Below, one piece after another: positions 1-64,000 of a stretch of DNA of 64,000 nt. The notes under the pieces are model-generated. The model searched no databases. It had not been told where the DNA came from and worked only from the letters and a program-made list of their open reading frames with translations. The DNA is from Sphingobacterium bovistauri (lineage in GTDB: Bacteria; Bacteroidota; Bacteroidia; Sphingobacteriales; Sphingobacteriaceae): NCBI RefSeq assembly GCF_020295405.1, contig NZ_JADEYP010000001.1, positions 1 to 64,000 of the forward strand, in the 5' to 3' direction. The position numbers were made by a program, and so were the translations under genes. Each line of letters begins with the position of its first letter. Position 1 is the stretch's first letter.

Positions 1-51
1 ATTGTACTTTCATATCGTTTTTTGGGTGCACCTCAATTTACAAAAAATTGA
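1..51 (+). other. possible 3' tail of an upstream + strand gene
   Basis: Reading from base 1, frame 1 stays open for 16 codons and stops with TGA at 49-51, 15 bases before a strong hairpin at 66-96. That spacing suits the end of a gene that begins outside the window. The residues are too few to assign a family. A 9-bp inverted repeat (31-39 with 45-53) overlaps the same bases, so the stretch could instead be untranslated. Confidence 0.25.
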
Positions 52-65
52 GGACAAAAAACATA

Positions 66-96
66 AGCCCCGCCATTATTTTTTAATGACGGGGCT
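66..96. terminator. intrinsic terminator (bidirectional)
   Basis: A 10-bp GC-rich stem with one mismatch (66-75 with 87-96) encloses an AT loop. On the minus strand it is followed by a T-rich run (complement of the A-run at 54-61). It lies 38 bases past the stop of the minus-strand hydrolase gene. It may also end transcripts entering from the left. Confidence 0.75.
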
Positions 97-133
97 CTTT
101 AATTAACAGACCTTTTTAGACAGCCTCATTTGT

Positions 134-823
134 TTATTGAACTTTAGTATATTTCATCATCCAGTCATAAATAGCATCCTGATGAAATAATTTTTCAACA
201 GATCCATGCGTACCACCTTTAATAATTGTAAGTTTAGTATCAGCCTGCTGGTCACATTTTTTTATGGCATTATAAATTTTCTTTGATTCTGATGAAGGTA
301 CTGCCCTATCTGCACTTCCATGTTGTATCCACATGGGTACTTTTGTAAGATTACAGGCATCATTTATATTTCCACCACCACATATGGCGACAGCGGCAGC
401 TACACGATTAGGATATTTTCCGGCAACATGCATTGTACCATAAGCCCCCATACTCATCCCACATACATAAATACGTGTTGGATCAGCATTATAATTCTCT
501 AAAACATAATCAATTACTTCTATCACCTTATCTGGATTCCAGCCATTGTTTGTCTGAGGAGCCACAATAATTGCATTTGGTAATTGATGACCCTTTTCTT
601 TAGCGTATAAAACACCATATCGTTTTACTCTGTCTAGATTATTTCCAGACAAGCTTTTCCCATGTAAGAATACGATTACTGGAAGTGAACTTGTTTTGTC
701 AACAGTCTCTGGCATATGTAAGAGAAAATTATAATATGTCTTATTACGTATTGGGAAGGTTTCCGCATTTAAATTTACAAGCTGAAATAAAAAAGCTAAA
801 ACTATTAAGATTCTAACGTTCAT
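134..823 (-). CDS. secreted alpha/beta-hydrolase (esterase/peptidase-like)
   Basis: This 229-residue protein has an N-terminal signal peptide (about residues 1-20, ending near LNAE) and an alpha/beta-hydrolase fold. Visible landmarks are the oxyanion-type HGKSLSG segment near residue 54, the nucleophile elbow GMSMG, and a late HG-SAD stretch followed by a GGTHG histidine. Together these would supply a Ser-Asp-His triad. The domain is close to the phospholipase/PHB-depolymerase-like esterases often found as a module in Bacteroidota secreted enzymes; here it stands alone. The substrate cannot be told from sequence. A promoter-like element lies about 25 bases upstream and a terminator lies downstream, so it looks monocistronic. 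Confidence 0.8.
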   Translation of the reverse strand: MNVRILIVLAFLFQLVNLNAETFPIRNKTYYNFLLHMPETVDKTSSLPVIVFLHGKSLSGNNLDRVKRYGVLYAKEKGHQLPNAIIVAPQTNNGWNPDKVIEVIDYVLENYNADPTRIYVCGMSMGAYGTMHVAGKYPNRVAAAVAICGGGNINDACNLTKVPMWIQHGSADRAVPSSESKKIYNAIKKCDQQADTKLTIIKGGTHGSVEKLFHQDAIYDWMMKYTKVQ

Positions 824-846
824 AATATGATATCAATGTTGTTATG

Positions 847-876
847 CAAATTTACAAAAAAAGTTAATTACCAAAA
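847..876 (-). promoter_or_regulatory. Bacteroidota-type promoter of the hydrolase gene
   Basis: On the minus strand TAAATTTG (854-847) fits the TAnnTTTG -7 consensus, and a TTTTGG (876-871) sits 16 bases upstream as a -33 element. The predicted start site lies about 20 bases before the ATG at 823. This is inferred from motif match only. Confidence 0.45.
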
Positions 877-941
877 TCGATGACTTTATTATGACAATAC
901 AAATATTATTAGTAATATTAGAATTAAATTAAAAAAAAGAG

Positions 942-1352
942 ATGAGAAATAAAAGAAAAATAAGTTTTATAGCAGGTATCATTACATTAGTAATAGCAAT
1001 AAGTGCCTTTACTACACAGCCAGTACAGGAGGATAATAAGCCTAAAAATTTGAAGGTTTTGTCAAAAAAAATATCCGATGAAGAGTTAACTAAAGTAATG
1101 CGTGGATTTAATGCTGCACTTGGTGTAAAATGCGGTTATTGTCATGCCCCTAAAGCAAATGGTGAGAAAGGTATGGATTTTGCAAGTGATGCTAATCCTA
1201 AAAAGGATATTGCTCGTCAAATGATAAAAATGACCAACAAAATAAATAAAAAGTATTTTAATAAGGAATATGATGGGGCAATTAAGAATATCGCTTGTGA
1301 AACCTGTCATAATGGAGCTGCCTCACCTAAAGTGATACAATCCACTAAGTAA
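942..1352 (+). CDS. small exported c-type cytochrome with two CXXCH motifs
   Basis: The 136-residue protein has an N-terminal membrane/signal segment (residues 7-23) followed by two haem-attachment motifs, CGYCH at 64-68 and CETCH at 119-123. The region between them is Lys-rich with several Met residues that could be axial ligands. The arrangement resembles the small Bacteroidota cytochromes that match the photosynthetic reaction-centre cytochrome c subunit family (PF02276), but with fewer haems. It probably acts in periplasmic electron transfer; the partner is unknown. It is a single gene transcribed away from the hydrolase and ends at a 19-bp terminator. Confidence 0.8.
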   Translation: MRNKRKISFIAGIITLVIAISAFTTQPVQEDNKPKNLKVLSKKISDEELTKVMRGFNAALGVKCGYCHAPKANGEKGMDFASDANPKKDIARQMIKMTNKINKKYFNKEYDGAIKNIACETCHNGAASPKVIQSTK

Positions 1353-1420
1353 ACTCAAAAAAACGATCATTAATCAGTTTTATAGGTGTCAATGTGAAAT
1401 TTTATACTATAATAGTGATG

Positions 1421-1470
1421 CTAATAAAAAAGCAGTAGTTGAAATTATTCCACTACTGCTTTTTTATTAG
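1421..1470. terminator. bidirectional terminator between convergent genes
   Basis: A perfect 19-bp stem (1421-1439 with 1452-1470) encloses a 12-base loop. It has A-runs on the left arm and T-runs on the right arm, so it works for both the cytochrome gene and the convergent outer-membrane gene. Confidence 0.9.
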
Positions 1471-1483
1471 TAATAAGTATATT

Positions 1484-2164
1484 TTATCTAAAAGTATAAT
1501 TAACACCTATTGAAACAGCAGTTCTACCTTCAAAATTATTTCCACCAATCTCACCATCAAAAGCATCTCCTACTACATTTCCCTTAACATCTAAGTTTAA
1601 ATCCCAATTGTCATTTAAACGAAGTGTTTGAATAACACCAACGTTCATAGTTGGTTTAGCTTTTTTCTGATAATCTAAAGCAGAGATTACACCAAATCCA
1701 GCATATGGGATTAAATTATATAGCCTATTCAAATCTACTCCATAGGCATCATTACTCCAGTGAAAAAGCACATCGGCATGGGCGTGAATAAAATTGAATT
1801 TTTGTTTATATAAAAAGTGTGGAGCACCAATTACATGTCCCTTTTGTGGATCAATAGCCAAACCAGCTGTTTGAGTTAATCCTTTAATTTGTCCACCATC
1901 AATATTTACTCTTACACCAAAGTTCGTTTCCTCAATCCACTTACCAGCACTAATACCAAAATTTGGAGAAATTCTTTTGCCAACACTTTCTTGCTTATCG
2001 TGGTCACCAATAAAAACTTGAGCACCAACATTAGCACTAAAAAACCAATTTTTCAGACTCTGAGAACCTTTAACAGGTGGTTTTTTTTCGATTGGTTCAT
2101 TAGCTAATGCAAACGAATTAAAAGCTAAAGTTATAGCTAATATTGGTGTAAATTTATATTTCAT
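1484..2164 (-). CDS. outer-membrane beta-barrel protein, OmpA N-domain type
   Basis: This 226-residue protein starts with a signal peptide (about 1-21) and ends in NYTFR, a typical outer-membrane barrel terminus with aromatic and charged residues. The FIGDHDKQ segment followed by AGKW is characteristic of the N-terminal barrel of Bacteroidota OmpA-family porins. The usual C-terminal peptidoglycan-binding OmpA domain is absent; the reading frame ends right after the last predicted strand. It is likely a structural barrel without a cell-wall anchor. It appears monocistronic, with a shared terminator downstream. Confidence 0.75.
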   Translation of the reverse strand: MKYKFTPILAITLAFNSFALANEPIEKKPPVKGSQSLKNWFFSANVGAQVFIGDHDKQESVGKRISPNFGISAGKWIEETNFGVRVNIDGGQIKGLTQTAGLAIDPQKGHVIGAPHFLYKQKFNFIHAHADVLFHWSNDAYGVDLNRLYNLIPYAGFGVISALDYQKKAKPTMNVGVIQTLRLNDNWDLNLDVKGNVVGDAFDGEIGGNNFEGRTAVSIGVNYTFR

Positions 2165-2386
2165 AAAGTGAAAGTATTTTTGGTTTAATAAAACAATTAA
2201 TTAAGTACAATTATGTATTTTTTAATCAGACAAATTTAAAGTTTACTTATTTAATTATATATGTGATTTTAATAATTAAGGCGATAAATTAAAAAATCAT
2301 AGATATATAGCTACAAATGATAATCTATTAGTAATTTTATCCTTTATGAAGGATTGAATTCCTATTAAAGATATTAGAATATATAA

Positions 2387-3613
2387 ATGAAGATATTACA
2401 TACTGCAGACTGGCATTTGGGTAAAAAACTTGATTATATAAATCGTATAGATGAGCAAAGAGAGGTGCTGAAAGAAATTTGTGAGATTGCTAATCAGGAA
2501 AAAGTAGATTTGGTGATTGTTGCTGGTGATCTTTTTGACACTTTTAACCCATCAGTAGATGCGACAGAATTATTATATAAAACACTTAAGGATTTGACAG
2601 CTAATGGAAGCCGTCCGGTAATAGCTATTGCTGGTAATCATGATTCTCCAGATAGAATTGATTCACCAGACCCATTGGCTCGAGCATGTGGTATTATATT
2701 TATTGGCTATCCACATGCGGTTGTTAAACCTTTTGTAATGGATAACCAATTTGAAATTACAAAGTCTGACAAAGGGTTCGTAGAAATTAAATTACAATGC
2801 ATAGCCTACCCTATACGCATAATTACTACAGCATATGCAAATGAATTGCGATTAAAGCAATATTTAGGTGTTGAAAATAAAGGAGAAAAACTGAATGAGG
2901 TTTTACATAATAATTGGCAAAATTTAGCTGATCAATATTGTGATGGTAATGGAGTCAATATTCTGACAGCTCATCTGTACATGTTGGAACGTGGAGGTGA
3001 AATTCTAGAGGAACCTGAAGGAGAAAAGCCTATCCGAATCGGAAATGCAGATATTGTTTATACAGACGCCATTCCATCTCAAATTCAATATACAGCCTTA
3101 GGACATTTACATCGTTATCAGTTTATCAAAGGTCATCAACACCCTGTCGTCTACTCTAGCTCTCCACTAGCTTATTCGTTTTCGGAAGCAGGTCAACAAA
3201 AGAAAGTCGTTGTCATAAATATTGAGCCAAATCAAGCACCTAGGATTGAAACGATTTCAATACGTAGTGGCAAAGCTTTATGTAGGAAGAAATTTGATAA
3301 TATTGATCTTGCTGTAAATTGGTTAAATGAGAATCCGTATACCTTGGTAGAATTGACTTTAATAAGTGATACATTTATATCATCGGCAGACTTAAAAAGA
3401 ATCCATGATGCGCATGATGGCATAGTAAATATTATTCCAATTGTAAAGAATAATGAAATTCAAGCTGAAAATTCAGAAAAAGTAAAACTAGATCAAGATA
3501 TTCATTCTTTGTTTGGTGATTATTTTCGTAGTAAATATGGTCAAGATCCAAATGATGAACTCAACGATTTATTTAAAGAGGTATTAACGCATTCAAAAGA
3601 TTTGGAAGAATAA
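2387..3613 (+). CDS. sbcD: exonuclease subunit SbcD (Mre11 family)
   Basis: This 408-residue metallophosphoesterase is the nuclease subunit of the SbcCD complex, which trims hairpins and protein-blocked DNA ends in the cytoplasm. The metal-binding motifs are in order: DWH (8-10), GDLFD (47-51), GNHD (83-86), TAHL (193-196) and GHLH (239-242). The C-terminal part carries the SbcD capping domain. sbcC follows after 3 bases, so the two are translated from one transcript. Length matches the family. No strong Shine-Dalgarno is visible, which is normal in this phylum. Confidence 0.95.
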   Translation: MKILHTADWHLGKKLDYINRIDEQREVLKEICEIANQEKVDLVIVAGDLFDTFNPSVDATELLYKTLKDLTANGSRPVIAIAGNHDSPDRIDSPDPLARACGIIFIGYPHAVVKPFVMDNQFEITKSDKGFVEIKLQCIAYPIRIITTAYANELRLKQYLGVENKGEKLNEVLHNNWQNLADQYCDGNGVNILTAHLYMLERGGEILEEPEGEKPIRIGNADIVYTDAIPSQIQYTALGHLHRYQFIKGHQHPVVYSSSPLAYSFSEAGQQKKVVVINIEPNQAPRIETISIRSGKALCRKKFDNIDLAVNWLNENPYTLVELTLISDTFISSADLKRIHDAHDGIVNIIPIVKNNEIQAENSEKVKLDQDIHSLFGDYFRSKYGQDPNDELNDLFKEVLTHSKDLEE

Positions 3614-3616
3614 AAT

Positions 3617-6600
3617 ATGTTACCACTATATTTAAGTATTGAAGGACTATACTCCTATCAACAAAAGCAGGAAATAGATTTCACAAATCTGAGTGAGGCA
3701 GGACTGTTTGGAATATTTGGCTCAGTTGGTTCAGGTAAATCTTCTATTCTTGAAGCAATTGGATATGCATTGTACGGAGAAACCGAACGTTTAAATAGCA
3801 AAGAGAAAAGAACATACAATATGTTGAATTTGAAATCTAATCAAGTTTTGATTGATTTTCAATTCTTGAATTATGATGGACGAAAATTTCGCTTTGTCGC
3901 ACAATGGAGACGCAAAAAGAAATTTCAAGATATCACAGATCATGAAAGAAATGCCTATGAGTGGAAAGATAATAATTGGTTGCCTCTAGAATCAAATGAC
4001 GGTGCAGAAATTACAAATTTATCCTATGCTAATTTTAAACGTACAATTATAATTCCACAAGGTCAATTCAAGGAATTCTTAGAACTTAAGGGAAAAGATC
4101 GTTCAGAAATGATGAAAGAGATTTTCTTTCTGAATAAATACGATTTGGGTCCTAAAGTTTCTAATCTTCTTGCAGAAAATAATAAAAAACTAGAACACCT
4201 AAAAGGTGCACTAAGTGGATTTGAGGAAATAAATACGGAAATAATTGAAGAGAAAAACGAACTTTTTCTTTCGTTAGAAAAAGGCTTAATTGAGCTTAAA
4301 AATAGTTTTGAACAATTAGAGATTCAACATAAAGCACTTCAGATAACTAAACAAAACCGTCTGGACTTGGTAGGTAAACAAAACCAATTGACAGATTTAG
4401 AAGAAAAAAAATCACATATTCAGAAGATTGAATCAGAAGTCAATGAATATGAATTGGTCTCAACTTATTTTAGAGAACACATACTTAATCTAAATCATAT
4501 TAATACCAACAAAAAGTTATTATTAACCAAAATTGAAAATTTAAAAGAATCAAAGGATAGCTTAAAGGTAGGTCTTGATGATGTGGAAAAACGCCTAGAA
4601 ATAACACTTCCAGCATATCAAAATCTAGATAAATCAAAAGCTGAAGTTCAAGATTTATTAAAGGTAATCCAAAACCTGGAACTTAAAGAGGTTAAAAAGG
4701 AAAAGCTAGCAAATATAGATAAGGGAAACTCATTCTATGAGAAGCAAAAAAAGGAAGAGCAAAAATTCAGTAATATTATTAAACAACTCGAGCAAGAAAT
4801 CGATAATATTAAAAATTCAAAAATAAATACATCTGAATTATTAGCTATTGATTCATGGTACACGAAGCGTGATCAGATTAATAACCAAATTGTTGACGAA
4901 AAAGATCTACTGAATAAGGCTTCCGAACAATTGTTTGAACTAAAGGATATTTTTATTAAATACGATTTAAATGAATCTAATTGGCTGTATAGCTTAGATA
5001 GTAAATATCATTCTTTGGCATCAAAAGAATTTGATTTAAAGAATGATGAGAGTGATCTTCGCTTGAAAAAAGAGCTCTCGCAATATATACACAATTTACA
5101 TGATGGTGAGCCGTGTCCTTTGTGCGGATCTAATGAGCACCCCTCTCCTATGCAAATAGAAAATTTGGATATGGATTTTGAAAATTTATCTATTCAACAT
5201 AAAAATTTAATAGATGAAAAAACTTTCTTAGATAAATTGAAATCAGAGCTTTCGCTAGCAGCATCGAAGATTAGTGAAAAAAAGCTTGAATTAGAAAAAT
5301 TAAATCAATCTAAATTGGTCTTGGAAAAGGTATATGACGATCATTTAGCATGTTTTATATGGCCTGATTTTGATGAAAATAATCGTGATGATTTTGAGAT
5401 TAAAAAATCTGATTTTTTTAAAATCGAAGCACTAATCATTCAAAAGGAAAAATTCTTACAAGAAAATCGTACAGAACTTCAAAATACCAGAGAACTGCTG
5501 CATAAATCCGAACAGAAACTGAATAACTACCAAAATGAAATCAGTGTTCTTGAAGGATCAATAAAACAAAATTTGCAACAAATTCAATCTATTGACGTAA
5601 AAGATTATCTGTCTTTTGATAAATTTATGTTGGATAATAGTATCAAAGAAAGAACTTCTGAGATAAATTCAATACAAAGAAGTTATGAAGATCTTACTAA
5701 GAAATTATTAGAATTTAAGACGCAATATGCACAAGTAAAAGGTACATATATTGAAGCTCAAGAGCAATATGTTCAATACAGTACAAAGGCACAGGAATTA
5801 CAGAAATTATTGACGAACTTACTTATTGAATTTAAATACTCGGATATAGCTTCAGTACAATTAATTTTGAATAAAGGGCTTGATACTAATGCATTAAGAG
5901 GTAAAGTGCAAAGTTTTCAGGTAGCTTATCAAACATTAACGAATCAAATTCAGGAATTACTAGAAAAAACGGAAAATGACAATTATTCAGATGAAAAATT
6001 TGATGAATTGTCCAATTTGATAGTTGTCCGAAAGAATGAATTAATGATTAAAACTGAGTCTTATGGTGCGTTGAAAGATGATTTGATGCGCCTAAATATC
6101 GAATTGGAACGAAAAAAAGATCTTTTGGTACAATACGAGCAATTAGAGGTTCGGAAAAAGAACCTTGATATACTCTTTAATATGTTTAAGGGTAATGGTT
6201 TTGTGAATTATGTATCAAGTATTCATCTACATCGCTTATGTGAAATTGCAAATCATCGTTTTAATAGACTTACTAAAAACCAATTAAGTTTGGTGATTAA
6301 TGAAAATAATGAATTCGAAGTAATAGACTACTTAAATGATGGATATAGACGCTCAGCAAAAACACTTTCAGGTGGACAGTCATTCCAAGCCTCTCTATGT
6401 TTAGCACTAGCTTTAGCCGAAAATATTCAATGGCTTAATAAAGCTGACAAAAATTTCTTTTTTATTGATGAGGGATTCGGAACTCAAGATTCAGAAAGTA
6501 TAAATACAGTATTTGATACATTACAATATTTACATCAAGAGAATCGTATAGTCGGAATTATTTCACATGTCGAGGAGCTCAAAGAACGTATGCCACGATC

Positions 6601-6652
6601 AATTACTGTAGTAAAGGATATGGAAAAAGGTAGTCAGATTATTGTAAACTAA
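3617..6652 (+). CDS. sbcC: exonuclease subunit SbcC (Rad50-like SMC ATPase)
   Basis: This 1011-residue protein is the ATPase partner of SbcD. Residues 1-180 hold the N-terminal ATPase lobe with a Walker A motif (GSVGSGKSS, 35-43) and a Q-loop-like PQGQF. Two long coiled-coil arms flank a zinc hook CPLC at 500-503. The C-terminal lobe has the ABC signature LSGGQ (917-921) and a Walker B FFFIDEG near 950. All parts needed for ATP-driven, hook-dimerised DNA-end processing are present. It directly follows sbcD and ends near a hairpin terminator. Confidence 0.95.
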   Translation: MLPLYLSIEGLYSYQQKQEIDFTNLSEAGLFGIFGSVGSGKSSILEAIGYALYGETERLNSKEKRTYNMLNLKSNQVLIDFQFLNYDGRKFRFVAQWRRKKKFQDITDHERNAYEWKDNNWLPLESNDGAEITNLSYANFKRTIIIPQGQFKEFLELKGKDRSEMMKEIFFLNKYDLGPKVSNLLAENNKKLEHLKGALSGFEEINTEIIEEKNELFLSLEKGLIELKNSFEQLEIQHKALQITKQNRLDLVGKQNQLTDLEEKKSHIQKIESEVNEYELVSTYFREHILNLNHINTNKKLLLTKIENLKESKDSLKVGLDDVEKRLEITLPAYQNLDKSKAEVQDLLKVIQNLELKEVKKEKLANIDKGNSFYEKQKKEEQKFSNIIKQLEQEIDNIKNSKINTSELLAIDSWYTKRDQINNQIVDEKDLLNKASEQLFELKDIFIKYDLNESNWLYSLDSKYHSLASKEFDLKNDESDLRLKKELSQYIHNLHDGEPCPLCGSNEHPSPMQIENLDMDFENLSIQHKNLIDEKTFLDKLKSELSLAASKISEKKLELEKLNQSKLVLEKVYDDHLACFIWPDFDENNRDDFEIKKSDFFKIEALIIQKEKFLQENRTELQNTRELLHKSEQKLNNYQNEISVLEGSIKQNLQQIQSIDVKDYLSFDKFMLDNSIKERTSEINSIQRSYEDLTKKLLEFKTQYAQVKGTYIEAQEQYVQYSTKAQELQKLLTNLLIEFKYSDIASVQLILNKGLDTNALRGKVQSFQVAYQTLTNQIQELLEKTENDNYSDEKFDELSNLIVVRKNELMIKTESYGALKDDLMRLNIELERKKDLLVQYEQLEVRKKNLDILFNMFKGNGFVNYVSSIHLHRLCEIANHRFNRLTKNQLSLVINENNEFEVIDYLNDGYRRSAKTLSGGQSFQASLCLALALAENIQWLNKADKNFFFIDEGFGTQDSESINTVFDTLQYLHQENRIVGIISHVEELKERMPRSITVVKDMEKGSQIIVN

Positions 6653-6690
6653 TTACTTGTAGTAAGTAACTCTTCATTAAACTTTTAAGT

Positions 6691-6728
6691 CTTATACTCT
6701 ATAATTGAATATAATCATAGAGTATAAG
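6691..6728. terminator. terminator downstream of sbcC
   Basis: A perfect 12-bp stem (6691-6702 with 6717-6728) has a 14-base loop and is followed by ATTTTT on the + strand. It lies between the convergent sbcC and flavoprotein genes; the + direction has the better T-run. Confidence 0.75.
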
Positions 6729-6750
6729 ATTTTTGATAATAGTTTAGGTT

Positions 6751-7833
6751 TTAGGCCTCAATATTCAATAAGCTATGCTGTGTAGCCGTAAAAATATTAC
6801 GGAAAACTATATTTAGTTCATTATCTCTTTGCGCCCCAGAAATACCAACTAGCGGGAAAATGGTTGTTACAGACGCTCTGATTTCACTTACAATTCTTCT
6901 AGATTCTGATGTAATTTCGCTTAATAATTCTTCACTAATAGTATGTTCATCAGCAGAAACTTGTTCCCAAAGTAGTTGGATTAAATTTTTCGCCTTTTGC
7001 TCATAGTTTTGCGACTGCTGCTGAAGGTTGTCGATTTGGTGAAAACGAGATTTACTATATTTTTTAGACCATTCTAGATTTTTAGATTTTTCGAAAAAAT
7101 ACTTTTCTGATAAATCCAAAAAACGTTTATACATCCCCAAATAATTAGGAAGTAGAGTTAATTCGGCAAAAGTCATAAACGGAATATTGTAAAGCTCACT
7201 GTCAACCTTCTTTTCTGATGGCTTCAATTCGAATGCATAAGATGGTTCTACACTTATATTTTCCAAAGAAAAACTATGTGATGCTGTACATTCTAGACCA
7301 AATGTATCCCAGTCATAGTGAATTAAAACATGCTGTTTGGGGACAAAGAATGAAAACATTTTAGGCTCTCCTACCTCATTTAATCGTTGAATAGGACCAT
7401 CGTAGATAAAAGTATTCAATGTAAAATGTGTCAAATGAGGAGCTCCAGTCGCATATTGCCAAGTTCCTGTTAAATAATATTTTTTTCCATCCCATATAGC
7501 TTTTCCATTTGCACGTCCACTACCACCAAAACATACTTTTGGATCATCAAAAACTGATTTAGCAATTTGTGGATTTATAAATCCACAAAACATATTAGCT
7601 CCCGAACATAATGTAACAGTCCAAGCTAGCCCCCCATCCCAATATGATAATTCCTTAATTAAGTTGAATCCATCTAACAAACTTAATTCTAATCCATTAT
7701 ATTTTTCAGGAACCCATATATTAAACCAGTTATTTTCATATATGATTTCAAGTTGTTCAGCTACTAATTGTTTAGCTTGTATTCCTTTTGCTTGCGCATC
7801 TCGAATAATTGCTATAGTTTGTTCGTTAAGCAT
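6751..7833 (-). CDS. acyl-CoA-dehydrogenase-fold flavoprotein in a TPP-riboswitch operon
   Basis: The 360-residue protein reads across the acyl-CoA dehydrogenase fold: an N-terminal helical part, a central beta domain with FGGSGRANG and LTGTWQYATGAPH segments, and a C-terminal helical bundle. The pattern is nearer to flavin-dependent monooxygenases of this fold (DszC/HsaA/HpaB-like) than to true dehydrogenases, and I see no clear catalytic base in the usual C-terminal place. It starts one base after the pnuT stop, so it is almost surely co-transcribed behind the TPP riboswitch. That context suggests a role tied to thiamine supply, salvage or breakdown, but this is inference; the substrate is unknown. 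Confidence 0.75.
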   Translation of the reverse strand: MLNEQTIAIIRDAQAKGIQAKQLVAEQLEIIYENNWFNIWVPEKYNGLELSLLDGFNLIKELSYWDGGLAWTVTLCSGANMFCGFINPQIAKSVFDDPKVCFGGSGRANGKAIWDGKKYYLTGTWQYATGAPHLTHFTLNTFIYDGPIQRLNEVGEPKMFSFFVPKQHVLIHYDWDTFGLECTASHSFSLENISVEPSYAFELKPSEKKVDSELYNIPFMTFAELTLLPNYLGMYKRFLDLSEKYFFEKSKNLEWSKKYSKSRFHQIDNLQQQSQNYEQKAKNLIQLLWEQVSADEHTISEELLSEITSESRRIVSEIRASVTTIFPLVGISGAQRDNELNIVFRNIFTATQHSLLNIEA

Positions 7834-7834
7834 A

Positions 7835-8443
7835 TTAAATAGAATTGGATTCGATTTTCATAATTTTAGCCCATTTGATGTAACCAAAAATAGCGACAAC
7901 AAAAAGAAAAGTTGTTAATACGGCAAAAAGATATAATTCTTTGTGGATCAACAAAGGGACAGCGAATGCATTACTAATATTCAGCAATATCCAATTTTCA
8001 ATCTTGCGTCTAGCTAATAACCACATTCCAGCCCAAGCTGTGCAAGATACCCAAGCATCCCAGATCGGTACATCGGAATCTGTAAAAGTGATAAGGAATA
8101 AATAGAGAATAGCAAAAGCACCTATAACAATCCCAATTACAGTGCTCCAATCTGTAGACTCACATGATGTAATAGGTTGTTCTCTAGCGCTTTGATTTGT
8201 TTTCCAATACCACCAGCCGTAAATACTCATCACCAGATAATATATGTTTAAGGCTATATCTGCATATAGTTTTGCACCAAATAGCACATACATACCAGAC
8301 ACGATACCTAGGATACCAAAAAGATAATTGGAAACTTTATTGTTTTTGCTGAGAAGTACTTGTATAATACCACAAAGTACAGAGAATCTCTCTAACCAAG
8401 AGGTCTCTTGAAAGGCTTGTGTAATTTGATTGATAATTTCCAT
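7835..8443 (-). CDS. pnuT: PnuC-family transporter, probable thiamine transporter PnuT
   Basis: This 202-residue integral membrane protein has about seven hydrophobic segments and the PnuC family pattern (for example YGWWYWK near residue 75). PnuC relatives import vitamin precursors by facilitated diffusion. A TPP riboswitch directly upstream makes thiamine, not nicotinamide riboside, the likely substrate; this riboswitch-PnuT pairing is established in Bacteroidota. The next gene follows after one base. A hairpin touching the start codon may be part of the switch. Confidence 0.88.
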   Translation of the reverse strand: MEIINQITQAFQETSWLERFSVLCGIIQVLLSKNNKVSNYLFGILGIVSGMYVLFGAKLYADIALNIYYLVMSIYGWWYWKTNQSAREQPITSCESTDWSTVIGIVIGAFAILYLFLITFTDSDVPIWDAWVSCTAWAGMWLLARRKIENWILLNISNAFAVPLLIHKELYLFAVLTTFLFVVAIFGYIKWAKIMKIESNSI

Positions 8444-8444
8444 T

Positions 8445-8477
8445 TAAGTGAGTTAAAATTAATTAAAACTTCACTTA
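8445..8477 (-). promoter_or_regulatory. pnuT: hairpin at the pnuT start, possible riboswitch expression platform
   Basis: Just before the pnuT ATG (8443-8441) the minus strand can form a stem of about 10 bp with one bulge (8445-8454 with 8467-8477). No T-run follows, so it is not an intrinsic terminator. Its place over the initiation region suggests control of translation when the upstream aptamer binds TPP. This is inference from position and pairing. Confidence 0.45.
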
Positions 8478-8504
8478 CGGAAATGCTATAATTGACAGCT
8501 TTTA

Positions 8505-8625
8505 GAAATTAATCCCTACGCCAGCATTACCTGGATCAGGTTCCTTCCGTTGAACGGAATTGGGTATAATCTCAGCTTAAAAAGTAGAGCTTTTTATAGC
8601 TCTACTTTAGCACCCCATAAGTTTC
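8505..8625 (-). promoter_or_regulatory. TPP (thiamin pyrophosphate) riboswitch, THI element
   Basis: The minus strand shows the conserved THI-box parts in order: GGGGTGC (8616-8610), an extended hairpin arm (8609-8582), GCTGAGA (8577-8571), an ACCC segment, GAACCTGATC near 8543, GGTAATGCTGGCG, and CGTAGGGA (8520-8513). Flanking bases can close a P1 helix (GAAA at 8625-8622 with TTTC at 8508-8505). It fills the gap between mqo and pnuT and therefore also catches any read-through from mqo. Confidence 0.95.
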
Positions 8626-8635
8626 TTAACTTATA

Positions 8636-10129
8636 TTAATCCATTTTCAATACGCGTTGCGAATGCTCACGAACTTGCGCACAAAGTTCTGGATTATCAT
8701 TTAGTGATTGACCCCATGAAGGAATCATTTCACGTAGTTTATTCTTATATTCCGAAGATTTTGCTCGGTCAGGGAAACATTTTTTCAATAACTGAATCAT
8801 GATAGCCACTGAGGTTGAAGCGCCTGGTGAAGCACCTAATAAAGCAGCAATAGAGCCGTCAGCACTCGAAACCACTTCCGTACCAAACTCTAACACGCCA
8901 CCATGCTTAGGGTCCTTTTTAATAACCTGTACACGTTGACCTGCTTTTTCAATTACCCAGTCTTCCATCTTAGCTGTAGGCATAAATTGTTTCAAAGATT
9001 CCAATTTATCTTTTGGCTTTTTCATTACTTCCGTAATCAAGTATTTCGTCAAATCTAAATTGTCTAAACCTGCAGACAACATTGGCTTAATGTTTGACAA
9101 TTTAATTGAGGCAGGTAAATCAAAGAATGAACCTTGTTTCAAGAATTTAGTTGAAAAACCAGCGTAAGGTCCAAATAATAAAGCTTGTTTACCATCAATA
9201 AAACGAGTGTCCAAGTGAGGAACAGACATTGGAGGTGCACCTACAGAAGCTTTACCGTAAACCTTCGCTTGATGTTGTTTGATAATATCTTCATTCGTAC
9301 ATCTCAACCATTGACCACCTACAGGGAATCCACCGTAACCATTAGCCTCAGGAATTCCTGATTTTTCCAATAATAATAAGGAATGACCTCCAGCTCCTAT
9401 GAAAACAAATTTAGCTTTAATTTCACGCTTATCACCAGTCTTAAGATCTTTCACTTCTACTTCCCAGCGACCATCATCTTCACGATCAATATCTTTTACT
9501 TCTTGATTTACTGAAATATTAATATTCTTTTTGGAAGCTAAATTAGCTATTAAATCTCTTGTCAATGCACCAAAATTTACATCTGTACCGATATCCATTT
9601 TTGTTGCAGCAATAGCCTCATTACTCGTTCTTCCTTCCATCATTAATGGAACCCATTGCTCTAGTAATGTTTTATCTTCGGTATACTCCATTCCTTTGAA
9701 TAGAGTTTCATTAGTCATAGCCTCAAAACGTGTTTTCAAAAAAGCAACATCATCAGTACCAAAGACAGCACTCATATGAGGTACTTTACGAATAAAGTTT
9801 TCAGGACTTTTAATAATCCCCTTCTCTACCAAATAAGTCCAAAACTGTTTTGAAACTTCAAATTGTTCAGCAATTTTAATTGCCTTATCTATTTTAACTG
9901 AACCGTTAGCTTGCTGAGGTGTATAATTCAATTCACATAAAGCAGAGTGACCTGTACCTGCATTATTCCAAGCATCAGAACTCTCAGCGGCTACAACATC
10001 CAAGCGTTCTAATATTTCAATATCAATATCAGGATTTAACTCATTGATCAATGTACCAAGAGTCGCACTCATGATACCACCACCAATTAGCACTACATCA
10101 ACTTCTGATTTTTGTTTTTTCTTGCCCAT
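8636..10129 (-). CDS. mqo: malate:quinone oxidoreductase
   Basis: This FAD enzyme oxidises malate to oxaloacetate and passes electrons to quinones at the inner membrane. The N-terminus carries the dinucleotide-binding motif VVLIGGGIMSATLG, followed by ESSDAWNNAGTGHSALCE, a hallmark of Mqo. Length (about 497 residues) is normal. The open frame extends ten codons further, but MGKKKQ is the usual Mqo start, and the extension overlaps a TAATTTTG promoter element, so I chose 10129. The stop lies about 10 bases before the TPP riboswitch of the next operon. Confidence 0.95.
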   Translation of the reverse strand: MGKKKQKSEVDVVLIGGGIMSATLGTLINELNPDIDIEILERLDVVAAESSDAWNNAGTGHSALCELNYTPQQANGSVKIDKAIKIAEQFEVSKQFWTYLVEKGIIKSPENFIRKVPHMSAVFGTDDVAFLKTRFEAMTNETLFKGMEYTEDKTLLEQWVPLMMEGRTSNEAIAATKMDIGTDVNFGALTRDLIANLASKKNINISVNQEVKDIDREDDGRWEVEVKDLKTGDKREIKAKFVFIGAGGHSLLLLEKSGIPEANGYGGFPVGGQWLRCTNEDIIKQHQAKVYGKASVGAPPMSVPHLDTRFIDGKQALLFGPYAGFSTKFLKQGSFFDLPASIKLSNIKPMLSAGLDNLDLTKYLITEVMKKPKDKLESLKQFMPTAKMEDWVIEKAGQRVQVIKKDPKHGGVLEFGTEVVSSADGSIAALLGASPGASTSVAIMIQLLKKCFPDRAKSSEYKNKLREMIPSWGQSLNDNPELCAQVREHSQRVLKMD

Positions 10130-10147
10130 GACTAGTATTAATTGCAA

Positions 10148-10155
10148 CAAAATTA
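10148..10155 (-). promoter_or_regulatory. mqo: -7 promoter element of mqo
   Basis: TAATTTTG on the minus strand fits the TAnnTTTG consensus and would start transcription about 14 bases before the chosen ATG. No convincing -33 element was found at the usual spacing. It supports the shorter mqo start. Confidence 0.35.
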
Positions 10156-10296
10156 ACATTCATAAATCTTTCTAACGAATCAATTTGTCAATTTATACTC
10201 ATTTATTTTGAATTTTTTTCATGAATAGTCAACGATGTTAAAAATTTGAAATTCATTGTCATAATTTAATAAATTACCACTATTTCAAAATTTGTG

Positions 10297-10304
10297 TATT
10301 TTTG
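10297..10304 (+). promoter_or_regulatory. -7 promoter element upstream of fabG
   Basis: TATTTTTG matches TAnnTTTG and lies 64 bases before the fabG start, in the region divergent from mqo. The -33 element is not clear. Confidence 0.3.
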
Positions 10305-10368
10305 CTAGACACTCACTTTTGAAGTTTTCTTTGATTGTGATTAATTAAGAAACTATAAATATTTATAT

Positions 10369-11112
10369 ATGAAATTATTAGAGGGAAAAACGGCTTTAGT
10401 AACTGGTGCTTCAAAAGGTATTGGCCGTAAAATTGCCGAGGTATTTGCTCAAAATGGTGCTAATGTAGCTTTCACATACCTATCATCTGTGGAAAAAGGT
10501 CAAGCTTTAGAGCAAGAGTTACAGGCTTTCGGTACTAAAGTGGTGGGTTATCGCTCAGATGCTTCAAAATTTGATGAAGCAGAACAATTGATAAATGACA
10601 TCGTAAATGATTTCGGTACAATTGATATTGTTGTAAATAATGCTGGTATCACGAAAGATGGTCTGTTAATGCGCATGACAGAAGAAAACTGGGATGATGT
10701 CATCAATGTAAACTTGAAATCTATTTTCAATGTAACTAAGGCTGCATCAAAAATTATGATGAAACAACGTAAAGGTTCATTCATCAATATGTCTTCTGTA
10801 GTAGGTATTCAGGGGAATGCTGGTCAAGCTAATTATGCGGCTTCAAAAGCTGGAATCATTGGATTTACTAAATCTGTCGCTAAAGAGTTGGGATCACGTA
10901 ACATTCGTGCTAATGTAATTGCTCCAGGATTTATCCGTACAGAGATGACTGATGTTTTAGATCCTAAGGTAGTTGCTGGTTGGGAAGCTGGTATACCATT
11001 AAAACGCGCTGGCTCTACTGAAGATATAGCAAATGCTTGTTTATTCTTAGCTTCGGATTTATCATCTTATATCACAGGTCAAACTTTATCTGTTGACGGA
11101 GGTATGGTTTAA
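10369..11112 (+). CDS. fabG: 3-oxoacyl-ACP reductase FabG (SDR family)
   Basis: This 247-residue short-chain dehydrogenase has the NADPH-binding TGASKGIG (residues 14-21), NNAG near 90, a catalytic Ser in NMSSVVG, and YAASK as the Tyr/Lys pair. The YAASKAG and GFIRTEMTD segments are typical of FabG, which reduces 3-oxoacyl-ACP in fatty acid elongation. The gene stands alone between a divergent mqo and a terminator. A specialised SDR of another pathway cannot be fully ruled out, but the match to housekeeping FabG is close. Confidence 0.9.
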   Translation: MKLLEGKTALVTGASKGIGRKIAEVFAQNGANVAFTYLSSVEKGQALEQELQAFGTKVVGYRSDASKFDEAEQLINDIVNDFGTIDIVVNNAGITKDGLLMRMTEENWDDVINVNLKSIFNVTKAASKIMMKQRKGSFINMSSVVGIQGNAGQANYAASKAGIIGFTKSVAKELGSRNIRANVIAPGFIRTEMTDVLDPKVVAGWEAGIPLKRAGSTEDIANACLFLASDLSSYITGQTLSVDGGMV

Positions 11113-11136
11113 TCCTAAAACTTATAAAATTAATAT

Positions 11137-11166
11137 AAAGCGTCTTGAAAGAATCCAAGACGCTTT
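11137..11166 (+). terminator. fabG terminator
   Basis: A perfect 11-bp stem (11137-11147 with 11156-11166) is followed by a run of T at 11164-11170. Confidence 0.9.
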
Positions 11167-11175
11167 TTTTATGAT

Positions 11176-11183
11176 TATATTTG
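11176..11183 (+). promoter_or_regulatory. -7 promoter element directly before the LuxE-like gene
   Basis: TATATTTG fits TAnnTTTG exactly and ends 6 bases before the ATG at 11190. The fabG terminator ends only a few bases upstream, so the promoter must sit here. A transcript begun from it would have almost no leader. Confidence 0.45.
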
Positions 11184-11189
11184 TAATCT

Positions 11190-12173
11190 ATGGTGGCAAA
11201 AGAAGATGTATTCTCTATTGAGAATGATGATGACTTTAATCGTATCGCATTAAAAATTTTTCAGTATCAAATAGAAAACAATGAAGTATATAAGAAATAT
11301 GTAAATAATTTACATATTGACAAATCGACTGTACAACATTACACAGACATACCTTTTCTTCCAATCCAGTTTTTTAAGACACAAAAAGTTTCTACTATAC
11401 AGAACAAACCCTTAATAACTTTTACAAGCTCTGGTACTACAGGTATGATTAATAGTCAACATCATGTGTACGATTTAGATTGGTATGAATTAAGTTTTCG
11501 TAAAGCTTTTGAACAGTTCTATGGTAAAGCAGAAAATGTAGCAATACTTGCACTACTTCCATCCTACTTAGAAAGAGATGGTTCATCACTTATTTACATG
11601 ATTGATGATTTAATCAAATCATCAAATCTACCGCAGAGTAATTATTTTCTTTATAATCACGAGGAATTATATCATATTCTTAACCAACTGAAGTCACAAG
11701 GGACAAAAACTCTATTAATTGGAGTAACCTATGCACTATTGGATTTTGTAGAAAATTATAAAATTGATTTTCCAGAACTAATAGTTATGGAAACTGGTGG
11801 TATGAAGGGAAAACGTAAGGAAATGATTCGAGAAGAATTACATCAAGTGTTAAATGAAGGATTTGGTGTAATGAGTATTCATTCTGAATATGGAATGACA
11901 GAATTATTATCACAAGGGTATTCAAATGGCTATGGATTATTCAAAACACCTAAGTGGATGAAAATATTGATCAGAGACACTAATGACCCATTGACGTTAA
12001 TTACGAATAATAATACTGGTGCAATCAATGTAATTGATTTAGCTAATGTTCACTCCTGTTCGTTTATTGCAACACAGGATTTAGGAAGAAAATATGAAGA
12101 TGATGGATCTTTTGAAGTACTAGGTAGATTTGACAATGCAGATATTAGGGGGTGCAATTTATTAGTACAATAA
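11190..12173 (+). CDS. LuxE-family acyl-protein synthetase-like (adenylate-forming)
   Basis: The 327-residue protein matches the LuxE/acyl-protein synthetase family (PF04443). It has the adenylate-forming P-loop FTSSGTTG near residue 80, ETGGMKG near 203, and SEYGMTELLSQGYS near 233, which corresponds to the ATP/acyl-adenylate site. LuxE activates fatty acids and passes them to a cysteine before reduction in bioluminescence; there are no lux partners here, so the role must differ. Activation of an acyl or aryl acid is a fair guess. The gene begins right after a -7 promoter element and its stop codon lies inside a terminator stem. Confidence 0.75.
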   Translation: MVAKEDVFSIENDDDFNRIALKIFQYQIENNEVYKKYVNNLHIDKSTVQHYTDIPFLPIQFFKTQKVSTIQNKPLITFTSSGTTGMINSQHHVYDLDWYELSFRKAFEQFYGKAENVAILALLPSYLERDGSSLIYMIDDLIKSSNLPQSNYFLYNHEELYHILNQLKSQGTKTLLIGVTYALLDFVENYKIDFPELIVMETGGMKGKRKEMIREELHQVLNEGFGVMSIHSEYGMTELLSQGYSNGYGLFKTPKWMKILIRDTNDPLTLITNNNTGAINVIDLANVHSCSFIATQDLGRKYEDDGSFEVLGRFDNADIRGCNLLVQ

Positions 12174-12213
12174 AATTGTGGTAGAATCTTTAATACGATT
12201 CTACCACAATTTT
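12172..12213. terminator. 17-bp bidirectional terminator overlapping a stop codon
   Basis: A perfect 17-bp stem (12172-12188 with 12197-12213) has an 8-base loop. Its left arm includes the last two bases of the LuxE-like stop codon, and its right arm ends two bases from the stop of the convergent lipoprotein gene. Confidence 0.88.
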
Positions 12214-12214
12214 A

Positions 12215-12682
12215 TTATTGCAATTTAAAATCAATTGCATAAATTTTTTCGTTTGACTTTAATTTAAACTCAGATGAAAAATATGAATAATCATGTTTTA
12301 AGTACATATTAAAATAAACAGTTCCACCATTTTTAATTTCTAATATGTGTGGATCAGGTGCAACTTCTAAACCAAATACAACACTTGAAACTGTGTAAGT
12401 CATATATTCTGCAAAACTACCAACTGAAGAAATACCTTTATCTTTAAAAGTTAAAGTCTTAAGAGGAGCATCATTTAAATCCAAATCTACATAGTTAATT
12501 GTTTCACCCTTATCATTCCTAATAACTTCAGTGTATCGAACCGCCTTCCACAATTTACCTTGTAGATCACTATCGATTTTTGACTTTACTTGATCTTCAG
12601 AAATAAATTTATCATTAGAACCACAACCATAAATAAAACCTAGAAAAAAAACAACTAAAGGGATAATTTTTAAACTTTTCAT
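12215..12682 (-). CDS. hypothetical lipoprotein
   Basis: A 155-residue protein with a lipoprotein signal peptide: a basic N-terminus, a hydrophobic core, and a lipobox FIYGC placing the acylated Cys at residue 20. The mature part is short, mixed alpha/beta-like and without a family I recognise. It is probably anchored in the outer membrane facing the periplasm. It lies 119 bases downstream of the zinc-peptidase gene on the same strand. Function unknown. Confidence 0.6.
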   Translation of the reverse strand: MKSLKIIPLVVFFLGFIYGCGSNDKFISEDQVKSKIDSDLQGKLWKAVRYTEVIRNDKGETINYVDLDLNDAPLKTLTFKDKGISSVGSFAEYMTYTVSSVVFGLEVAPDPHILEIKNGGTVYFNMYLKHDYSYFSSEFKLKSNEKIYAIDFKLQ

Positions 12683-12801
12683 AAACTAATTATTGATTAA
12701 AAGCAAATATAGTTAAGAAAGGCATCTCTTCAAAGTCACAAAGTAGAAGATATGCTACATATTTTTAATCAACAATCAATAGATTTAACCTTACCAATGT
12801 G

Positions 12802-13665
12802 TTATAAATTCAATTCTTTAAATGTATTTCCTGCATTTAGATCTCCTGTCTCATACCCTTTTTTAAACCAATACATCCGTTGTTCAGATGTACCATGTGT
12901 AAAAGATTCAGGATTAGAATAACCTTGAGATTTTTCCTGAATATGATCATCTCCCACTGCCGCAGCCGCAGTCATTCCATCAACTATATCTTGGTAAGTT
13001 AATTCAATACTTGTCAATTTGTTTACATAGTGCGCCCACACTCCAGCATAAAAATCTGCCTGCAATTCCGTCATTACAGAAACTTTATTATATTCAATCT
13101 CACTAATTTTGTTACGCATCTGATTTGTTTTACCTAATACACCTGTCAAATTTTGAATATGGTGCCCTACTTCATGAGCGATAACATACGCCAATGCAAA
13201 TTCTCCCTTTGCGCCAAATTTAGTACTCAGTTCCTTATTAAAACTTAAATCCAAATACACTTTTTGATCAGCAGGACAGTAAAATGGTCCAAACGCAGAA
13301 TGACCAGTTCCGCATCCGCCAGTTTCATAAGATTGATTATAAACTAACAAGGTAGGTTTAGGGTATTCTTGTCCAGACTGTTGAAATATATGAGTCCATA
13401 CTTCATCTGTACTGGTTAATACAACTTCAGAAAATTGCAGTAAACGATCTTCTTCGGGTGTTGATTGATACTCGCCTTGTTGTGTGCTGGCTAAACCACC
13501 ATCACCTTGCATTTGCTGTAACAGTTGCCCTGGATCGCCTCCCATAAAAAGACTTATTAACAAAACAATTACACCACCAACACCTCCTAATGCTAGTTTT
13601 TTTCCGCCAGACATGCCTCGTCTATCTTCGACATTGCCACCTGTACGACCTCCTTGCCATTTCAT
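12802..13665 (-). CDS. neutral zinc metallopeptidase, YpfJ family
   Basis: This 287-residue protein belongs to the putative neutral zinc metallopeptidase family (PF04228). A Gly-rich, Arg-containing start (MKWQGGRTGGNVEDRRG) precedes one membrane segment at about 28-42 and a periplasmic catalytic domain. The zinc motif HEVGH is at 164-168, and a downstream ELQADFYAG supplies the third ligand region. The WQGGR...N.EDRR N-terminus is a family hallmark. Substrates are not known for the family. It is divergent from the PhnA-like gene. Confidence 0.9.
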   Translation of the reverse strand: MKWQGGRTGGNVEDRRGMSGGKKLALGGVGGVIVLLISLFMGGDPGQLLQQMQGDGGLASTQQGEYQSTPEEDRLLQFSEVVLTSTDEVWTHIFQQSGQEYPKPTLLVYNQSYETGGCGTGHSAFGPFYCPADQKVYLDLSFNKELSTKFGAKGEFALAYVIAHEVGHHIQNLTGVLGKTNQMRNKISEIEYNKVSVMTELQADFYAGVWAHYVNKLTSIELTYQDIVDGMTAAAAVGDDHIQEKSQGYSNPESFTHGTSEQRMYWFKKGYETGDLNAGNTFKELNL

Positions 13666-13798
13666 AATTATTATATTTGATTATTAGTTTATTCAATTAT
13701 ACAAATACCTTACCAAATACTAAAATAACTTTCGTAAAATAATCCTACTACAATATGCTGTCAATTTTGTGTATTTTTAGCTTTTATTTTTAACCGAT

Positions 13799-14377
13799 AT
13801 GAGTTTAGAAAAACAACTTCAAGAAAGAAGCGGAAATCAATGTGAATTGTGTAATAGCACTTCAAGCCTCACAATCTACGAAGTTCCACCTGTATCTATT
13901 GTTAACACAGATAATAGCATTTATGTTTGTCAAAATTGTAAATCCCAATTAGACAAAACGGAGCAAATTGATCCTGAGCATTGGAAAGTACTTAGTGAAA
14001 CTATGTGGTCTGAACATGCGGCAGTCCAAATAGTGGCCTGGAGGGTATTAAGTAGATTAAGAAATGAAAGTTGGGCTATTGATAATTTAGATATTTTATA
14101 TCTTGACGAGGAATCATTAGAGTGGGCCAAGAAAACTGGCGACCATGAATCAGATGCAACTGTTGCATTTCATCAAGATTCAAATAATACACGTTTGTAC
14201 GAAGGTGATACTGTGGTATTGATAAAGACATTGGATGTTAAAGGTTCTTCTGTCAATGCAAAATTAGGCACTGTAGTTAAAAATATTCGATTAGATCCCA
14301 ATAATACAGAGTACATAGAAGGAAAAATCGATGGACAGACTATTGTCATTTTGACAAAGTATTTAAGAAAGGGATAA
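13799..14377 (+). CDS. PhnA-domain protein with zinc ribbon
   Basis: The 192-residue protein has an N-terminal zinc-ribbon with CELC (C15, C18) and CQNC (C44, C47), and a C-terminal PhnA domain (about 120-192) with the pattern YEGDTVVLIKTLDVKGSS. Family members are named after E. coli PhnA, but PhnA is not needed for phosphonate use, so the name says little about function. No phosphonate genes are nearby. Monocistronic, closed by a terminator shared with the efflux operon. Confidence 0.85.
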   Translation: MSLEKQLQERSGNQCELCNSTSSLTIYEVPPVSIVNTDNSIYVCQNCKSQLDKTEQIDPEHWKVLSETMWSEHAAVQIVAWRVLSRLRNESWAIDNLDILYLDEESLEWAKKTGDHESDATVAFHQDSNNTRLYEGDTVVLIKTLDVKGSSVNAKLGTVVKNIRLDPNNTEYIEGKIDGQTIVILTKYLRKG

Positions 14378-14391
14378 TATTCATCGTTATT

Positions 14392-14437
14392 AAAATTAAG
14401 AGGTAATTTTTATTTAAAAATATCACCTCTTAATTTT
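14392..14437. terminator. bidirectional terminator between phnA-like gene and efflux operon
   Basis: A 13-bp perfect stem (14392-14404 with 14425-14437) has A-rich and T-rich outer arms. It lies 12 bases before the stop of the convergent adaptor gene. Confidence 0.8.
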
Positions 14438-14448
14438 TGCAATACGTA

Positions 14449-15753
14449 TTAATGGGAATGACCACCTGTATCACTCAGTTTGGCATTAATGAAAAAGGCA
14501 CCTTTTGTTACGACAATTGTGTGTTCTGGTAATTCAACTACAGGAACTATAGCTGTATACCCCTGATCAGAAGCACCTTTTGCTATTTCTATTTTTTCAA
14601 ATCTGACATTATTTTTTTGTGTATTAGCATGAGCTGCAGACTCGGATTCATTACTATGATTATGACTTTCTTCTCCTTCATCATGACTATGTCCATGATC
14701 ATCATGTGAAGACTCATTATGCTCATCAGCTTCTTTATCAGTTTTTATAAAAATATAGGATTTTCCCTCAACATCTACAATTGCTGCTGTAGGAACTGCC
14801 AATGTAAGATTGTTTGCCAAATTAATTAATCCAACAGCGTTCATACCATCAATCAGTCCTGTACGGTCACCTTGAATACTGCAATGAACTGAAATGGTTT
14901 TACTATCATTCTCGAATGAAGCCCCTATTTTATACACTGTAGCTTTGTATGATTTCTCAGGACTATTTGTCAATTTAAAATCCACTTGTTGCCCTAAAGT
15001 AATATCGCCTATATTCCTTTCAAAAACCTGTAAATCAAGATGTATTGATGAATTGTCTATAATTTCAGCAACGGGTGAAGAAACATCTACATAAGCGCCT
15101 ACTTGAGCATTAATACGGCTAATAGTACCACTAATTGGTGCAACAATTGCCATTCCGTTTCTGATGTTCGTATTTGAAATAGATGAAGTAGTTATCCCCA
15201 TCATTTGTAACCTCTTGATTAAAGAAGCTTTTTGTGTTTTGAGCTTTTTTAATTCTGTGGCTGCACTTTGCAAATTTTTCTTAGCACCAGCATCGTTATT
15301 AAATAGCTCTTGCTGTCTTTCAAATTCTTGTTCTGCATACAGCAATTGATTATTTACTGTAAGGTATTGCTCTTGAACATCTATGAATTCAGGATTAGAA
15401 ATTGTTGCTAACACTTGACCCTTCTTCACATAATCTCCATCCTGAACATTAACAGAGTTAACAACACCTCCAAACAAAGCCGCTACAGAAGCTTTATTAC
15501 TATTTGGAACACGTAGTATCCCATTGATTTTATTTGAGGAGGTAATATTCATCTTGGTGAGTGTGCTCAATTCTATGCCGACAGCCTTTATTTGATCTGC
15601 ATTAAGTTCAGCAATAGTTTTAGGAGCTTCTTTATTATGCTCATCTACTTTTTCTTCTTTTACTTTAGTACCTTCCTTGCGTGTATTTGTATCACAACTA
15701 TAACTTATAGCGCAAAAAAGTATACAGCATATTAGTATGTTATTGAATTTCAT
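14449..15753 (-). CDS. heavy-metal efflux periplasmic adaptor (CusB/CzcB family)
   Basis: A 434-residue membrane-fusion protein of a metal RND pump. It is a lipoprotein (lipobox ISYSC, Cys near residue 20), with a barrel-sandwich (lipoyl-like) domain around VNVQDGDYVKKGQVLA, a coiled-coil hairpin with QEQYLTVNNQLLYAEQEF, and a beta-barrel/MPD region. Residues 341-375 form an insert very rich in His, Asp and Glu, and the protein ends in GGHSH; both are probable metal-binding tracts. It follows the pump gene after 9 bases and completes the tripartite system. Confidence 0.92.
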   Translation of the reverse strand: MKFNNILICCILFCAISYSCDTNTRKEGTKVKEEKVDEHNKEAPKTIAELNADQIKAVGIELSTLTKMNITSSNKINGILRVPNSNKASVAALFGGVVNSVNVQDGDYVKKGQVLATISNPEFIDVQEQYLTVNNQLLYAEQEFERQQELFNNDAGAKKNLQSAATELKKLKTQKASLIKRLQMMGITTSSISNTNIRNGMAIVAPISGTISRINAQVGAYVDVSSPVAEIIDNSSIHLDLQVFERNIGDITLGQQVDFKLTNSPEKSYKATVYKIGASFENDSKTISVHCSIQGDRTGLIDGMNAVGLINLANNLTLAVPTAAIVDVEGKSYIFIKTDKEADEHNESSHDDHGHSHDEGEESHNHSNESESAAHANTQKNNVRFEKIEIAKGASDQGYTAIVPVVELPEHTIVVTKGAFFINAKLSDTGGHSH

Positions 15754-15762
15754 ATTTGAAGT

Positions 15763-18700
15763 TTATTGATTAAGAACAGAATTAATATTGATAACCGACT
15801 CGTTTATTTTTTGGATAGATTCCAAATACTTAAGTTGAATGTTGGTCGACCTTTGCAGGGCTAAAAGGTACTCAACATATGATATTTCACCAGTTTTGTA
15901 CCCTAATTGTGAGGCATTAACGATCTTTATAGCATTTGGAATAGCTTGGTTTTTATAGTAGAGATATTGCTGAACGTCTTGATTATACTGATTCATTAAT
16001 GTTTTGAATTGATTTTTTAAGTTATTTGTTGTTAACAACATATTCTGTTCAGCTATTTGTTTTTCATATTCCATAGCCTTTACTCTTGATTTAGTAGCGG
16101 TATAAGTCAACGGAATACTTACCCCAATATTAAAGGATGTAAATCTGTTTTTAGCTCCAAAGTATTGTTCCACACCGTTTTTTAAATGATCTCCAATTAA
16201 AGATTGATTTGTAATACCAACAGAAAATTCGGGTAATCCCTCAGATTTTGTTAATTTAATATTTGCATCGTGCAAATTCATTTCATTTTCATACAATCGA
16301 ATAAGCGGATGACTAGCCAAGGCAACACTATCAAATACTTGCGTTAGGTTCAATGGTTCATATTCGACGATATTGGTGATTTTAAAGTCTTCATTGGTAA
16401 ACAACAGTGCTTTTAGATTTGCATAGGCATTCATCATCAAGACTTCGTTTTGCTTCCACAACAAGTGTATTTCACCTTTTTCAGTCTCAGCTGTATTTAT
16501 TTCTATCTTTTTAATATCACCTGCATTAAAGCGCACTGTCGCAATGCGAATAAAATCATCATACAAACTATCCAAGCTCTCCAATTGCATATTATTGTGC
16601 TCCAAATATTGCAACTGATAATAGTATGTGCGAATTTCTTTGAGAATCTCTATTGAGTTAACATCCTTTTCAATTAACCTTTGATTTAACGAACCATTAT
16701 ACACTGCTCTACGCGCGGAAAATATTGTTGGAAATGGAATACTTTGTGAAATAGCGTAAGATTGGTCAAATTTTGGACTATTATATTGCCCCAATTGGCC
16801 TTCTAGATTCAGTTTCGGTAGCTCTCCAATAGTTCCTTTCAATGCTTCACTATATTTAATGCGTAAATCACTATTAACTAAAGCTTTATTATTTATTTTG
16901 GCTATTTCAATTAATTCTTCTAATGAATACTGTTTAGTTTGGGCACTTGCTGAGTTCATTAAACCAAAAGATAAAATCGTCAATACAACTACGACATATT
17001 TGGAATTAAGCTTCTTAGATTTTTTATCAAAAAGAATATAAAGCATTGGTAAAACAAATAATGTCAAAAAAGTTGCTGTAATTAATCCACCGATCACAAC
17101 AGTAGCCAAAGGTTTTTGAACCTCCGCTCCAGCTCCAGACGAAATTGCCATTGGGAGGAATCCCAAGGATGCTACTGTCGCTGTCATTAATACAGGTCTC
17201 AATCGTATTTTTGCACCTTCCATAACACGCTGATACACATCACTCATGCCTTCTTTTTCTAAATCATTGAATGTGCCAATTAATACTATCCCATTTAATA
17301 CCGCTACACCAAATAAGGCAATAAACCCAATCCCTGCACTGATGCTAAAAGGCATATCACGAATTAATAGTGCAAAAATGCCCCCTATTGCAGACATTGG
17401 AATTGCTGTAAAAATCAATAAAGCTTGTTTAGCTGAATGAAACGTAAAATATAAAAGGGAAAAAATCAGGAGTAATGAAACAGGTACTGCAATTAACAAT
17501 CTATTTGTAGCCTTTTGAAGATTTTCAAATTGTCCACCAAAAGAAAAATAGTAACCAGATGGCAATTTGATTTGTGTGGCTAGTTCCTTCTCAATATCTG
17601 TCACCACGGACTGTACATCTCTATCTGCTACATTAAAACCTATCACAATTCTTCTTTTTCCAGACTCACGTGAGATCTGTGCAGGGCCTTGTTCATAAGT
17701 TACAGATGCCAATTGATACATCGGAATTTGATTACCATCCTTTGTAGCAACTTGTAAATTTTCTACATCTTTGATATCCGTTCTATTCGCACTATCCAAT
17801 CTTACTACCAAGTCAAATCTTCTTTCATTTTCGAATACTTGACCAGCTACTTTCCCTGCAAATGCGGTACTCAAAACATCATTGACTTCCTCTACTGTTA
17901 CTCCATAATTTCCTAAATTTAGTCGATTGTATTTCACATTAATTTGTGGTAAACCGGTCACTCTTTCTATTTGTGGTGCGGTCGTACCTTCTACACTCTG
18001 GATAATTGCGCCTACCTTATTGGCGTAATTTGCTAATGTATCCATATTTTCACCAAATATCTTGACAGCTACATCCTGACGAATACCAGTCATCAATTCA
18101 TTAAAGCGCATTTGTATAGGTTGATTAGATTCAAAGAATACACCAGGTATCACTTCCAATTTTTCCATTATTGCATCGGCCAATTCGCCATAGAACATTT
18201 CCGATTTCCAATCATCTTTCGGTTTAAGAACAATCATCATATCTGTCGCTTCTGGAGGCATTGGATCTGTTGGTACTTCGGCAGAGCCCGTTTTACCTAC
18301 TACCATTTTTACTTCATCAAATTCTTTTATGATTCGTGAAGCTTGCATGGATGTTTCAATACTTTGACTCAATGAGCTACCTTGAGGAAGTATACAGTGA
18401 AAAGCAAAGTCTCCTTCTTGCAATTGGGGAATAAACTCTCCTCCCATTCTACTAAAAATGTATATACTTATACCAAAAATTAGAACCGTAGCAAGCACTA
18501 TTATTTTTTTTATTTTAAGACTTTTATCTAATAATGGTTCATAGTAATAATGAATCTTTTTAATCATCCTATCGGAGAAAGTATCTTTAAGATGCGGTTT
18601 CTTCGATAAAAATTGTGCACTCATCATCGGAATATAGGTCAATGATAATATCAACGCCCCAAGAATAGCAAAACTTACCGTTTGTGCCATTGGGGTAAAC

Positions 18701-20118
18701 ATTTTCCCTTCAACACCGGTCAAAGTCAGGATCGGAATATAAACGATAAGAATAATAATCTCTCCAAAAGCAGCACTAGATCTAATTTTTGACGCAGAAA
18801 CATATACTTCTTTATCCATTTCCTCTTGAGTAAATTGTTTAGTTGATTTTCGCAAACCCAAATGATGTAAAGTTGCTTCAACGATAATAACAGCACCATC
18901 GACTATCAAACCAAAATCTATCGCTCCCAAACTCATCAAATTGGCAGAAACACCAAATACACGCATCATTCCCAATGCAAATAATAGTGATAAAGGGATA
19001 GCTGAGGCGACGATTAATCCAGCACGCAAATTTCCTAAGAAAATAACCAATACAAATATGACAATAAGTGCCCCTTCGATTAGATTACGCTGCACTGTTG
19101 CAATTGCTCTACCCACTAGGTCTGTCCTATCCAAATATGGTTCGATAACGATATCTTTTGGTAGAGAATTTTGGATGACGGGTATACGTTCCTTTACACG
19201 CTTAACAACATCATTACTATTCTCACCTTTTAACATCATCACTATGCCACCTACAGCATCTACTTCACCATTATAAGTCAAAGCGCCATAACGTATTGCA
19301 GAGCCAAAACGAACTTCAGCTACATTTTTTATAAATATGGGTACACTTGAATTGTTAGTTTTTATTGAAATATTTCCAATTTCTTCTAAGGAAGTCACTA
19401 GACCTATTCCTCTTATAAAGTAAGCATTAGGTTTTTTATCAATGTAAGCGCCTCCCGTATTTTCATTGTTAGTTTCTAACGCATTGAAAATGTCAGATAT
19501 ACTGATATTATAAGATTTTAAGCGAATAGGGTCTACAGCGACTTCATACTGTTTTAGTTCACCACCAAAACTATTAATTTCTGCTACACCTGGGGTGCCG
19601 TACAATTGCCTTGCTACAATCCAATCTTGCATTTCACGCAAGTCTTTAGCATTATATTTATCTTCACTACCCTTCTTTGGATGTAAAATATATTGGTAAA
19701 CTTCACCAAGGCCGGTGCTCACAGGGGCTAATTCAGGTGCTTCCACAGATTTCAGCATTTTTTCTTTCGCCTCACCTATTCGTTCATTAATTTGTTGTCT
19801 TGCGAAATAAATATCTATATCATCTCTAAATACTATGGTTACCACAGATAATCCGAATCTTGATATACTCCTAACTTCCTCTACACCTTGCAGATTGGCT
19901 ATGCTTTGTTCTATTGGGAAGGTTACGAATTGTTCTACTTCTTGTCCAGCTAATGTTGGACATGATGTTATAATTTGGACCTGATTATTGGTAATATCGG
20001 GTACTGCATCAATAGGTAGTTTTGTAGCACTCCATACACCCCAGATGATTAATACCAAGGTCATGATTGCAACAACGATTTTGTTCTGAATACTGAACTT
20101 AATAATCTTATCTAACAT
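15763..20118 (-). CDS. CusA/CzcA-family metal RND pump fused to a TolC-like outer-membrane factor
   Basis: A protein of about 1451 residues joining two pump parts. Residues 1 to about 1035 are a complete heavy-metal RND transporter, with the DAVPDITNNQVQ start region, twelve membrane segments and the proton-relay motif DFGLIVDGAVII. A hydrophobic segment ending in MNSASAQ (near 1050) then acts like an internal signal sequence and leads into a TolC/CzcC-type outer-membrane factor of about 400 residues with two helical repeats. The fusion form is seen in other Bacteroidota. I chose MLDKIIKFSIQ as start; a 16-codon extension upstream is less likely. Substrate is a divalent or monovalent metal (Co/Zn/Cd or Cu/Ag), not resolved. 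Confidence 0.9.
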   Translation of the reverse strand: MLDKIIKFSIQNKIVVAIMTLVLIIWGVWSATKLPIDAVPDITNNQVQIITSCPTLAGQEVEQFVTFPIEQSIANLQGVEEVRSISRFGLSVVTIVFRDDIDIYFARQQINERIGEAKEKMLKSVEAPELAPVSTGLGEVYQYILHPKKGSEDKYNAKDLREMQDWIVARQLYGTPGVAEINSFGGELKQYEVAVDPIRLKSYNISISDIFNALETNNENTGGAYIDKKPNAYFIRGIGLVTSLEEIGNISIKTNNSSVPIFIKNVAEVRFGSAIRYGALTYNGEVDAVGGIVMMLKGENSNDVVKRVKERIPVIQNSLPKDIVIEPYLDRTDLVGRAIATVQRNLIEGALIVIFVLVIFLGNLRAGLIVASAIPLSLLFALGMMRVFGVSANLMSLGAIDFGLIVDGAVIIVEATLHHLGLRKSTKQFTQEEMDKEVYVSASKIRSSAAFGEIIILIVYIPILTLTGVEGKMFTPMAQTVSFAILGALILSLTYIPMMSAQFLSKKPHLKDTFSDRMIKKIHYYYEPLLDKSLKIKKIIVLATVLIFGISIYIFSRMGGEFIPQLQEGDFAFHCILPQGSSLSQSIETSMQASRIIKEFDEVKMVVGKTGSAEVPTDPMPPEATDMMIVLKPKDDWKSEMFYGELADAIMEKLEVIPGVFFESNQPIQMRFNELMTGIRQDVAVKIFGENMDTLANYANKVGAIIQSVEGTTAPQIERVTGLPQINVKYNRLNLGNYGVTVEEVNDVLSTAFAGKVAGQVFENERRFDLVVRLDSANRTDIKDVENLQVATKDGNQIPMYQLASVTYEQGPAQISRESGKRRIVIGFNVADRDVQSVVTDIEKELATQIKLPSGYYFSFGGQFENLQKATNRLLIAVPVSLLLIFSLLYFTFHSAKQALLIFTAIPMSAIGGIFALLIRDMPFSISAGIGFIALFGVAVLNGIVLIGTFNDLEKEGMSDVYQRVMEGAKIRLRPVLMTATVASLGFLPMAISSGAGAEVQKPLATVVIGGLITATFLTLFVLPMLYILFDKKSKKLNSKYVVVVLTILSFGLMNSASAQTKQYSLEELIEIAKINNKALVNSDLRIKYSEALKGTIGELPKLNLEGQLGQYNSPKFDQSYAISQSIPFPTIFSARRAVYNGSLNQRLIEKDVNSIEILKEIRTYYYQLQYLEHNNMQLESLDSLYDDFIRIATVRFNAGDIKKIEINTAETEKGEIHLLWKQNEVLMMNAYANLKALLFTNEDFKITNIVEYEPLNLTQVFDSVALASHPLIRLYENEMNLHDANIKLTKSEGLPEFSVGITNQSLIGDHLKNGVEQYFGAKNRFTSFNIGVSIPLTYTATKSRVKAMEYEKQIAEQNMLLTTNNLKNQFKTLMNQYNQDVQQYLYYKNQAIPNAIKIVNASQLGYKTGEISYVEYLLALQRSTNIQLKYLESIQKINESVININSVLNQ

Positions 20119-20220
20119 GAAATTTTGTTTAATAAATAATATCGTTAAAAGCCCTTTCAGGCTCAAAAAAGCAATAAACAGCTTAATTCAATTAACTGCT
20201 TACTTTAGGGAATTTATTTA

Positions 20221-20547
20221 TTAAACTAATTGAGGAGGTTGCCACACATCTAATGAGTCATTGTGACAAATTGGGAAATCAAATATTGGATAATTTTCAG
20301 ACTGAATGTATTTTAAATCACTATTTGGAAAATAATCACCTAAAAGTTGGGACACGCCATACACTTTACAACAATTACAAACACAAAATGGACTACAGTT
20401 ATCATGATTATCAGCTGAGTTAGGATTATCATGTGCATGCGTGTCTTCAATTTGATTTTGACACATAGAGACTATACTATCACTACACGGTATTACGGTT
20501 AATGATAATAAATACATACTAAGAATGATGTATAAAAATCTCTTCAC
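20221..20547 (-). CDS. DUF6660-type small Cys/His-rich exported protein
   Basis: A 108-residue protein with a signal/membrane segment (5-20) and a mature part holding THAHD, HDN and the cluster CSPFCVCNCC (51-60). Proteins of this type regularly precede CusA/CzcA-TolC fusions in Bacteroidota. The clustered Cys and His suggest a periplasmic metal binder or sensor for the pump. The start is GTG, only 4 bases after a -7 promoter element, so its mRNA may be leaderless. The pump gene follows after about 100 bases on the same strand. Confidence 0.75.
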   Translation of the reverse strand: MKRFLYIILSMYLLSLTVIPCSDSIVSMCQNQIEDTHAHDNPNSADNHDNCSPFCVCNCCKVYGVSQLLGDYFPNSDLKYIQSENYPIFDFPICHNDSLDVWQPPQLV

Positions 20548-20551
20548 AGAT

Positions 20552-20580
20552 CAAATATAAAAACTTTTAAGAAAATCAAA
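20552..20580 (-). promoter_or_regulatory. consensus Bacteroidota promoter of the efflux operon
   Basis: On the minus strand TTTG (20580-20577), a 17-base spacer and TATATTTG (20559-20552) give the clearest -33/-7 pair in the window. It ends 4 bases before the GTG start of the DUF6660 gene. Confidence 0.65.
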
Positions 20581-20740
20581 TAAATTTTTGGCAATAAATA
20601 TTAATAAAACGCAAAGATTAATACAGCTTAATAATATTTTAATTTAATCCTAAAGACGAAGAAATAAAATAATTCCCGCAAGTTTATATCTGTTTATTAA
20701 TAAAGTATATATTTGACACCACCAATTCATAATTAAAGCC

Positions 20741-23614
20741 ATGTCAAATAAAGTTGGAATTGTATTAATATCCATACTACTATTTCTAATGCCAAACTTG
20801 GGCAAGTCTCAAAATATAACTTCGTTGGGAACTCCGTCAGTACAGCAATACAAAAAGATTACATACAAAGCTGGAAACCAAAATTGGTCAATTGCATTCT
20901 CCACTACTGGGATTTTATATGTAGCAAATACGGAAGGATTACTTTCTTATGATGGTACCTATTGGTCTTTGAATCAATTACCAAATAGATCCACTGTTAG
21001 ATCAGTAAAAATTTCCAAGGATAACAGAATTTATACAGGTGGATTGTCAGAATTTGGTTTTTGGCAAAGATCTGAGAATGGTCATTTACAGTACACAAGT
21101 ATATCTTCATTGGTAAAAGATAAGTCAACATTGAAAAATGATGAAATATGGAAAATCATATTAAATGGAGATGAAGTCATATTTCAATCATTTTCAAAAA
21201 GTTATATTTACAAAAACAAACAAATATCAATAATGACAGCCGATGGTGAGCCATTTCTATTTGCACACTATGTATACAATAATATATTCTACCAACAAAT
21301 ACCTTCAGGATTGCATGTCTATGCACACAACAAATTAACTGCAGTAAAGGACAAAGAAAAACTCCAAAGTAGCAATATACTTAGCATGCTACCTTTTCAT
21401 AATCAAAATACATTAATTGCAACTTCACATAATGGACTTTACATTATGGATAAGGATCAAAATATTAAAAAATGGGATTGTGAAGCAAGTAATATATTAG
21501 CAAAACATCAGATTAATAACGGAATTCAACTTACAACTGATCATTATGCATTTGGCACAATAAAAAATGGTGTATACATCATTAATAAAGCAGGTAAAAT
21601 AATACAACATATAAATAAGAATAATGGTCTACAGAATAATACGGTTTTAAGTCTGGGGATTGACCCACAGCAAAATTTATGGGTAGGATTAGACAACGGA
21701 ATTGACTGCATTCAAATAAATAGCCCCTTATATTATTATACAGATATCAAAGGAGAAATCGGAACAGTCTACACTTCTGCATTATTTGATAATAAACTTT
21801 ATCTAGGAACAAACCAGGGATTATATGTTTGTGATTGGAAAGAGGTAAAATCAATAAACAATTTTAATTTTAAACTTATACCTAAATCTAATGGACATGT
21901 TTGGTCTCTAACCATAATTGAAAATCAATTGATTTGCGGACACAATGAAGGAACCTTTTTGATTAAAGATGATAGTATGGAAAAGATATCTGCTATCACT
22001 GGAGGTTTCGTAAATCTACCCATAAATAATAACAGTCATTTTATTCAAGGCAACTATACTGGTCTTAGCCTATTTGAAATAAATAATAATATAAAATTTC
22101 AAAAGCAGTTTAGTTTAATAAAAGAACCAATAAGATATGCTAAACAGTATAATAAAAATCAATTTTGGATTGGAAATGCAACTAATTTTCATCTTGTTCA
22201 ATATAATCCAACCACTTCTGATATAACAATCAACTACAGCACTGCAAAAGACTCAACATTAAAAAACACTTATTTTTATAACCTATCATTGTTAGAAAAC
22301 AGACTAGTCTTTACATCAGATACTGGATTGTATACTTATGATGAAATTTTAAAGAAGTTTGTCTACTATGAAGAACTTAATAAAAAGCTCAACTCATTTA
22401 AATCGATAAGTCAAATTTTTTATAAAAATCAGAATGAATATTTTTTTGCAAAAAACGCAAGTCTACATATTGCAAAATTCGATAAAGTCGGAAATATAAA
22501 TATAGATTCAGTTAGTCTTCATCCACTGAATAATAAAATGATGAAGCATTATGAAAACATAATTAATATAGATAATAGTCAATATCTAATCGGATTAGAT
22601 TATGGATTTGCAATTTATACAGAATCTGTCCAGGACGCTAAAATGTCGCCTCCACTAGCCCCACAGATAGCTTATGTAACTAATCTATCAAATGAAAAAG
22701 TTTATTACGATAAGAGTGGGTTAGTAAGGGTGCCTTATGTCGCTAATAACATCCGAATTGCTTATAGTAGTCCTACTTATCACGAAAAGCTTAAATATCA
22801 ATATTATTTAGAAGGATATTCAGAAAATTGGTCACTATTAGAAGAAGAATCTTTCAAAGATTTCAGTAATCTACCATACGGAAAATTTGAATTTAAAGTT
22901 CGTGCAGTATCAATCAATGGACAAGTTTCTTCCACAACAATATTATTTTTAGAGATAATTACACCTTGGTACTATTCGATATGGATGATCATTATTTATA
23001 CACTTACGTTCCTATTAATCAGTTATTTTATACTTAAAAAGTATAAAAGATACATTTCATATAAAAAAAGGTTGGTCAATAAAAAAATAATAGAAAAACA
23101 ACAGGAAGAAATTTCGAAACAAGCTGAAATAAATGAGAAAGAAATAATAAGATTAAAAAACTTTCAGCTGGAAAAAGAATTAGAAATAAAAAATAGAGAG
23201 TTGTCAAACGCAACGACAAACATTGTCTACAAAAATGAAATGCTCAATAAGTTAAATCTTGAGTTAAATAAGCTAAACGATTCAAAAGGGATAGCTCTTA
23301 ATGAATCTCAATTAAATAGGCTTAACAAGCTAATTGAAAGTATACAGAATGATAATAGAGATTGGGATATTTTCGAAAAGAGTTTTAATGATGCGCATGA
23401 GAATTTCTTTAAAAAACTAAAATTGGAATATCCTGAACTAGTTCCAAATGATCTTAAGCTATGCGCTTATTTGAGATTAAATATGTCAAGCAAAGAAATC
23501 GCTTCTTTATTGAATATATCCACTAGAGGTGTAGAAATCAGAAGATATAGATTGCGAAAGAAATTAGGCATTTCTACAGACAAAAATCTAACAGAATTCT
23601 TACTAGAGAGATAA
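20741..23614 (+). CDS. PUL sensor-regulator: beta-propeller sensor, Y_Y_Y domain, LuxR-type HTH
   Basis: A 957-residue single-polypeptide regulator. A signal peptide (about 1-23) leads to a periplasmic two-propeller region with repeated LWVGLDNGI-like blades (to about 640), then a Y_Y_Y Ig-like domain (about 660-735) with LKYQYYLEGYSENWS. One membrane segment (746-767) is followed by a cytoplasmic coiled coil (about 775-855) and a C-terminal LuxR/GerE-type helix-turn-helix (905-957, MSSKEIASLLNISTRGVEIRR). There is no kinase or receiver domain, so it resembles a one-component version of hybrid two-component PUL regulators. It sits directly upstream of susC and most likely activates that operon on sugar binding. 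Confidence 0.9.
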   Translation: MSNKVGIVLISILLFLMPNLGKSQNITSLGTPSVQQYKKITYKAGNQNWSIAFSTTGILYVANTEGLLSYDGTYWSLNQLPNRSTVRSVKISKDNRIYTGGLSEFGFWQRSENGHLQYTSISSLVKDKSTLKNDEIWKIILNGDEVIFQSFSKSYIYKNKQISIMTADGEPFLFAHYVYNNIFYQQIPSGLHVYAHNKLTAVKDKEKLQSSNILSMLPFHNQNTLIATSHNGLYIMDKDQNIKKWDCEASNILAKHQINNGIQLTTDHYAFGTIKNGVYIINKAGKIIQHINKNNGLQNNTVLSLGIDPQQNLWVGLDNGIDCIQINSPLYYYTDIKGEIGTVYTSALFDNKLYLGTNQGLYVCDWKEVKSINNFNFKLIPKSNGHVWSLTIIENQLICGHNEGTFLIKDDSMEKISAITGGFVNLPINNNSHFIQGNYTGLSLFEINNNIKFQKQFSLIKEPIRYAKQYNKNQFWIGNATNFHLVQYNPTTSDITINYSTAKDSTLKNTYFYNLSLLENRLVFTSDTGLYTYDEILKKFVYYEELNKKLNSFKSISQIFYKNQNEYFFAKNASLHIAKFDKVGNINIDSVSLHPLNNKMMKHYENIINIDNSQYLIGLDYGFAIYTESVQDAKMSPPLAPQIAYVTNLSNEKVYYDKSGLVRVPYVANNIRIAYSSPTYHEKLKYQYYLEGYSENWSLLEEESFKDFSNLPYGKFEFKVRAVSINGQVSSTTILFLEIITPWYYSIWMIIIYTLTFLLISYFILKKYKRYISYKKRLVNKKIIEKQQEEISKQAEINEKEIIRLKNFQLEKELEIKNRELSNATTNIVYKNEMLNKLNLELNKLNDSKGIALNESQLNRLNKLIESIQNDNRDWDIFEKSFNDAHENFFKKLKLEYPELVPNDLKLCAYLRLNMSSKEIASLLNISTRGVEIRRYRLRKKLGISTDKNLTEFLLER

Positions 23615-23881
23615 AGTAAGTTTATAAACACTACATCATTTCCTCTCAAAAACTTAGTGTAAAAATAACACATATTTATTTTTTTTGAGCAAAAAACATT
23701 TTAAACAACAAGCTGTTAAACAGCTAATTAAGTATAACGTTAATCAAAATTGAGAAACTAAAACATACATGTAGTAGTGATGTTATGCTGAAATATTTGC
23801 GATTAGAACAATACATCACAATCTTTGTTATATCTCTTAGATAACTAATTATTTCAATTACTAACAATAAACCAAAATTAT

Positions 23882-26881
23882 ATGAGGTATATATTTACTT
23901 TATTTGCGATTTTGTTGTACGCTAACTCAGTCAGTGCACAAAATACAATAACAGGTATTGTGAAAGATGAGCAATCATTAGTGACAATTCCTGGGGTCAC
24001 AGTAAACATAAAAGGTAAACCGACCAGTGTCCAAACCAATGCTGTAGGTCAATATTCAATTACCGTAGCAGCGGGTGATACACTTACATTTTCATTTATT
24101 GGATATCAACCGCAAAGCCTGGCTGTAGGCAACAATACACAACTCAATGTTTTCCTTGTGAATGAGGATAACGCTTTGGAAGAAGTGGTTGTTATTGGTT
24201 ATGGTACAGCACGAAAGCGAGATCTGACAGGTTCTATCACGCAAATAAAAGGCAAAGATATTGTTGATAAACCAGGCACTAATCCAGTTGCCAACTTACA
24301 AGGAAAAGTTCCAGGGCTGCAAGTTACTAACTCAGGGAGACCTGGCCAAGAGCCTGACATACGTATTCGCGGTACAAATTCTATAAATGGTGCTAAACCA
24401 CTATATGTAGTCGATGGCTTATTGAATGATAATATTAATTTCTTAAACCCTAATGATATTGAAACTATTGAGGTATTAAGAGATCCTTCCAGTCTAGCCA
24501 TTTTCGGTGTACGTGGTGCGAATGGCGTTATTGCTATTACTACTAAACGAGCAAAAATAGGGCAATTGAATTTTGAATTTAATTCCCGTTTGGGCATAAA
24601 AGACGTTTCGAAGCGCATGGACATGGCGAATGCCGAACAGTTTAAAGAATTATACGAAGAGCAACGATTTAATCAAGGGAATTATCCATACGATTATACG
24701 AATTGGACTGGAAATACAAATTGGCAAGATGAAATCTTCAAAAATGGAGTCTTAAATTACAACAATCTAAGTGTTAGTGGGGCTTCAGAAAATAACACAT
24801 TCAGAATGGGTCTAGGCTACTCTACTGATGAGGGTATTATTAACCACGAAAAGCACAGCCAAATAACTTTTAATGTTACAGATGAGGTTAAATTAACCGA
24901 CAACTTCCGCACAGGAATTGTATTGAATGGATATAGAGCACGTTTACCACAAGAACGTGGTGTGTTCGGCTCTATACTTGCTTCACCAATTGCACCCATT
25001 TTCAACAACGAATACGGTCTTTATCATACAATGCCTGATTTCCAACGCGCACAAGTATTCAATCCATTAGTTGATATAGAAGAACGCAAGAATACATATA
25101 TCGGTATTAATTATAGAGCATTAGCAAATTGGTATGCAGAGGTGGATTTTTTGAAAAACTTCAACTTCAGAGTAAATCTATCTGCGGATTATGGATTTAA
25201 CAATTTTAGAAATTACCAAGGACTTGCATCTGTATACAATCCAGATATTCAAAGTGATGACAAAAGAGAGATTAGTGGAAATCAGCTTACTTCTGTAAAT
25301 CATGAACAAAATACGCATTATAAATATCAAACAGATTGGCTTTTAAACTATAGAAATACTTTTGAAAAGCACAACCTGACTTTGATGGGTGGTTTTACGA
25401 CCTATCTTCAAGGAATGGAAGCCACTTCAGCACGAAGAACACAAGGTGATGGTCTTGAAATTCCGAATGACCCTGATTATTGGTATGTAAATATAGGAGA
25501 CTCAAAAACTACAACAGGAAATTCTACTGCTTTGGAATACCGTACATTATCGTGGCTTGGTCGAGCACTTTATAATTATGATGGTAAATATTTAATCAAT
25601 ACATCATTTCGTAGAGATGGTAGTTCTGCATTTGCTAAAAATGGTAAACCTTGGCAAAATTTTTACTCCATTGGTACTGCATGGATAGTAAGTCAAGAAA
25701 ATTTTATGCAGAATGTAGAATCTATCAATAATTTAAAACTAAAAGCATCTTGGGCATCTTTGGGTAATCAAAATGTAGGCGGAAATCGTTATCCTATGTA
25801 CCCACTAATGGTTCCGGGAAATTCTGCAGTTTTTGGTGATAATTTAATTCCAGCCTATGAGGCTGAATACATTCCAGATCCAGATTTACACTGGGAGATT
25901 GTCAAAGCATGGGAAGCCGGTTTTGAGTTGAGCGCACTTCAAAACCGTTTGAGTGTTGAGGCTGTTTATTACAGCAAGAATACTGAAGACATTTTAGTGC
26001 GTGTACCAGGTATCCTTGGGAGTAAGCCAGGGCTTAGTAATCTAGGTACTATACAAAATAAAGGTATAGAAGCGGCAGTGTCTTGGACTCAAACACTCAA
26101 TGAAGATTGGAGATTCTCAATAGGTGGAAATATTACGACAGTTAAAAATAAAGTAGTCAAATTATCGACTGATGGATATGATATAATCAACGGTGCTTCT
26201 CGTACTATTGCCGGATATCCAATTGGATATTTCTGGGGATACATTCATGACGGAATATTCCAAACACAGACAGAAGTAAATCAGTCAGCAACAAATGGAT
26301 TGGGTGGTGGTGCATTCTTACCAGGTGATATTAAGTACAGAGATTTAGATGCCAATGGCATAATCAATTCACAAGACAGAACAATGATTGGTAATCCTAC
26401 GCCAGATTTTTATTACGGTATATCGTTGAGCACCTCTTACAAAAACTTTGATCTAGGTATAGAATTGCAAGGATTATATGGCAATGAAATTTTAAGAACT
26501 TGGAACCAGAACCAATTTGCCACATACAATTTTCTGACCGACAGACTGGGCCGTTGGAATGGTGTTGGCACATCCAATTGGGAACCAATTATTCATGAGG
26601 GAAGAGCTGTCAATAGGCAATATTCTACTTATTTCATTGAGGATGGAAGTTTCTTTAGAATCCGTGATATTTCATTGGGCTATAGTCTACCTTCAGAAAC
26701 AGTTAGTCGCATGCGTTTGAAAAGTTTACGCTTATTCTTAAATGCACAGAATGTAGGTACATTTTCGAATAACACAGGTTTCACTCCAGAAATAGGTGGA
26801 AGTACAACTTCTTTTGGCGTGGATAATGGCACGTACCCTGTACCTGCGATATATACTTTTGGTTTAAACTTAAATTTTTAA
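23882..26881 (+). CDS. susC: SusC/RagA-family TonB-dependent transporter
   Basis: A 999-residue outer-membrane transporter. After a signal peptide (about 1-20) comes a carboxypeptidase-like beta-sandwich (about 22-95), the SusC signature LEEVVVIGYGTARKRDLTGS, a plug domain with RIRGTNSINGAKPLYVVDG and FGVRGANGVI, and a 22-strand barrel ending in LNLNF. It imports oligosaccharides with the SusD partner, driven by TonB. The 268-base upstream gap has no clear -7 box; AATATTTG near 23791 is one base off. It heads a four-gene group of SusC, SusD, DUF4886 protein and GH144-like enzyme. Confidence 0.95.
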   Translation: MRYIFTLFAILLYANSVSAQNTITGIVKDEQSLVTIPGVTVNIKGKPTSVQTNAVGQYSITVAAGDTLTFSFIGYQPQSLAVGNNTQLNVFLVNEDNALEEVVVIGYGTARKRDLTGSITQIKGKDIVDKPGTNPVANLQGKVPGLQVTNSGRPGQEPDIRIRGTNSINGAKPLYVVDGLLNDNINFLNPNDIETIEVLRDPSSLAIFGVRGANGVIAITTKRAKIGQLNFEFNSRLGIKDVSKRMDMANAEQFKELYEEQRFNQGNYPYDYTNWTGNTNWQDEIFKNGVLNYNNLSVSGASENNTFRMGLGYSTDEGIINHEKHSQITFNVTDEVKLTDNFRTGIVLNGYRARLPQERGVFGSILASPIAPIFNNEYGLYHTMPDFQRAQVFNPLVDIEERKNTYIGINYRALANWYAEVDFLKNFNFRVNLSADYGFNNFRNYQGLASVYNPDIQSDDKREISGNQLTSVNHEQNTHYKYQTDWLLNYRNTFEKHNLTLMGGFTTYLQGMEATSARRTQGDGLEIPNDPDYWYVNIGDSKTTTGNSTALEYRTLSWLGRALYNYDGKYLINTSFRRDGSSAFAKNGKPWQNFYSIGTAWIVSQENFMQNVESINNLKLKASWASLGNQNVGGNRYPMYPLMVPGNSAVFGDNLIPAYEAEYIPDPDLHWEIVKAWEAGFELSALQNRLSVEAVYYSKNTEDILVRVPGILGSKPGLSNLGTIQNKGIEAAVSWTQTLNEDWRFSIGGNITTVKNKVVKLSTDGYDIINGASRTIAGYPIGYFWGYIHDGIFQTQTEVNQSATNGLGGGAFLPGDIKYRDLDANGIINSQDRTMIGNPTPDFYYGISLSTSYKNFDLGIELQGLYGNEILRTWNQNQFATYNFLTDRLGRWNGVGTSNWEPIIHEGRAVNRQYSTYFIEDGSFFRIRDISLGYSLPSETVSRMRLKSLRLFLNAQNVGTFSNNTGFTPEIGGSTTSFGVDNGTYPVPAIYTFGLNLNF

Positions 26882-26902
26882 CGATTATTTAGGTCATTCA
26901 TT

Positions 26903-28396
26903 ATGAAAACAATAACACACAAATATAAATTATTCACAGGCATGCTACTCGTATTACTATTTGCGAGTTGTGGTAAAGATTGGTTGGATATTAAACCAAA
27001 AGGACGATTTACAGAAGAAGATATGCCTGCCGGATCTTTAGAAGGTCAAGTTTTTGCGGCATATGCAGGACTTCGCTCTGAAGCTACGAGTGGCTTACCT
27101 TACGTTGCTTTGCATAACATCCGTTCAGACGATGCTCAATTGGGAAGCAGTGCAGGCGATGAAGCTGGTGCAGGACCTATTTTTGATAATTTTAATTATC
27201 CTTTAGATTATTGGTTGGTTAACAATTATTGGACTGGACACTACAATCTAATCAATTTAACAAATAATGTCTTAGCAACTGCCGATTCTATTGACAATCC
27301 TTCCGAAGGAACTTTAGCAAATATAGGTGAAATGAAGTTTCTACGTGCTTGGGCCTATTTCAATATGGTTAGAACATTTGGAGAGGTACCTTTAGTTACT
27401 TTCAGAATAACTGATCAGGCATCTGCCAATAGACCAAAATCGAGTATAAATGATATCTACCAACAAATTGATGCTGATTTAACGGATGCTGTAGCTTATT
27501 TGCCTTCCAGATGGCCAAGTCATCCAGGAAGAATTACCAAAGGGGCAGCTCTAGCTGTCCAAACAAAAACTTACATGGCACGTAAACAATATAGTCAAGC
27601 CTTAGCTTCTGCAATGCAAGTTATCAATTCTCAAGTGTACGATTTGAGCGTACCTTACAATATGATTTTCCGAGAGGAAAGTGAAAATAGCAAAGAATCA
27701 GTTTTTGAAATTCAAGCTTTATCTGATGGGGTACAGAATTTCGGTGTCACGTATGCTAGCCGTCAGGGTGTGCGAGGTTCGGGTGCCTGGGATTTGGGAT
27801 GGGGATGGAATGTCCCGCATATTCGATTAGTCGAAGCTTTTGAGGTTAATGATCCACGTAAAGATGTAACACTCTTATATTCAGGGCAAAGAAATGAGCC
27901 GTATGGGGAAGTTTTACCTACTAATTTACCAAGAGCCTACTGGAATAAAAAAGTATATACAAACCCAACTTTAAGAGCTCAATATGGAAGTCGATTTGGG
28001 GATTGGTTTAATGTACGCTTAATCCGTTATGCGGATATAGTTTTACTTGCCTCAGAGGCAGCTAATGAAATCGGAGGTGATACAAATACTGACTTAGCCT
28101 TAGATCTATTGGAACGTGTTAGAGCTAGAGCGCGGGGTAGCAATTCTACCGCTCTACCAGCTGTCACGACGCGTGATCAGCCCGCTCTACGCAATGCCAT
28201 ACGCCACGAAAGACAAGTTGAATTAGGTATGGAGAATGAAAGATTTTACGATTTGATTCGTTGGGATATAGATGTGCAAACGATGCATGATGCAGGTCAT
28301 GTGACTTATCAATTGAAACATAGGTTCTTCCCTATTCCCCAGCCTGAAATTGACAAATCAGCTGGAGTATTAATTCAAAATCCAGATTATAGATAA
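26903..28396 (+). CDS. susD: SusD/RagB-family outer-membrane glycan-binding lipoprotein
   Basis: A 497-residue lipoprotein with a lipobox LLFASC (Cys 23). The SusD fold is visible in the N-terminal AYAGLRS helical region, the TPR-like helices around MKFLRAWAYFNMVRTFGEVPL, and the C-terminal ERFYDLIRW with a closing PIPQPEIDKS...QNPDY. It forms the lid on SusC and binds the glycan at the cell surface. The gap to susC is 21 bases, which indicates co-transcription. Confidence 0.95.
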   Translation: MKTITHKYKLFTGMLLVLLFASCGKDWLDIKPKGRFTEEDMPAGSLEGQVFAAYAGLRSEATSGLPYVALHNIRSDDAQLGSSAGDEAGAGPIFDNFNYPLDYWLVNNYWTGHYNLINLTNNVLATADSIDNPSEGTLANIGEMKFLRAWAYFNMVRTFGEVPLVTFRITDQASANRPKSSINDIYQQIDADLTDAVAYLPSRWPSHPGRITKGAALAVQTKTYMARKQYSQALASAMQVINSQVYDLSVPYNMIFREESENSKESVFEIQALSDGVQNFGVTYASRQGVRGSGAWDLGWGWNVPHIRLVEAFEVNDPRKDVTLLYSGQRNEPYGEVLPTNLPRAYWNKKVYTNPTLRAQYGSRFGDWFNVRLIRYADIVLLASEAANEIGGDTNTDLALDLLERVRARARGSNSTALPAVTTRDQPALRNAIRHERQVELGMENERFYDLIRWDIDVQTMHDAGHVTYQLKHRFFPIPQPEIDKSAGVLIQNPDYR

Positions 28397-28414
28397 TCTA
28401 AAAGATAGTACGTT

Positions 28415-29881
28415 ATGAAAATTATATATAAAATATTTTCCTTTTTGATGCTACTCGCCTTCATGGGCTGTCAAAAAATGGAGCGTCCAGTAATGAATAT
28501 TATTCCTGATCCCGCGGATGATGGAACAATTCGGGTATTAGCCATTGGGAATAGTTTTTCAGAAGATGCTTTAGAAACACATCTTTATGATTTAGCAAAA
28601 GCTAATGGACAAAAAATCATAATTGGGAACTTATATATCGGAGGTGCGACATTAGCTCAGCATGTTACCAATATAAAAGCGAATGCCAACGCGTATAGCT
28701 TTCGTAAGATTGATGCCGAAGGTACTAAAACAACGGTAGCGAATACGTCTATTGCCACTGCATTAGCAAGTGAAAATTGGACACATATTAGTTTCCAGCA
28801 GGAAAGTTCAAATTCTGGTAAGTTTGACACGTGGTCAGCATCACTAGCAGAACTCTATAATTATGTAGCACCTCGTGCTAAAAATGAAAACGTAAAGTTT
28901 CTTCTGCACCAAACGTGGGCTTATGCGAAGAACTCCACGCATTCAGGTTTTGACAATTATAACAAAGACCAAATGCAAATGTATACTGCTATTGTCGATG
29001 CGGTGAACAAAGCAAAAGAATTGGTGAAAATTGATCTAATTATTCCAGCTGGTACAGCGATTCAGAATGGAAGAACGAGTGTTGTGGAAGATAATTTCAC
29101 ACGTGATGGTTACCACTTAAGCATGCCCTTGGGGAGATATTTAGCTGCTTGCACATGGTATGAAGCCATCACTGGAACAAATGTAGTCGGAAATACCTAT
29201 AAACCAACAGGACTTTCTGATTTTGAAATTGGCATTGCTCAAAATGCAGCTCATTTTGCAGTCCAAAAACCGAACGAAGTAACTACCATGACCGATTTCC
29301 AAGGTGGTACTGGTGGTCCATTGACAAGTAGTGTTTTGTTGGATTTTGGGAATAATGTAGCATCTAATAATTGGAACCAAATAAACTCATTTCTTGCAGG
29401 TACTTCTATTAATTTAAAAGACAGTATTGGTTCATATGTTGGTATTAAACTTACTATAACAGAAAGATTTAATGGAATTAATGCAGATGGTCCTACCACA
29501 ACGACGACTCCACTCAATATGCCGTCAAATGTATCTAAATACTCCTATTTTGGCAACTCCAAAGGTGCCTTTAGTGGAATGACCATCGTACAAAGTAAAT
29601 TCGAATTGAGTGGGTTGGATAAAAATTTAAATTATGATATTTCATTTTTTGGCGCTCGAGGAAATGTCAGCGACAATAGAGAAACGAAATATGTATGCAA
29701 AGGAACTAATGAAGTGATAGTAAGGCTAAACACATCAAGTAACACTAATAAGATCGTGGTTGCAAAGGATATAAAGCCAGATGCTAATGGTAAAATAACA
29801 GTTACTGTAACATCAGGTGAAAATAATACAAACGGTACTGGTTTCTATTATTTATCTGCAGCAAGACTAATATCTAAATAA
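28415..29881 (+). CDS. SGNH/DUF4886-type lipoprotein with C-terminal beta-sandwich
   Basis: A 488-residue lipoprotein (lipobox AFMGC, Cys 19). Residues about 38-265 match the DUF4886 SGNH-hydrolase-like domain: GNSFSED with candidate nucleophile Ser47, and DGYH giving Asp231 and His234. Residues about 295-488 form a separate beta-rich domain of unknown role, possibly glycan-binding. Its place inside a SusCD operon suggests removal of an ester group (acetyl, succinyl or similar) from the imported glycan, which is inference. It lies 18 bases after susD, and a hairpin terminator follows it before the next gene. Confidence 0.75.
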   Translation: MKIIYKIFSFLMLLAFMGCQKMERPVMNIIPDPADDGTIRVLAIGNSFSEDALETHLYDLAKANGQKIIIGNLYIGGATLAQHVTNIKANANAYSFRKIDAEGTKTTVANTSIATALASENWTHISFQQESSNSGKFDTWSASLAELYNYVAPRAKNENVKFLLHQTWAYAKNSTHSGFDNYNKDQMQMYTAIVDAVNKAKELVKIDLIIPAGTAIQNGRTSVVEDNFTRDGYHLSMPLGRYLAACTWYEAITGTNVVGNTYKPTGLSDFEIGIAQNAAHFAVQKPNEVTTMTDFQGGTGGPLTSSVLLDFGNNVASNNWNQINSFLAGTSINLKDSIGSYVGIKLTITERFNGINADGPTTTTTPLNMPSNVSKYSYFGNSKGAFSGMTIVQSKFELSGLDKNLNYDISFFGARGNVSDNRETKYVCKGTNEVIVRLNTSSNTNKIVVAKDIKPDANGKITVTVTSGENNTNGTGFYYLSAARLISK

Positions 29882-29890
29882 CTATAATAT

Positions 29891-29917
29891 GTGTTCCTTT
29901 CCAATGGAGAGGAACAC
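29891..29917 (+). terminator. hairpin terminator/attenuator inside the PUL
   Basis: A 12-bp stem with one G-T wobble (29891-29902 with 29906-29917) and a 3-base loop is followed by CTTTT. It sits 9 bases after the DUF4886 stop and 15 bases before the GH144-like start, so it may lower expression of the last PUL gene. Confidence 0.65.
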
Positions 29918-29932
29918 CTTTTAATCTTTACT

Positions 29933-31255
29933 ATGAAAATCTATATCTTATTCGCTACATTATTTTTTATATTATTTGGATGCAAAACGTCAGATATTCA
30001 CAAGCAAGAAAAACAAACAGATGAGCTTCTTACTAAAATTCAAAAACAGACCTTTAAATATTTTTGGGAAGGAGCTGAAGAAACTTCGGGGCTAGCACGT
30101 GAACGTATTCATATGGATGGTATCTATCCTCAGAATGACGAAGATGTTATTACAATGGGTGGAAGTGGTTTTGGATTAATGAGTATACTAGTTGGAGTAG
30201 AAAGAAAATTTATAGAGCCACAACAAGCTGAACAGAGATTAAAAAAATCTTTAACCTATTTAGCCAATTTACCAAGATTCAAAGGCGCATTTGCTCATTG
30301 GTATGTTGGACCTACTTCACAAGTAAAAGCTTTCGGAAACAAAGATGATGGTGGGGATATTGTAGAGACCGCATTTTTGGCACAAGCCCTTATTTGCGTT
30401 AGGGAATTTTATAAAAATGGCAATACAGATCATAAAGAAATTGCAAAATTAGCTGATGATATTTGGAAAGGGATAGATTGGAATCATTACACCAATGGTA
30501 AAGATGTTTTATTCTGGCATTGGAGTCCTGAACATGAGTTTGGAATGAACCATCCAATACAAGGCTACGATGAATGCCTTATAACTTATGTTTTGGCAGC
30601 ATCATCACCTACTCACCCCATTAGTAAACAGGTATATATAAACGGCTGGGCTAGAAATGGACAAATTAAATCTGATATAAAGAAGTATGAAATTTCAACT
30701 GTAGCTAAACATAATGCAGCTCCGGGCGAAATTGGACCTTTATTTTGGGCACATTATAGTTTTTTGGGTTTAAACCCTAATGGATTAAAAGATGAATATG
30801 TTGATTACGGTTTAATAACCAAAAATCATACATTAATTAATATAGAACACGCAAAACAAAATCCTAAAAATTACATTGGGTATGGACCTGAAAAAGGATG
30901 GGGTTTGACGGCTAGTTATTCAACTTCTGGCTATGATGCACACCATCCGAATAACGACAAAGGTGTAATTTCACCTACTGCAGCGCTATCATCGATCCCT
31001 TATACACCAAAAGAAAGTATTTCTTTCGCAAATTACCTATTTGACAAATTAGGTGATAAAGTATGGGGCGAATACGGTTTTTATGATGCCTATAGCGAAA
31101 CAGACAACTGGTTTCCTAAACAATATTTAGCAATAGATCAAGGGCCAATTGTCGTGATGATTGAAAATTACAGATCTAAAATGCTTTGGAACCTTTTTAT
31201 GAACGCTCCTGAAATAAAAATCGGACTTAAAAAACTTTCTTTTAGCAACGATTAG
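29933..31255 (+). CDS. GH144-like glucanase lipoprotein (PF10091 'glucoamylase' family)
   Basis: A lipoprotein of 440 residues (lipobox ILFGC, Cys 17). The conserved stretch TMGGSGFGLMSILVGVER, then HWYVGP, DIVETAF, HWSPEHEF and NHPIQGYDECLITYVLAA identify the PF10091 family. Bacteroidota members of this length and with this Cys-anchored form are GH144 endo-beta-1,2-glucanases. The alternative is another specificity within PF10091. I start it at ATG 29933, because the upstream GTG at 29891 lies in a terminator stem and would spoil the signal peptide. It is the only glycosidase in this PUL. Confidence 0.82.
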   Translation: MKIYILFATLFFILFGCKTSDIHKQEKQTDELLTKIQKQTFKYFWEGAEETSGLARERIHMDGIYPQNDEDVITMGGSGFGLMSILVGVERKFIEPQQAEQRLKKSLTYLANLPRFKGAFAHWYVGPTSQVKAFGNKDDGGDIVETAFLAQALICVREFYKNGNTDHKEIAKLADDIWKGIDWNHYTNGKDVLFWHWSPEHEFGMNHPIQGYDECLITYVLAASSPTHPISKQVYINGWARNGQIKSDIKKYEISTVAKHNAAPGEIGPLFWAHYSFLGLNPNGLKDEYVDYGLITKNHTLINIEHAKQNPKNYIGYGPEKGWGLTASYSTSGYDAHHPNNDKGVISPTAALSSIPYTPKESISFANYLFDKLGDKVWGEYGFYDAYSETDNWFPKQYLAIDQGPIVVMIENYRSKMLWNLFMNAPEIKIGLKKLSFSND

Positions 31256-31329
31256 CTGCATAAACAAGTCTTTATCTTACAAAAATTAAATTAATAAGAT
31301 TGGTTATTAATTTACATTAACAAAAGTGG

Positions 31330-31337
31330 TATATTTG
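31330..31337 (+). promoter_or_regulatory. -7 promoter element of the hybrid histidine kinase gene
   Basis: TATATTTG is an exact TAnnTTTG match 20 bases before the GTG start. A TTG at 31300 is further away than the usual -33 spacing. Confidence 0.4.
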
Positions 31338-31357
31338 GCTATAATAAGTTTTAACAC

Positions 31358-33445
31358 GTGTCATTATCCAAAACTACCATATTAAGATTATTATTAGTTA
31401 TAGTAATTATTGTTTCTTTCATTATACTATGTGTAATTTTTATATCACAGTATAAGCAATACAAAGATGTAGAGAATAGGCTAAACATAGCCTATTCTAA
31501 TAATTCTAGGCTATCACCTAATTTATACAAGCTATTTTCGACTTTTAGTGAAGTTGATAATCTCTATCGTTTGTACGCTATTTCTTTTGATACAACTAGT
31601 TTTAACAATTACCAGACTAAACTAGATACCCTTCATACTTTCATTACAGAAATTGATTCACTTCCAGAAAGTAAGAATAAAGAAATTACCTATCTCGATG
31701 AGACACTATCAAAACAATATATTGCGATTAAGAAACAAGTTGATAATCTTATAATTCTTGCTAATGATAACGAAAGTGCTAAAAATGAAATATTAAATAC
31801 TACTAATCAAAATATAATCACCTCTTCAGATCCTATCATAAAAAGAATATTAAGTGATACTGGTGCTCGCGTACAGCTTGAAGCTGATACTATAATAAGG
31901 AAAAAGGGAAATTTATTTAACCGTATTTTCAATACTAAAAGTGACACCTTACTAAATGTCAATAACTCCAAGACATTTAATGTAAATCAAATAGAAATAA
32001 TCCAAAAAAATATTGACCACCTAATTCAAACAAATAAAATAAGGCATTCTAATAACATTGCAAATCTTCGTACGAAATATCTGTTAGCGAAGGAAAAAGA
32101 AAGAATGTTAATAGCAGCGAACTATGAATTAATCAGTGAGCTTAAAAAAACAATTGAATCGATAAGAGAATTAGAATTTCAGAAATTTAGATCAGCAGAA
32201 AAGGAAGATTATATTTTATACAGGCATAATACACAAAAATTTCGCTCATATGCTATCATGGCATTGAGTGTAATACTCGTTATGTTAATCTTTATTATTT
32301 ATTATCAATATGTAGTATCTAAATATGAAAAGAAAATTATAAAAGAAAAGGACTATGCTTCTAAATTAGCTAAAGAAAAAACGAATTTATTAGCAAATAT
32401 TAGTCATGAGATTCGTACACCATTGAATTCGTTAAAGGGTGTTATTAAATTATTGACATCCAATAAAATTGATAAAATCGATGATCAATTATTAAACAAC
32501 ATTAATTATGATATTAATTTAATTAACAATACTGTTAATGACATTCTAAATTTGAGTAAAATAGAATCTAATTCTGTCAAAGTACTTTTCGATGAAGTTA
32601 ATATAACTAAAATCGTAGATGACACCTTCAATTTACATAAATATCAAGCCGATCAAAAGGGTATAAAATTGATCAACAATAATAATTTAAATCCACTACA
32701 TATTATTCAATCTAATGAATTCAGATTGAGACAGATCATCTCAAATCTTATAAGTAACGCTATTAAATACACCGAAAAAGGGACTGTGACAATAGAAACA
32801 AAATTTGTTAAGGATAATATTTTTATTGATGTAATTGATACTGGCATTGGAATAGATGACAGAAAATTGGATCAAATTTTCAGAAAGTATTACACTGTTG
32901 ATGGAGAAAAGAACAATGTCGGCTTCGGCTTAGGTCTGCATATTTCTCAAATTCTAGCACAACAAATTGGAGGAAAACTGAGTGTCAAAAGTAAGCTTGG
33001 TAATGGATCTACATTTTCATTACAAGTTTCAACGGTAAATACTAATTCAGAACAAAAGCTTAATCCTAAAAAACAACTTCCTAATGATATTTCAATTGTA
33101 TTTATTGATGACAATAAAATTAATATCCTGCTAGCTCAACAGACTTTTGATGACTACCACAATGTAAAACTATTTGAAAGCGCTTCTTTAGCACTGAATT
33201 ACATTGAAATCAATAAACCTCAAATAGTTATAACAGATATTATTATGACTGATATTTGTGGATGGGATGTTCTAACAAAAATAAGATCAAATAAATCTCT
33301 CGATAATACAAAAGTAATAGCAAACTCTGCAGAAAATAATTTTGCAGATAATAAAAAATCAGTTTACACCTTTGATGGAGTTATTGAAAAAGGATTTACG
33401 ATCAATGAACTGGCAAGAATCTATTATAATGATCTAAATCAATGA
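31358..33445 (+). CDS. membrane hybrid histidine kinase with C-terminal receiver
   Basis: A 695-residue sensor kinase starting at GTG. Two membrane segments (about 8-31 and 295-317) bracket a helical extracytoplasmic domain of about 265 residues that I cannot assign. Then come a HisKA domain with NISHEIRTPLN (phospho-acceptor His350), an HATPase with ISNLISNAIKYT, DTGIGI and GFGLGLHIS, and a receiver domain whose acceptor is Asp627 (ITDIIMTD). The receiver keeps the DD pair, Ser in NSAEN and Lys in EKGF. There is no DNA-binding domain, so a separate phosphotransfer or response protein elsewhere is needed. It follows the PUL by about 100 bases but has its own promoter element. Confidence 0.88.
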   Translation: MSLSKTTILRLLLVIVIIVSFIILCVIFISQYKQYKDVENRLNIAYSNNSRLSPNLYKLFSTFSEVDNLYRLYAISFDTTSFNNYQTKLDTLHTFITEIDSLPESKNKEITYLDETLSKQYIAIKKQVDNLIILANDNESAKNEILNTTNQNIITSSDPIIKRILSDTGARVQLEADTIIRKKGNLFNRIFNTKSDTLLNVNNSKTFNVNQIEIIQKNIDHLIQTNKIRHSNNIANLRTKYLLAKEKERMLIAANYELISELKKTIESIRELEFQKFRSAEKEDYILYRHNTQKFRSYAIMALSVILVMLIFIIYYQYVVSKYEKKIIKEKDYASKLAKEKTNLLANISHEIRTPLNSLKGVIKLLTSNKIDKIDDQLLNNINYDINLINNTVNDILNLSKIESNSVKVLFDEVNITKIVDDTFNLHKYQADQKGIKLINNNNLNPLHIIQSNEFRLRQIISNLISNAIKYTEKGTVTIETKFVKDNIFIDVIDTGIGIDDRKLDQIFRKYYTVDGEKNNVGFGLGLHISQILAQQIGGKLSVKSKLGNGSTFSLQVSTVNTNSEQKLNPKKQLPNDISIVFIDDNKINILLAQQTFDDYHNVKLFESASLALNYIEINKPQIVITDIIMTDICGWDVLTKIRSNKSLDNTKVIANSAENNFADNKKSVYTFDGVIEKGFTINELARIYYNDLNQ

Positions 33446-33481
33446 AAGAATAGAGAGAGACAAAATCTCTCTCTATTCTTT
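33445..33481. terminator. bidirectional terminator overlapping two stop codons
   Basis: A perfect 16-bp stem (33445-33460 with 33466-33481) has a 5-base loop CAAAA. The left arm begins at the last base of the kinase stop codon, and the right arm contains the TAG of the convergent dehydrogenase gene. Confidence 0.88.
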
Positions 33482-34261
33482 TATTAACGCTCTATCCAAG
33501 TGAACATATCCACCATCTACATACACAAGTTGTCCTGTAGTATGACTAGAACGATTAGATAATAAAAATACCGCCGTATTTGCAATTTCCTCAGAAGTAG
33601 TCATACGATGTTCCAAAGGAATTCGATCTGTAATCTTTTTTAAGGTTTCTTCTGGATTAGCTAATGTCTGAATCCAAGTGTCATATTGTGGAGTAGCACA
33701 TTCAGCAACTATAATAGCATTTACACGAATTCCATAGGGCAATAATTCAACAGCCCATTCTCTTGTTAGCGCATTTCTTGCACCATTAGCGGCGGCGTAT
33801 CCTGATGTCCCCCCCTGTCCTGTCTCTGCAGTTTTGGAACTAATATTTAAAATCACTCCTTTGGATTTTTTCAAAGCTCCTAACGCATGATGTACAGTCA
33901 AATAATAATGAACTACATTTTTATGGTAAGATTCAATAAACCCTTCATAGTTACCATTTTCTAAACCAACACCATCGTTTTGCCCAGCATTATTTACAAC
34001 GCCATCTATTCTCCCGAATTTTTCAAGCGCAGCTTCTATTGCAATTTTGGATTCTTCTGGATTGGATAGCTCTGCTTCGATACATAGACATTGACCGCCT
34101 AACGATTCTACTTCTGCCTTCACTAGATTGTTATCACTTTGCTTCCGACCTACTATTACAGGAATAGCTCCTTCCTTTACTAATGCTAATACAATTCCTC
34201 TACCAATTCCTTTTGCTCCACCTGTAACGATGAAAACTTTATCTCTTATATTTAAGTCCAT
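33473..34261 (-). CDS. SDR dehydrogenase, probable L-fucose dehydrogenase (FucX-like)
   Basis: A 262-residue short-chain dehydrogenase with the cofactor motif TGGAKGIG (14-21) and NNAG near 90. The stretch NISSKTAETGQGGTSGYAA and the end SSHTTGQLVYVDGGYVHLDRA resemble the L-fucose dehydrogenase of the Campylobacter fucose locus. It would oxidise L-fucose to L-fuconolactone. An oddity is that the expected catalytic YxxxK reads Tyr155-A-A-A-Asn159, so the lysine is replaced. It is the last gene of the fucose operon and its stop lies inside the terminator. The role is inferred from cluster and similarity. Confidence 0.78.
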   Translation of the reverse strand: MDLNIRDKVFIVTGGAKGIGRGIVLALVKEGAIPVIVGRKQSDNNLVKAEVESLGGQCLCIEAELSNPEESKIAIEAALEKFGRIDGVVNNAGQNDGVGLENGNYEGFIESYHKNVVHYYLTVHHALGALKKSKGVILNISSKTAETGQGGTSGYAAANGARNALTREWAVELLPYGIRVNAIIVAECATPQYDTWIQTLANPEETLKKITDRIPLEHRMTTSEEIANTAVFLLSNRSSHTTGQLVYVDGGYVHLDRALIKE

Positions 34262-34270
34262 ACGGTTATA

Positions 34271-35101
34271 TTATTTCAAACTATAAAAATTTACGGCATT
34301 TAAACCCCAAAATAAATCTAATTCTGCCTGCGTAAAATATTTAAGCTTATCTTGCACGATTTCAATACTTTGTTCATAAGATGAAGCCAAAAGACATACT
34401 GGCCAGTCAGAGCCGTAGCAAATACGATTTTTACCAAAGCATTTAATCACATGATCTACATATTGCGTAAAATGATCTAATCGCCAATTTGTCCAATCAG
34501 CTTCAGTTGCTAAACCAGAAATTTTACAATACACATTAGGATACGAAGACAAATCTTGAATAAACAATGCCCATTCCTCAAACTCCTGACTCTTAATAGG
34601 AGGTTTTGCAATGTGATCTAGCATGAACTTTTGATTAGGATTAGCACGTACACAATGCAATGTACTTTCATAATGTCTGGGTCTGATTAATAGATCATAT
34701 GTATAATCATATTTAGTAAGGCTTTGTATCCCATTCAGAAATTCATCTGTGCTGAGAAAATTTCCATCTTCCTCACCTTCTATTACATGCCTAAACCCTT
34801 TTATAATATTGTATTTTTGATATTCATCCAAATATTCATCAATTTGAGGAGAATGTAAATCCACCCAACCTACGACACCTTTTATCATTTTGTAAGCCTG
34901 TGCTAATTCGGCTAAAAAGTGTGATTCTTTATTTGACTGACTTGCCTGTACAGCTACCACACCATCAAAATTATTATCCTTCAATGTTTGGGCAATATCA
35001 TTAGGAAGAAAATTGCGCTGGATGCTGGACATATTATCAGTAATCCAAGTATCACGATTGGGATCATAAATCCAAAAATGTTGATGAGTATCTATACGCA
35101 T
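34271..35101 (-). CDS. amidohydrolase-family lactonase (L-fuconolactonase)
   Basis: A 276-residue amidohydrolase_2 TIM-barrel enzyme. It begins with the metal-binding DTHQHFWIYDP, has HIAKPP in the middle and the signature CYGSDWPVC near residue 225. Enzymes of this group in fucose loci hydrolyse L-fucono-lactone to L-fuconate in the cytoplasm. It lies between the SDR (9-base gap) and the FAH-family gene (3-base gap), so it is co-transcribed. Another lactone or 2-pyrone substrate is possible, but the neighbourhood favours fucose. Confidence 0.85.
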   Translation of the reverse strand: MRIDTHQHFWIYDPNRDTWITDNMSSIQRNFLPNDIAQTLKDNNFDGVVAVQASQSNKESHFLAELAQAYKMIKGVVGWVDLHSPQIDEYLDEYQKYNIIKGFRHVIEGEEDGNFLSTDEFLNGIQSLTKYDYTYDLLIRPRHYESTLHCVRANPNQKFMLDHIAKPPIKSQEFEEWALFIQDLSSYPNVYCKISGLATEADWTNWRLDHFTQYVDHVIKCFGKNRICYGSDWPVCLLASSYEQSIEIVQDKLKYFTQAELDLFWGLNAVNFYSLK

Positions 35102-35104
35102 ATC

Positions 35105-35959
35105 TTACTTTTTATAAGCTATTACTTCCTGTCTCTGTTCACCTAAATAATCAGCACCCAACTCAATCACATCCCCCTCTTTCAAATATATTGGAGGATT
35201 AAACCCTAAACCTACGCCTGCTGGCGTACCTGTAGATATCACATCACCAGGTAATAATGTCATAAATTGAGAAACATATGACACGATGAATGGTACAGAA
35301 AATATTAAATTTTTAGTATTACCATTCTGATACGTTTTACCATTTACTTTTAACCAAAGATTGACATTGTTAATATCAGGAATCTCATCTTTAGTAGTCA
35401 GTACCGGTCCCATTGGCGCGAATGTATCGCAACCCTTGCCTTTATCCCAGGTTCCTCCACGTTCAATTTGAAACTCACGCTCAGAAACATCATTATGTAA
35501 AACATAACCAGCTACGTAATCTAATGCGTTAGCTTCTTCAACATAAGATGCTTTCTGTCCTATGACGATGCCAAATTCTACTTCCCAATCTGTTTTTTGA
35601 GAATTTTTCGGAATAACAACAGTGTCATTAGGACCTACCAAAGCTGTTGTTGATTTCATGAAAATAATAGGCTCTGCCGGAATCGCAGCCCCTGTTTCTT
35701 CAGCATGATCTTTATAATTTAATCCAATACAAACAATTTTGGAAGGACGGGCAAATGGTGAACCTAATCGGATATTAGCTTCTACTTCTTTCAAATTCGT
35801 TAAATTTTGTTGGACATAAACTTTAAGCCTATCTATACCATTACTCTCAAAGAATTGCTCATCATAATTTTTGACAAAATCTGATACATCAAAATTTTTA
35901 TAATCTATTTGAACACCTGCTCTTTCACTACCCACCTCCCCAAATCTTATTAGTTTCAT
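35105..35959 (-). CDS. fumarylacetoacetase-family hydrolase (2,4-diketo-3-deoxy-L-fuconate hydrolase)
   Basis: A 284-residue FAH-family protein with the family signatures CIGLNYKDHAEETG, DWEVEFGIVIG, YVLHNDVSERE and STGTPAGVGLG; the Glu and Asp metal ligands are present. In the non-phosphorylating fucose route the FAH member cleaves 2,4-diketo-3-deoxy-L-fuconate to pyruvate and L-lactate. It is flanked by the partner SDR upstream and the lactonase downstream. The assignment rests on context plus family. Confidence 0.85.
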   Translation of the reverse strand: MKLIRFGEVGSERAGVQIDYKNFDVSDFVKNYDEQFFESNGIDRLKVYVQQNLTNLKEVEANIRLGSPFARPSKIVCIGLNYKDHAEETGAAIPAEPIIFMKSTTALVGPNDTVVIPKNSQKTDWEVEFGIVIGQKASYVEEANALDYVAGYVLHNDVSEREFQIERGGTWDKGKGCDTFAPMGPVLTTKDEIPDINNVNLWLKVNGKTYQNGNTKNLIFSVPFIVSYVSQFMTLLPGDVISTGTPAGVGLGFNPPIYLKEGDVIELGADYLGEQRQEVIAYKK

Positions 35960-35983
35960 ATTTAGCTATTTATGTGTTTTTTA

Positions 35984-36748
35984 TTAGTTATTTAATTTTA
36001 TAAAGCCTCCATCTATAGGATAATCATTACCAGTGATAAAAGCTGCATCATCTGAACAAAGAAATAATGCCAATTTAGCAATTTCTTCGGGTTGTGCCAT
36101 CCTACCTATAGGCTGAGAATCAGACAATTTTTTAAACATTTCACCCTCTTTACCAGGATAGTTTTTTGAAATAAACCCATCTACAAATGGAGTATGTACT
36201 CTTGCAGGTGAAATAGAATTAGATCGAATATTGTCCTTCATATAATCTCTTGCTACTGAAAGATTCATCGCATAAATAGCTCCCTTGCTCATCGAGTATG
36301 CAAAACGGTCAGGTATACCAACTACAGCAGCTATAGACGCCAAATTTAAGATTGCTCCACCTCCATGCGATTTCATTACAGGAATAATACTATATAAAGT
36401 ATTATAAGCTCCTTTGACATTTACATCAAATACTTTTGAAAAATCTTCCTCTTTACAATTTTCTATATTACCCACATGTGCAATACCTGCATTATTGACC
36501 AAAATATCAATTTTACCAATAACCTGTACTGCTGTTATGACCTCAAGCTGATTTGTCACATTCAAGACATGTACCTGAGCATTGCCACCTTTTGCTTTAA
36601 TTTCTTTCGCTACATTTTCAGCTCCCTCTGCGTTCAAATCAAAAATATGAACATAAGCACCTTCTTTTGCAAACAATTCACAAATTGCTTTACCGATACC
36701 GGATCCACCTCCAGTCACCACCGCTACTTTATCCTGTAATTTTAACAT
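35984..36748 (-). CDS. SDR dehydrogenase, probable 2-keto-3-deoxy-L-fuconate dehydrogenase
   Basis: A 254-residue short-chain dehydrogenase with VVTGGGSGIG (10-19), NNAGIAH near 87, LASIA and an intact YSMSK catalytic pair. The SPARVHTPFVDGF segment resembles 2-keto-3-deoxy-L-fuconate dehydrogenases (COG1028, BDH2-like). It would oxidise the C4 hydroxyl of KDF to give the substrate of the FAH-family hydrolase that follows 24 bases downstream. It begins one base after the fucosidase stop. Confidence 0.85.
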   Translation of the reverse strand: MLKLQDKVAVVTGGGSGIGKAICELFAKEGAYVHIFDLNAEGAENVAKEIKAKGGNAQVHVLNVTNQLEVITAVQVIGKIDILVNNAGIAHVGNIENCKEEDFSKVFDVNVKGAYNTLYSIIPVMKSHGGGAILNLASIAAVVGIPDRFAYSMSKGAIYAMNLSVARDYMKDNIRSNSISPARVHTPFVDGFISKNYPGKEGEMFKKLSDSQPIGRMAQPEEIAKLALFLCSDDAAFITGNDYPIDGGFIKLNN

Positions 36749-36749
36749 T

Positions 36750-38057
36750 CTATTTTGTATTTATGATTAATACATAAGGTACATTATCTGATTTTTTTGG
36801 TAATGTAACTTTCAATTTTTTATTATTTAATTGGTACTTATACTTATTACTTCCCTCAAAGGATACAATTGATTTAACTTTAAAATCAAAATTATCAATC
36901 TCAAAAAATTCCTTAGCAGGGTTTAAAATATGTAAGAATATTTCATTTCCCTTTTTTGTAAAAGCATAATCATCGGTTGGCGTAATAAAACCTCCTTCTG
37001 TCTCATAAACACTTTTTCCGTATATTTTTAACCATTCGCCTAATTGTTTTAAACGTTCTTGCTGGTAATCTTGAATTTCACCATTTGGCAAGGGGCCAAC
37101 ATTCAACAACAAATTTGATCCATAACCCGCAGCTTTAACTAAATAACCTAAAACTTCGTTGAATGATTTACGTTTGCGATCCTTGATATCAAAGCCCCAA
37201 GACCCTGCTATAGTACCACATACCTCTTTGGGTAAATCTCCAACATGTTCTTCACTGGTGCCAAATCCTGTAGTATTTTGTCCAGGAAGGTCACGTTCAA
37301 ACATTTGAAAATCTTCACCATCAAAAGGTGCCAAATGGTGATTATTACCGATTAGACAATGTGGTTGTAGCTTATGAATCAGTCCATATATTTCTTTATA
37401 TTTCCAATCTACATCTGGCTTGTCCCAATGTCCATCAAACCAGATACCATCAATTCGACCATAATTGGTAAGCAGTTCTGTCAGTTGATTTTTCATAAAT
37501 GAAATGTAACTATCCCAATTTGCCTGTGTAGAGTCTCTTCCTATGACACCTTTACCTGTTTTACCAGTCGGTAAATAATCATTGCGTTTCCAATCTAACA
37601 GTGAATAATAAAACATCACTTTCAACCCTTCTGCTCTACATGCTTCTATCAACTCCTTGATAACATCGCGTTTGAACGGGGTTGCCTCAACGATATTATA
37701 ATTTGAAATCTTGGTATGCCACATTGAAAAGCCATCATGATGTCTACTAGTAAAAGTTATGTACTTTGCACCACTAGCTTTAAAAGATTTTGCCCATTCT
37801 TTGGCATCGAATTCAATTGGATTAAAAAATTTGGGCAACAACGCGTATTCTTCGATACCGAAATTCTGATTGTTCATCACCCATTCACCATCTCCTAAAA
37901 TCGAATAGACTCCCCAATGAATAAAAATCCCCAATCTGGACTTTTCAAACCATTTTCGATTTTCCAAATTACTCGCAGATGGTACATACTTTTCTTGAGC
38001 CTTAACTGTAAAAGCAAAAATTGACAGCAATAGACAAATACTAAAATACTTTTTCAT
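36750..38057 (-). CDS. secreted GH29 alpha-L-fucosidase
   Basis: A 435-residue glycoside hydrolase family 29 enzyme with a cleavable signal peptide (about 1-20, ending VKAQ). The landmarks GIFIHWGVYS, YITFTSRHHDGFSMWHT and GRIDGIWFDGHWD are typical; the Asp in WFDG (Asp208 from this start) is the expected nucleophile. It releases L-fucose from glycans in the periplasm for uptake by FucP. The open frame begins 11 codons earlier and would overlap the dehydratase gene; I prefer MKKYFS because it gives a clean signal peptide. Confidence 0.93.
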   Translation of the reverse strand: MKKYFSICLLLSIFAFTVKAQEKYVPSASNLENRKWFEKSRLGIFIHWGVYSILGDGEWVMNNQNFGIEEYALLPKFFNPIEFDAKEWAKSFKASGAKYITFTSRHHDGFSMWHTKISNYNIVEATPFKRDVIKELIEACRAEGLKVMFYYSLLDWKRNDYLPTGKTGKGVIGRDSTQANWDSYISFMKNQLTELLTNYGRIDGIWFDGHWDKPDVDWKYKEIYGLIHKLQPHCLIGNNHHLAPFDGEDFQMFERDLPGQNTTGFGTSEEHVGDLPKEVCGTIAGSWGFDIKDRKRKSFNEVLGYLVKAAGYGSNLLLNVGPLPNGEIQDYQQERLKQLGEWLKIYGKSVYETEGGFITPTDDYAFTKKGNEIFLHILNPAKEFFEIDNFDFKVKSIVSFEGSNKYKYQLNNKKLKVTLPKKSDNVPYVLIINTK

Positions 38058-38065
38058 AAAAATAA

Positions 38066-39730
38066 TTATAGTGAAACCCCTCTTCTCCAAGGAATAAAAT
38101 CATCTTGACCTAATTGCACTGCTTTAGGGATTTCCTCTCCGCTTGCTACTTTTATAACATATTCCAAAATACGATGAGCAGACTCTTGAATAGTTTCCTC
38201 GCCATCGATAATAGTACCACAATTTATATCAATAATATCAGGCATACGATTATAAGTTGCCGTATTAGTAGCAATCTTAATAACTGGCGTAATTGGATTT
38301 CCAGTAGGAGTTCCTAATCCAGTAGTGAATAACACAATATTAGCTCCTGCAGCTACTTCAGCAGTTGTACTTTCTACATCATTTCCAGGAGTACAAAGTA
38401 AGTTCAAACCTGGTTTATTAGCCAATTCGGGATAATCAATAACAGCCGTAACTGGAGAAGTACCTCCCTTTTTGGCAGCTCCGGCAGATTTAATCGCATC
38501 CGTAATCAATCCATCTTTTATATTTCCTGGCGAAGGATTCATGTAAAAACCGGACCCGTCAGCTTCTGCCTTTGCATTATAAGTTGTCATCAAATGCATA
38601 AACCTATTTGCTGTAGCCTCATCTATACATCGATCACTTAACTCTTGTTCAACGCCCAATAATTCCGGAAATTCTGCTAATATCACAGAACCACCTAATG
38701 CGACTAAAGTATCTGATAAATAACCTAAAGCAGGATTAGCAGAAATTCCTGAAAATCCATCTGAACCACCACATTCCAATCCAATACACAATTTATCCAA
38801 AGTAGCAGGTTTACGTACTTGTTTATTTGCAATAGTCAAACCTGCAAAAGTTGATTTGATAGCCTTTTGCATCAAAATTTGTTCTGTACCTTCGACTTGC
38901 TGTTCAAAAATATACAGTGGTTTATTAAAATTGGGATCTCGCTTCGCTATTTCAGCCTTTAAAATGGAAGCTTGAGCGTGCTGACAGCCCAAACTTAAAA
39001 TCGTAGCACCAGCCACATTTGGGTGCGTGATATAACCTGCTAACAACCCACATAAAGCATCCGAATCCATACGTGTGCCTCCACATCCCATATCATGATT
39101 TAAGAACTTAACACCATCAATATTTGGAAAAAGACGACTATTTGATTTATTTGCCTTTGCATTTGATAAATCTATATTTAATAACTCGTCCACAGAAGCT
39201 CCAGACTGATATTTTCTAATAAGTTCATCCACCTCATCCGAATAATCTTTACTTTCCACTTGATATCCAAGCTTTTCTTCCAAAGCGGACTTTAGCGTTA
39301 ACACATTTCTGTTTTCGCAAAAGACTAACGGTATCACTAACCAATGATTGGCAGTACCTACCGTACCATTACTTCTATGAAAACCATTGAAAGTTTTATC
39401 TATAAAAGAAGAAATATCAGGTTTATCCCAATGCAATTTACGTTCACCCAATTTATATCCTTCAGATGCATGACGCAAATTATCTACAGAAATAAGACTA
39501 CCAGCCTCAAGTTCGAAATTTATTTTACCAACTAATACACCATACATATAAATATTACTATCCTTAGGTAAAGTGTCTATCGTAAATTTATGCTTTGCAG
39601 CAACAACATCTTTCAAGATAAATGCTGCGCCATGAAATAAAATTTCAGTTCCTTTTTCTAAATCACGTAAAGCAACTAAAACATTATCCTTTGGGTGTAT
39701 TTGTAAGTATGATTGTTTTACTCTATCCAT
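38066..39730 (-). CDS. UxaA/altronate-dehydratase-family enzyme (probable L-fuconate dehydratase)
   Basis: A 554-residue UxaA-family protein. The N-terminal SAF-like domain (about 10-100) contains KHKFTIDTLP and MYGVLVGK, and the C-terminal catalytic domain includes GCGGTR, CQHAQ, ECGGSDGFSGISANPA and FTTGLGTPTGNPI. The family dehydrates hexonates. In the Campylobacter fucose locus a UxaA-type protein performs the L-fuconate step, and the same role is inferred here. N and C domains are fused in one chain as in E. coli UxaA. It lies 8 bases before the fucosidase and 1 base after the mutarotase. Confidence 0.87.
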   Translation of the reverse strand: MDRVKQSYLQIHPKDNVLVALRDLEKGTEILFHGAAFILKDVVAAKHKFTIDTLPKDSNIYMYGVLVGKINFELEAGSLISVDNLRHASEGYKLGERKLHWDKPDISSFIDKTFNGFHRSNGTVGTANHWLVIPLVFCENRNVLTLKSALEEKLGYQVESKDYSDEVDELIRKYQSGASVDELLNIDLSNAKANKSNSRLFPNIDGVKFLNHDMGCGGTRMDSDALCGLLAGYITHPNVAGATILSLGCQHAQASILKAEIAKRDPNFNKPLYIFEQQVEGTEQILMQKAIKSTFAGLTIANKQVRKPATLDKLCIGLECGGSDGFSGISANPALGYLSDTLVALGGSVILAEFPELLGVEQELSDRCIDEATANRFMHLMTTYNAKAEADGSGFYMNPSPGNIKDGLITDAIKSAGAAKKGGTSPVTAVIDYPELANKPGLNLLCTPGNDVESTTAEVAAGANIVLFTTGLGTPTGNPITPVIKIATNTATYNRMPDIIDINCGTIIDGEETIQESAHRILEYVIKVASGEEIPKAVQLGQDDFIPWRRGVSL

Positions 39731-39731
39731 T

Positions 39732-40061
39732 CTATAATTGAAATATTTTATCCATTATTACCCATTTCTCACCCTCTTTGGCCCCAGGAATAGCTTGTTG
39801 GTATTTCCACATTAACGTCTCCCATTCTTGAACCTTTTCATTATTGGCGTCCATTTCACCTTTTTTTTGAAAACTAAAATCTTCTTCAGTATCCATAATC
39901 ATACATAATCTGTTACCAAAACGATATATTTCCATATTTTGTATGCCAGATTCAGTAATTGATTTTTTAATTTCGGGCCATACATTTTGATGATAATCTT
40001 CGTATTCTGCAATTAACTTAGCATCATCAGTAAGATCCAATGCTAACACATATTTCTTCAT
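39732..40061 (-). CDS. RhaM-family sugar mutarotase (L-fucose mutarotase role)
   Basis: A 109-residue protein of the L-rhamnose mutarotase (DUF718) family: YVLALDLTDD at the start, YHQNVWPEI with the catalytic His24, and late MWKYQQ and KWVIMD segments. It speeds alpha/beta anomer exchange of 6-deoxy sugars in the cytoplasm. Between FucP and the dehydratase, its substrate is probably L-fucose. Gaps to both neighbours are 1-3 bases. Confidence 0.9.
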   Translation of the reverse strand: MKKYVLALDLTDDAKLIAEYEDYHQNVWPEIKKSITESGIQNMEIYRFGNRLCMIMDTEEDFSFQKKGEMDANNEKVQEWETLMWKYQQAIPGAKEGEKWVIMDKIFQL

Positions 40062-40064
40062 AAA

Positions 40065-41315
40065 TTAATTGTTAATAGATTGTACACTTCGAGTTTTATA
40101 TCCAAATATTAATACCACCAAAAAACAAACCAATACTACAGAATAAGAATAATGAATATTATGAGTAGAATCTGTAATCATACTTGCTATGGGAGGAATA
40201 ATAGCTCCTCCTACAATTGACATAATGATAAAACTTGAAGCAGATTTAGTATCCCTTCCTACACCTTGTATACCAATAGCAAAAATAGTTGGGAACATAA
40301 TAGACATAAAAAATGTAATACCAATCAACGCGTATAATGTAATCATACCCTGTCCGAAAATAACGACCAAACTTAATAAAATAGAGAAGATACTGTATAA
40401 CATCAAGAGTTTGTAGGGCGCTATATATCGCATAAAAAACGTACCTATGAATCTCCCGATCATAAACAATAATCCAGCAAGACCTGCATAGTATTTCGCA
40501 TCTTGGCCAGCCATCTTCAGCGCATCTTCAGCAAAAACTAATAAAAAGCTAAATACATAAACTTGTGCTCCTACATAAAAGAACTGAGCAACAATCCCCC
40601 ATCTCACATTCATATGTCTCAAACTTGAGAAAAAACCTTCATTAGAATCTTCTGACTCTTCATCTTTAATATCAGGAAGCCTAGTAAAAAAGAACAAAAC
40701 GGTAACCAACAATATAATCAGTCCCAAAACCATATAAGGTCCCTTTACAAGGGCTGTTTCAGCTTGAATATAGGCCTCCTTTGCAACTTCACTCATATTA
40801 GCCAATTCATCAGCTGATTTTGGTTCCTCCGCTAATATAAATATACCTCCTACAATTGGCGCTAATGAAGCTGCTAATCCATTAAAAGATTGCGCAAAAT
40901 TCAATCGTTGAGTAGCTTTAGCAGGATCTCCCAGGACCGTGATATAGGGATTTGCCGCCGTTTCGAGAATTGTCAAACCACATGACAGAATAAACAATGC
41001 TGCTAAGAAAAATTCATAACTAACAGTATTTGCTGCGGGAATAAATAAAAAACACCCTAACGCAAAAAGACACAAACCAACAAGTATACCAGCTTTATAT
41101 CCAAATTTCTTCATAATAATACCTGCAGGTATTGCCAATAAGAAATAAGCAATAAAAACGGAAGAATCTACCATCGATGCTTGTAAGTGTGTTAAACTAA
41201 AAGCACTTCGTAAATGCTTAATCAATATAGGATCGAGATTATGAATAAACCCCCAAAAGAAGAATAAGGATGTTATTAAAATAATAGCAAATGTATACTT
41301 GTCTTTCTTTGTCAT
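40065..41315 (-). CDS. fucP: L-fucose:H+ symporter FucP (MFS)
   Basis: A 416-residue twelve-helix major-facilitator permease. It has the FucP-type first helix FFFWGFIHNLDPILI, AGIIMKKFGYKAG between helices 2 and 3, and the TAANPYITVLGDP motif typical of the FHS (fucose-galactose-glucose) subfamily. It imports L-fucose across the inner membrane. As the first gene of the operon it lies about 50 bases downstream of the 21-bp tandem repeat and is divergent from the AraC regulator. Confidence 0.92.
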   Translation of the reverse strand: MTKKDKYTFAIILITSLFFFWGFIHNLDPILIKHLRSAFSLTHLQASMVDSSVFIAYFLLAIPAGIIMKKFGYKAGILVGLCLFALGCFLFIPAANTVSYEFFLAALFILSCGLTILETAANPYITVLGDPAKATQRLNFAQSFNGLAASLAPIVGGIFILAEEPKSADELANMSEVAKEAYIQAETALVKGPYMVLGLIILLVTVLFFFTRLPDIKDEESEDSNEGFFSSLRHMNVRWGIVAQFFYVGAQVYVFSFLLVFAEDALKMAGQDAKYYAGLAGLLFMIGRFIGTFFMRYIAPYKLLMLYSIFSILLSLVVIFGQGMITLYALIGITFFMSIMFPTIFAIGIQGVGRDTKSASSFIIMSIVGGAIIPPIASMITDSTHNIHYSYSVVLVCFLVVLIFGYKTRSVQSINN

Positions 41316-41363
41316 AATTGGTGTATTATTATTAATATAAATTTAGATTTATTTATTCATTTC

Positions 41364-41402
41364 AATATAAACCAATTTACCTAAAATATAAACTATATTA
41401 CC
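41364..41402. promoter_or_regulatory. 21-bp tandem repeat, probable AraC-type operator
   Basis: AATATAAAC at 41364-41372 is repeated exactly at 41385-41393, and TTACC at 41377-41381 recurs at 41398-41402. The two 18-bp units match at 15 positions and are offset by 21 bp, two helical turns, as expected of AraC-family half-sites. It lies between fucP and the divergent araC-type gene. Confidence 0.6.
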
Positions 41403-41460
41403 CAAAAAATACATATATTTAAACTAGATAGGAATATTCTACTATTAAAGATTCGGTTAT

Positions 41461-42303
41461 ATGAGAAAATTGAGCCTTACAGATAACTTCAAAAAATGTC
41501 TCCATACACGGAGAGATACATACCCACAACACCACAACTTATGGCATTATCATGAAGAAGTTGAATTTATTTATTTAGCCAAAGGAACAGGCACTTTATT
41601 CGTAGGAGATTGTATCCAAACTGTAGCTGAAAATAGTGCTGTATTAATCGGTTCAAACTTACCTCATTATTGGTTATTTGATAATGATTATTTAAATGAA
41701 TACAACCCTATCGATTGTTTAGTTGTTCACTTTAAACCTAATTTTTTGGGTGATGTATTTCATCAATTAGATGAAACCAAAACTTTGCAGGAAATAATTT
41801 CAAACTCTGAAAAGGGGATTTATTTAGAAAATTGCTCCGAGGAATTCGCTAAATTATTTCAACGAATAATTATTGAATCCGATATTTTGAAGATTACTAA
41901 ATTAATTGAGTCGCTCATTGCATTCCATAGTTGTAGCCCAGTATATTTAGCAAGTGATAGTTATGAAATTTACAATCATTCACTTGACACGAAGAGAATG
42001 AATGAAGTCATTAGTTATATAAAAGATAATTATAGGGAAAAAGTTGACTTAGAAGATTTAGCTAATCTAGCTAAAATGACAAAGAATTCATTTTGCCGCT
42101 ATTTCAAACAAAAAACTGGTAAAACGCCAATTCAATTTGTTAGCGAACTAAGGGTTTCACATGCATGTCGACTGTTACGTTCTTCAGAAATGAACCTAAA
42201 AGAGATTTGTTATGAAAGTGGATTTAACAACTTTGTGAATTTTCACAAAATATTCAAAGCTATAATTAAAACAAGTCCTATTCAATACAAAAAGTCAAAT
42301 TAA
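41461..42303 (+). CDS. AraC-family transcriptional regulator of the fucose operon
   Basis: A 280-residue regulator with an N-terminal cupin-like sugar-sensing domain (HHNLWHYHEEVEFIYLAKGTG) and a C-terminal double helix-turn-helix (about 182-280) including DLANLAKMTKNSFCRYFKQKTGKTPIQF split over two helices, and ICYESGFNNFVNFHKIFK. It is transcribed away from fucP. It most likely activates the fucose operon through the tandem repeat between the genes; the inducer is inferred to be fucose or a pathway intermediate. Confidence 0.88.
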   Translation: MRKLSLTDNFKKCLHTRRDTYPQHHNLWHYHEEVEFIYLAKGTGTLFVGDCIQTVAENSAVLIGSNLPHYWLFDNDYLNEYNPIDCLVVHFKPNFLGDVFHQLDETKTLQEIISNSEKGIYLENCSEEFAKLFQRIIIESDILKITKLIESLIAFHSCSPVYLASDSYEIYNHSLDTKRMNEVISYIKDNYREKVDLEDLANLAKMTKNSFCRYFKQKTGKTPIQFVSELRVSHACRLLRSSEMNLKEICYESGFNNFVNFHKIFKAIIKTSPIQYKKSN

Positions 42304-42406
42304 TGTTTAAGAATATATTTATGCTAAGGGCTTGACATTCCTATTTTCATAGCATGGACTTTACCACACATTTTGTCTATTGATATAATACTAAATCAAC
42401 ACCAAA

Positions 42407-42772
42407 GGTGCAACAGGACATTTCAATTGTAATAAAATCGCTCCTAGTGAGGATGATTTAGAAGGCTTTGGATCTAATTTATTATATACTTATTTCTGGA
42501 CCGGGACCTATGTCTTCAATAGTTTGGAAAGTATAATAAACCTGTTATTCTATGAGATAGACCAAATCCCATAGCTCATGATATAACATTAGTAGAGGGG
42601 CTATTTCTAGACCCAGCATGTAAACCATTTATTAAGAGCCTATTTATTTGAAGGGCTAAATATAAACGAAGGTCGTGGTACATAAAATTCATTTCCACAA
42701 TTTAGAGCACCTTGGATTGACGAGGATGAACTATTTGATTACTCCCTGTTTAATTTATTAACAGAAATATAA
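42407..42772 (+). pseudogene. decayed NamZ/DUF1343 (GH171) gene
   Basis: The 588-base gap 42304-42890 has no intact gene but translates piecewise into a NamZ-like protein. Frame A (from 42407) gives DDLEGFGSNLLYTYF, like the family's DIQDVG..FYTY motif. The next frame (from 42538) gives KPVIL-stop-DRPNPIAHDITLVEGLFLDP, the family hallmark DRPNP...VEGP.LDP. Back in frame A (from 42638) it reads AYLFEGLNINEGRGT-stop, then FRAPWID, like LFEGTN.S.GRGT and GHPWID. There are frame shifts, stops, a lost start and an internal deletion of about 100 residues. The intact enzyme is an exo-beta-N-acetylmuramidase. The flanks 42304-42406 and 42773-42890 show nothing beyond AT-rich leader sequence. Confidence 0.82.
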
Positions 42773-42890
42773 CCCATATTCTATTTACACCTTCCTGTAC
42801 AATCCTGTTCTTAATTATTTTAAATGAATAATATAAATAAATATATTTATCAATTATTAATCACTTGAAACCAATTATAAACCTTACCCC

Positions 42891-44309
42891 ATGGAAAGCA
42901 TTTTTACTAAAGCAATCTATATAATTGTGTTATTTACATATATAAATTTCACTCCTTACAATTGTATTGCACAACAAATGACCCAATATGATGCCATTAA
43001 TTCTGGAGTGAGTTGGATAGATAATCAAGGGAAGGCTGTAAGTGCTAGAGGTGCCTGTATTGTAAAAGATCGGGACAAATACTATTTATTTGGAGAGTAT
43101 AAAACAGACTCTGCTAATGTATTTAATGGATTTGCTTGTTATTCTTCCAAAGATCTATACAATTGGACATTCGAACGTATGGCACTACCAGTGCAAGTAT
43201 CAGGGAAATTGGGTAAAAAAAGAGTTGGAGAACGTCCAAAAGTAATGCGCTCAACTCATACAGGTGAATATGTAATGTATATGCATGTTGATTCACTAAA
43301 TTATAAAGATCAATTCGTTGGTTACGCTACTTCAAAATCAATAACTGGTCCATACACATACCAAGGTGCATTATTATATAATGATAATCCAATTAAGAAA
43401 TGGGATTTGGGTTCCTTTCAAGATGATAATGGCGATGGATATATTCTGATTCACGGAGGTGAGATCTATAAATTAAACGATGATTACAAAAGTGTAAAAT
43501 CAAAGATAAATGAGAAAATAGCCTCGGGATTTGAATCTCCGACTATGTTAAAGAAGGATAATTTATATTATTTCTTAGGTTCAAACTTGACAAGCTGGGA
43601 GCGTAATGACAATTATTATTACACCTCACCATCTCTGTCAGGGCCTTGGACAAAACAAGGGTATTTTGCTCCTCAAGGTTCAAATACATGGAACTCGCAA
43701 TGCACATTCGTGCTACCTATCAAAGGTGATAAGACAACTACCTATATGTATATGGGAGATAGATGGTCCTTTCCAAAACAAAATTCAGCAGCAACATATG
43801 TATGGCAACCCTTAAAATTCAACGGCAATCAATTATCCATGCCTAAATATGTAGAATCATGGGAAATAGATTTGAATTCTGGAATTCATAAAGAAATTGC
43901 AGCTTCTAAATATCATTCTACTACAAATTCAAATAGTGATATAAAATTTAATGGTTCCTGGCAAAAAATAAATGATGAAGGTACGTATTCAAATATAAAA
44001 GGAGATAAATTAATAATCCCATTTAATGGACAAAGGATAAAAATATATGGTGCCTCAAATTTAAACAGTGGATATGCAAAATTTTCATTATTTGATGGAC
44101 GCGGAAATTTACTTTATGAGAATATTGTAGATATGTATGCGTTGGCAAACCATGTGGAATTAAAATACATTAGCCCAATACTAAGTAAAGAAGATTACGA
44201 ATTAATAATTGAAGTCATGGGTGAAGGAGGAATATGGTCTGATAAACGCAGAAATGGTTATGGAAGCAAGGGAAACAATGTAACAATAAGTGGTTTTAAA
44301 ATCTTATAA
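42891..44309 (+). CDS. secreted GH43 enzyme, exo-beta-1,3-galactanase-like (GH43_24)
   Basis: A 472-residue protein with a signal peptide (about 1-27, ending CIAQ). Residues about 40-335 form a five-bladed GH43 propeller. GERPKV, FQDDNGDGYILIHGG, FESPTM, NDNYYYTSPSLSGPW, NSQCTFVLP and MYMGDRW agree well with exo-beta-1,3-galactanases of subfamily 24. Residues about 345-472 are a beta-sandwich, possibly a carbohydrate-binding module. Substrate would be arabinogalactan-type beta-1,3-galactan; this is inferred. It stands alone between the pseudogene and a terminator. Confidence 0.82.
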   Translation: MESIFTKAIYIIVLFTYINFTPYNCIAQQMTQYDAINSGVSWIDNQGKAVSARGACIVKDRDKYYLFGEYKTDSANVFNGFACYSSKDLYNWTFERMALPVQVSGKLGKKRVGERPKVMRSTHTGEYVMYMHVDSLNYKDQFVGYATSKSITGPYTYQGALLYNDNPIKKWDLGSFQDDNGDGYILIHGGEIYKLNDDYKSVKSKINEKIASGFESPTMLKKDNLYYFLGSNLTSWERNDNYYYTSPSLSGPWTKQGYFAPQGSNTWNSQCTFVLPIKGDKTTTYMYMGDRWSFPKQNSAATYVWQPLKFNGNQLSMPKYVESWEIDLNSGIHKEIAASKYHSTTNSNSDIKFNGSWQKINDEGTYSNIKGDKLIIPFNGQRIKIYGASNLNSGYAKFSLFDGRGNLLYENIVDMYALANHVELKYISPILSKEDYELIIEVMGEGGIWSDKRRNGYGSKGNNVTISGFKIL

Positions 44310-44330
44310 AACGATTATTAATAGATGAAT

Positions 44331-44362
44331 ATAAAAACGGTTTAAAATTAAACCGTTTTTAT
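44331..44362. terminator. bidirectional terminator between GH43 and M16 genes
   Basis: A perfect 14-bp stem (44331-44344 with 44349-44362) has a 4-base loop, with A-run and T-run arms. Confidence 0.88.
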
Positions 44363-44387
44363 AGTTATGGTCAATCGGAATAAAAAG

Positions 44388-45665
44388 CTACGCCTTTCCG
44401 ACAACAACTTTAAATAATTTATCGTAATCTAAATATCGTATAGCAATATCTTGAACTTGATCGCTATCTATATTCTTAAGAACCTCAGAATAAGAGTTGT
44501 AATAATCAGAAGTTAAACCAGAAAAGTAGACCGATTTAAATTTATCTACATGAGAAAATATGCTTTCTAAACTTCCCAAAAGCATTCCCTGCATATAATT
44601 GCGAACCAATGAAATATCCTCTTCAGAGGTTTTTTCTTGTCTTAAAATCTCAATCTCCTTTTGAATTTCAGAAAGTGTTTGCTTTGTTACATCAACACCG
44701 ACTTCCGAAGCAATTGTTACAAATCCAGTATGCTTCAAGTTACCAATATATGAACCAATACTATAAGTAAACCCCTTTTCCTCACGTATATTCTTCATTA
44801 AACGGGAACCAAAAAAACCACCAAAAAGTGTATTAACAAATTGTAAAGCCGGGAAATCGGGATGGGTTCTATTAATGGTTAATCCTCCTAATCGAATAGC
44901 AGATTGTAAAACTTCTGGTTTTTCCTTTACCACCAAATCAGAAGAATACGCTGAAAAAACCAAATTATTATTTTTATCCAAAACCTCTGTATTTTGCCAT
45001 TCTTCTCCAAAGAAAATTGTAATCATTGATTGAATCGAGGCATCTACTTTACCTGCTATAAACAAGTTACAGTTTGAAGGTTGAATCTGTTTTCTATATA
45101 ATGATATGATTTCTTGTTGTTTAATAGAATCATATATAGATTCAGTAGGCAATGTACCATAACGAGTATCTTTTAATACTTCTTTATAGAATTCACGTCT
45201 AGCTAATACATCGTTCTTTTGTAATGAAATCTGCAAAGATTGTTTATTATTACGAATAAGCGTGTCCAACTCGACTTGCGGAATGATTGAATTTTGAAGA
45301 ATATCTTTCAGAATTGGTAAAACCTTTCCTACATATTTATGCATAGTATAAACAGTCAGTGAAGTATGATCAAAACTGTATTCGGGCATTAAATACGCAC
45401 CATAAAAATCAATCGTATCCGCTATTTCTTTGGATGTCAATTCAATCGTCCCCTCTTTAAGCATAGAAGATAGTATGGGATTCAGAATAGCTTGATTTTC
45501 TTTTAATAAAATATTATCGAAAGTGAATTCGAATTTAATTAAGTCCAAATCAGACGTATTAAAAATAAATGCCTTCAAACCATTCGCAAACTCTAAACGC
45601 TCTGGCTCTACTAGTGTGAAGCTTTTTATAGTTTTAAATGTCGGTGCTGTAGTTCTATCCAACAT
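44388..45665 (-). CDS. M16-family peptidase-like protein without the zinc motif
   Basis: A 425-residue insulinase-fold protein. The N-terminal half lacks HxxEH; the expected site reads without the His and Glu ligands. The C-terminal half has the conserved substrate-side REEKGFTYSIGSY. It is the non-catalytic partner in a two-subunit M16B peptidase, overlapping the catalytic subunit gene by 11 bases. The pair probably closes like a clam around peptides. No signal peptide is visible, so it seems cytoplasmic. Confidence 0.88.
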   Translation of the reverse strand: MLDRTTAPTFKTIKSFTLVEPERLEFANGLKAFIFNTSDLDLIKFEFTFDNILLKENQAILNPILSSMLKEGTIELTSKEIADTIDFYGAYLMPEYSFDHTSLTVYTMHKYVGKVLPILKDILQNSIIPQVELDTLIRNNKQSLQISLQKNDVLARREFYKEVLKDTRYGTLPTESIYDSIKQQEIISLYRKQIQPSNCNLFIAGKVDASIQSMITIFFGEEWQNTEVLDKNNNLVFSAYSSDLVVKEKPEVLQSAIRLGGLTINRTHPDFPALQFVNTLFGGFFGSRLMKNIREEKGFTYSIGSYIGNLKHTGFVTIASEVGVDVTKQTLSEIQKEIEILRQEKTSEEDISLVRNYMQGMLLGSLESIFSHVDKFKSVYFSGLTSDYYNSYSEVLKNIDSDQVQDIAIRYLDYDKLFKVVVGKA

Positions 45666-46908
45666 GCTCTCTAGTTTTTGATTTATAATACAATGTTGAT
45701 GAATTTTCTTTTGTTAGCAACTCAATTGAGACACGATGAATATCCTCAGGAGTAACCAAATTATATTTATTTACCTCATGATTGTAATCTTCTGCTTTAT
45801 TTAACATTTCGAAAAAAGCTAGATTCATCGCCTTATCCAAAATAGATAATTCAGCAAAAAGCATGGTAGATTCTATTTTATTTTTTACTTTTTGTAATTC
45901 TTCTTCTTGAATTAATTCAGATTTTAACTTTTCTAATTCATTCCAAATATATTTTTCAGCTTCTTCTAAAGATACATTTTCCAATGGCTTACCTTCGACG
46001 ACAAATAAATTTGTATCTATACTTCCCATCATATATGCATTTATTTCACTAAATAACTGATTCTCTTTCACTAGAGAACGATATAATCTGGAGGATGAAC
46101 CTCTAGATAATAAGTCTGAAATTAAGTCTGTTGTATAGTAGTCTGGCGATAGTCTATCTGCACCATGAAAAGCAATATAAATCGCGTCAACAGGCACATC
46201 AGATTCTACCCACTCTTTACGTGCTTCTGTTTGTTTAGCATCTTGTGGTATATTTCGCTCAAAAGAATTTCCAGATGGAATATCACTAAACCATTTTTCA
46301 GAAAGTACTTTCACTTCATCCAAAGTGACGTCTCCGGCTACCACCATAATGGCATTTTGAGGTGTGTAGAATTTTTGAAAAAAAGCTTTAACATCTTCCA
46401 TTTTGGCATCTTCAATATGTTGTAACTCTTTACCGATAGTAGCCCAGCGATAAGGATGTTTTTTATATGCCAATGGACGTAGTTTCAGCCACACATCTCC
46501 ATAAGGTTGATTAAGATATCGCTGTTTGAACTCCTCGCAAACCACCTGACGTTGAACCTCTAAACTTTGATCAGTAAAAGCTAAACTTAACATACGATCA
46601 CTTTCTAACCAAAAAGCTGTTTCCAAATTATTAGAAGGCAACGTGATGTAATAATTGGTTATATCGTTACTCGTAAAAGCATTGTTCTCACCTCCTACAG
46701 ATTGCAATGGTGCATCATAATTTGGAATATTTATTGAACCACCAAACATCAAATGCTCAAACAAATGAGCAAACCCTGTTTTTTCAGGAGATTCATCTCT
46801 AGCTCCTACTTTATATAATATATTGACTACCGCCATGGCTGTAGTGTGGTCTTCATGTACTAAGACCGTCAAACCATTATCTAGCTTGAAACGATTAAAA
46901 TTTATCAT
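45655..46908 (-). CDS. M16-family zinc peptidase (catalytic subunit)
   Basis: A 417-residue insulinase-family peptidase with the inverted zinc motif HLFEH at 48-52 and a downstream Glu about 77 residues on (VCEEF). LDNGLTVLVHED and VGARDESPEKTGFAH are family-typical. It overlaps the inactive partner gene by 11 bases and starts 13 bases after hemF, so it belongs to the gpsA-hemF-M16-M16 operon. Its natural substrates are unknown. Confidence 0.92.
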   Translation of the reverse strand: MINFNRFKLDNGLTVLVHEDHTTAMAVVNILYKVGARDESPEKTGFAHLFEHLMFGGSINIPNYDAPLQSVGGENNAFTSNDITNYYITLPSNNLETAFWLESDRMLSLAFTDQSLEVQRQVVCEEFKQRYLNQPYGDVWLKLRPLAYKKHPYRWATIGKELQHIEDAKMEDVKAFFQKFYTPQNAIMVVAGDVTLDEVKVLSEKWFSDIPSGNSFERNIPQDAKQTEARKEWVESDVPVDAIYIAFHGADRLSPDYYTTDLISDLLSRGSSSRLYRSLVKENQLFSEINAYMMGSIDTNLFVVEGKPLENVSLEEAEKYIWNELEKLKSELIQEEELQKVKNKIESTMLFAELSILDKAMNLAFFEMLNKAEDYNHEVNKYNLVTPEDIHRVSIELLTKENSSTLYYKSKTREHVG

Positions 46909-46921
46909 TAATAATTGATAA

Positions 46922-47818
46922 TTATACCCACTGAATATTTTTCTTCAGTAAATCCAAAGTTTTTTGTTCTTCTGAACCTTCTTCAGCTTTATAATCATAA
47001 AACCAATTTGCTTGCGCAGGAAGACTCATCAATATTGACTCAATACGACCATTAGTCTCCAACCCAAATTTAGTTCCTGAATCGTACACTAAATTAAACT
47101 CAACATATCGCCCACGTCTTAGCAGTTGCCAATCCTTTTCTTGAGAAGTAAATTCCTGCTCACGATGTCTATTGACTAATTCTATATATGTTGGCGCAAA
47201 GGTTCTACCTAAATCACAGGAGAAATCAAAAATTTGTTCATAGGACATCCCTGTTTTTTCAGGGGTCAATTTATCATAAAAAACCCCACCAATACCACGT
47301 GTTTCATTACGATGTTTAATAAAGAAATAATTGTCTGCCCAAGTTTTAAATTCTTGATAGAAAGTATCACTGTGTTTGTCACAGACATTCTTCATTTGCT
47401 GATGAAAGAATTTAGCATCTTCTTCCACCACATAATGTGGTGTTAAATCTATACCACCACCGAACCAACGAATTTGATCATTTAACTCAAAATATCTAAT
47501 ATTCATGTGAATAATTGGAACGTGAGGATTATTAGGATGTATGACTATAGATACACCTGTTGCAAAGAATTCATCTTCGGTTACGCCAAAAGCCTTTTTA
47601 ATAGGTTCAGGCAATTTTCCATGCACCGCTGAAAAATTAACACCTCCTTTTTCTAATACGTTACCATTTTGAATGATGCGTGTTCTACCACCACCACCGC
47701 CTTCACGATCCCAAACTTCCTCTTGAAATTTTGCCTTTCCATCCAAATTTTCAAGAGCATAAGTTATTTCGTTTTGAATTTCTTTATATGCTTCTGCTAT
47801 TTGTTCTTTAGTTATCAT
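46922..47818 (-). CDS. hemF: oxygen-dependent coproporphyrinogen III oxidase
   Basis: A 298-residue HemF. It catalyses the O2-dependent oxidative decarboxylation of coproporphyrinogen III to protoporphyrinogen IX in haem synthesis. Visible landmarks are REGGGGRTRI near 40, HMNIRYFEL, WFGGGIDLTP and GRYVEFNLVYDSGTKFGL, which is the PROSITE-type signature. Length is standard. It starts one base after gpsA. Confidence 0.96.
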   Translation of the reverse strand: MITKEQIAEAYKEIQNEITYALENLDGKAKFQEEVWDREGGGGGRTRIIQNGNVLEKGGVNFSAVHGKLPEPIKKAFGVTEDEFFATGVSIVIHPNNPHVPIIHMNIRYFELNDQIRWFGGGIDLTPHYVVEEDAKFFHQQMKNVCDKHSDTFYQEFKTWADNYFFIKHRNETRGIGGVFYDKLTPEKTGMSYEQIFDFSCDLGRTFAPTYIELVNRHREQEFTSQEKDWQLLRRGRYVEFNLVYDSGTKFGLETNGRIESILMSLPAQANWFYDYKAEEGSEEQKTLDLLKKNIQWV

Positions 47819-47819
47819 T

Positions 47820-48830
47820 TTATGATAATTTCTTTGCTAATGTATTTACCTCCTTGGGTGCAGGACTATTGTTGTACAAAATTTGATACACCATATTACA
47901 AATAGGCATATCAAGTTCATATCTTGCAATAATACCTTGGATACAGTTTGATGCATAATATCCTTCAGCCACCATATTCATTTCTAACTGAGCGGACTTA
48001 ACGCTATAACCTTTACCGATCATATTTCCGAAAGTTCTATTACGACTAAATTGAGAATAGGCTGTCACCAATAAATCACCCAAATAGGCTGAGGCATTAA
48101 TATCTCGTGATGTAGAGTCAATGGTTTCCACGAAATATTCCATTTCACGAATAGCATTTGATACCAATACAGCTTGAAAATTATCCCCAAAGCCTAAGCC
48201 ATGACAAATACCACCAGCAAGCGCATAAATATTTTTCAATACAGCACCATATTCAATACCCAATATATCATCTGAAATGATTGTATTAATATATCGACTT
48301 CGATAGAATCCAGCAACCATCTCCGCCTTTTTTAAATCATTACATCCAAAAGTTAAATATGATAATTTTTCTTGAGATACTTCCTCTGCATGACATGGCC
48401 CCCCCACTACAAGTATATTTTCCAATGGAATGCCGTACGTCTGGGTTAGATACTCCCCTACGATCTGATTTTCATCTGGAATGATACCCTTGATAGCTGA
48501 AACAATTATTTTACCATCAAAATCATCCGAAGTCAATTCTTTTAAAGCATCCTTTAAATAAGCCGCAGGGGTATTTAAAATAATAATTTCACTATTATTT
48601 ACAATATATTTAACATCTGATGATATATTTTCAAACGGCATTTTGATCTCAACAGCAGTCAGATAGCTTGGATTATGTTTGTAGGATTGAATATATTCGA
48701 TGTCTTCATCTTTCCTTACCCACCAGTAAACTTCCTTGTCTGATTGATTATCAGTTAGCATCTTAATCATAGCTGTTGCCCAGCTACCGCTTCCTATGAC
48801 ACCAATCTTATTTGAAACGTGTTTATCCAT
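47820..48830 (-). CDS. gpsA: NAD(P)H-dependent glycerol-3-phosphate dehydrogenase
   Basis: A 336-residue GpsA that makes sn-glycerol-3-phosphate for phospholipids. It has the dinucleotide motif GVIGSGSWATA, IIVSAIKGI, VGGPCHAEEV and the catalytic-Lys region GAVLKNIYALAGG. I start it at ATG 48830; the open frame can be read six codons further to a TTG, but that TTG lies inside a TATCTTTG promoter element. It is first in the operon with hemF and two M16 genes. Confidence 0.93.
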   Translation of the reverse strand: MDKHVSNKIGVIGSGSWATAMIKMLTDNQSDKEVYWWVRKDEDIEYIQSYKHNPSYLTAVEIKMPFENISSDVKYIVNNSEIIILNTPAAYLKDALKELTSDDFDGKIIVSAIKGIIPDENQIVGEYLTQTYGIPLENILVVGGPCHAEEVSQEKLSYLTFGCNDLKKAEMVAGFYRSRYINTIISDDILGIEYGAVLKNIYALAGGICHGLGFGDNFQAVLVSNAIREMEYFVETIDSTSRDINASAYLGDLLVTAYSQFSRNRTFGNMIGKGYSVKSAQLEMNMVAEGYYASNCIQGIIARYELDMPICNMVYQILYNNSPAPKEVNTLAKKLS

Positions 48831-48845
48831 ACTTTTTCGATTGTC

Positions 48846-48853
48846 CAAAGATA
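48846..48853 (-). promoter_or_regulatory. gpsA: -7 promoter element of the gpsA operon
   Basis: TATCTTTG on the minus strand matches TAnnTTTG and ends 15 bases before the chosen ATG. A -33 element is not clear. Confidence 0.4.
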
Positions 48854-48948
48854 CTTAATATATACGTATAGCAGATTCTTTACTTAAATTAATGGAATAA
48901 ATATGACTTTAAGTATATTCAATGATTATTTGACATAACTAGTGTACA

Positions 48949-49542
48949 ATGACCGAAAAAGAGAAAATGATTGCAGGGAAGCCATATTTTGCATCGGATA
49001 GAGAACTTCAAAAAAGCAGATTGGAGGCACAAAGATCCTGTCATCGATACAATCAAATCGACCCGAAGAATTACAAAGAAAGAAAAGCACTTATTAGAGG
49101 TTTATTTGCTATGACTGATACTTTATTTTGTGTAGAACAACCCTTTTATTGCGATTATGGTTTCAATATTACTATTGGAAATAATTTCTTTTCCAATTAT
49201 CATTTGACAATATTGGATTGTGCACCTGTCACTATAGGAGAAAATGTCATGTTTGGACCTAATGTTGCAATTTATACAGCAGGACATCCGATACATGCAG
49301 AAACAAGAAACACAGGATTAGAATATGCATTACCCGTTACAATAGGAAACAATGTCTGGATAGGTGGCAATACTGTCATTAATCCCAATGTATCTATAGG
49401 AGAAAATACAGTAATTGGCTCAGGATCAGTTGTCACTAAAGACATACCATCTAATGTTATAGCTGTAGGAAATCCATGCAAAGTGCTCCGTGAAATAACG
49501 GAGGAAGATAAAAAATACTATTTTAAAAATTTTACAGTATAA
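48949..49542 (+). CDS. maltose/galactoside O-acetyltransferase family protein
   Basis: A 197-residue left-handed beta-helix acetyltransferase. The N-terminal MIAGKPYFASDRELQKSR helical part and the hexapeptide repeats after residue 65 are those of sugar O-acetyltransferases (Maa/LacA/NodL). AGHPIHAETR includes the catalytic His, and GNNVWIGGNTVINPNVSIG is the CoA-side repeat. It transfers acetyl from acetyl-CoA to a sugar hydroxyl. It is a single gene followed by the repeat region at 49.55-49.75 kb. Confidence 0.9.
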   Translation: MTEKEKMIAGKPYFASDRELQKSRLEAQRSCHRYNQIDPKNYKERKALIRGLFAMTDTLFCVEQPFYCDYGFNITIGNNFFSNYHLTILDCAPVTIGENVMFGPNVAIYTAGHPIHAETRNTGLEYALPVTIGNNVWIGGNTVINPNVSIGENTVIGSGSVVTKDIPSNVIAVGNPCKVLREITEEDKKYYFKNFTV

Positions 49543-49544
49543 AA

Positions 49545-49570
49545 AAACCCTATGCGGGAGCATAGGGTTT
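49545..49570 (-). terminator. terminator hairpin 1 next to the 36-bp repeat
   Basis: A 10-bp perfect stem (49545-49554 with 49561-49570) is closed further by C-G around a GGGA loop (in + orientation). On the minus strand it ends in a run of seven T (complement of 49541-49547). The repeat copy 49569-49604 lies on its 5' side on that strand. Confidence 0.75.
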
Positions 49571-49604
49571 ACCAAACCAATTATTAACCTAAATATGAAA
49601 TTAT
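49569..49604. repeat. 36-bp exact repeat, copy 1
   Basis: The sequence from TTACCAAACC to GAAATTAT is identical to that at 49711-49746. It abuts hairpin 1. Read on + it ends in a start-like AATATGAAATT; the ORF from that ATG has only 18 codons (49595-49651). Function unknown. Confidence 0.9.
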
Positions 49605-49683
49605 TGAAAATTTTATATTCATGTAAATCTAAACAAAATATGTGCCAATAATCATTTCATTTAAAAATAAATTAAAATAAAAA

Positions 49684-49712
49684 AACCCCTAAAGCGGAGA
49701 GCTATAGGGGTT
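49684..49712 (-). terminator. terminator hairpin 2 next to the 36-bp repeat
   Basis: A 12-position stem with one A-A mismatch (49684-49695 with 49701-49712) is followed on the minus strand by a long T-run (complement of the A-run ending at 49685). It is the first terminator met by transcripts of the outer-membrane gene at 49827-50489. Confidence 0.75.
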
Positions 49713-49746
49713 ACCAAACCAATTATTAACCTAAATATGAAATTAT
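49711..49746. repeat. 36-bp exact repeat, copy 2
   Basis: This copy is identical over 36 bases to 49569-49604 and 142 bases away, again abutting a terminator hairpin of different sequence but the same form. The ATG inside it is followed by a stop after three codons. Confidence 0.9.
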
Positions 49747-49826
49747 GAATTTAAATTTCTTATATATAACGCACGCAAATCGTTATTAGTATTTTAAGTT
49801 AAATAATTTAACACATTTTTAACACT

Positions 49827-50489
49827 CTAGGGATTTGTAGTCGGCGTAATAATATCCACAACTTTTTCACTTAAACGAGTAATATCTGATTTAAGTCCAA
49901 AAAGAATTGTTAATGCATGAAATGGCCTTTGTTGAATCTTTGTAAAATGCCCCATGTACCCTACCTCTCCTCCTAAAAAAAAAGATTTGAATTTATAGTC
50001 TGCACCTAATCCTACTTTTGCCCCAACAGCAAAATTACTATCATACTTAATATTTACTATAGACTCGATCTGTTGGGCACGCGGTTCGTTAACTAAGCCA
50101 AAACTTGGACCTGCATAGACATATGTATTTAATCTTTTCATTTGTTTACGTGTACCAGCCGCTAAACTGAGCATGTAAATACTTGCATTACCGTTTTTTA
50201 TAGTATGATTATATGTAGGATCATCAATCTTTTGATCAAAATCGAATTTGAAAGTATAAATTGCTGGATATACATAATATTTGGAATTCTTAAGTGAAAT
50301 ATCCAGCCCCATACTGCCTGCAAAAAGCTTTGGCGACAATACTTCTTTTGTCTTACCAATAGGCAAAGCCAAACCTGTGCCAGCAAAATAATAGACTTTA
50401 CGATAATGAATCGTATCGGCACCCTTTTGAGCAAAACAAATTTGAACAAAAAAAACGAAGCTAAATAGCAGTAAAATATTTTTAACCAT
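49827..50489 (-). CDS. outer-membrane beta-barrel protein, unknown family
   Basis: A 220-residue protein with a signal peptide (about 1-20, ending CFAQ) and alternating-hydrophobicity strands such as YYVYPAIYTFKFDFD and YTNVYAG-like segments, suggesting a small barrel (porin-like, about eight strands). I do not recognise a named family. A 12-bp inverted repeat sits just before the start codon, and two terminator hairpins lie downstream. Function unknown. Confidence 0.6.
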   Translation of the reverse strand: MVKNILLLFSFVFFVQICFAQKGADTIHYRKVYYFAGTGLALPIGKTKEVLSPKLFAGSMGLDISLKNSKYYVYPAIYTFKFDFDQKIDDPTYNHTIKNGNASIYMLSLAAGTRKQMKRLNTYVYAGPSFGLVNEPRAQQIESIVNIKYDSNFAVGAKVGLGADYKFKSFFLGGEVGYMGHFTKIQQRPFHALTILFGLKSDITRLSEKVVDIITPTTNP

Positions 50490-50491
50490 AG

Positions 50492-50540
50492 AAACTTTTA
50501 GGAGTAATTATTTTATAACAATAAATAATCCTAAAAGTTT
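50492..50540 (-). promoter_or_regulatory. 12-bp inverted repeat before the barrel gene start
   Basis: Perfect arms at 50492-50503 and 50529-50540 are separated by 25 bases; the inner arm ends 2 bases from the ATG. No T-run follows, so it is not a standard terminator for the upstream WbqC-like gene. It may be an operator or a leader hairpin masking translation initiation. Confidence 0.45.
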
Positions 50541-50563
50541 TATTTCGGAGTTTGAAATATGAA

Positions 50564-51172
50564 TTACAAATAATTTTTACTTTGTGGCCCTTGATTAAAG
50601 ATTAAATCAATGACACTTACGTCAGGAATAAATCCATTTCTATCTTCAAAAATTTGATAATAGGGTTTTGGATTCATAAATGCAGATTCCTTTTTGGGAT
50701 GAATAGAATTTCTAAAATCAGGAACATCATAAGACTTCTCAAAAGAATCTGTAAATGATATGGTTCGCTTTAATTTCAAGCATTTTAGAATGAGCTCTAG
50801 CTGGGCTATATTGAAGTCAAACAAAAACTCATACTTCTGCTCATATAAAGCTTTAAAATCATCTTCATAATATTCAAAATACGGTGAGCTACGGTAAGCT
50901 GTTTGTATACTAGACCAATGTAAGCGTTGCCAATCATGGTCGTAACTGATTTTTACACCTTGCATTGCAACACGCTCTTTACGCCCATGCTGAATTGGGA
51001 TAAATAATTCCAAAATACCATTGGCTGTGGCAATCTTTGTACGATTACGATAGGTTTGCTTTTGAAAATTCTCATATTTATCAATTTTAATTTCCCCTTC
51101 ATTTTGTGCAATAGCATGAAAATAAGAAACCGGAGGAAGATAAATCGCTGATAAAATGATTGAATTTGACAT
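50564..51172 (-). CDS. WbqC-like family protein
   Basis: A 202-residue protein of the WbqC-like family (PF08889). It has the family start ILSAIYLPPVSYFHAIAQ, then KQTYRNRTKIATANG, and the central DWQRLHWSSIQTAYRSSPYFEYYE. Some members occur in O-antigen loci, where they are thought to act on amino-sugar or acyl groups; the biochemistry is not settled. Here the divergent neighbour is a lipid-A-type acyltransferase, so an envelope role is plausible. A TATTTTTG element lies at 51208-51201. Confidence 0.82.
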   Translation of the reverse strand: MSNSIILSAIYLPPVSYFHAIAQNEGEIKIDKYENFQKQTYRNRTKIATANGILELFIPIQHGRKERVAMQGVKISYDHDWQRLHWSSIQTAYRSSPYFEYYEDDFKALYEQKYEFLFDFNIAQLELILKCLKLKRTISFTDSFEKSYDVPDFRNSIHPKKESAFMNPKPYYQIFEDRNGFIPDVSVIDLIFNQGPQSKNYL

Positions 51173-51200
51173 ATTTACACTTACTTATTAATATTTAGCG

Positions 51201-51208
51201 CAAAAATA
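51201..51208 (-). promoter_or_regulatory. -7 promoter element of the WbqC-like gene
   Basis: TATTTTTG on the minus strand fits TAnnTTTG and lies 28 bases before the ATG at 51172. No -33 match was seen. Confidence 0.3.
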
Positions 51209-51252
51209 AGTTAATTTGAGGATATTTGTAGTATTAAAAACAAGTTAGATTA

Positions 51253-52122
51253 ATGAGCAAAAGTATCCTTAAATTTTTATTCTGGAGTGTATCCTTATTA
51301 CCCCATGGTATTTTGTATCTCCTTTCGGATGCTTTGTATATTTTGATTTATTATGTATTTGGCTACCGCAAAAAAGTAGTTTTAAAGAATCTAAGAAAAT
51401 CTTTTCCTGAAAAATCAGAACAAGAAATTAAATCGATAGCTAAGATATTCTATAAAAAATTTCCTGATCTAATTGTTGAAGCTATTAAAATGGCGAGCAT
51501 CTCAGAAGAAGAGGTGAAAAAACGTGTTGAATTAATCAATCCCGAAGAAATAAATCGTCATCTTGATGCGGGTCGTGGCATTATTTGCGTAACATCTCAT
51601 TATAGTAATTGGGAAATGGGAATCCATCGATTATCATTTATGACTGAATATCCAAAATTAGTCATTTACAAACCTTTGAATAATAAAAACTTTAACGAAG
51701 TGTTTAATAATATAAGGACTAGATTTGGGGCTCAAATGGTACCTATGAAACAAATACTTAGACATATAGTAAAGCTCAAAAACCAGCCATACTTTAGTGT
51801 TTTTGTTGCAGATCAAACTCCTGTATATCAAGATTCAGATTATTATTTAACTTTTTTAAATCAAGAAACTTTAGTGTATACTGGAGCAGAGCGTATCGCA
51901 AAATTGACTAATAACCCGATTGTTTTCTGTGAGATAATACCCAAAGAAAAAAGAGGCTACTATTATTCAAAATTCACGACTTTGGTTGAAGATCCTTCTA
52001 AACATGAACCTTATGAGATTACACACATTCATAATAAATATACAGAGGACTTAATACGCAAAAATCCACCATACTGGTTATGGACACACAATAGATGGAA
52101 AAGACAACGAAGAACAAATTAA
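51253..52122 (+). CDS. LpxL/HtrB-type lysophospholipid (lipid A) acyltransferase
   Basis: A 289-residue membrane-anchored acyltransferase. One N-terminal membrane segment (about 7-38) precedes the catalytic H-x4-E motif (SHYSNWE, His116 and Glu121) and FVADQTPVY. The family adds secondary acyl chains to lipid A; in Bacteroidota some members make aminolipids instead. The next gene overlaps its stop by one base, so the acyltransferase and glycosyltransferase are coupled. Confidence 0.88.
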   Translation: MSKSILKFLFWSVSLLPHGILYLLSDALYILIYYVFGYRKKVVLKNLRKSFPEKSEQEIKSIAKIFYKKFPDLIVEAIKMASISEEEVKKRVELINPEEINRHLDAGRGIICVTSHYSNWEMGIHRLSFMTEYPKLVIYKPLNNKNFNEVFNNIRTRFGAQMVPMKQILRHIVKLKNQPYFSVFVADQTPVYQDSDYYLTFLNQETLVYTGAERIAKLTNNPIVFCEIIPKEKRGYYYSKFTTLVEDPSKHEPYEITHIHNKYTEDLIRKNPPYWLWTHNRWKRQRRTN

Positions 52123-53147
52123 TGATGAATTATCCAAAAGTATCTGTTGTTATTTTAAATTGGAATGGAAAGTATTTTTTAGAGAAATTTTTGCCATCAG
52201 TTTACAATAGTACATATCCTAATATTGAATTTGTAGTTGGGGACAATGCTTCAACTGATGACTCATTGTCTTTTGTGAAAGAAAACTACCCTCTTGTTCG
52301 TATCATTCAAAACGACCTAAATTATGGTTTTGCAGGTGGATACAATAAAGTTTTGGAACAAGTAGAAGCTGATTATTACATCTTGTTAAACTCTGATGTA
52401 GAAGTCACTATAAATTGGATAGAACCCGTCATTGAAATGATGGAGAAAAACCATTATGCAGCAGCACAACCAAAGATTCGCGCTTATCATAAGAAAACAC
52501 ACTTTGAGCACGCTGGAGCTGCCGGCGGCTATATGGATGTATTTGGTTACCCATTCTGCCGTGGTCGCATATTACACACCGTAGAAGAAGATAAAGGTCA
52601 ATATGATGATGAACAGGAAGTTTTCTGGGCTACTGGAGCTGCATTGTTTGTTCGATCGTCCGCTTGGAAAGAAATGCAAGGGTTTGATGCTGATTTTTTT
52701 GCGCATATGGAAGAAATCGACTTTTGTTGGAGACTTAAAAAATCAGGTTATAAAATTGGTTATTGCCCATCGAGTTTGGTCTATCATGTAGGTGGTGGAA
52801 CACTCAATACGAGCAATCCTAAAAAGACATACCTAAATTTCAGAAATAATCTATTTATGCTGCAAAAGAATCTTGGCTTTACAGATTCCATTGCTATTAT
52901 TTTTATTAGATTTTGGCTAGATTTATTAGCGTTAATTCATTTTATAGTGCAGGGCAAATATAAAGATGCTTGGGCTGTAAGTTGTGCTCATCAAGATTTT
53001 TTCATTAATTTCTTTAAAAACGCCAAAAAGCGTAAAAAATATTTGATTCAAGAGAATAAAAAGGGATTTTATAAAAAATCCATTATTTGGGATTTTTATA
53101 TGAATAAAATTCAAAAATTCTCAGACTTATCAGCAAATAATTTCTAA
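52122..53147 (+). CDS. family 2 glycosyltransferase
   Basis: A GT-A glycosyltransferase of about 341 residues. It starts MMNYPKVSVVILNWNG, then VVGDNASTDDS, NYGFAGGYNKVL and LLNSDVEV as nucleotide-sugar and metal sites; FFAHMEEIDFCWRLKKSGYK is the rhamnosyltransferase-like acceptor region. A hydrophobic C-terminal stretch may associate with the membrane. I start at ATG 52122, which overlaps the acyltransferase stop (TAATG); an ATG at 52095 in the same frame would overlap by 28 bases. Likely acts in lipopolysaccharide or polysaccharide assembly. Confidence 0.85.
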   Translation: MMNYPKVSVVILNWNGKYFLEKFLPSVYNSTYPNIEFVVGDNASTDDSLSFVKENYPLVRIIQNDLNYGFAGGYNKVLEQVEADYYILLNSDVEVTINWIEPVIEMMEKNHYAAAQPKIRAYHKKTHFEHAGAAGGYMDVFGYPFCRGRILHTVEEDKGQYDDEQEVFWATGAALFVRSSAWKEMQGFDADFFAHMEEIDFCWRLKKSGYKIGYCPSSLVYHVGGGTLNTSNPKKTYLNFRNNLFMLQKNLGFTDSIAIIFIRFWLDLLALIHFIVQGKYKDAWAVSCAHQDFFINFFKNAKKRKKYLIQENKKGFYKKSIIWDFYMNKIQKFSDLSANNF

Positions 53148-53257
53148 CAACACTCAAATCTTAGAACGACTGTTTTTGACACTATTGACCTGGTTGGTAT
53201 GGTTTCTAAAATATTGGTTTCTAAATTATTTTAAGCATTATAAATTCACTAATTTAG

Positions 53258-55285
<2,028 letters not shown>

Positions 55286-55311
55286 ATAATAATAAAAAAT
55301 TAAACATCAAA

Positions 55312-56193
55312 ATGACTGAGATTCAAGGAGCAGGTGTAGCATTGGTTACTCCATTTAATGCAGACGGAAGTGTAGATTTTGAAACTTTAGGAAAGTTAAT
55401 TGAGTTTCAAATTAAAGAGGGTATGAATTATTTAGTTTCGTTAGGAACTACAGGTGAGACAGCAACATTAAGCTCTGAGGAAAAAAAGAAGATTTGGAAA
55501 TTCACTAAAGATAAGGTAAATGGTAGAGTTCCATTAGTTGCTGGTATTGGTGGTAATCATACGCAAGAAATCGTAGAAACTATAAAAAACTTCGATATCG
55601 AAGGGTACTGCGCTATCCTTTCAGTTTCACCTTATTATAATAAGCCTACACAGGAAGGTATATACCAACATTATAAAGCAATATCGGAAGCTTCACAACT
55701 ACCTATAATATTATACAATGTTCCTGGTAGAACTGGCTCAAACATGACAGCTCAAACAACATTACGTTTGGCAAATGATTTTGATAATATAGTTGCTATC
55801 AAAGAAGCATCAGGAAATTTTGCACAATTCTCGGAGATTCTTAGGGACAAGCCTGACGATTTTATGTTAATTTCTGGTGATGATCCAGGTACCCTACCTA
55901 TGATGGCAATGGGTGCAGTCGGTATTATTTCTGTAGTTGGAAATGCCTACCCAAGCTTCGTTAGTACATTAACCAAGCTATGCAGTGAAGGAGCCTTTGT
56001 TGAAGCTAGAAATTACCACAATAAACTTTTGTATATAACAGACCTATGCTTCATTGAAGGAAATCCTTGCGGTGTAAAATATATTTTAGAAGAATTAGGT
56101 TTTGGAAAAGAATATGTAAGATTGCCATTAGTTTCAATTAGTTTAGCAACAAAGCAGAAAATTAAAGAAGAAATTACTAAATTAGCAATATAA
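55312..56193 (+). CDS. dapA: 4-hydroxy-tetrahydrodipicolinate synthase
   Basis: A 293-residue TIM-barrel DapA that condenses pyruvate with aspartate semialdehyde in lysine and diaminopimelate synthesis. The conserved GTTGE (45-49), the catalytic Tyr135 in YNVPGRTG with Arg140, and the Schiff-base Lys164 in IKEASGN are all present. It could in principle be another pyruvate aldolase of the family, but the residues and the core neighbourhood favour DapA. Probably co-transcribed with ligA. Confidence 0.94.
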   Translation: MTEIQGAGVALVTPFNADGSVDFETLGKLIEFQIKEGMNYLVSLGTTGETATLSSEEKKKIWKFTKDKVNGRVPLVAGIGGNHTQEIVETIKNFDIEGYCAILSVSPYYNKPTQEGIYQHYKAISEASQLPIILYNVPGRTGSNMTAQTTLRLANDFDNIVAIKEASGNFAQFSEILRDKPDDFMLISGDDPGTLPMMAMGAVGIISVVGNAYPSFVSTLTKLCSEGAFVEARNYHNKLLYITDLCFIEGNPCGVKYILEELGFGKEYVRLPLVSISLATKQKIKEEITKLAI

Positions 56194-56219
56194 TATTCAG
56201 GTAAATGTATTATTAGAGG

Positions 56220-56241
56220 GCTTCATCTATTTAGATGGAGC
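56220..56241 (+). terminator. weak terminator after dapA
   Basis: A 9-bp stem with one G-T wobble (56220-56228 with 56233-56241) is followed by TTTCTTATT. Confidence 0.5.
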
Positions 56242-56334
56242 TTTCTTATTAAGAATATTTTAATAATTTATTGATTTAAGAAACAATAAATATTAAATCT
56301 ATGTTTTATATTTATATAATTAAATCTGACTATT

Positions 56335-56745
56335 ATGAGTGAATTGTCCACAAATGCAAGTAAAGCAAGTTCTAAAATGAAAACATTCTTTGGTTGGCTA
56401 TTATTAGTTGTACTCTTAATTTCTGGAGGAATCGTCTATTGGAAATACTATTTTGTATTTGGTGAAGGCGTCAAATCTGGATATTTAAATTATGCCGTCA
56501 AAAAAGGAAATTTGTTCAAGACTTATGAAGGTAAATTGATCCAAGAGGGATTTGGCGGTGGCGGCCGAAGTGGAGTTATTACGAGTAATGAATTTATATT
56601 TTCTGTGGAAAGCGATTCAGTTTATAATATTTTAGAAAGTAATAGTGGTAAATTTTTCGATTTACATTACAAAGAATATAAAGGCGCACTTCCTTGGCGT
56701 GGCAACACCGTTTATGTAGTAGACAGAATTGTTCAAATGAAATAA
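56335..56745 (+). CDS. small conserved membrane protein
   Basis: A 136-residue protein with one membrane segment (about 17-42) and a soluble C-terminal domain carrying EGKLIQEGFGGGGRSG. Homologues in Bacteroidota are commonly labelled '6-phosphogluconate dehydrogenase', but no such fold or site is visible, so I reject that name. It is followed after 13 bases by the T9SS plug-type gene and probably co-transcribed. Function unknown. Confidence 0.7.
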   Translation: MSELSTNASKASSKMKTFFGWLLLVVLLISGGIVYWKYYFVFGEGVKSGYLNYAVKKGNLFKTYEGKLIQEGFGGGGRSGVITSNEFIFSVESDSVYNILESNSGKFFDLHYKEYKGALPWRGNTVYVVDRIVQMK

Positions 56746-56758
56746 CCAAATACTTTAA

Positions 56759-58060
56759 ATGATTCAATATAAATCATTTATTATTAGCATAGTATTATTA
56801 TTAATAAATGTATTTTCTTACGCACAAAGTCGTACTAAAGGGAATGGTAATGTTTTACGGACTCCAAAAAGTACCCTTTTATACGATAATTTTGAATATA
56901 ATAATGCTATAAAATCTGTACGTATAAACTTGAATGATAATGAAGGTTTATTCCCAGTTCTTGAATTAGACAACAGAGATTATCTAACAATATCTTTTGA
57001 TGATTTAAGGGCTGATATTCGATCATTTTATTATAGTATCGAACACTGTAATGCGGACTGGTCATCAAGTCGTGTTCCTGTTATAGATTATCTTATAGGA
57101 TATGAGGAAGATAGAATATACACAATACAGTCTTCAGAAAACACAAAAGTTCCCTATACTCATTATACTTTTAAATTTCCAAATGAAAATATGCGGCCAA
57201 AGATTGCTGGAAATTATCTTTTGAAAGTATATGAAGATGCGGATAAGTCGAGGTTATTATTTTCAAGAAAGTTGTATGTATTAACCAAAAGTGCAGTTTT
57301 GGATATTGAGTTCATACCTTCAATGATGTCAAATCTAAAAGCTGAAAATCAAAAGATTAATATTATAGTTAATTCTTTCAATGATATTGTAAATCCGTCT
57401 ATGAATTTACATATTCGTGCTTTTCAGAATCAACGAATGGATATGTATCAAAAAGTTAACAGCCCCTCTTCTATTTCATCAAAAAAAATCTGCTATACAC
57501 TTCCAAATACATTTGAGTTCAAAGGTAATAATGAGTTTAGAATGATAGATCTAAGAAGTACAAGAAATACTTCCGCAAATGTAAAACGAATTTTCATTGA
57601 CACTATATTTCAAGCTAAATTAGATATTGATGACAATACCTCAGCAACGAAATACTATTTAAAACCTGATGAAAATGGACGTTTTTTTATACGAAATATT
57701 GATTTTGAAATGGAAGATATCCAAAGTGATTATATAAATACACAATTTTCACTTAAAGATTCCGCAAATATTAAAGGAGATATCTACCTTGTAGGTGGAT
57801 TTAATAATTTTAATACAAATTCAAAAAACAAACTAATTTTCAATATAACTGCTAAAGTTTGGGAGACTACCCAATTATTGAAACAAGGCATTTATAACTA
57901 TGAATATGTGTTGAAAAATAATGATAAAATTATTTCTGACAAATTCTCAGGTTCTCATTATGATACAGAAAATGAATACCAAGTTCTATTATACTATAGA
58001 AAACCAGGGACATATTGGGATGAAATAATTGGATTTGTAAATAGTAAAAACACAAAATAA
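56759..58060 (+). CDS. type IX secretion system plug-type protein (DUF5103)
   Basis: A 433-residue secreted protein with a signal peptide (about 1-22, ending YAQ). The DUF5103 N-domain is recognisable from IKSVRINLNDNEGLFPVLELD and the YYSIEHCNADWSSS segment. Proteins of this family plug the SprA translocon of the type IX secretion system on the periplasmic side. No other T9SS gene is in the window, so activity of the system must rest on genes elsewhere. Operon with the small membrane protein and the permease. Confidence 0.88.
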   Translation: MIQYKSFIISIVLLLINVFSYAQSRTKGNGNVLRTPKSTLLYDNFEYNNAIKSVRINLNDNEGLFPVLELDNRDYLTISFDDLRADIRSFYYSIEHCNADWSSSRVPVIDYLIGYEEDRIYTIQSSENTKVPYTHYTFKFPNENMRPKIAGNYLLKVYEDADKSRLLFSRKLYVLTKSAVLDIEFIPSMMSNLKAENQKINIIVNSFNDIVNPSMNLHIRAFQNQRMDMYQKVNSPSSISSKKICYTLPNTFEFKGNNEFRMIDLRSTRNTSANVKRIFIDTIFQAKLDIDDNTSATKYYLKPDENGRFFIRNIDFEMEDIQSDYINTQFSLKDSANIKGDIYLVGGFNNFNTNSKNKLIFNITAKVWETTQLLKQGIYNYEYVLKNNDKIISDKFSGSHYDTENEYQVLLYYRKPGTYWDEIIGFVNSKNTK

Positions 58061-58070
58061 GCTTATTAAA

Positions 58071-59516
58071 GTGGACGAAAACAAAGAAAAGGGACTAAAA
58101 AGAGGATTAAGCAATAGACATATCCAATTGATTGCAATTGGGGGTGCTGTCGGCACAGGTTTATTTTTGGGAATTGGAAAAGCAGCGATATTAGCTGGTC
58201 CATCTGTAATTTTAGGCTATGCGATAGCAGGTATTTTTGCATTTTTCATCCTAAGACAATTAGGTGAAATGATTGTGGATGAACCAGTTTCTGGAAGTTT
58301 CTCATATTTTGCCAATAAATATTGGGGTCCATTCGCCGGCTATGCATCTGGGTGGAACTATTGGGTTCTATATATTCTTGTAAGTATGGCTGAATTGACC
58401 GCTATAGGTATATATATTCAGTTTTGGTGGCCTGAAATACCTTTGTGGGCTTCTAGCCTATTCTTTTTTATTGTTATAAATGCGCTAAACTTGACATCAG
58501 TTAAAGTTTATGGAGAAACTGAATTTTGGTTTTCAATTATCAAAGTTTCTGCAATTATAGCTATGATTATTTTTGGATTATATCTATTAATATCGGGCGC
58601 TGAGGGTGATCAGGCGACTGTACAAAATTTAGTAAATGATGGTGGTTTTTTTCCTAAAGGATGGTTTGAACAGAATCCAGATGGCAGCTTTCAAGGTTTA
58701 TTAGCCGCCCTAGTGATTATTATGTTTTCTTTTGGTGGATTAGAATTGGTAGGTATTACTGCTGCCGAAGCAGAAAATCCAGAAAAAAATATCCCTAAAG
58801 CTACAAATCAAGTATTGATACGCATTCTTATTTTCTATGTTGGTGCATTATTTATCCTTTTTTCTTTAATGCCTTGGAGAACAATTACTGCGGATACAAG
58901 TCCTTTTGTTGCTGTATTTGATATTCTTAACGACAAGAATTTCACTCTTTTTGGCAAAACATATGACTTCATGAGTATCATTGCCAATGTATTAAACATA
59001 ATCGTATTAACAGCTGCATTATCTGTTTATAACAGTTGTGTTTATAGTAATTCACGCATGCTGTATGGCTTGGCTGAACAAGGAAATGCACCGAAATTTT
59101 TAAAGAAATTAAACAAAAATCACGCCCCAGTGGCTGCGTTGATGGTATCAGCTGCTTTTGTAGGTCTTTGTATAATTATCAACAAAATAATGCCAGAGGA
59201 AGCACTTGGCATATTAATGTCGTTAGTGGTGTCATCTTTAGTTATTAACTGGATAATGATTGCTTGGACACATTTACATTTCAAAAAACATAAGATAAAG
59301 GAGAATAAAACAACTAAATTTCCAAGCTTGTTTTATCCGATTAGTAATTATCTAACTCTTTTATTCCTATTTGGAGTATTGGGAATGATGTGGTTGACAG
59401 ATTTGAAGATTTCTGTTGAACTGATTCCTGTTTGGTTACTTTTGCTATATATTAGTTATTATCTTATCAAAGCAAAGAAGGAGAAAAAACTTCATAAAAA
59501 AGAGCTCGAAAATTAA
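58071..59516 (+). CDS. APC-superfamily amino-acid permease
   Basis: A 481-residue twelve-helix permease of the AAT family (CycA/AnsP/ProY type). The first helix GGAVGTGLFLGIGKAA, then GEMIVDEPVSGSFSYFANKYWGP and GGLELVGITAAEAENPEKNIPKA are diagnostic. It imports neutral amino acids by proton symport; the substrate is unresolved. The start is GTG at 58071, ten bases after the upstream stop. Its stop lies in the loop of the terminator. Confidence 0.9.
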   Translation: MDENKEKGLKRGLSNRHIQLIAIGGAVGTGLFLGIGKAAILAGPSVILGYAIAGIFAFFILRQLGEMIVDEPVSGSFSYFANKYWGPFAGYASGWNYWVLYILVSMAELTAIGIYIQFWWPEIPLWASSLFFFIVINALNLTSVKVYGETEFWFSIIKVSAIIAMIIFGLYLLISGAEGDQATVQNLVNDGGFFPKGWFEQNPDGSFQGLLAALVIIMFSFGGLELVGITAAEAENPEKNIPKATNQVLIRILIFYVGALFILFSLMPWRTITADTSPFVAVFDILNDKNFTLFGKTYDFMSIIANVLNIIVLTAALSVYNSCVYSNSRMLYGLAEQGNAPKFLKKLNKNHAPVAALMVSAAFVGLCIIINKIMPEEALGILMSLVVSSLVINWIMIAWTHLHFKKHKIKENKTTKFPSLFYPISNYLTLLFLFGVLGMMWLTDLKISVELIPVWLLLLYISYYLIKAKKEKKLHKKELEN

Positions 59517-59532
59517 TTTCGAGCTCTTTTTT
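59496..59532. terminator. 16-bp bidirectional terminator
   Basis: A perfect 16-bp stem (59496-59511 with 59517-59532) encloses the permease stop codon in its short loop. A-run and T-run arms serve both the permease and convergent trxB. Confidence 0.9.
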
Positions 59533-59550
59533 TATATTATATAATAGTGT

Positions 59551-60510
59551 TTAGTGATCTTCTTTTCCTGCTAAGTATCTTTCAGCCTCTAAAGCTGCCA
59601 TACAACCTGTACTCGCTGCCGTAATCGCTTGACGATACACATTATCCTGAACATCACCTGAAGCAAATACACCTGGAATATTAGTAGCAGTCACATTAGG
59701 TTGTGTAATCAAGTAACCTGTTTCATCCATATCCAAGATTCCTTTGAATAGTTCTGTATTTGGCTTATGACCGATTGCAACGAAAAATCCAGTTACATCT
59801 AAATCAGTAATTGCATTTGTTTGGTTATTCTTGACACGCACACCTGTAACTACTTGACCATCGCCTAAGATTTCTTCTGTCTCTGTATTATATAATATTT
59901 CAATATTTTTAGTATTGGTTACGCGATGATACATGGCTTTAGAAGCGCGGAATTCATCACGACGAACCAACATATATACTTTACGACATAATTTTGCCAA
60001 GTACGTTGCCTCTTCAGCTGCTGTATCACCAGCTCCAACAATAGCCACATCTTGGCCTTTGAAAAAGAAACCATCACAGACAGCACATGCAGATACACCA
60101 AAACCATTGTATTTTTGTTCTGATTCTATACCTAACCATTTTGCAGTAGCACCTGTAGAAATAATTACTGTATCTGCTGAGATAACAGTTTTACCGTCAA
60201 TTTCTACATAATGGATACCACCGTCTTTTGAAAAATCTACTTTTGTAGCATATCCAAAACGAACTTGTGTGCCGAAGCGCTCTGCTTGGTTTTTCAAATC
60301 TTCCATTAATTCAGGTCCAGTAATACCTTTTGGATATCCCGGAAAATTATCTACTTCTGTAGTTTGCGTCAACTGTCCGCCTGGTACAATTCCTGTATAT
60401 ACAACAGGTTTCAAATCAGCACGAGCTGCATATATTGCTGCAGTATAACCTGCAGGTCCAGATCCGATTATCAAACAACTAACATGTTCTGAAACTTGCT
60501 CTTTATTCAT
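59551..60510 (-). CDS. trxB: thioredoxin-disulfide reductase
   Basis: A 319-residue flavoprotein. It has an FAD motif IIGSGPAGYTAA (14-25), PGGQLTQTTEVDNFPG, the redox-active CAVC at 142-145, an NADPH motif VGAGDTAAEEA, and FASGDVQD near the C-terminus. It passes electrons from NADPH to thioredoxin. It lies 18 bases downstream of the exonuclease gene and is likely co-transcribed with it. Confidence 0.96.
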   Translation of the reverse strand: MNKEQVSEHVSCLIIGSGPAGYTAAIYAARADLKPVVYTGIVPGGQLTQTTEVDNFPGYPKGITGPELMEDLKNQAERFGTQVRFGYATKVDFSKDGGIHYVEIDGKTVISADTVIISTGATAKWLGIESEQKYNGFGVSACAVCDGFFFKGQDVAIVGAGDTAAEEATYLAKLCRKVYMLVRRDEFRASKAMYHRVTNTKNIEILYNTETEEILGDGQVVTGVRVKNNQTNAITDLDVTGFFVAIGHKPNTELFKGILDMDETGYLITQPNVTATNIPGVFASGDVQDNVYRQAITAASTGCMAALEAERYLAGKEDH

Positions 60511-60528
60511 TATGTATATTTAGATTTA

Positions 60529-61461
60529 TTATTTACCAAATTTATTTTGCAAACTAGCAAGCATATCATTTGTGATAGGCTTGGGATTATCATCTACTTT
60601 GGGTTTTGACGACTCTGTTTTTATAGCCTTATCGCCCTGTTGCTTTTGTGCGCTTTTTTCATTTTTGTATTCATTCCAAAGTTTTTGGAGGATACGCTTT
60701 GTGTACAATGGAAAATCGCCATTCTGCATCCATGCATAATAACTTGGCTCAGATTCAAAAACATCAGTTAATCTTCTCCCTTTGTGCTTCCCAAAATTAA
60801 TACATACTTCATCCTGCTCATCATATACAAATCTTCCAGCAAAATCAACAGGTTTTGTTAAATTGGTGAATTTATGTAAAGCTTCTACATCATTAATTAC
60901 TGGATAGGAAACCTCTCCATGTTTATCAGTAAAACTTTCATTTTCGTATTTTGTCAACTGTTCCTTCAGCACTTCATATGTTGCACGTACATCATCTTCT
61001 GCCTGATGCGCATTATCCAAGGATTTACCACAGTAAAATTTATAAGCTGCCTTCAAGGTGCGTTGTTCCATCTGATGGAAAATATTTTGAACATCGACGA
61101 AAGAACGACCTTCTAAACTAAAGTCCACTCCTGCTGCCAGAAATTCTTCCATTAACATTGGAACATCAAACTTATTGGAGTTATATCCAGCCAAATCAGC
61201 GTCATTTATAAATTCAGCGATTTCTTTTGCCAAATCTCTAAACTTTGGAGCATCCTTGATGTCTTCATCGTAAATCCCATGGAACATTGACGATTCTGCT
61301 GGAATAGGCATTTCAGGATTTACTCTTCTTGTATATACCTCTTCCGAATTATCTACATTGACTTTCAATATAGATAATTCAACAATTTTGTCTGTAGCGA
61401 TATTAACACCTGTAGTTTCTAAATCGAAAAATGCCAACGGGCGTTTTAATTTTAATTCCAT
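60529..61461 (-). CDS. 3'-5' exonuclease, DnaQ family, with ExoX-type C-domain
   Basis: A 310-residue DEDDh exonuclease. Asp13 and Glu15 (FFDLETTG), Asp99 (YNSNKFD), and His152 with Asp157 (HQAEDD) give the metal-binding set. A C-terminal segment around residue 225 (FGKHKGRRLTDV...YAWMQNGDFP) matches the small DUF3820/exodeoxyribonuclease X C-terminal domain; a Lys-rich tail follows. It probably trims or repairs DNA rather than serving as the polymerase III epsilon subunit. Confidence 0.88.
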   Translation of the reverse strand: MELKLKRPLAFFDLETTGVNIATDKIVELSILKVNVDNSEEVYTRRVNPEMPIPAESSMFHGIYDEDIKDAPKFRDLAKEIAEFINDADLAGYNSNKFDVPMLMEEFLAAGVDFSLEGRSFVDVQNIFHQMEQRTLKAAYKFYCGKSLDNAHQAEDDVRATYEVLKEQLTKYENESFTDKHGEVSYPVINDVEALHKFTNLTKPVDFAGRFVYDEQDEVCINFGKHKGRRLTDVFESEPSYYAWMQNGDFPLYTKRILQKLWNEYKNEKSAQKQQGDKAIKTESSKPKVDDNPKPITNDMLASLQNKFGK

Positions 61462-61509
61462 GAATAAAAAATTATATTTTCATCTATCAATGATGAAAAT
61501 AATTAAAGA

Positions 61510-61544
61510 CAAAAATAAGCAAATACCTACTTAGCACGAACAAA
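61510..61544 (-). promoter_or_regulatory. promoter of the exonuclease-trxB pair
   Basis: TATTTTTG (61517-61510, minus) fits the -7 consensus; a TTTG at 61544-61541 is 23 bases upstream, at the long end for a -33 element. The leader to the ATG at 61461 would be about 45 bases. Confidence 0.4.
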
Positions 61545-61611
61545 CTTTCGTCACAACTCTATTATATAAGATATTTTCAACAAAAGAATGACTTTTGCAA
61601 AAAAATACTAT

Positions 61612-62469
61612 TTAAACTTCTTTATTATAATTCCAGTTTTGTAATTTTTCTTGCAGTATGCGTGATAATTTATTGAAATAACGCTTCTGCTTATACCCCA
61701 TTACCCATTGAATGCCTTGAACAGCATTTGTACAAAACAATTCATCCGCCTTTTTCATCACTTCAGGACTGATTTGTGCTTCCACTACTGAAATATCTTC
61801 ATCAGCAGCCATATCCATTACTACACGGCGCATCACACCATCTATACAACCTTGATTTAGTGCTGGGGTATAAAGTACTTTATCAAAATAAACAAAAATA
61901 TTGGAAGTCAATGCCTCACATAAAAAACCATCTTGATTTAAAATGAAAACGTCGTCGTAATCAAATTTTTTCTTATAATTTCCTGCTAAAACATAAACCA
62001 ACGAATTATTGGATTTCAATTCTGATAAATCACTGAAAGGTTTTTTTATTTCAGTATACAAATCAACAATCAAACCTACTTTCTTATCACGTACTTGAAT
62101 ATCAATTTTCTGAATTTCTAATACATATGCTGGCTTATTGCTTAATGGTGAATAAATACCTGCACCGTCACGATATACACCTAAGCGCACGCGTACACGT
62201 TGACCAACCATATTATTCTTACGAATTAATTCATCTGTAATTTTTTTTATGAAATACTCGTCAAACATGGTATACTGCTCCAACTGAATTTTTTGCATAC
62301 TACGCTGCAATCGTTCTACATGAAAATGTAGAAAACGAATTTCTCCACCTTGATACAGCATTGTCTCGAACAATCCATCACCATAGCGAAAACCACGATT
62401 ATCAACAGCTAATAATTTCGAATCCTCAGGAACTATTGCTCCATTAAAATTAATATAATGTATCGGCAT
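61612..62469 (-). CDS. class IV aminotransferase (PabC/D-amino-acid/branched-chain type)
   Basis: A 285-residue fold-type IV PLP enzyme. DNRGFRYGDGLFETM is the family start, Lys152 (ELKSNNSLVY) the PLP-binding residue, and CEALTSNIFV with a late GVMRRVV are typical. Members include 4-amino-4-deoxychorismate lyase, D-alanine and branched-chain aminotransferases; short length and the GDGLFETM motif lean to the PabC-like group. It follows the pseudouridine synthase by 12 bases. Confidence 0.85.
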   Translation of the reverse strand: MPIHYINFNGAIVPEDSKLLAVDNRGFRYGDGLFETMLYQGGEIRFLHFHVERLQRSMQKIQLEQYTMFDEYFIKKITDELIRKNNMVGQRVRVRLGVYRDGAGIYSPLSNKPAYVLEIQKIDIQVRDKKVGLIVDLYTEIKKPFSDLSELKSNNSLVYVLAGNYKKKFDYDDVFILNQDGFLCEALTSNIFVYFDKVLYTPALNQGCIDGVMRRVVMDMAADEDISVVEAQISPEVMKKADELFCTNAVQGIQWVMGYKQKRYFNKLSRILQEKLQNWNYNKEV

Positions 62470-62481
62470 AAAATATCTTAA

Positions 62482-63516
62482 TTAACTATTAATATGCTCA
62501 GCGTATGCTCTCCATTTATCTATTGCAAGTTGCATATCTTGTGGCATAGGAACTTCAAAATTCATCCGTTTCTTACTAACTGGATGTACAAAACCTAGTA
62601 GACGGGCATGAAGTGCTTGCCTAGGTAGAATAGTAAAACAATTTTCTACGAACTGCCTATATTTATTAAATGCCTGCCCCTTTAAAATTTTATCACCACC
62701 ATACATCGCATCAGCAAACAATGGATGACCTATTGATTTCATATGTGCGCGTATTTGATGTGTTCGCCCTGTTTCCAATTGACATTCTATTAAAGTAACA
62801 TAGCCTAAACGTTCTAGCACCTTATAATGTGTAACAGACCATTTTCCCTTTTCTTCATCTTCATACATGGACATGACGCGACGATCTTTTAAATCACGGC
62901 CAATATATCCTGATACTGTACCATCTTCAGCAATATCTCCCCATACTAGGGCTATATATCGACGATTAATCGTGTGCTCGAAAAACTGTTTTGCCAAGTA
63001 GGTCATTGCCCATTCATTTTTGGCAATAATTACTAGACCAGACGTGTCCTTATCGATTCTATGAACCAAACCAGGACGTCCAGTATTCCCGGCTAAAGTT
63101 GGTAATTGATTCAAATGATAAGTTAATGCATTAACTAATGTACCTGTATAATTATTAAATCCTGGATGTACTACCATACCAGCTTCTTTGTTGACTAGTA
63201 ATACATCATCATCCTCATAAAATATATCTAATGGAATATTCTCTGGATAGACTTCGGTATCGCGAGGTGGATCAGGCAACACCATTGTAACAACATCTAA
63301 AGGCTTGATTTTATAACTTGCCTTTATAGGCTTGCTATTTACTAACACTGACCCAGAATCAATTGCATTCTGAATACGGTTACGAGATGTATTTTCAACT
63401 CTATTCATCAAGAATTTATCCACACGTATCATAGAAACACCTTTTTCGACTACGATACGAATGTGCTCAAATAATTCTTGCTCTTCTTGTTCGATTAATT
63501 CTAAATCTTCGGACAT
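62482..63516 (-). CDS. rluD: RluA-family pseudouridine synthase (RluD type)
   Basis: A synthase of about 344 residues with an N-terminal S4 RNA-binding domain (MIRVDKFLMNRVENTSRNRIQ) and a catalytic domain with GLVHRIDKDTSGL, whose Asp is the catalytic residue, plus LETGRTHQIRAHM. The RluD type modifies 23S rRNA helix 69. I chose the MSEDLELIEQEE start at 63516; the open frame extends nine codons upstream but runs through a TACTTTTG promoter element. Confidence 0.93.
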   Translation of the reverse strand: MSEDLELIEQEEQELFEHIRIVVEKGVSMIRVDKFLMNRVENTSRNRIQNAIDSGSVLVNSKPIKASYKIKPLDVVTMVLPDPPRDTEVYPENIPLDIFYEDDDVLLVNKEAGMVVHPGFNNYTGTLVNALTYHLNQLPTLAGNTGRPGLVHRIDKDTSGLVIIAKNEWAMTYLAKQFFEHTINRRYIALVWGDIAEDGTVSGYIGRDLKDRRVMSMYEDEEKGKWSVTHYKVLERLGYVTLIECQLETGRTHQIRAHMKSIGHPLFADAMYGGDKILKGQAFNKYRQFVENCFTILPRQALHARLLGFVHPVSKKRMNFEVPMPQDMQLAIDKWRAYAEHINS

Positions 63517-63520
63517 ATTA

Positions 63521-63528
63521 CAAAAGTA
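63521..63528 (-). promoter_or_regulatory. rluD: -7 promoter element directly before rluD
   Basis: TACTTTTG on the minus strand fits TAnnTTTG and ends 4 bases before the ATG at 63516. A -33 element at normal spacing was not found. If used, the mRNA would be leaderless. Confidence 0.4.
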
Positions 63529-63638
63529 CAGGAAATAAGCCAAAATCTATTAACTTTGAACAGCCCAAAAAGCAAAATCATTGATTATATACGGATTATG
63601 TTTTTAGGATGATTTTTAAAATAAAATGAGTGTTTTTC

Positions 63639-64000
63639 ATGCATATTTATAGTCCTGAGCAGAAGATTGAACATCCTCTTTATAGTTTGAAAAATCTAGA
63701 GGTTTACCTAAAAAGAGATGATATGATTCATCCATTCATATCAGGTAATAAGTGGCGGAAATTAAAATATAATCTGGAAAGAGCAAAGAGAGAAAATAAA
63801 TCAATCATAGTAACATTTGGAGGGGCTTGGTCTAACCACTTACTAGCTACAGCCTGCGCTGGTGCTACATATCAATATAAAACTATCTCTTTTGTTAGAG
63901 GAGAAGATATATCTAATCCTGTGTTAGACATGTGTAAACTCTTTGGTATGGAATTGAGATTTATTTCTCGCGAAGAGTATAAAGATAAGAATCTCCTATT
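63639..64000 (+). CDS. ACC deaminase/D-cysteine desulfhydrase family protein (cut by window end)
   Basis: The first 120 codons of a PLP enzyme of fold type II. The N-terminus MHIYSPEQKIEHPLYSL leads to LKRDDMIHPFISGNKWRKLKYN, where the Lys of GNK is the PLP-binding residue, and then TFGGAWSNHLLATA, which binds the phosphate. These are marks of the ACC deaminase/D-cysteine desulfhydrase group. Divergent from rluD. The 3' part lies outside the window. Confidence 0.88.
   Translation, partial: MHIYSPEQKIEHPLYSLKNLEVYLKRDDMIHPFISGNKWRKLKYNLERAKRENKSIIVTFGGAWSNHLLATACAGATYQYKTISFVRGEDISNPVLDMCKLFGMELRFISREEYKDKNLL

Follow-up and report, generated by a model that had tools for sequence, protein, structure and literature searches.

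A multicopy small RNA family in Sphingobacterium and its relatives, with a predicted role in carbohydrate utilisation

The window, a 64,000-nucleotide stretch of DNA from Sphingobacterium bovistauri (contig NZ_JADEYP010000001.1, positions 1 to 64,000), contains two copies of a previously uncatalogued multicopy small RNA gene, about 60-80 nt long, that is common to Sphingobacterium and its relatives. The two units probably belong to a trans-acting small RNA family of the Sphingobacteriaceae that pairs near the starts of carbohydrate-utilisation mRNAs and blocks their translation, serving as a catabolite-repression or nutrient-switch RNA. To our knowledge, post-transcriptional control in Bacteroidota outside Bacteroides has been little explored. 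A literature search returned no report of this RNA in Sphingobacterium or Pedobacter, and no Rfam family was matched above its gathering threshold by the small RNA described here.

Architecture of the paired units

The units are marked by an exact 36-bp repeat, TTACCAAACCAATTATTAACCTAAATATGAAATTAT, whose two copies are identical and are bordered on both sides by differing bases. This pair is the sole exact repeat of at least 24 bp in the 64-kb window, and its 21-nt core matches twice, as against 0.02 matches expected by chance. The original prediction, made from the letters of the sequence, described two identical copies, each abutting a terminator-like hairpin of differing sequence (here an 11-bp stem versus an 8-bp plus 3-bp stem), and a minus-strand series of repeat, hairpin, and T-run occurring twice in a row; sequence comparison bears out this description. 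The principal features are as follows.

49569-49604, minus strand: copy 1 of the exact 36-bp repeat, the conserved unpaired 5' part of the RNA (sequence comparison)
49711-49746, minus strand: copy 2 of the exact 36-bp repeat (sequence comparison)
49545-49570, minus strand: terminator hairpin 1, a perfect 11-bp stem with loop TCCC, then a T-run (intrinsic terminator search)
about 49684-49712, minus strand: terminator hairpin 2, an 8-bp plus 3-bp stem with an internal mismatch and a C-rich loop, then T7
49542-49597, minus strand: small RNA copy 1, model-matched core of 5' stretch and terminator (R1 covariance model, 53.9 bits, E 5e-6 in the genome)
49679-49739, minus strand: small RNA copy 2, model-matched core of 5' stretch and terminator (R1 covariance model, 60 bits, E 4e-7 in the genome)

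The repeat pair is flanked by a convergent hexapeptide acetyltransferase gene on the plus strand, which ends at 49542, and by an outer-membrane-like gene on the minus strand (49827-50489), for which no Pfam match at E <= 1e-5 was found. The plus strand of the repeat had been noted to resemble a gene leader, a likeness explained by the antisense relation of the minus-strand RNA to a start-region consensus.

Copies, distribution, and covariation

In the sense direction, each window copy is built from a conserved single-stranded 5' stretch followed by a terminator hairpin and a U-run. The conserved stretch reads CAUAAUUUAGGUUWAUAAUUGGUUAGU, and the window copies have CAUAUUUAGG...GGUUUGG. It had been proposed that the 36-mer be counted across the genome and each match inspected for an adjacent hairpin. 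The exact 36-mer occurs only in the window, even when three mismatches are allowed, so that a looser core was needed to reveal the family; 11 diverged copies lie elsewhere, and all ten of those whose flanks were read adjoin a hairpin. A BLAST search with the region found three more places with the same architecture, a search with the core AACCAATTATTAACCTAAATTATG found ten places, and the R1 covariance model found 13 copies in the 4.05-Mb genome, all at E <= 5e-6. The 11 further copies are slightly diverged, with a 1-nt indel and ACTAACC in place of ACCAAACC. Read in sense, the genomic copies have CATAATTTAGGTTWATAATTGGTTAGTTA, give or take small changes, followed by a hairpin whose stem varies and whose loop is CUCCCCG or close to it; in nearly all of them a T-run comes next.

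Copies are present in every Sphingobacterium genome of a fully counted set (37 of 37, with 5 to 42 copies each) and of a second sample (70 of 70, where copy counts are lower bounds, with 17 candidates scored per genome). Other genera of the Sphingobacteriaceae carry from 1 to at least 17 copies. A phylum-wide scan with the R1 model gave a match in 10 of 395 genomes, eight in the Sphingobacteriaceae and two borderline matches outside it (E about 0.005). Among the matches listed, the exact 22-mer occurs in Sphingobacterium, Parapedobacter, Olivibacter, Mucilaginibacter, and bacterium A37T11. The plasmid and named-phage collections yielded no match to the small RNA.

The 5' stretch is almost invariant and is predicted to be unpaired in typical copies. 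The stem, by comparison across copies, covaries: 12 copies from the S. bovistauri genome contain 31 double-change cells versus 10.5 in shuffles, and 71 distinct copies contain 137 versus 30.5, with 95% of cells paired. The first of these figures is the cleaner, because the alignment of 71 copies was fitted to the model. Such compensatory change in the stem indicates selection on RNA structure.

Pairing with the starts of carbohydrate genes

Each gene is expected to produce an RNA of about 60-80 nt, consisting of the unstructured conserved 5' region and an intrinsic terminator with a C-rich loop. The 5' region would provide antisense start-region sequence, with a core seed 5'-AUAAUUGGUUA-3' whose most likely partner is UAACCAAUUAU, immediately ahead of the start codon. 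Predicted partners are mRNAs for SusC transporters, glycoside hydrolases, sugar permeases, pentose and uronate enzymes, and AraC or hybrid two-component (HTCS) regulators, and pairing would block translation of these carbohydrate-utilisation mRNAs.

This prediction draws on an unbiased octamer scan of the 40 nt before the start codons of about 1,620 genes, taken from a simple ORF call over 2.1 Mb (about half) of the genome. The most over-represented octamers were sigma-ABfr -7 boxes. The top non-promoter octamer was TAACCAAT, the complement of the RNA's AUUGGUUA, with 24 occurrences versus 3.2 expected (z 11.7) and rank 1 of 420 permutations. TAACCAAT is not enriched 100-140 nt upstream, and its reverse complement appears only three times before starts. 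The T-variant of the seed, carried by other genomic copies, has at least 9 contiguous complementary bases in 62 genes, versus 16 +/- 9 for dinucleotide-shuffled seeds, and exceeds all 60 shuffles at 8, 9, and 10 nt; the A-variant has 50 such genes versus 17 +/- 10, with none of 60 shuffles reaching 50. Shuffled seeds of this kind take no account of leaders shared by related genes. Genome-wide, the real seed could not be told from shuffled ones by whole-duplex energies, whereas the contiguous-complement and octamer statistics did set it apart.

The longest match in the scan lies within the window.

42869-42884, plus strand: predicted target site AACCAATTATAAACCT, separated by 6 nt from the start codon of the following gene (complementarity to the RNA)
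42891-44309, plus strand: glycoside hydrolase family 43 gene, predicted target (ORF; Pfam PF04616, E 4e-15)

All 16 nt of AACCAATTATAAACCT are complementary to the T-variant, and 11 nt (AAACCAATTAT) are complementary to the window copies; the next longest match, 14 nt, precedes an MFS_2 sugar transporter gene. Genes with a match of at least 10 nt, or with the octamer, encode enzymes (GH2, GH28, GH43, GH67, FGGY kinase, transaldolase, glucuronate isomerase, GFO/IDH/MocA oxidoreductases, and GDSL esterases), transport proteins (SusC-family proteins and an SSF symporter), and regulators (AraC, hybrid two-component, FecR, and a sigma54-dependent response regulator). SusC-family genes are over-represented among genes with predicted sites (7/49 vs 30/1573, p 8e-5). 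By the author's unblinded count, about 21 of 34 genes with at least 10 nt of match are carbohydrate-related, versus about 6 of 28 length-matched random genes. In small DNA samples of other Sphingobacterium, nearly free of SusC genes, the motif was not enriched. With its 5' end antisense to the starts of many sugar and polysaccharide genes, the small RNA probably switches a diet programme off.

Could the conserved parts instead bind a protein? A small RNA acting as a sponge through its 5' stretch or C-rich loop, with no mRNA pairing, would account for a 22-27-nt stretch that is almost invariant across genera and phage copies and is longer than the usual pairing seed, as well as for the conservation of the loop. 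Against this stands the exactly complementary octamer, over-represented on the sense strand only and in the starts of largely one functional class, and we regard the sponge as an unlikely explanation.

Promoters and genomic context

Nearly all copies examined (54 of 55) are clear of ORFs of at least 90 aa, the exception lying opposite a mechanical ORF. The copies are intergenic, with neighbouring genes in every combination of orientations, some lying between divergent genes. At least 59 nt always separate a copy from its upstream gene, while the downstream gap falls as low as zero. On contig C10 of the S. bovistauri genome, two copies (L071:5952-6014 and L072:4404-4466) are each preceded, at a distance of about 157 nt, by a 407-aa gene; these two genes are closely similar and resemble tyrosine integrases, so that some copies may travel with integrative elements.

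Many copies carry an apparent promoter of their own, of either the sigma54 or the sigma-ABfr type. A sigma54-type motif, TTGGCAC-N5-TTGC (at least 9 of 11 positions), precedes 42 of 170 unique copies (0-1 in shuffles) and mostly ends 15-16 nt before CATAATTT. A sigma-ABfr-type promoter (TTG and TAnnTTTG) precedes another 39 of the 170, perfectly in 32 (0 in shuffles), and ends about 6 nt before CATAATTT. Because two unrelated promoter types point to the same start, their spacing is strong indirect evidence of a transcript beginning near AUUCAUAAUUU and would place the 5' end of the RNA at CAUAAUUU. The remaining 89 copies, window copy 2 among them, have no strong match to either consensus, and at the usual spacing neither consensus is matched well in the window copies. 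Two candidate elements lie upstream of them.

49633-49648, minus strand: sigma54-like -24/-12 motif TTGGCACATATTTTGT, preceding copy 1 (matching 10 of the 11 consensus bases)
49759-49779, minus strand: weak candidate promoter region TTTGCGTGCGTTATATATAAG, preceding copy 2

Relative to most copies, the motif of copy 1 is displaced upstream by about 20 nt; if this shifted promoter is used, the 5' end of copy 1 may lie at about 49620. A phased [TA]GTTAA box near -56 from CATAATTT is found in 55 of 170 copies, versus 12 of 663 control stretches, and may be an activator-binding site. Besides rpoN, the gene for sigma54, the genome has three strong sigma54-activator genes. In one of the three (L308:6908-8254, minus strand, contig C3), TTAACCAATTA lies 27 nt ahead of the start codon; as a predicted target, this activator would close a possible feedback loop with those small RNAs that sigma54 drives.

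This context bears on a simpler reading, namely that the units are only transcription terminators, a tandem duplicate ending the minus-strand gene at 49827-50489, with the repeat as a conserved upstream terminator part. Both hairpins do lie 3' of that gene, with T-runs oriented to end it, and many of the other copies likewise have a co-oriented gene before them. Yet copies are not always found behind such a gene: several have divergent genes on either side, or come after a gene that points away, which leaves them nothing to terminate. Many also have a promoter motif of their own. Terminators alone leave unexplained both the 25-nt unpaired stretch conserved across genera and the fixed-spacing promoters. 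Nor is the C-rich loop, a trait of the family hairpins, a habit of the genome, since CCC is found in the loop of none of the 121 other strong terminators of the same genome. This reading is therefore very improbable, and the mere terminator element offered in the original prediction is disfavoured on the same grounds. That prediction had ranged over a mobile or regulatory unit, a small RNA 3' end, and a protein-bound terminator. The small RNA and the regulatory unit are the parts supported, the former as a whole gene of about 60-80 nt with a putative promoter of its own rather than as a 3' end only; a protein may also bind the unit.

Subtypes and phage-borne copies

Three to four subtypes of the small RNA can be distinguished. 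One has GUCUUUU or GUCUUCU before CAU and the loop GCCCAUC; it occurs in Mucilaginibacter-type genomes (one or two copies), in Parapedobacter, and once in the S. bovistauri genome (L077 1491-1552), and it looks ancestral. The others are a sigma-ABfr subtype, a sigma54 subtype that has expanded, and the subtype of the window, in which TTGGTTTGG follows a repeated CATAATTT; species that share the window subtype include S. paucimobilis and S. phlebotomi. One of the copies in Mucilaginibacter-type genomes lies 6 nt after a tRNA-like element. Four such loci (L240, L243, L080, and L133) carry a class-II tRNA-like element with an apparent GTC anticodon loop, in tandem in three of the four, with the small RNA 6 nt beyond the last element. 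Neither ARAGORN nor Rfam called the sequence upstream of these copies a tRNA or tmRNA.

The 22-mer is also found in 44 viral contigs, in most of which a hairpin follows. In the contigs examined more closely it lies in noncoding stretches, either between the genes for portal and head proteins or on the 3' side of tRNAs or tRNA-like units. Tailed-phage contigs contain noncoding arrays of tRNAs, tRNA-like units that lack a normal anticodon arm, and small RNA copies (e.g., L358:2700-3200 and L385:8850-9600 on the minus strand, with other viral loci in L343-L386), and in several contigs these arrays sit between portal and head genes. Attachment sites are a disfavoured interpretation, because the phage copies in the contigs examined lie among structural genes and carry whole hairpins. 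One speculative, rather doubtful scenario is that tailed phages of the Sphingobacteriaceae use their own copies, 3' of tRNA or tRNA-like units, to silence host TonB/SusC transporters and sugar metabolism during infection, for rival-phage exclusion or metabolic diversion. The tRNA would then be a processing handle, and the seed would be shared with the host since both act on one regulatory network.

That the units are a REP- or MITE-like repeat, mobile or selfish, which happens to hold a terminator hairpin is highly unlikely: the family reaches 42 copies per genome, includes tandem and identical copies within a genome, and occurs in phages, but its copies are not fixed at the ends of a longer repeat, their flanks differ from promoter to tail, the element is in every genome of the genus and persists in one or two copies in related genera with its 22-nt core unchanged, and compensatory stem change reflects selection on the RNA. 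The unit, first envisaged as mobile, may or may not move, but it does duplicate, as tandem pairs, near-identical paralogues per genome, and phage-borne copies.

Comparison with known small RNAs

The closest functional parallel to the predicted trans-acting RNA is FopS (family of paralogous sRNAs) of Bacteroides thetaiotaomicron, whose 14 paralogues have canonical sigma-ABfr promoters and a shared R1/R1' seed sequence, repress susC-type mRNAs and carbohydrate genes by pairing at the start-codon region, are bound and counteracted by the RRM-1 protein RbpB, and are also reported in a phage (PMC11697453). The family described here resembles FopS in being multicopy (13 paralogues here, 5-42 in congeners), in its phage occurrence, in its predicted start-codon-region pairing with SusC-type and carbohydrate genes, and, in a subset of copies (39/170), in its sigma-ABfr promoters. 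It differs in belonging to another bacterial family, in its large sigma54-type promoter class (42/170), in the spread of the predicted motif over glycoside hydrolases and pentose/uronate genes besides susC, and in the tRNA linkage of its phage copies. The two families were compared by description, and the R1 model has almost no hits in the 395 phylum-wide genomes. No RRM-1 protein of the RbpB type (PF00076) was found in the S. bovistauri genome, whereas a control Bacteroides genome was positive; Hfq (PF17209) was not found in the genome either. The small RNA would work like FopS but is not filed as FopS, because neither an RRM-1 partner nor Hfq was found and the phylum-wide R1 scan showed no sequence link.

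GibS, also of B. thetaiotaomicron, is a single-copy RNA of 145 nt with two seeds and the non-canonical promoter motif PM2 (PMC7366714). Its unstructured conserved 5' seed, which pairs across start codons, and its link to sugar metabolism are shared with the multicopy Sphingobacteriaceae RNA, as its length, copy number, second seed, and PM2 promoter are not. Outside the phylum, the Qrr sRNAs of Vibrio also comprise several paralogues with sigma54 promoters, but they act in quorum sensing, are Hfq-dependent, and are unrelated in sequence and structure. Spot 42 of E. coli and CrcZ of Pseudomonas serve carbon-catabolite control; the silencing of genes for secondary carbon sources by Spot 42 matches the role proposed here, although both RNAs are Hfq-linked, differ in structure, and belong to other bacteria, and CrcZ acts by sequestering a protein.

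Significance

The presence of this RNA suggests either repeated origins of FopS-like multicopy "diet" RNAs or a greater age than has been supposed, and also that such RNAs can work without RbpB or Hfq. The phage copies open the question of whether phages hijack the diet switch. For the Sphingobacteriaceae, the result is a ready-to-test small RNA family that spans a whole bacterial family, with its seed and promoters defined and with a predicted regulon that coheres around plant-polysaccharide use.
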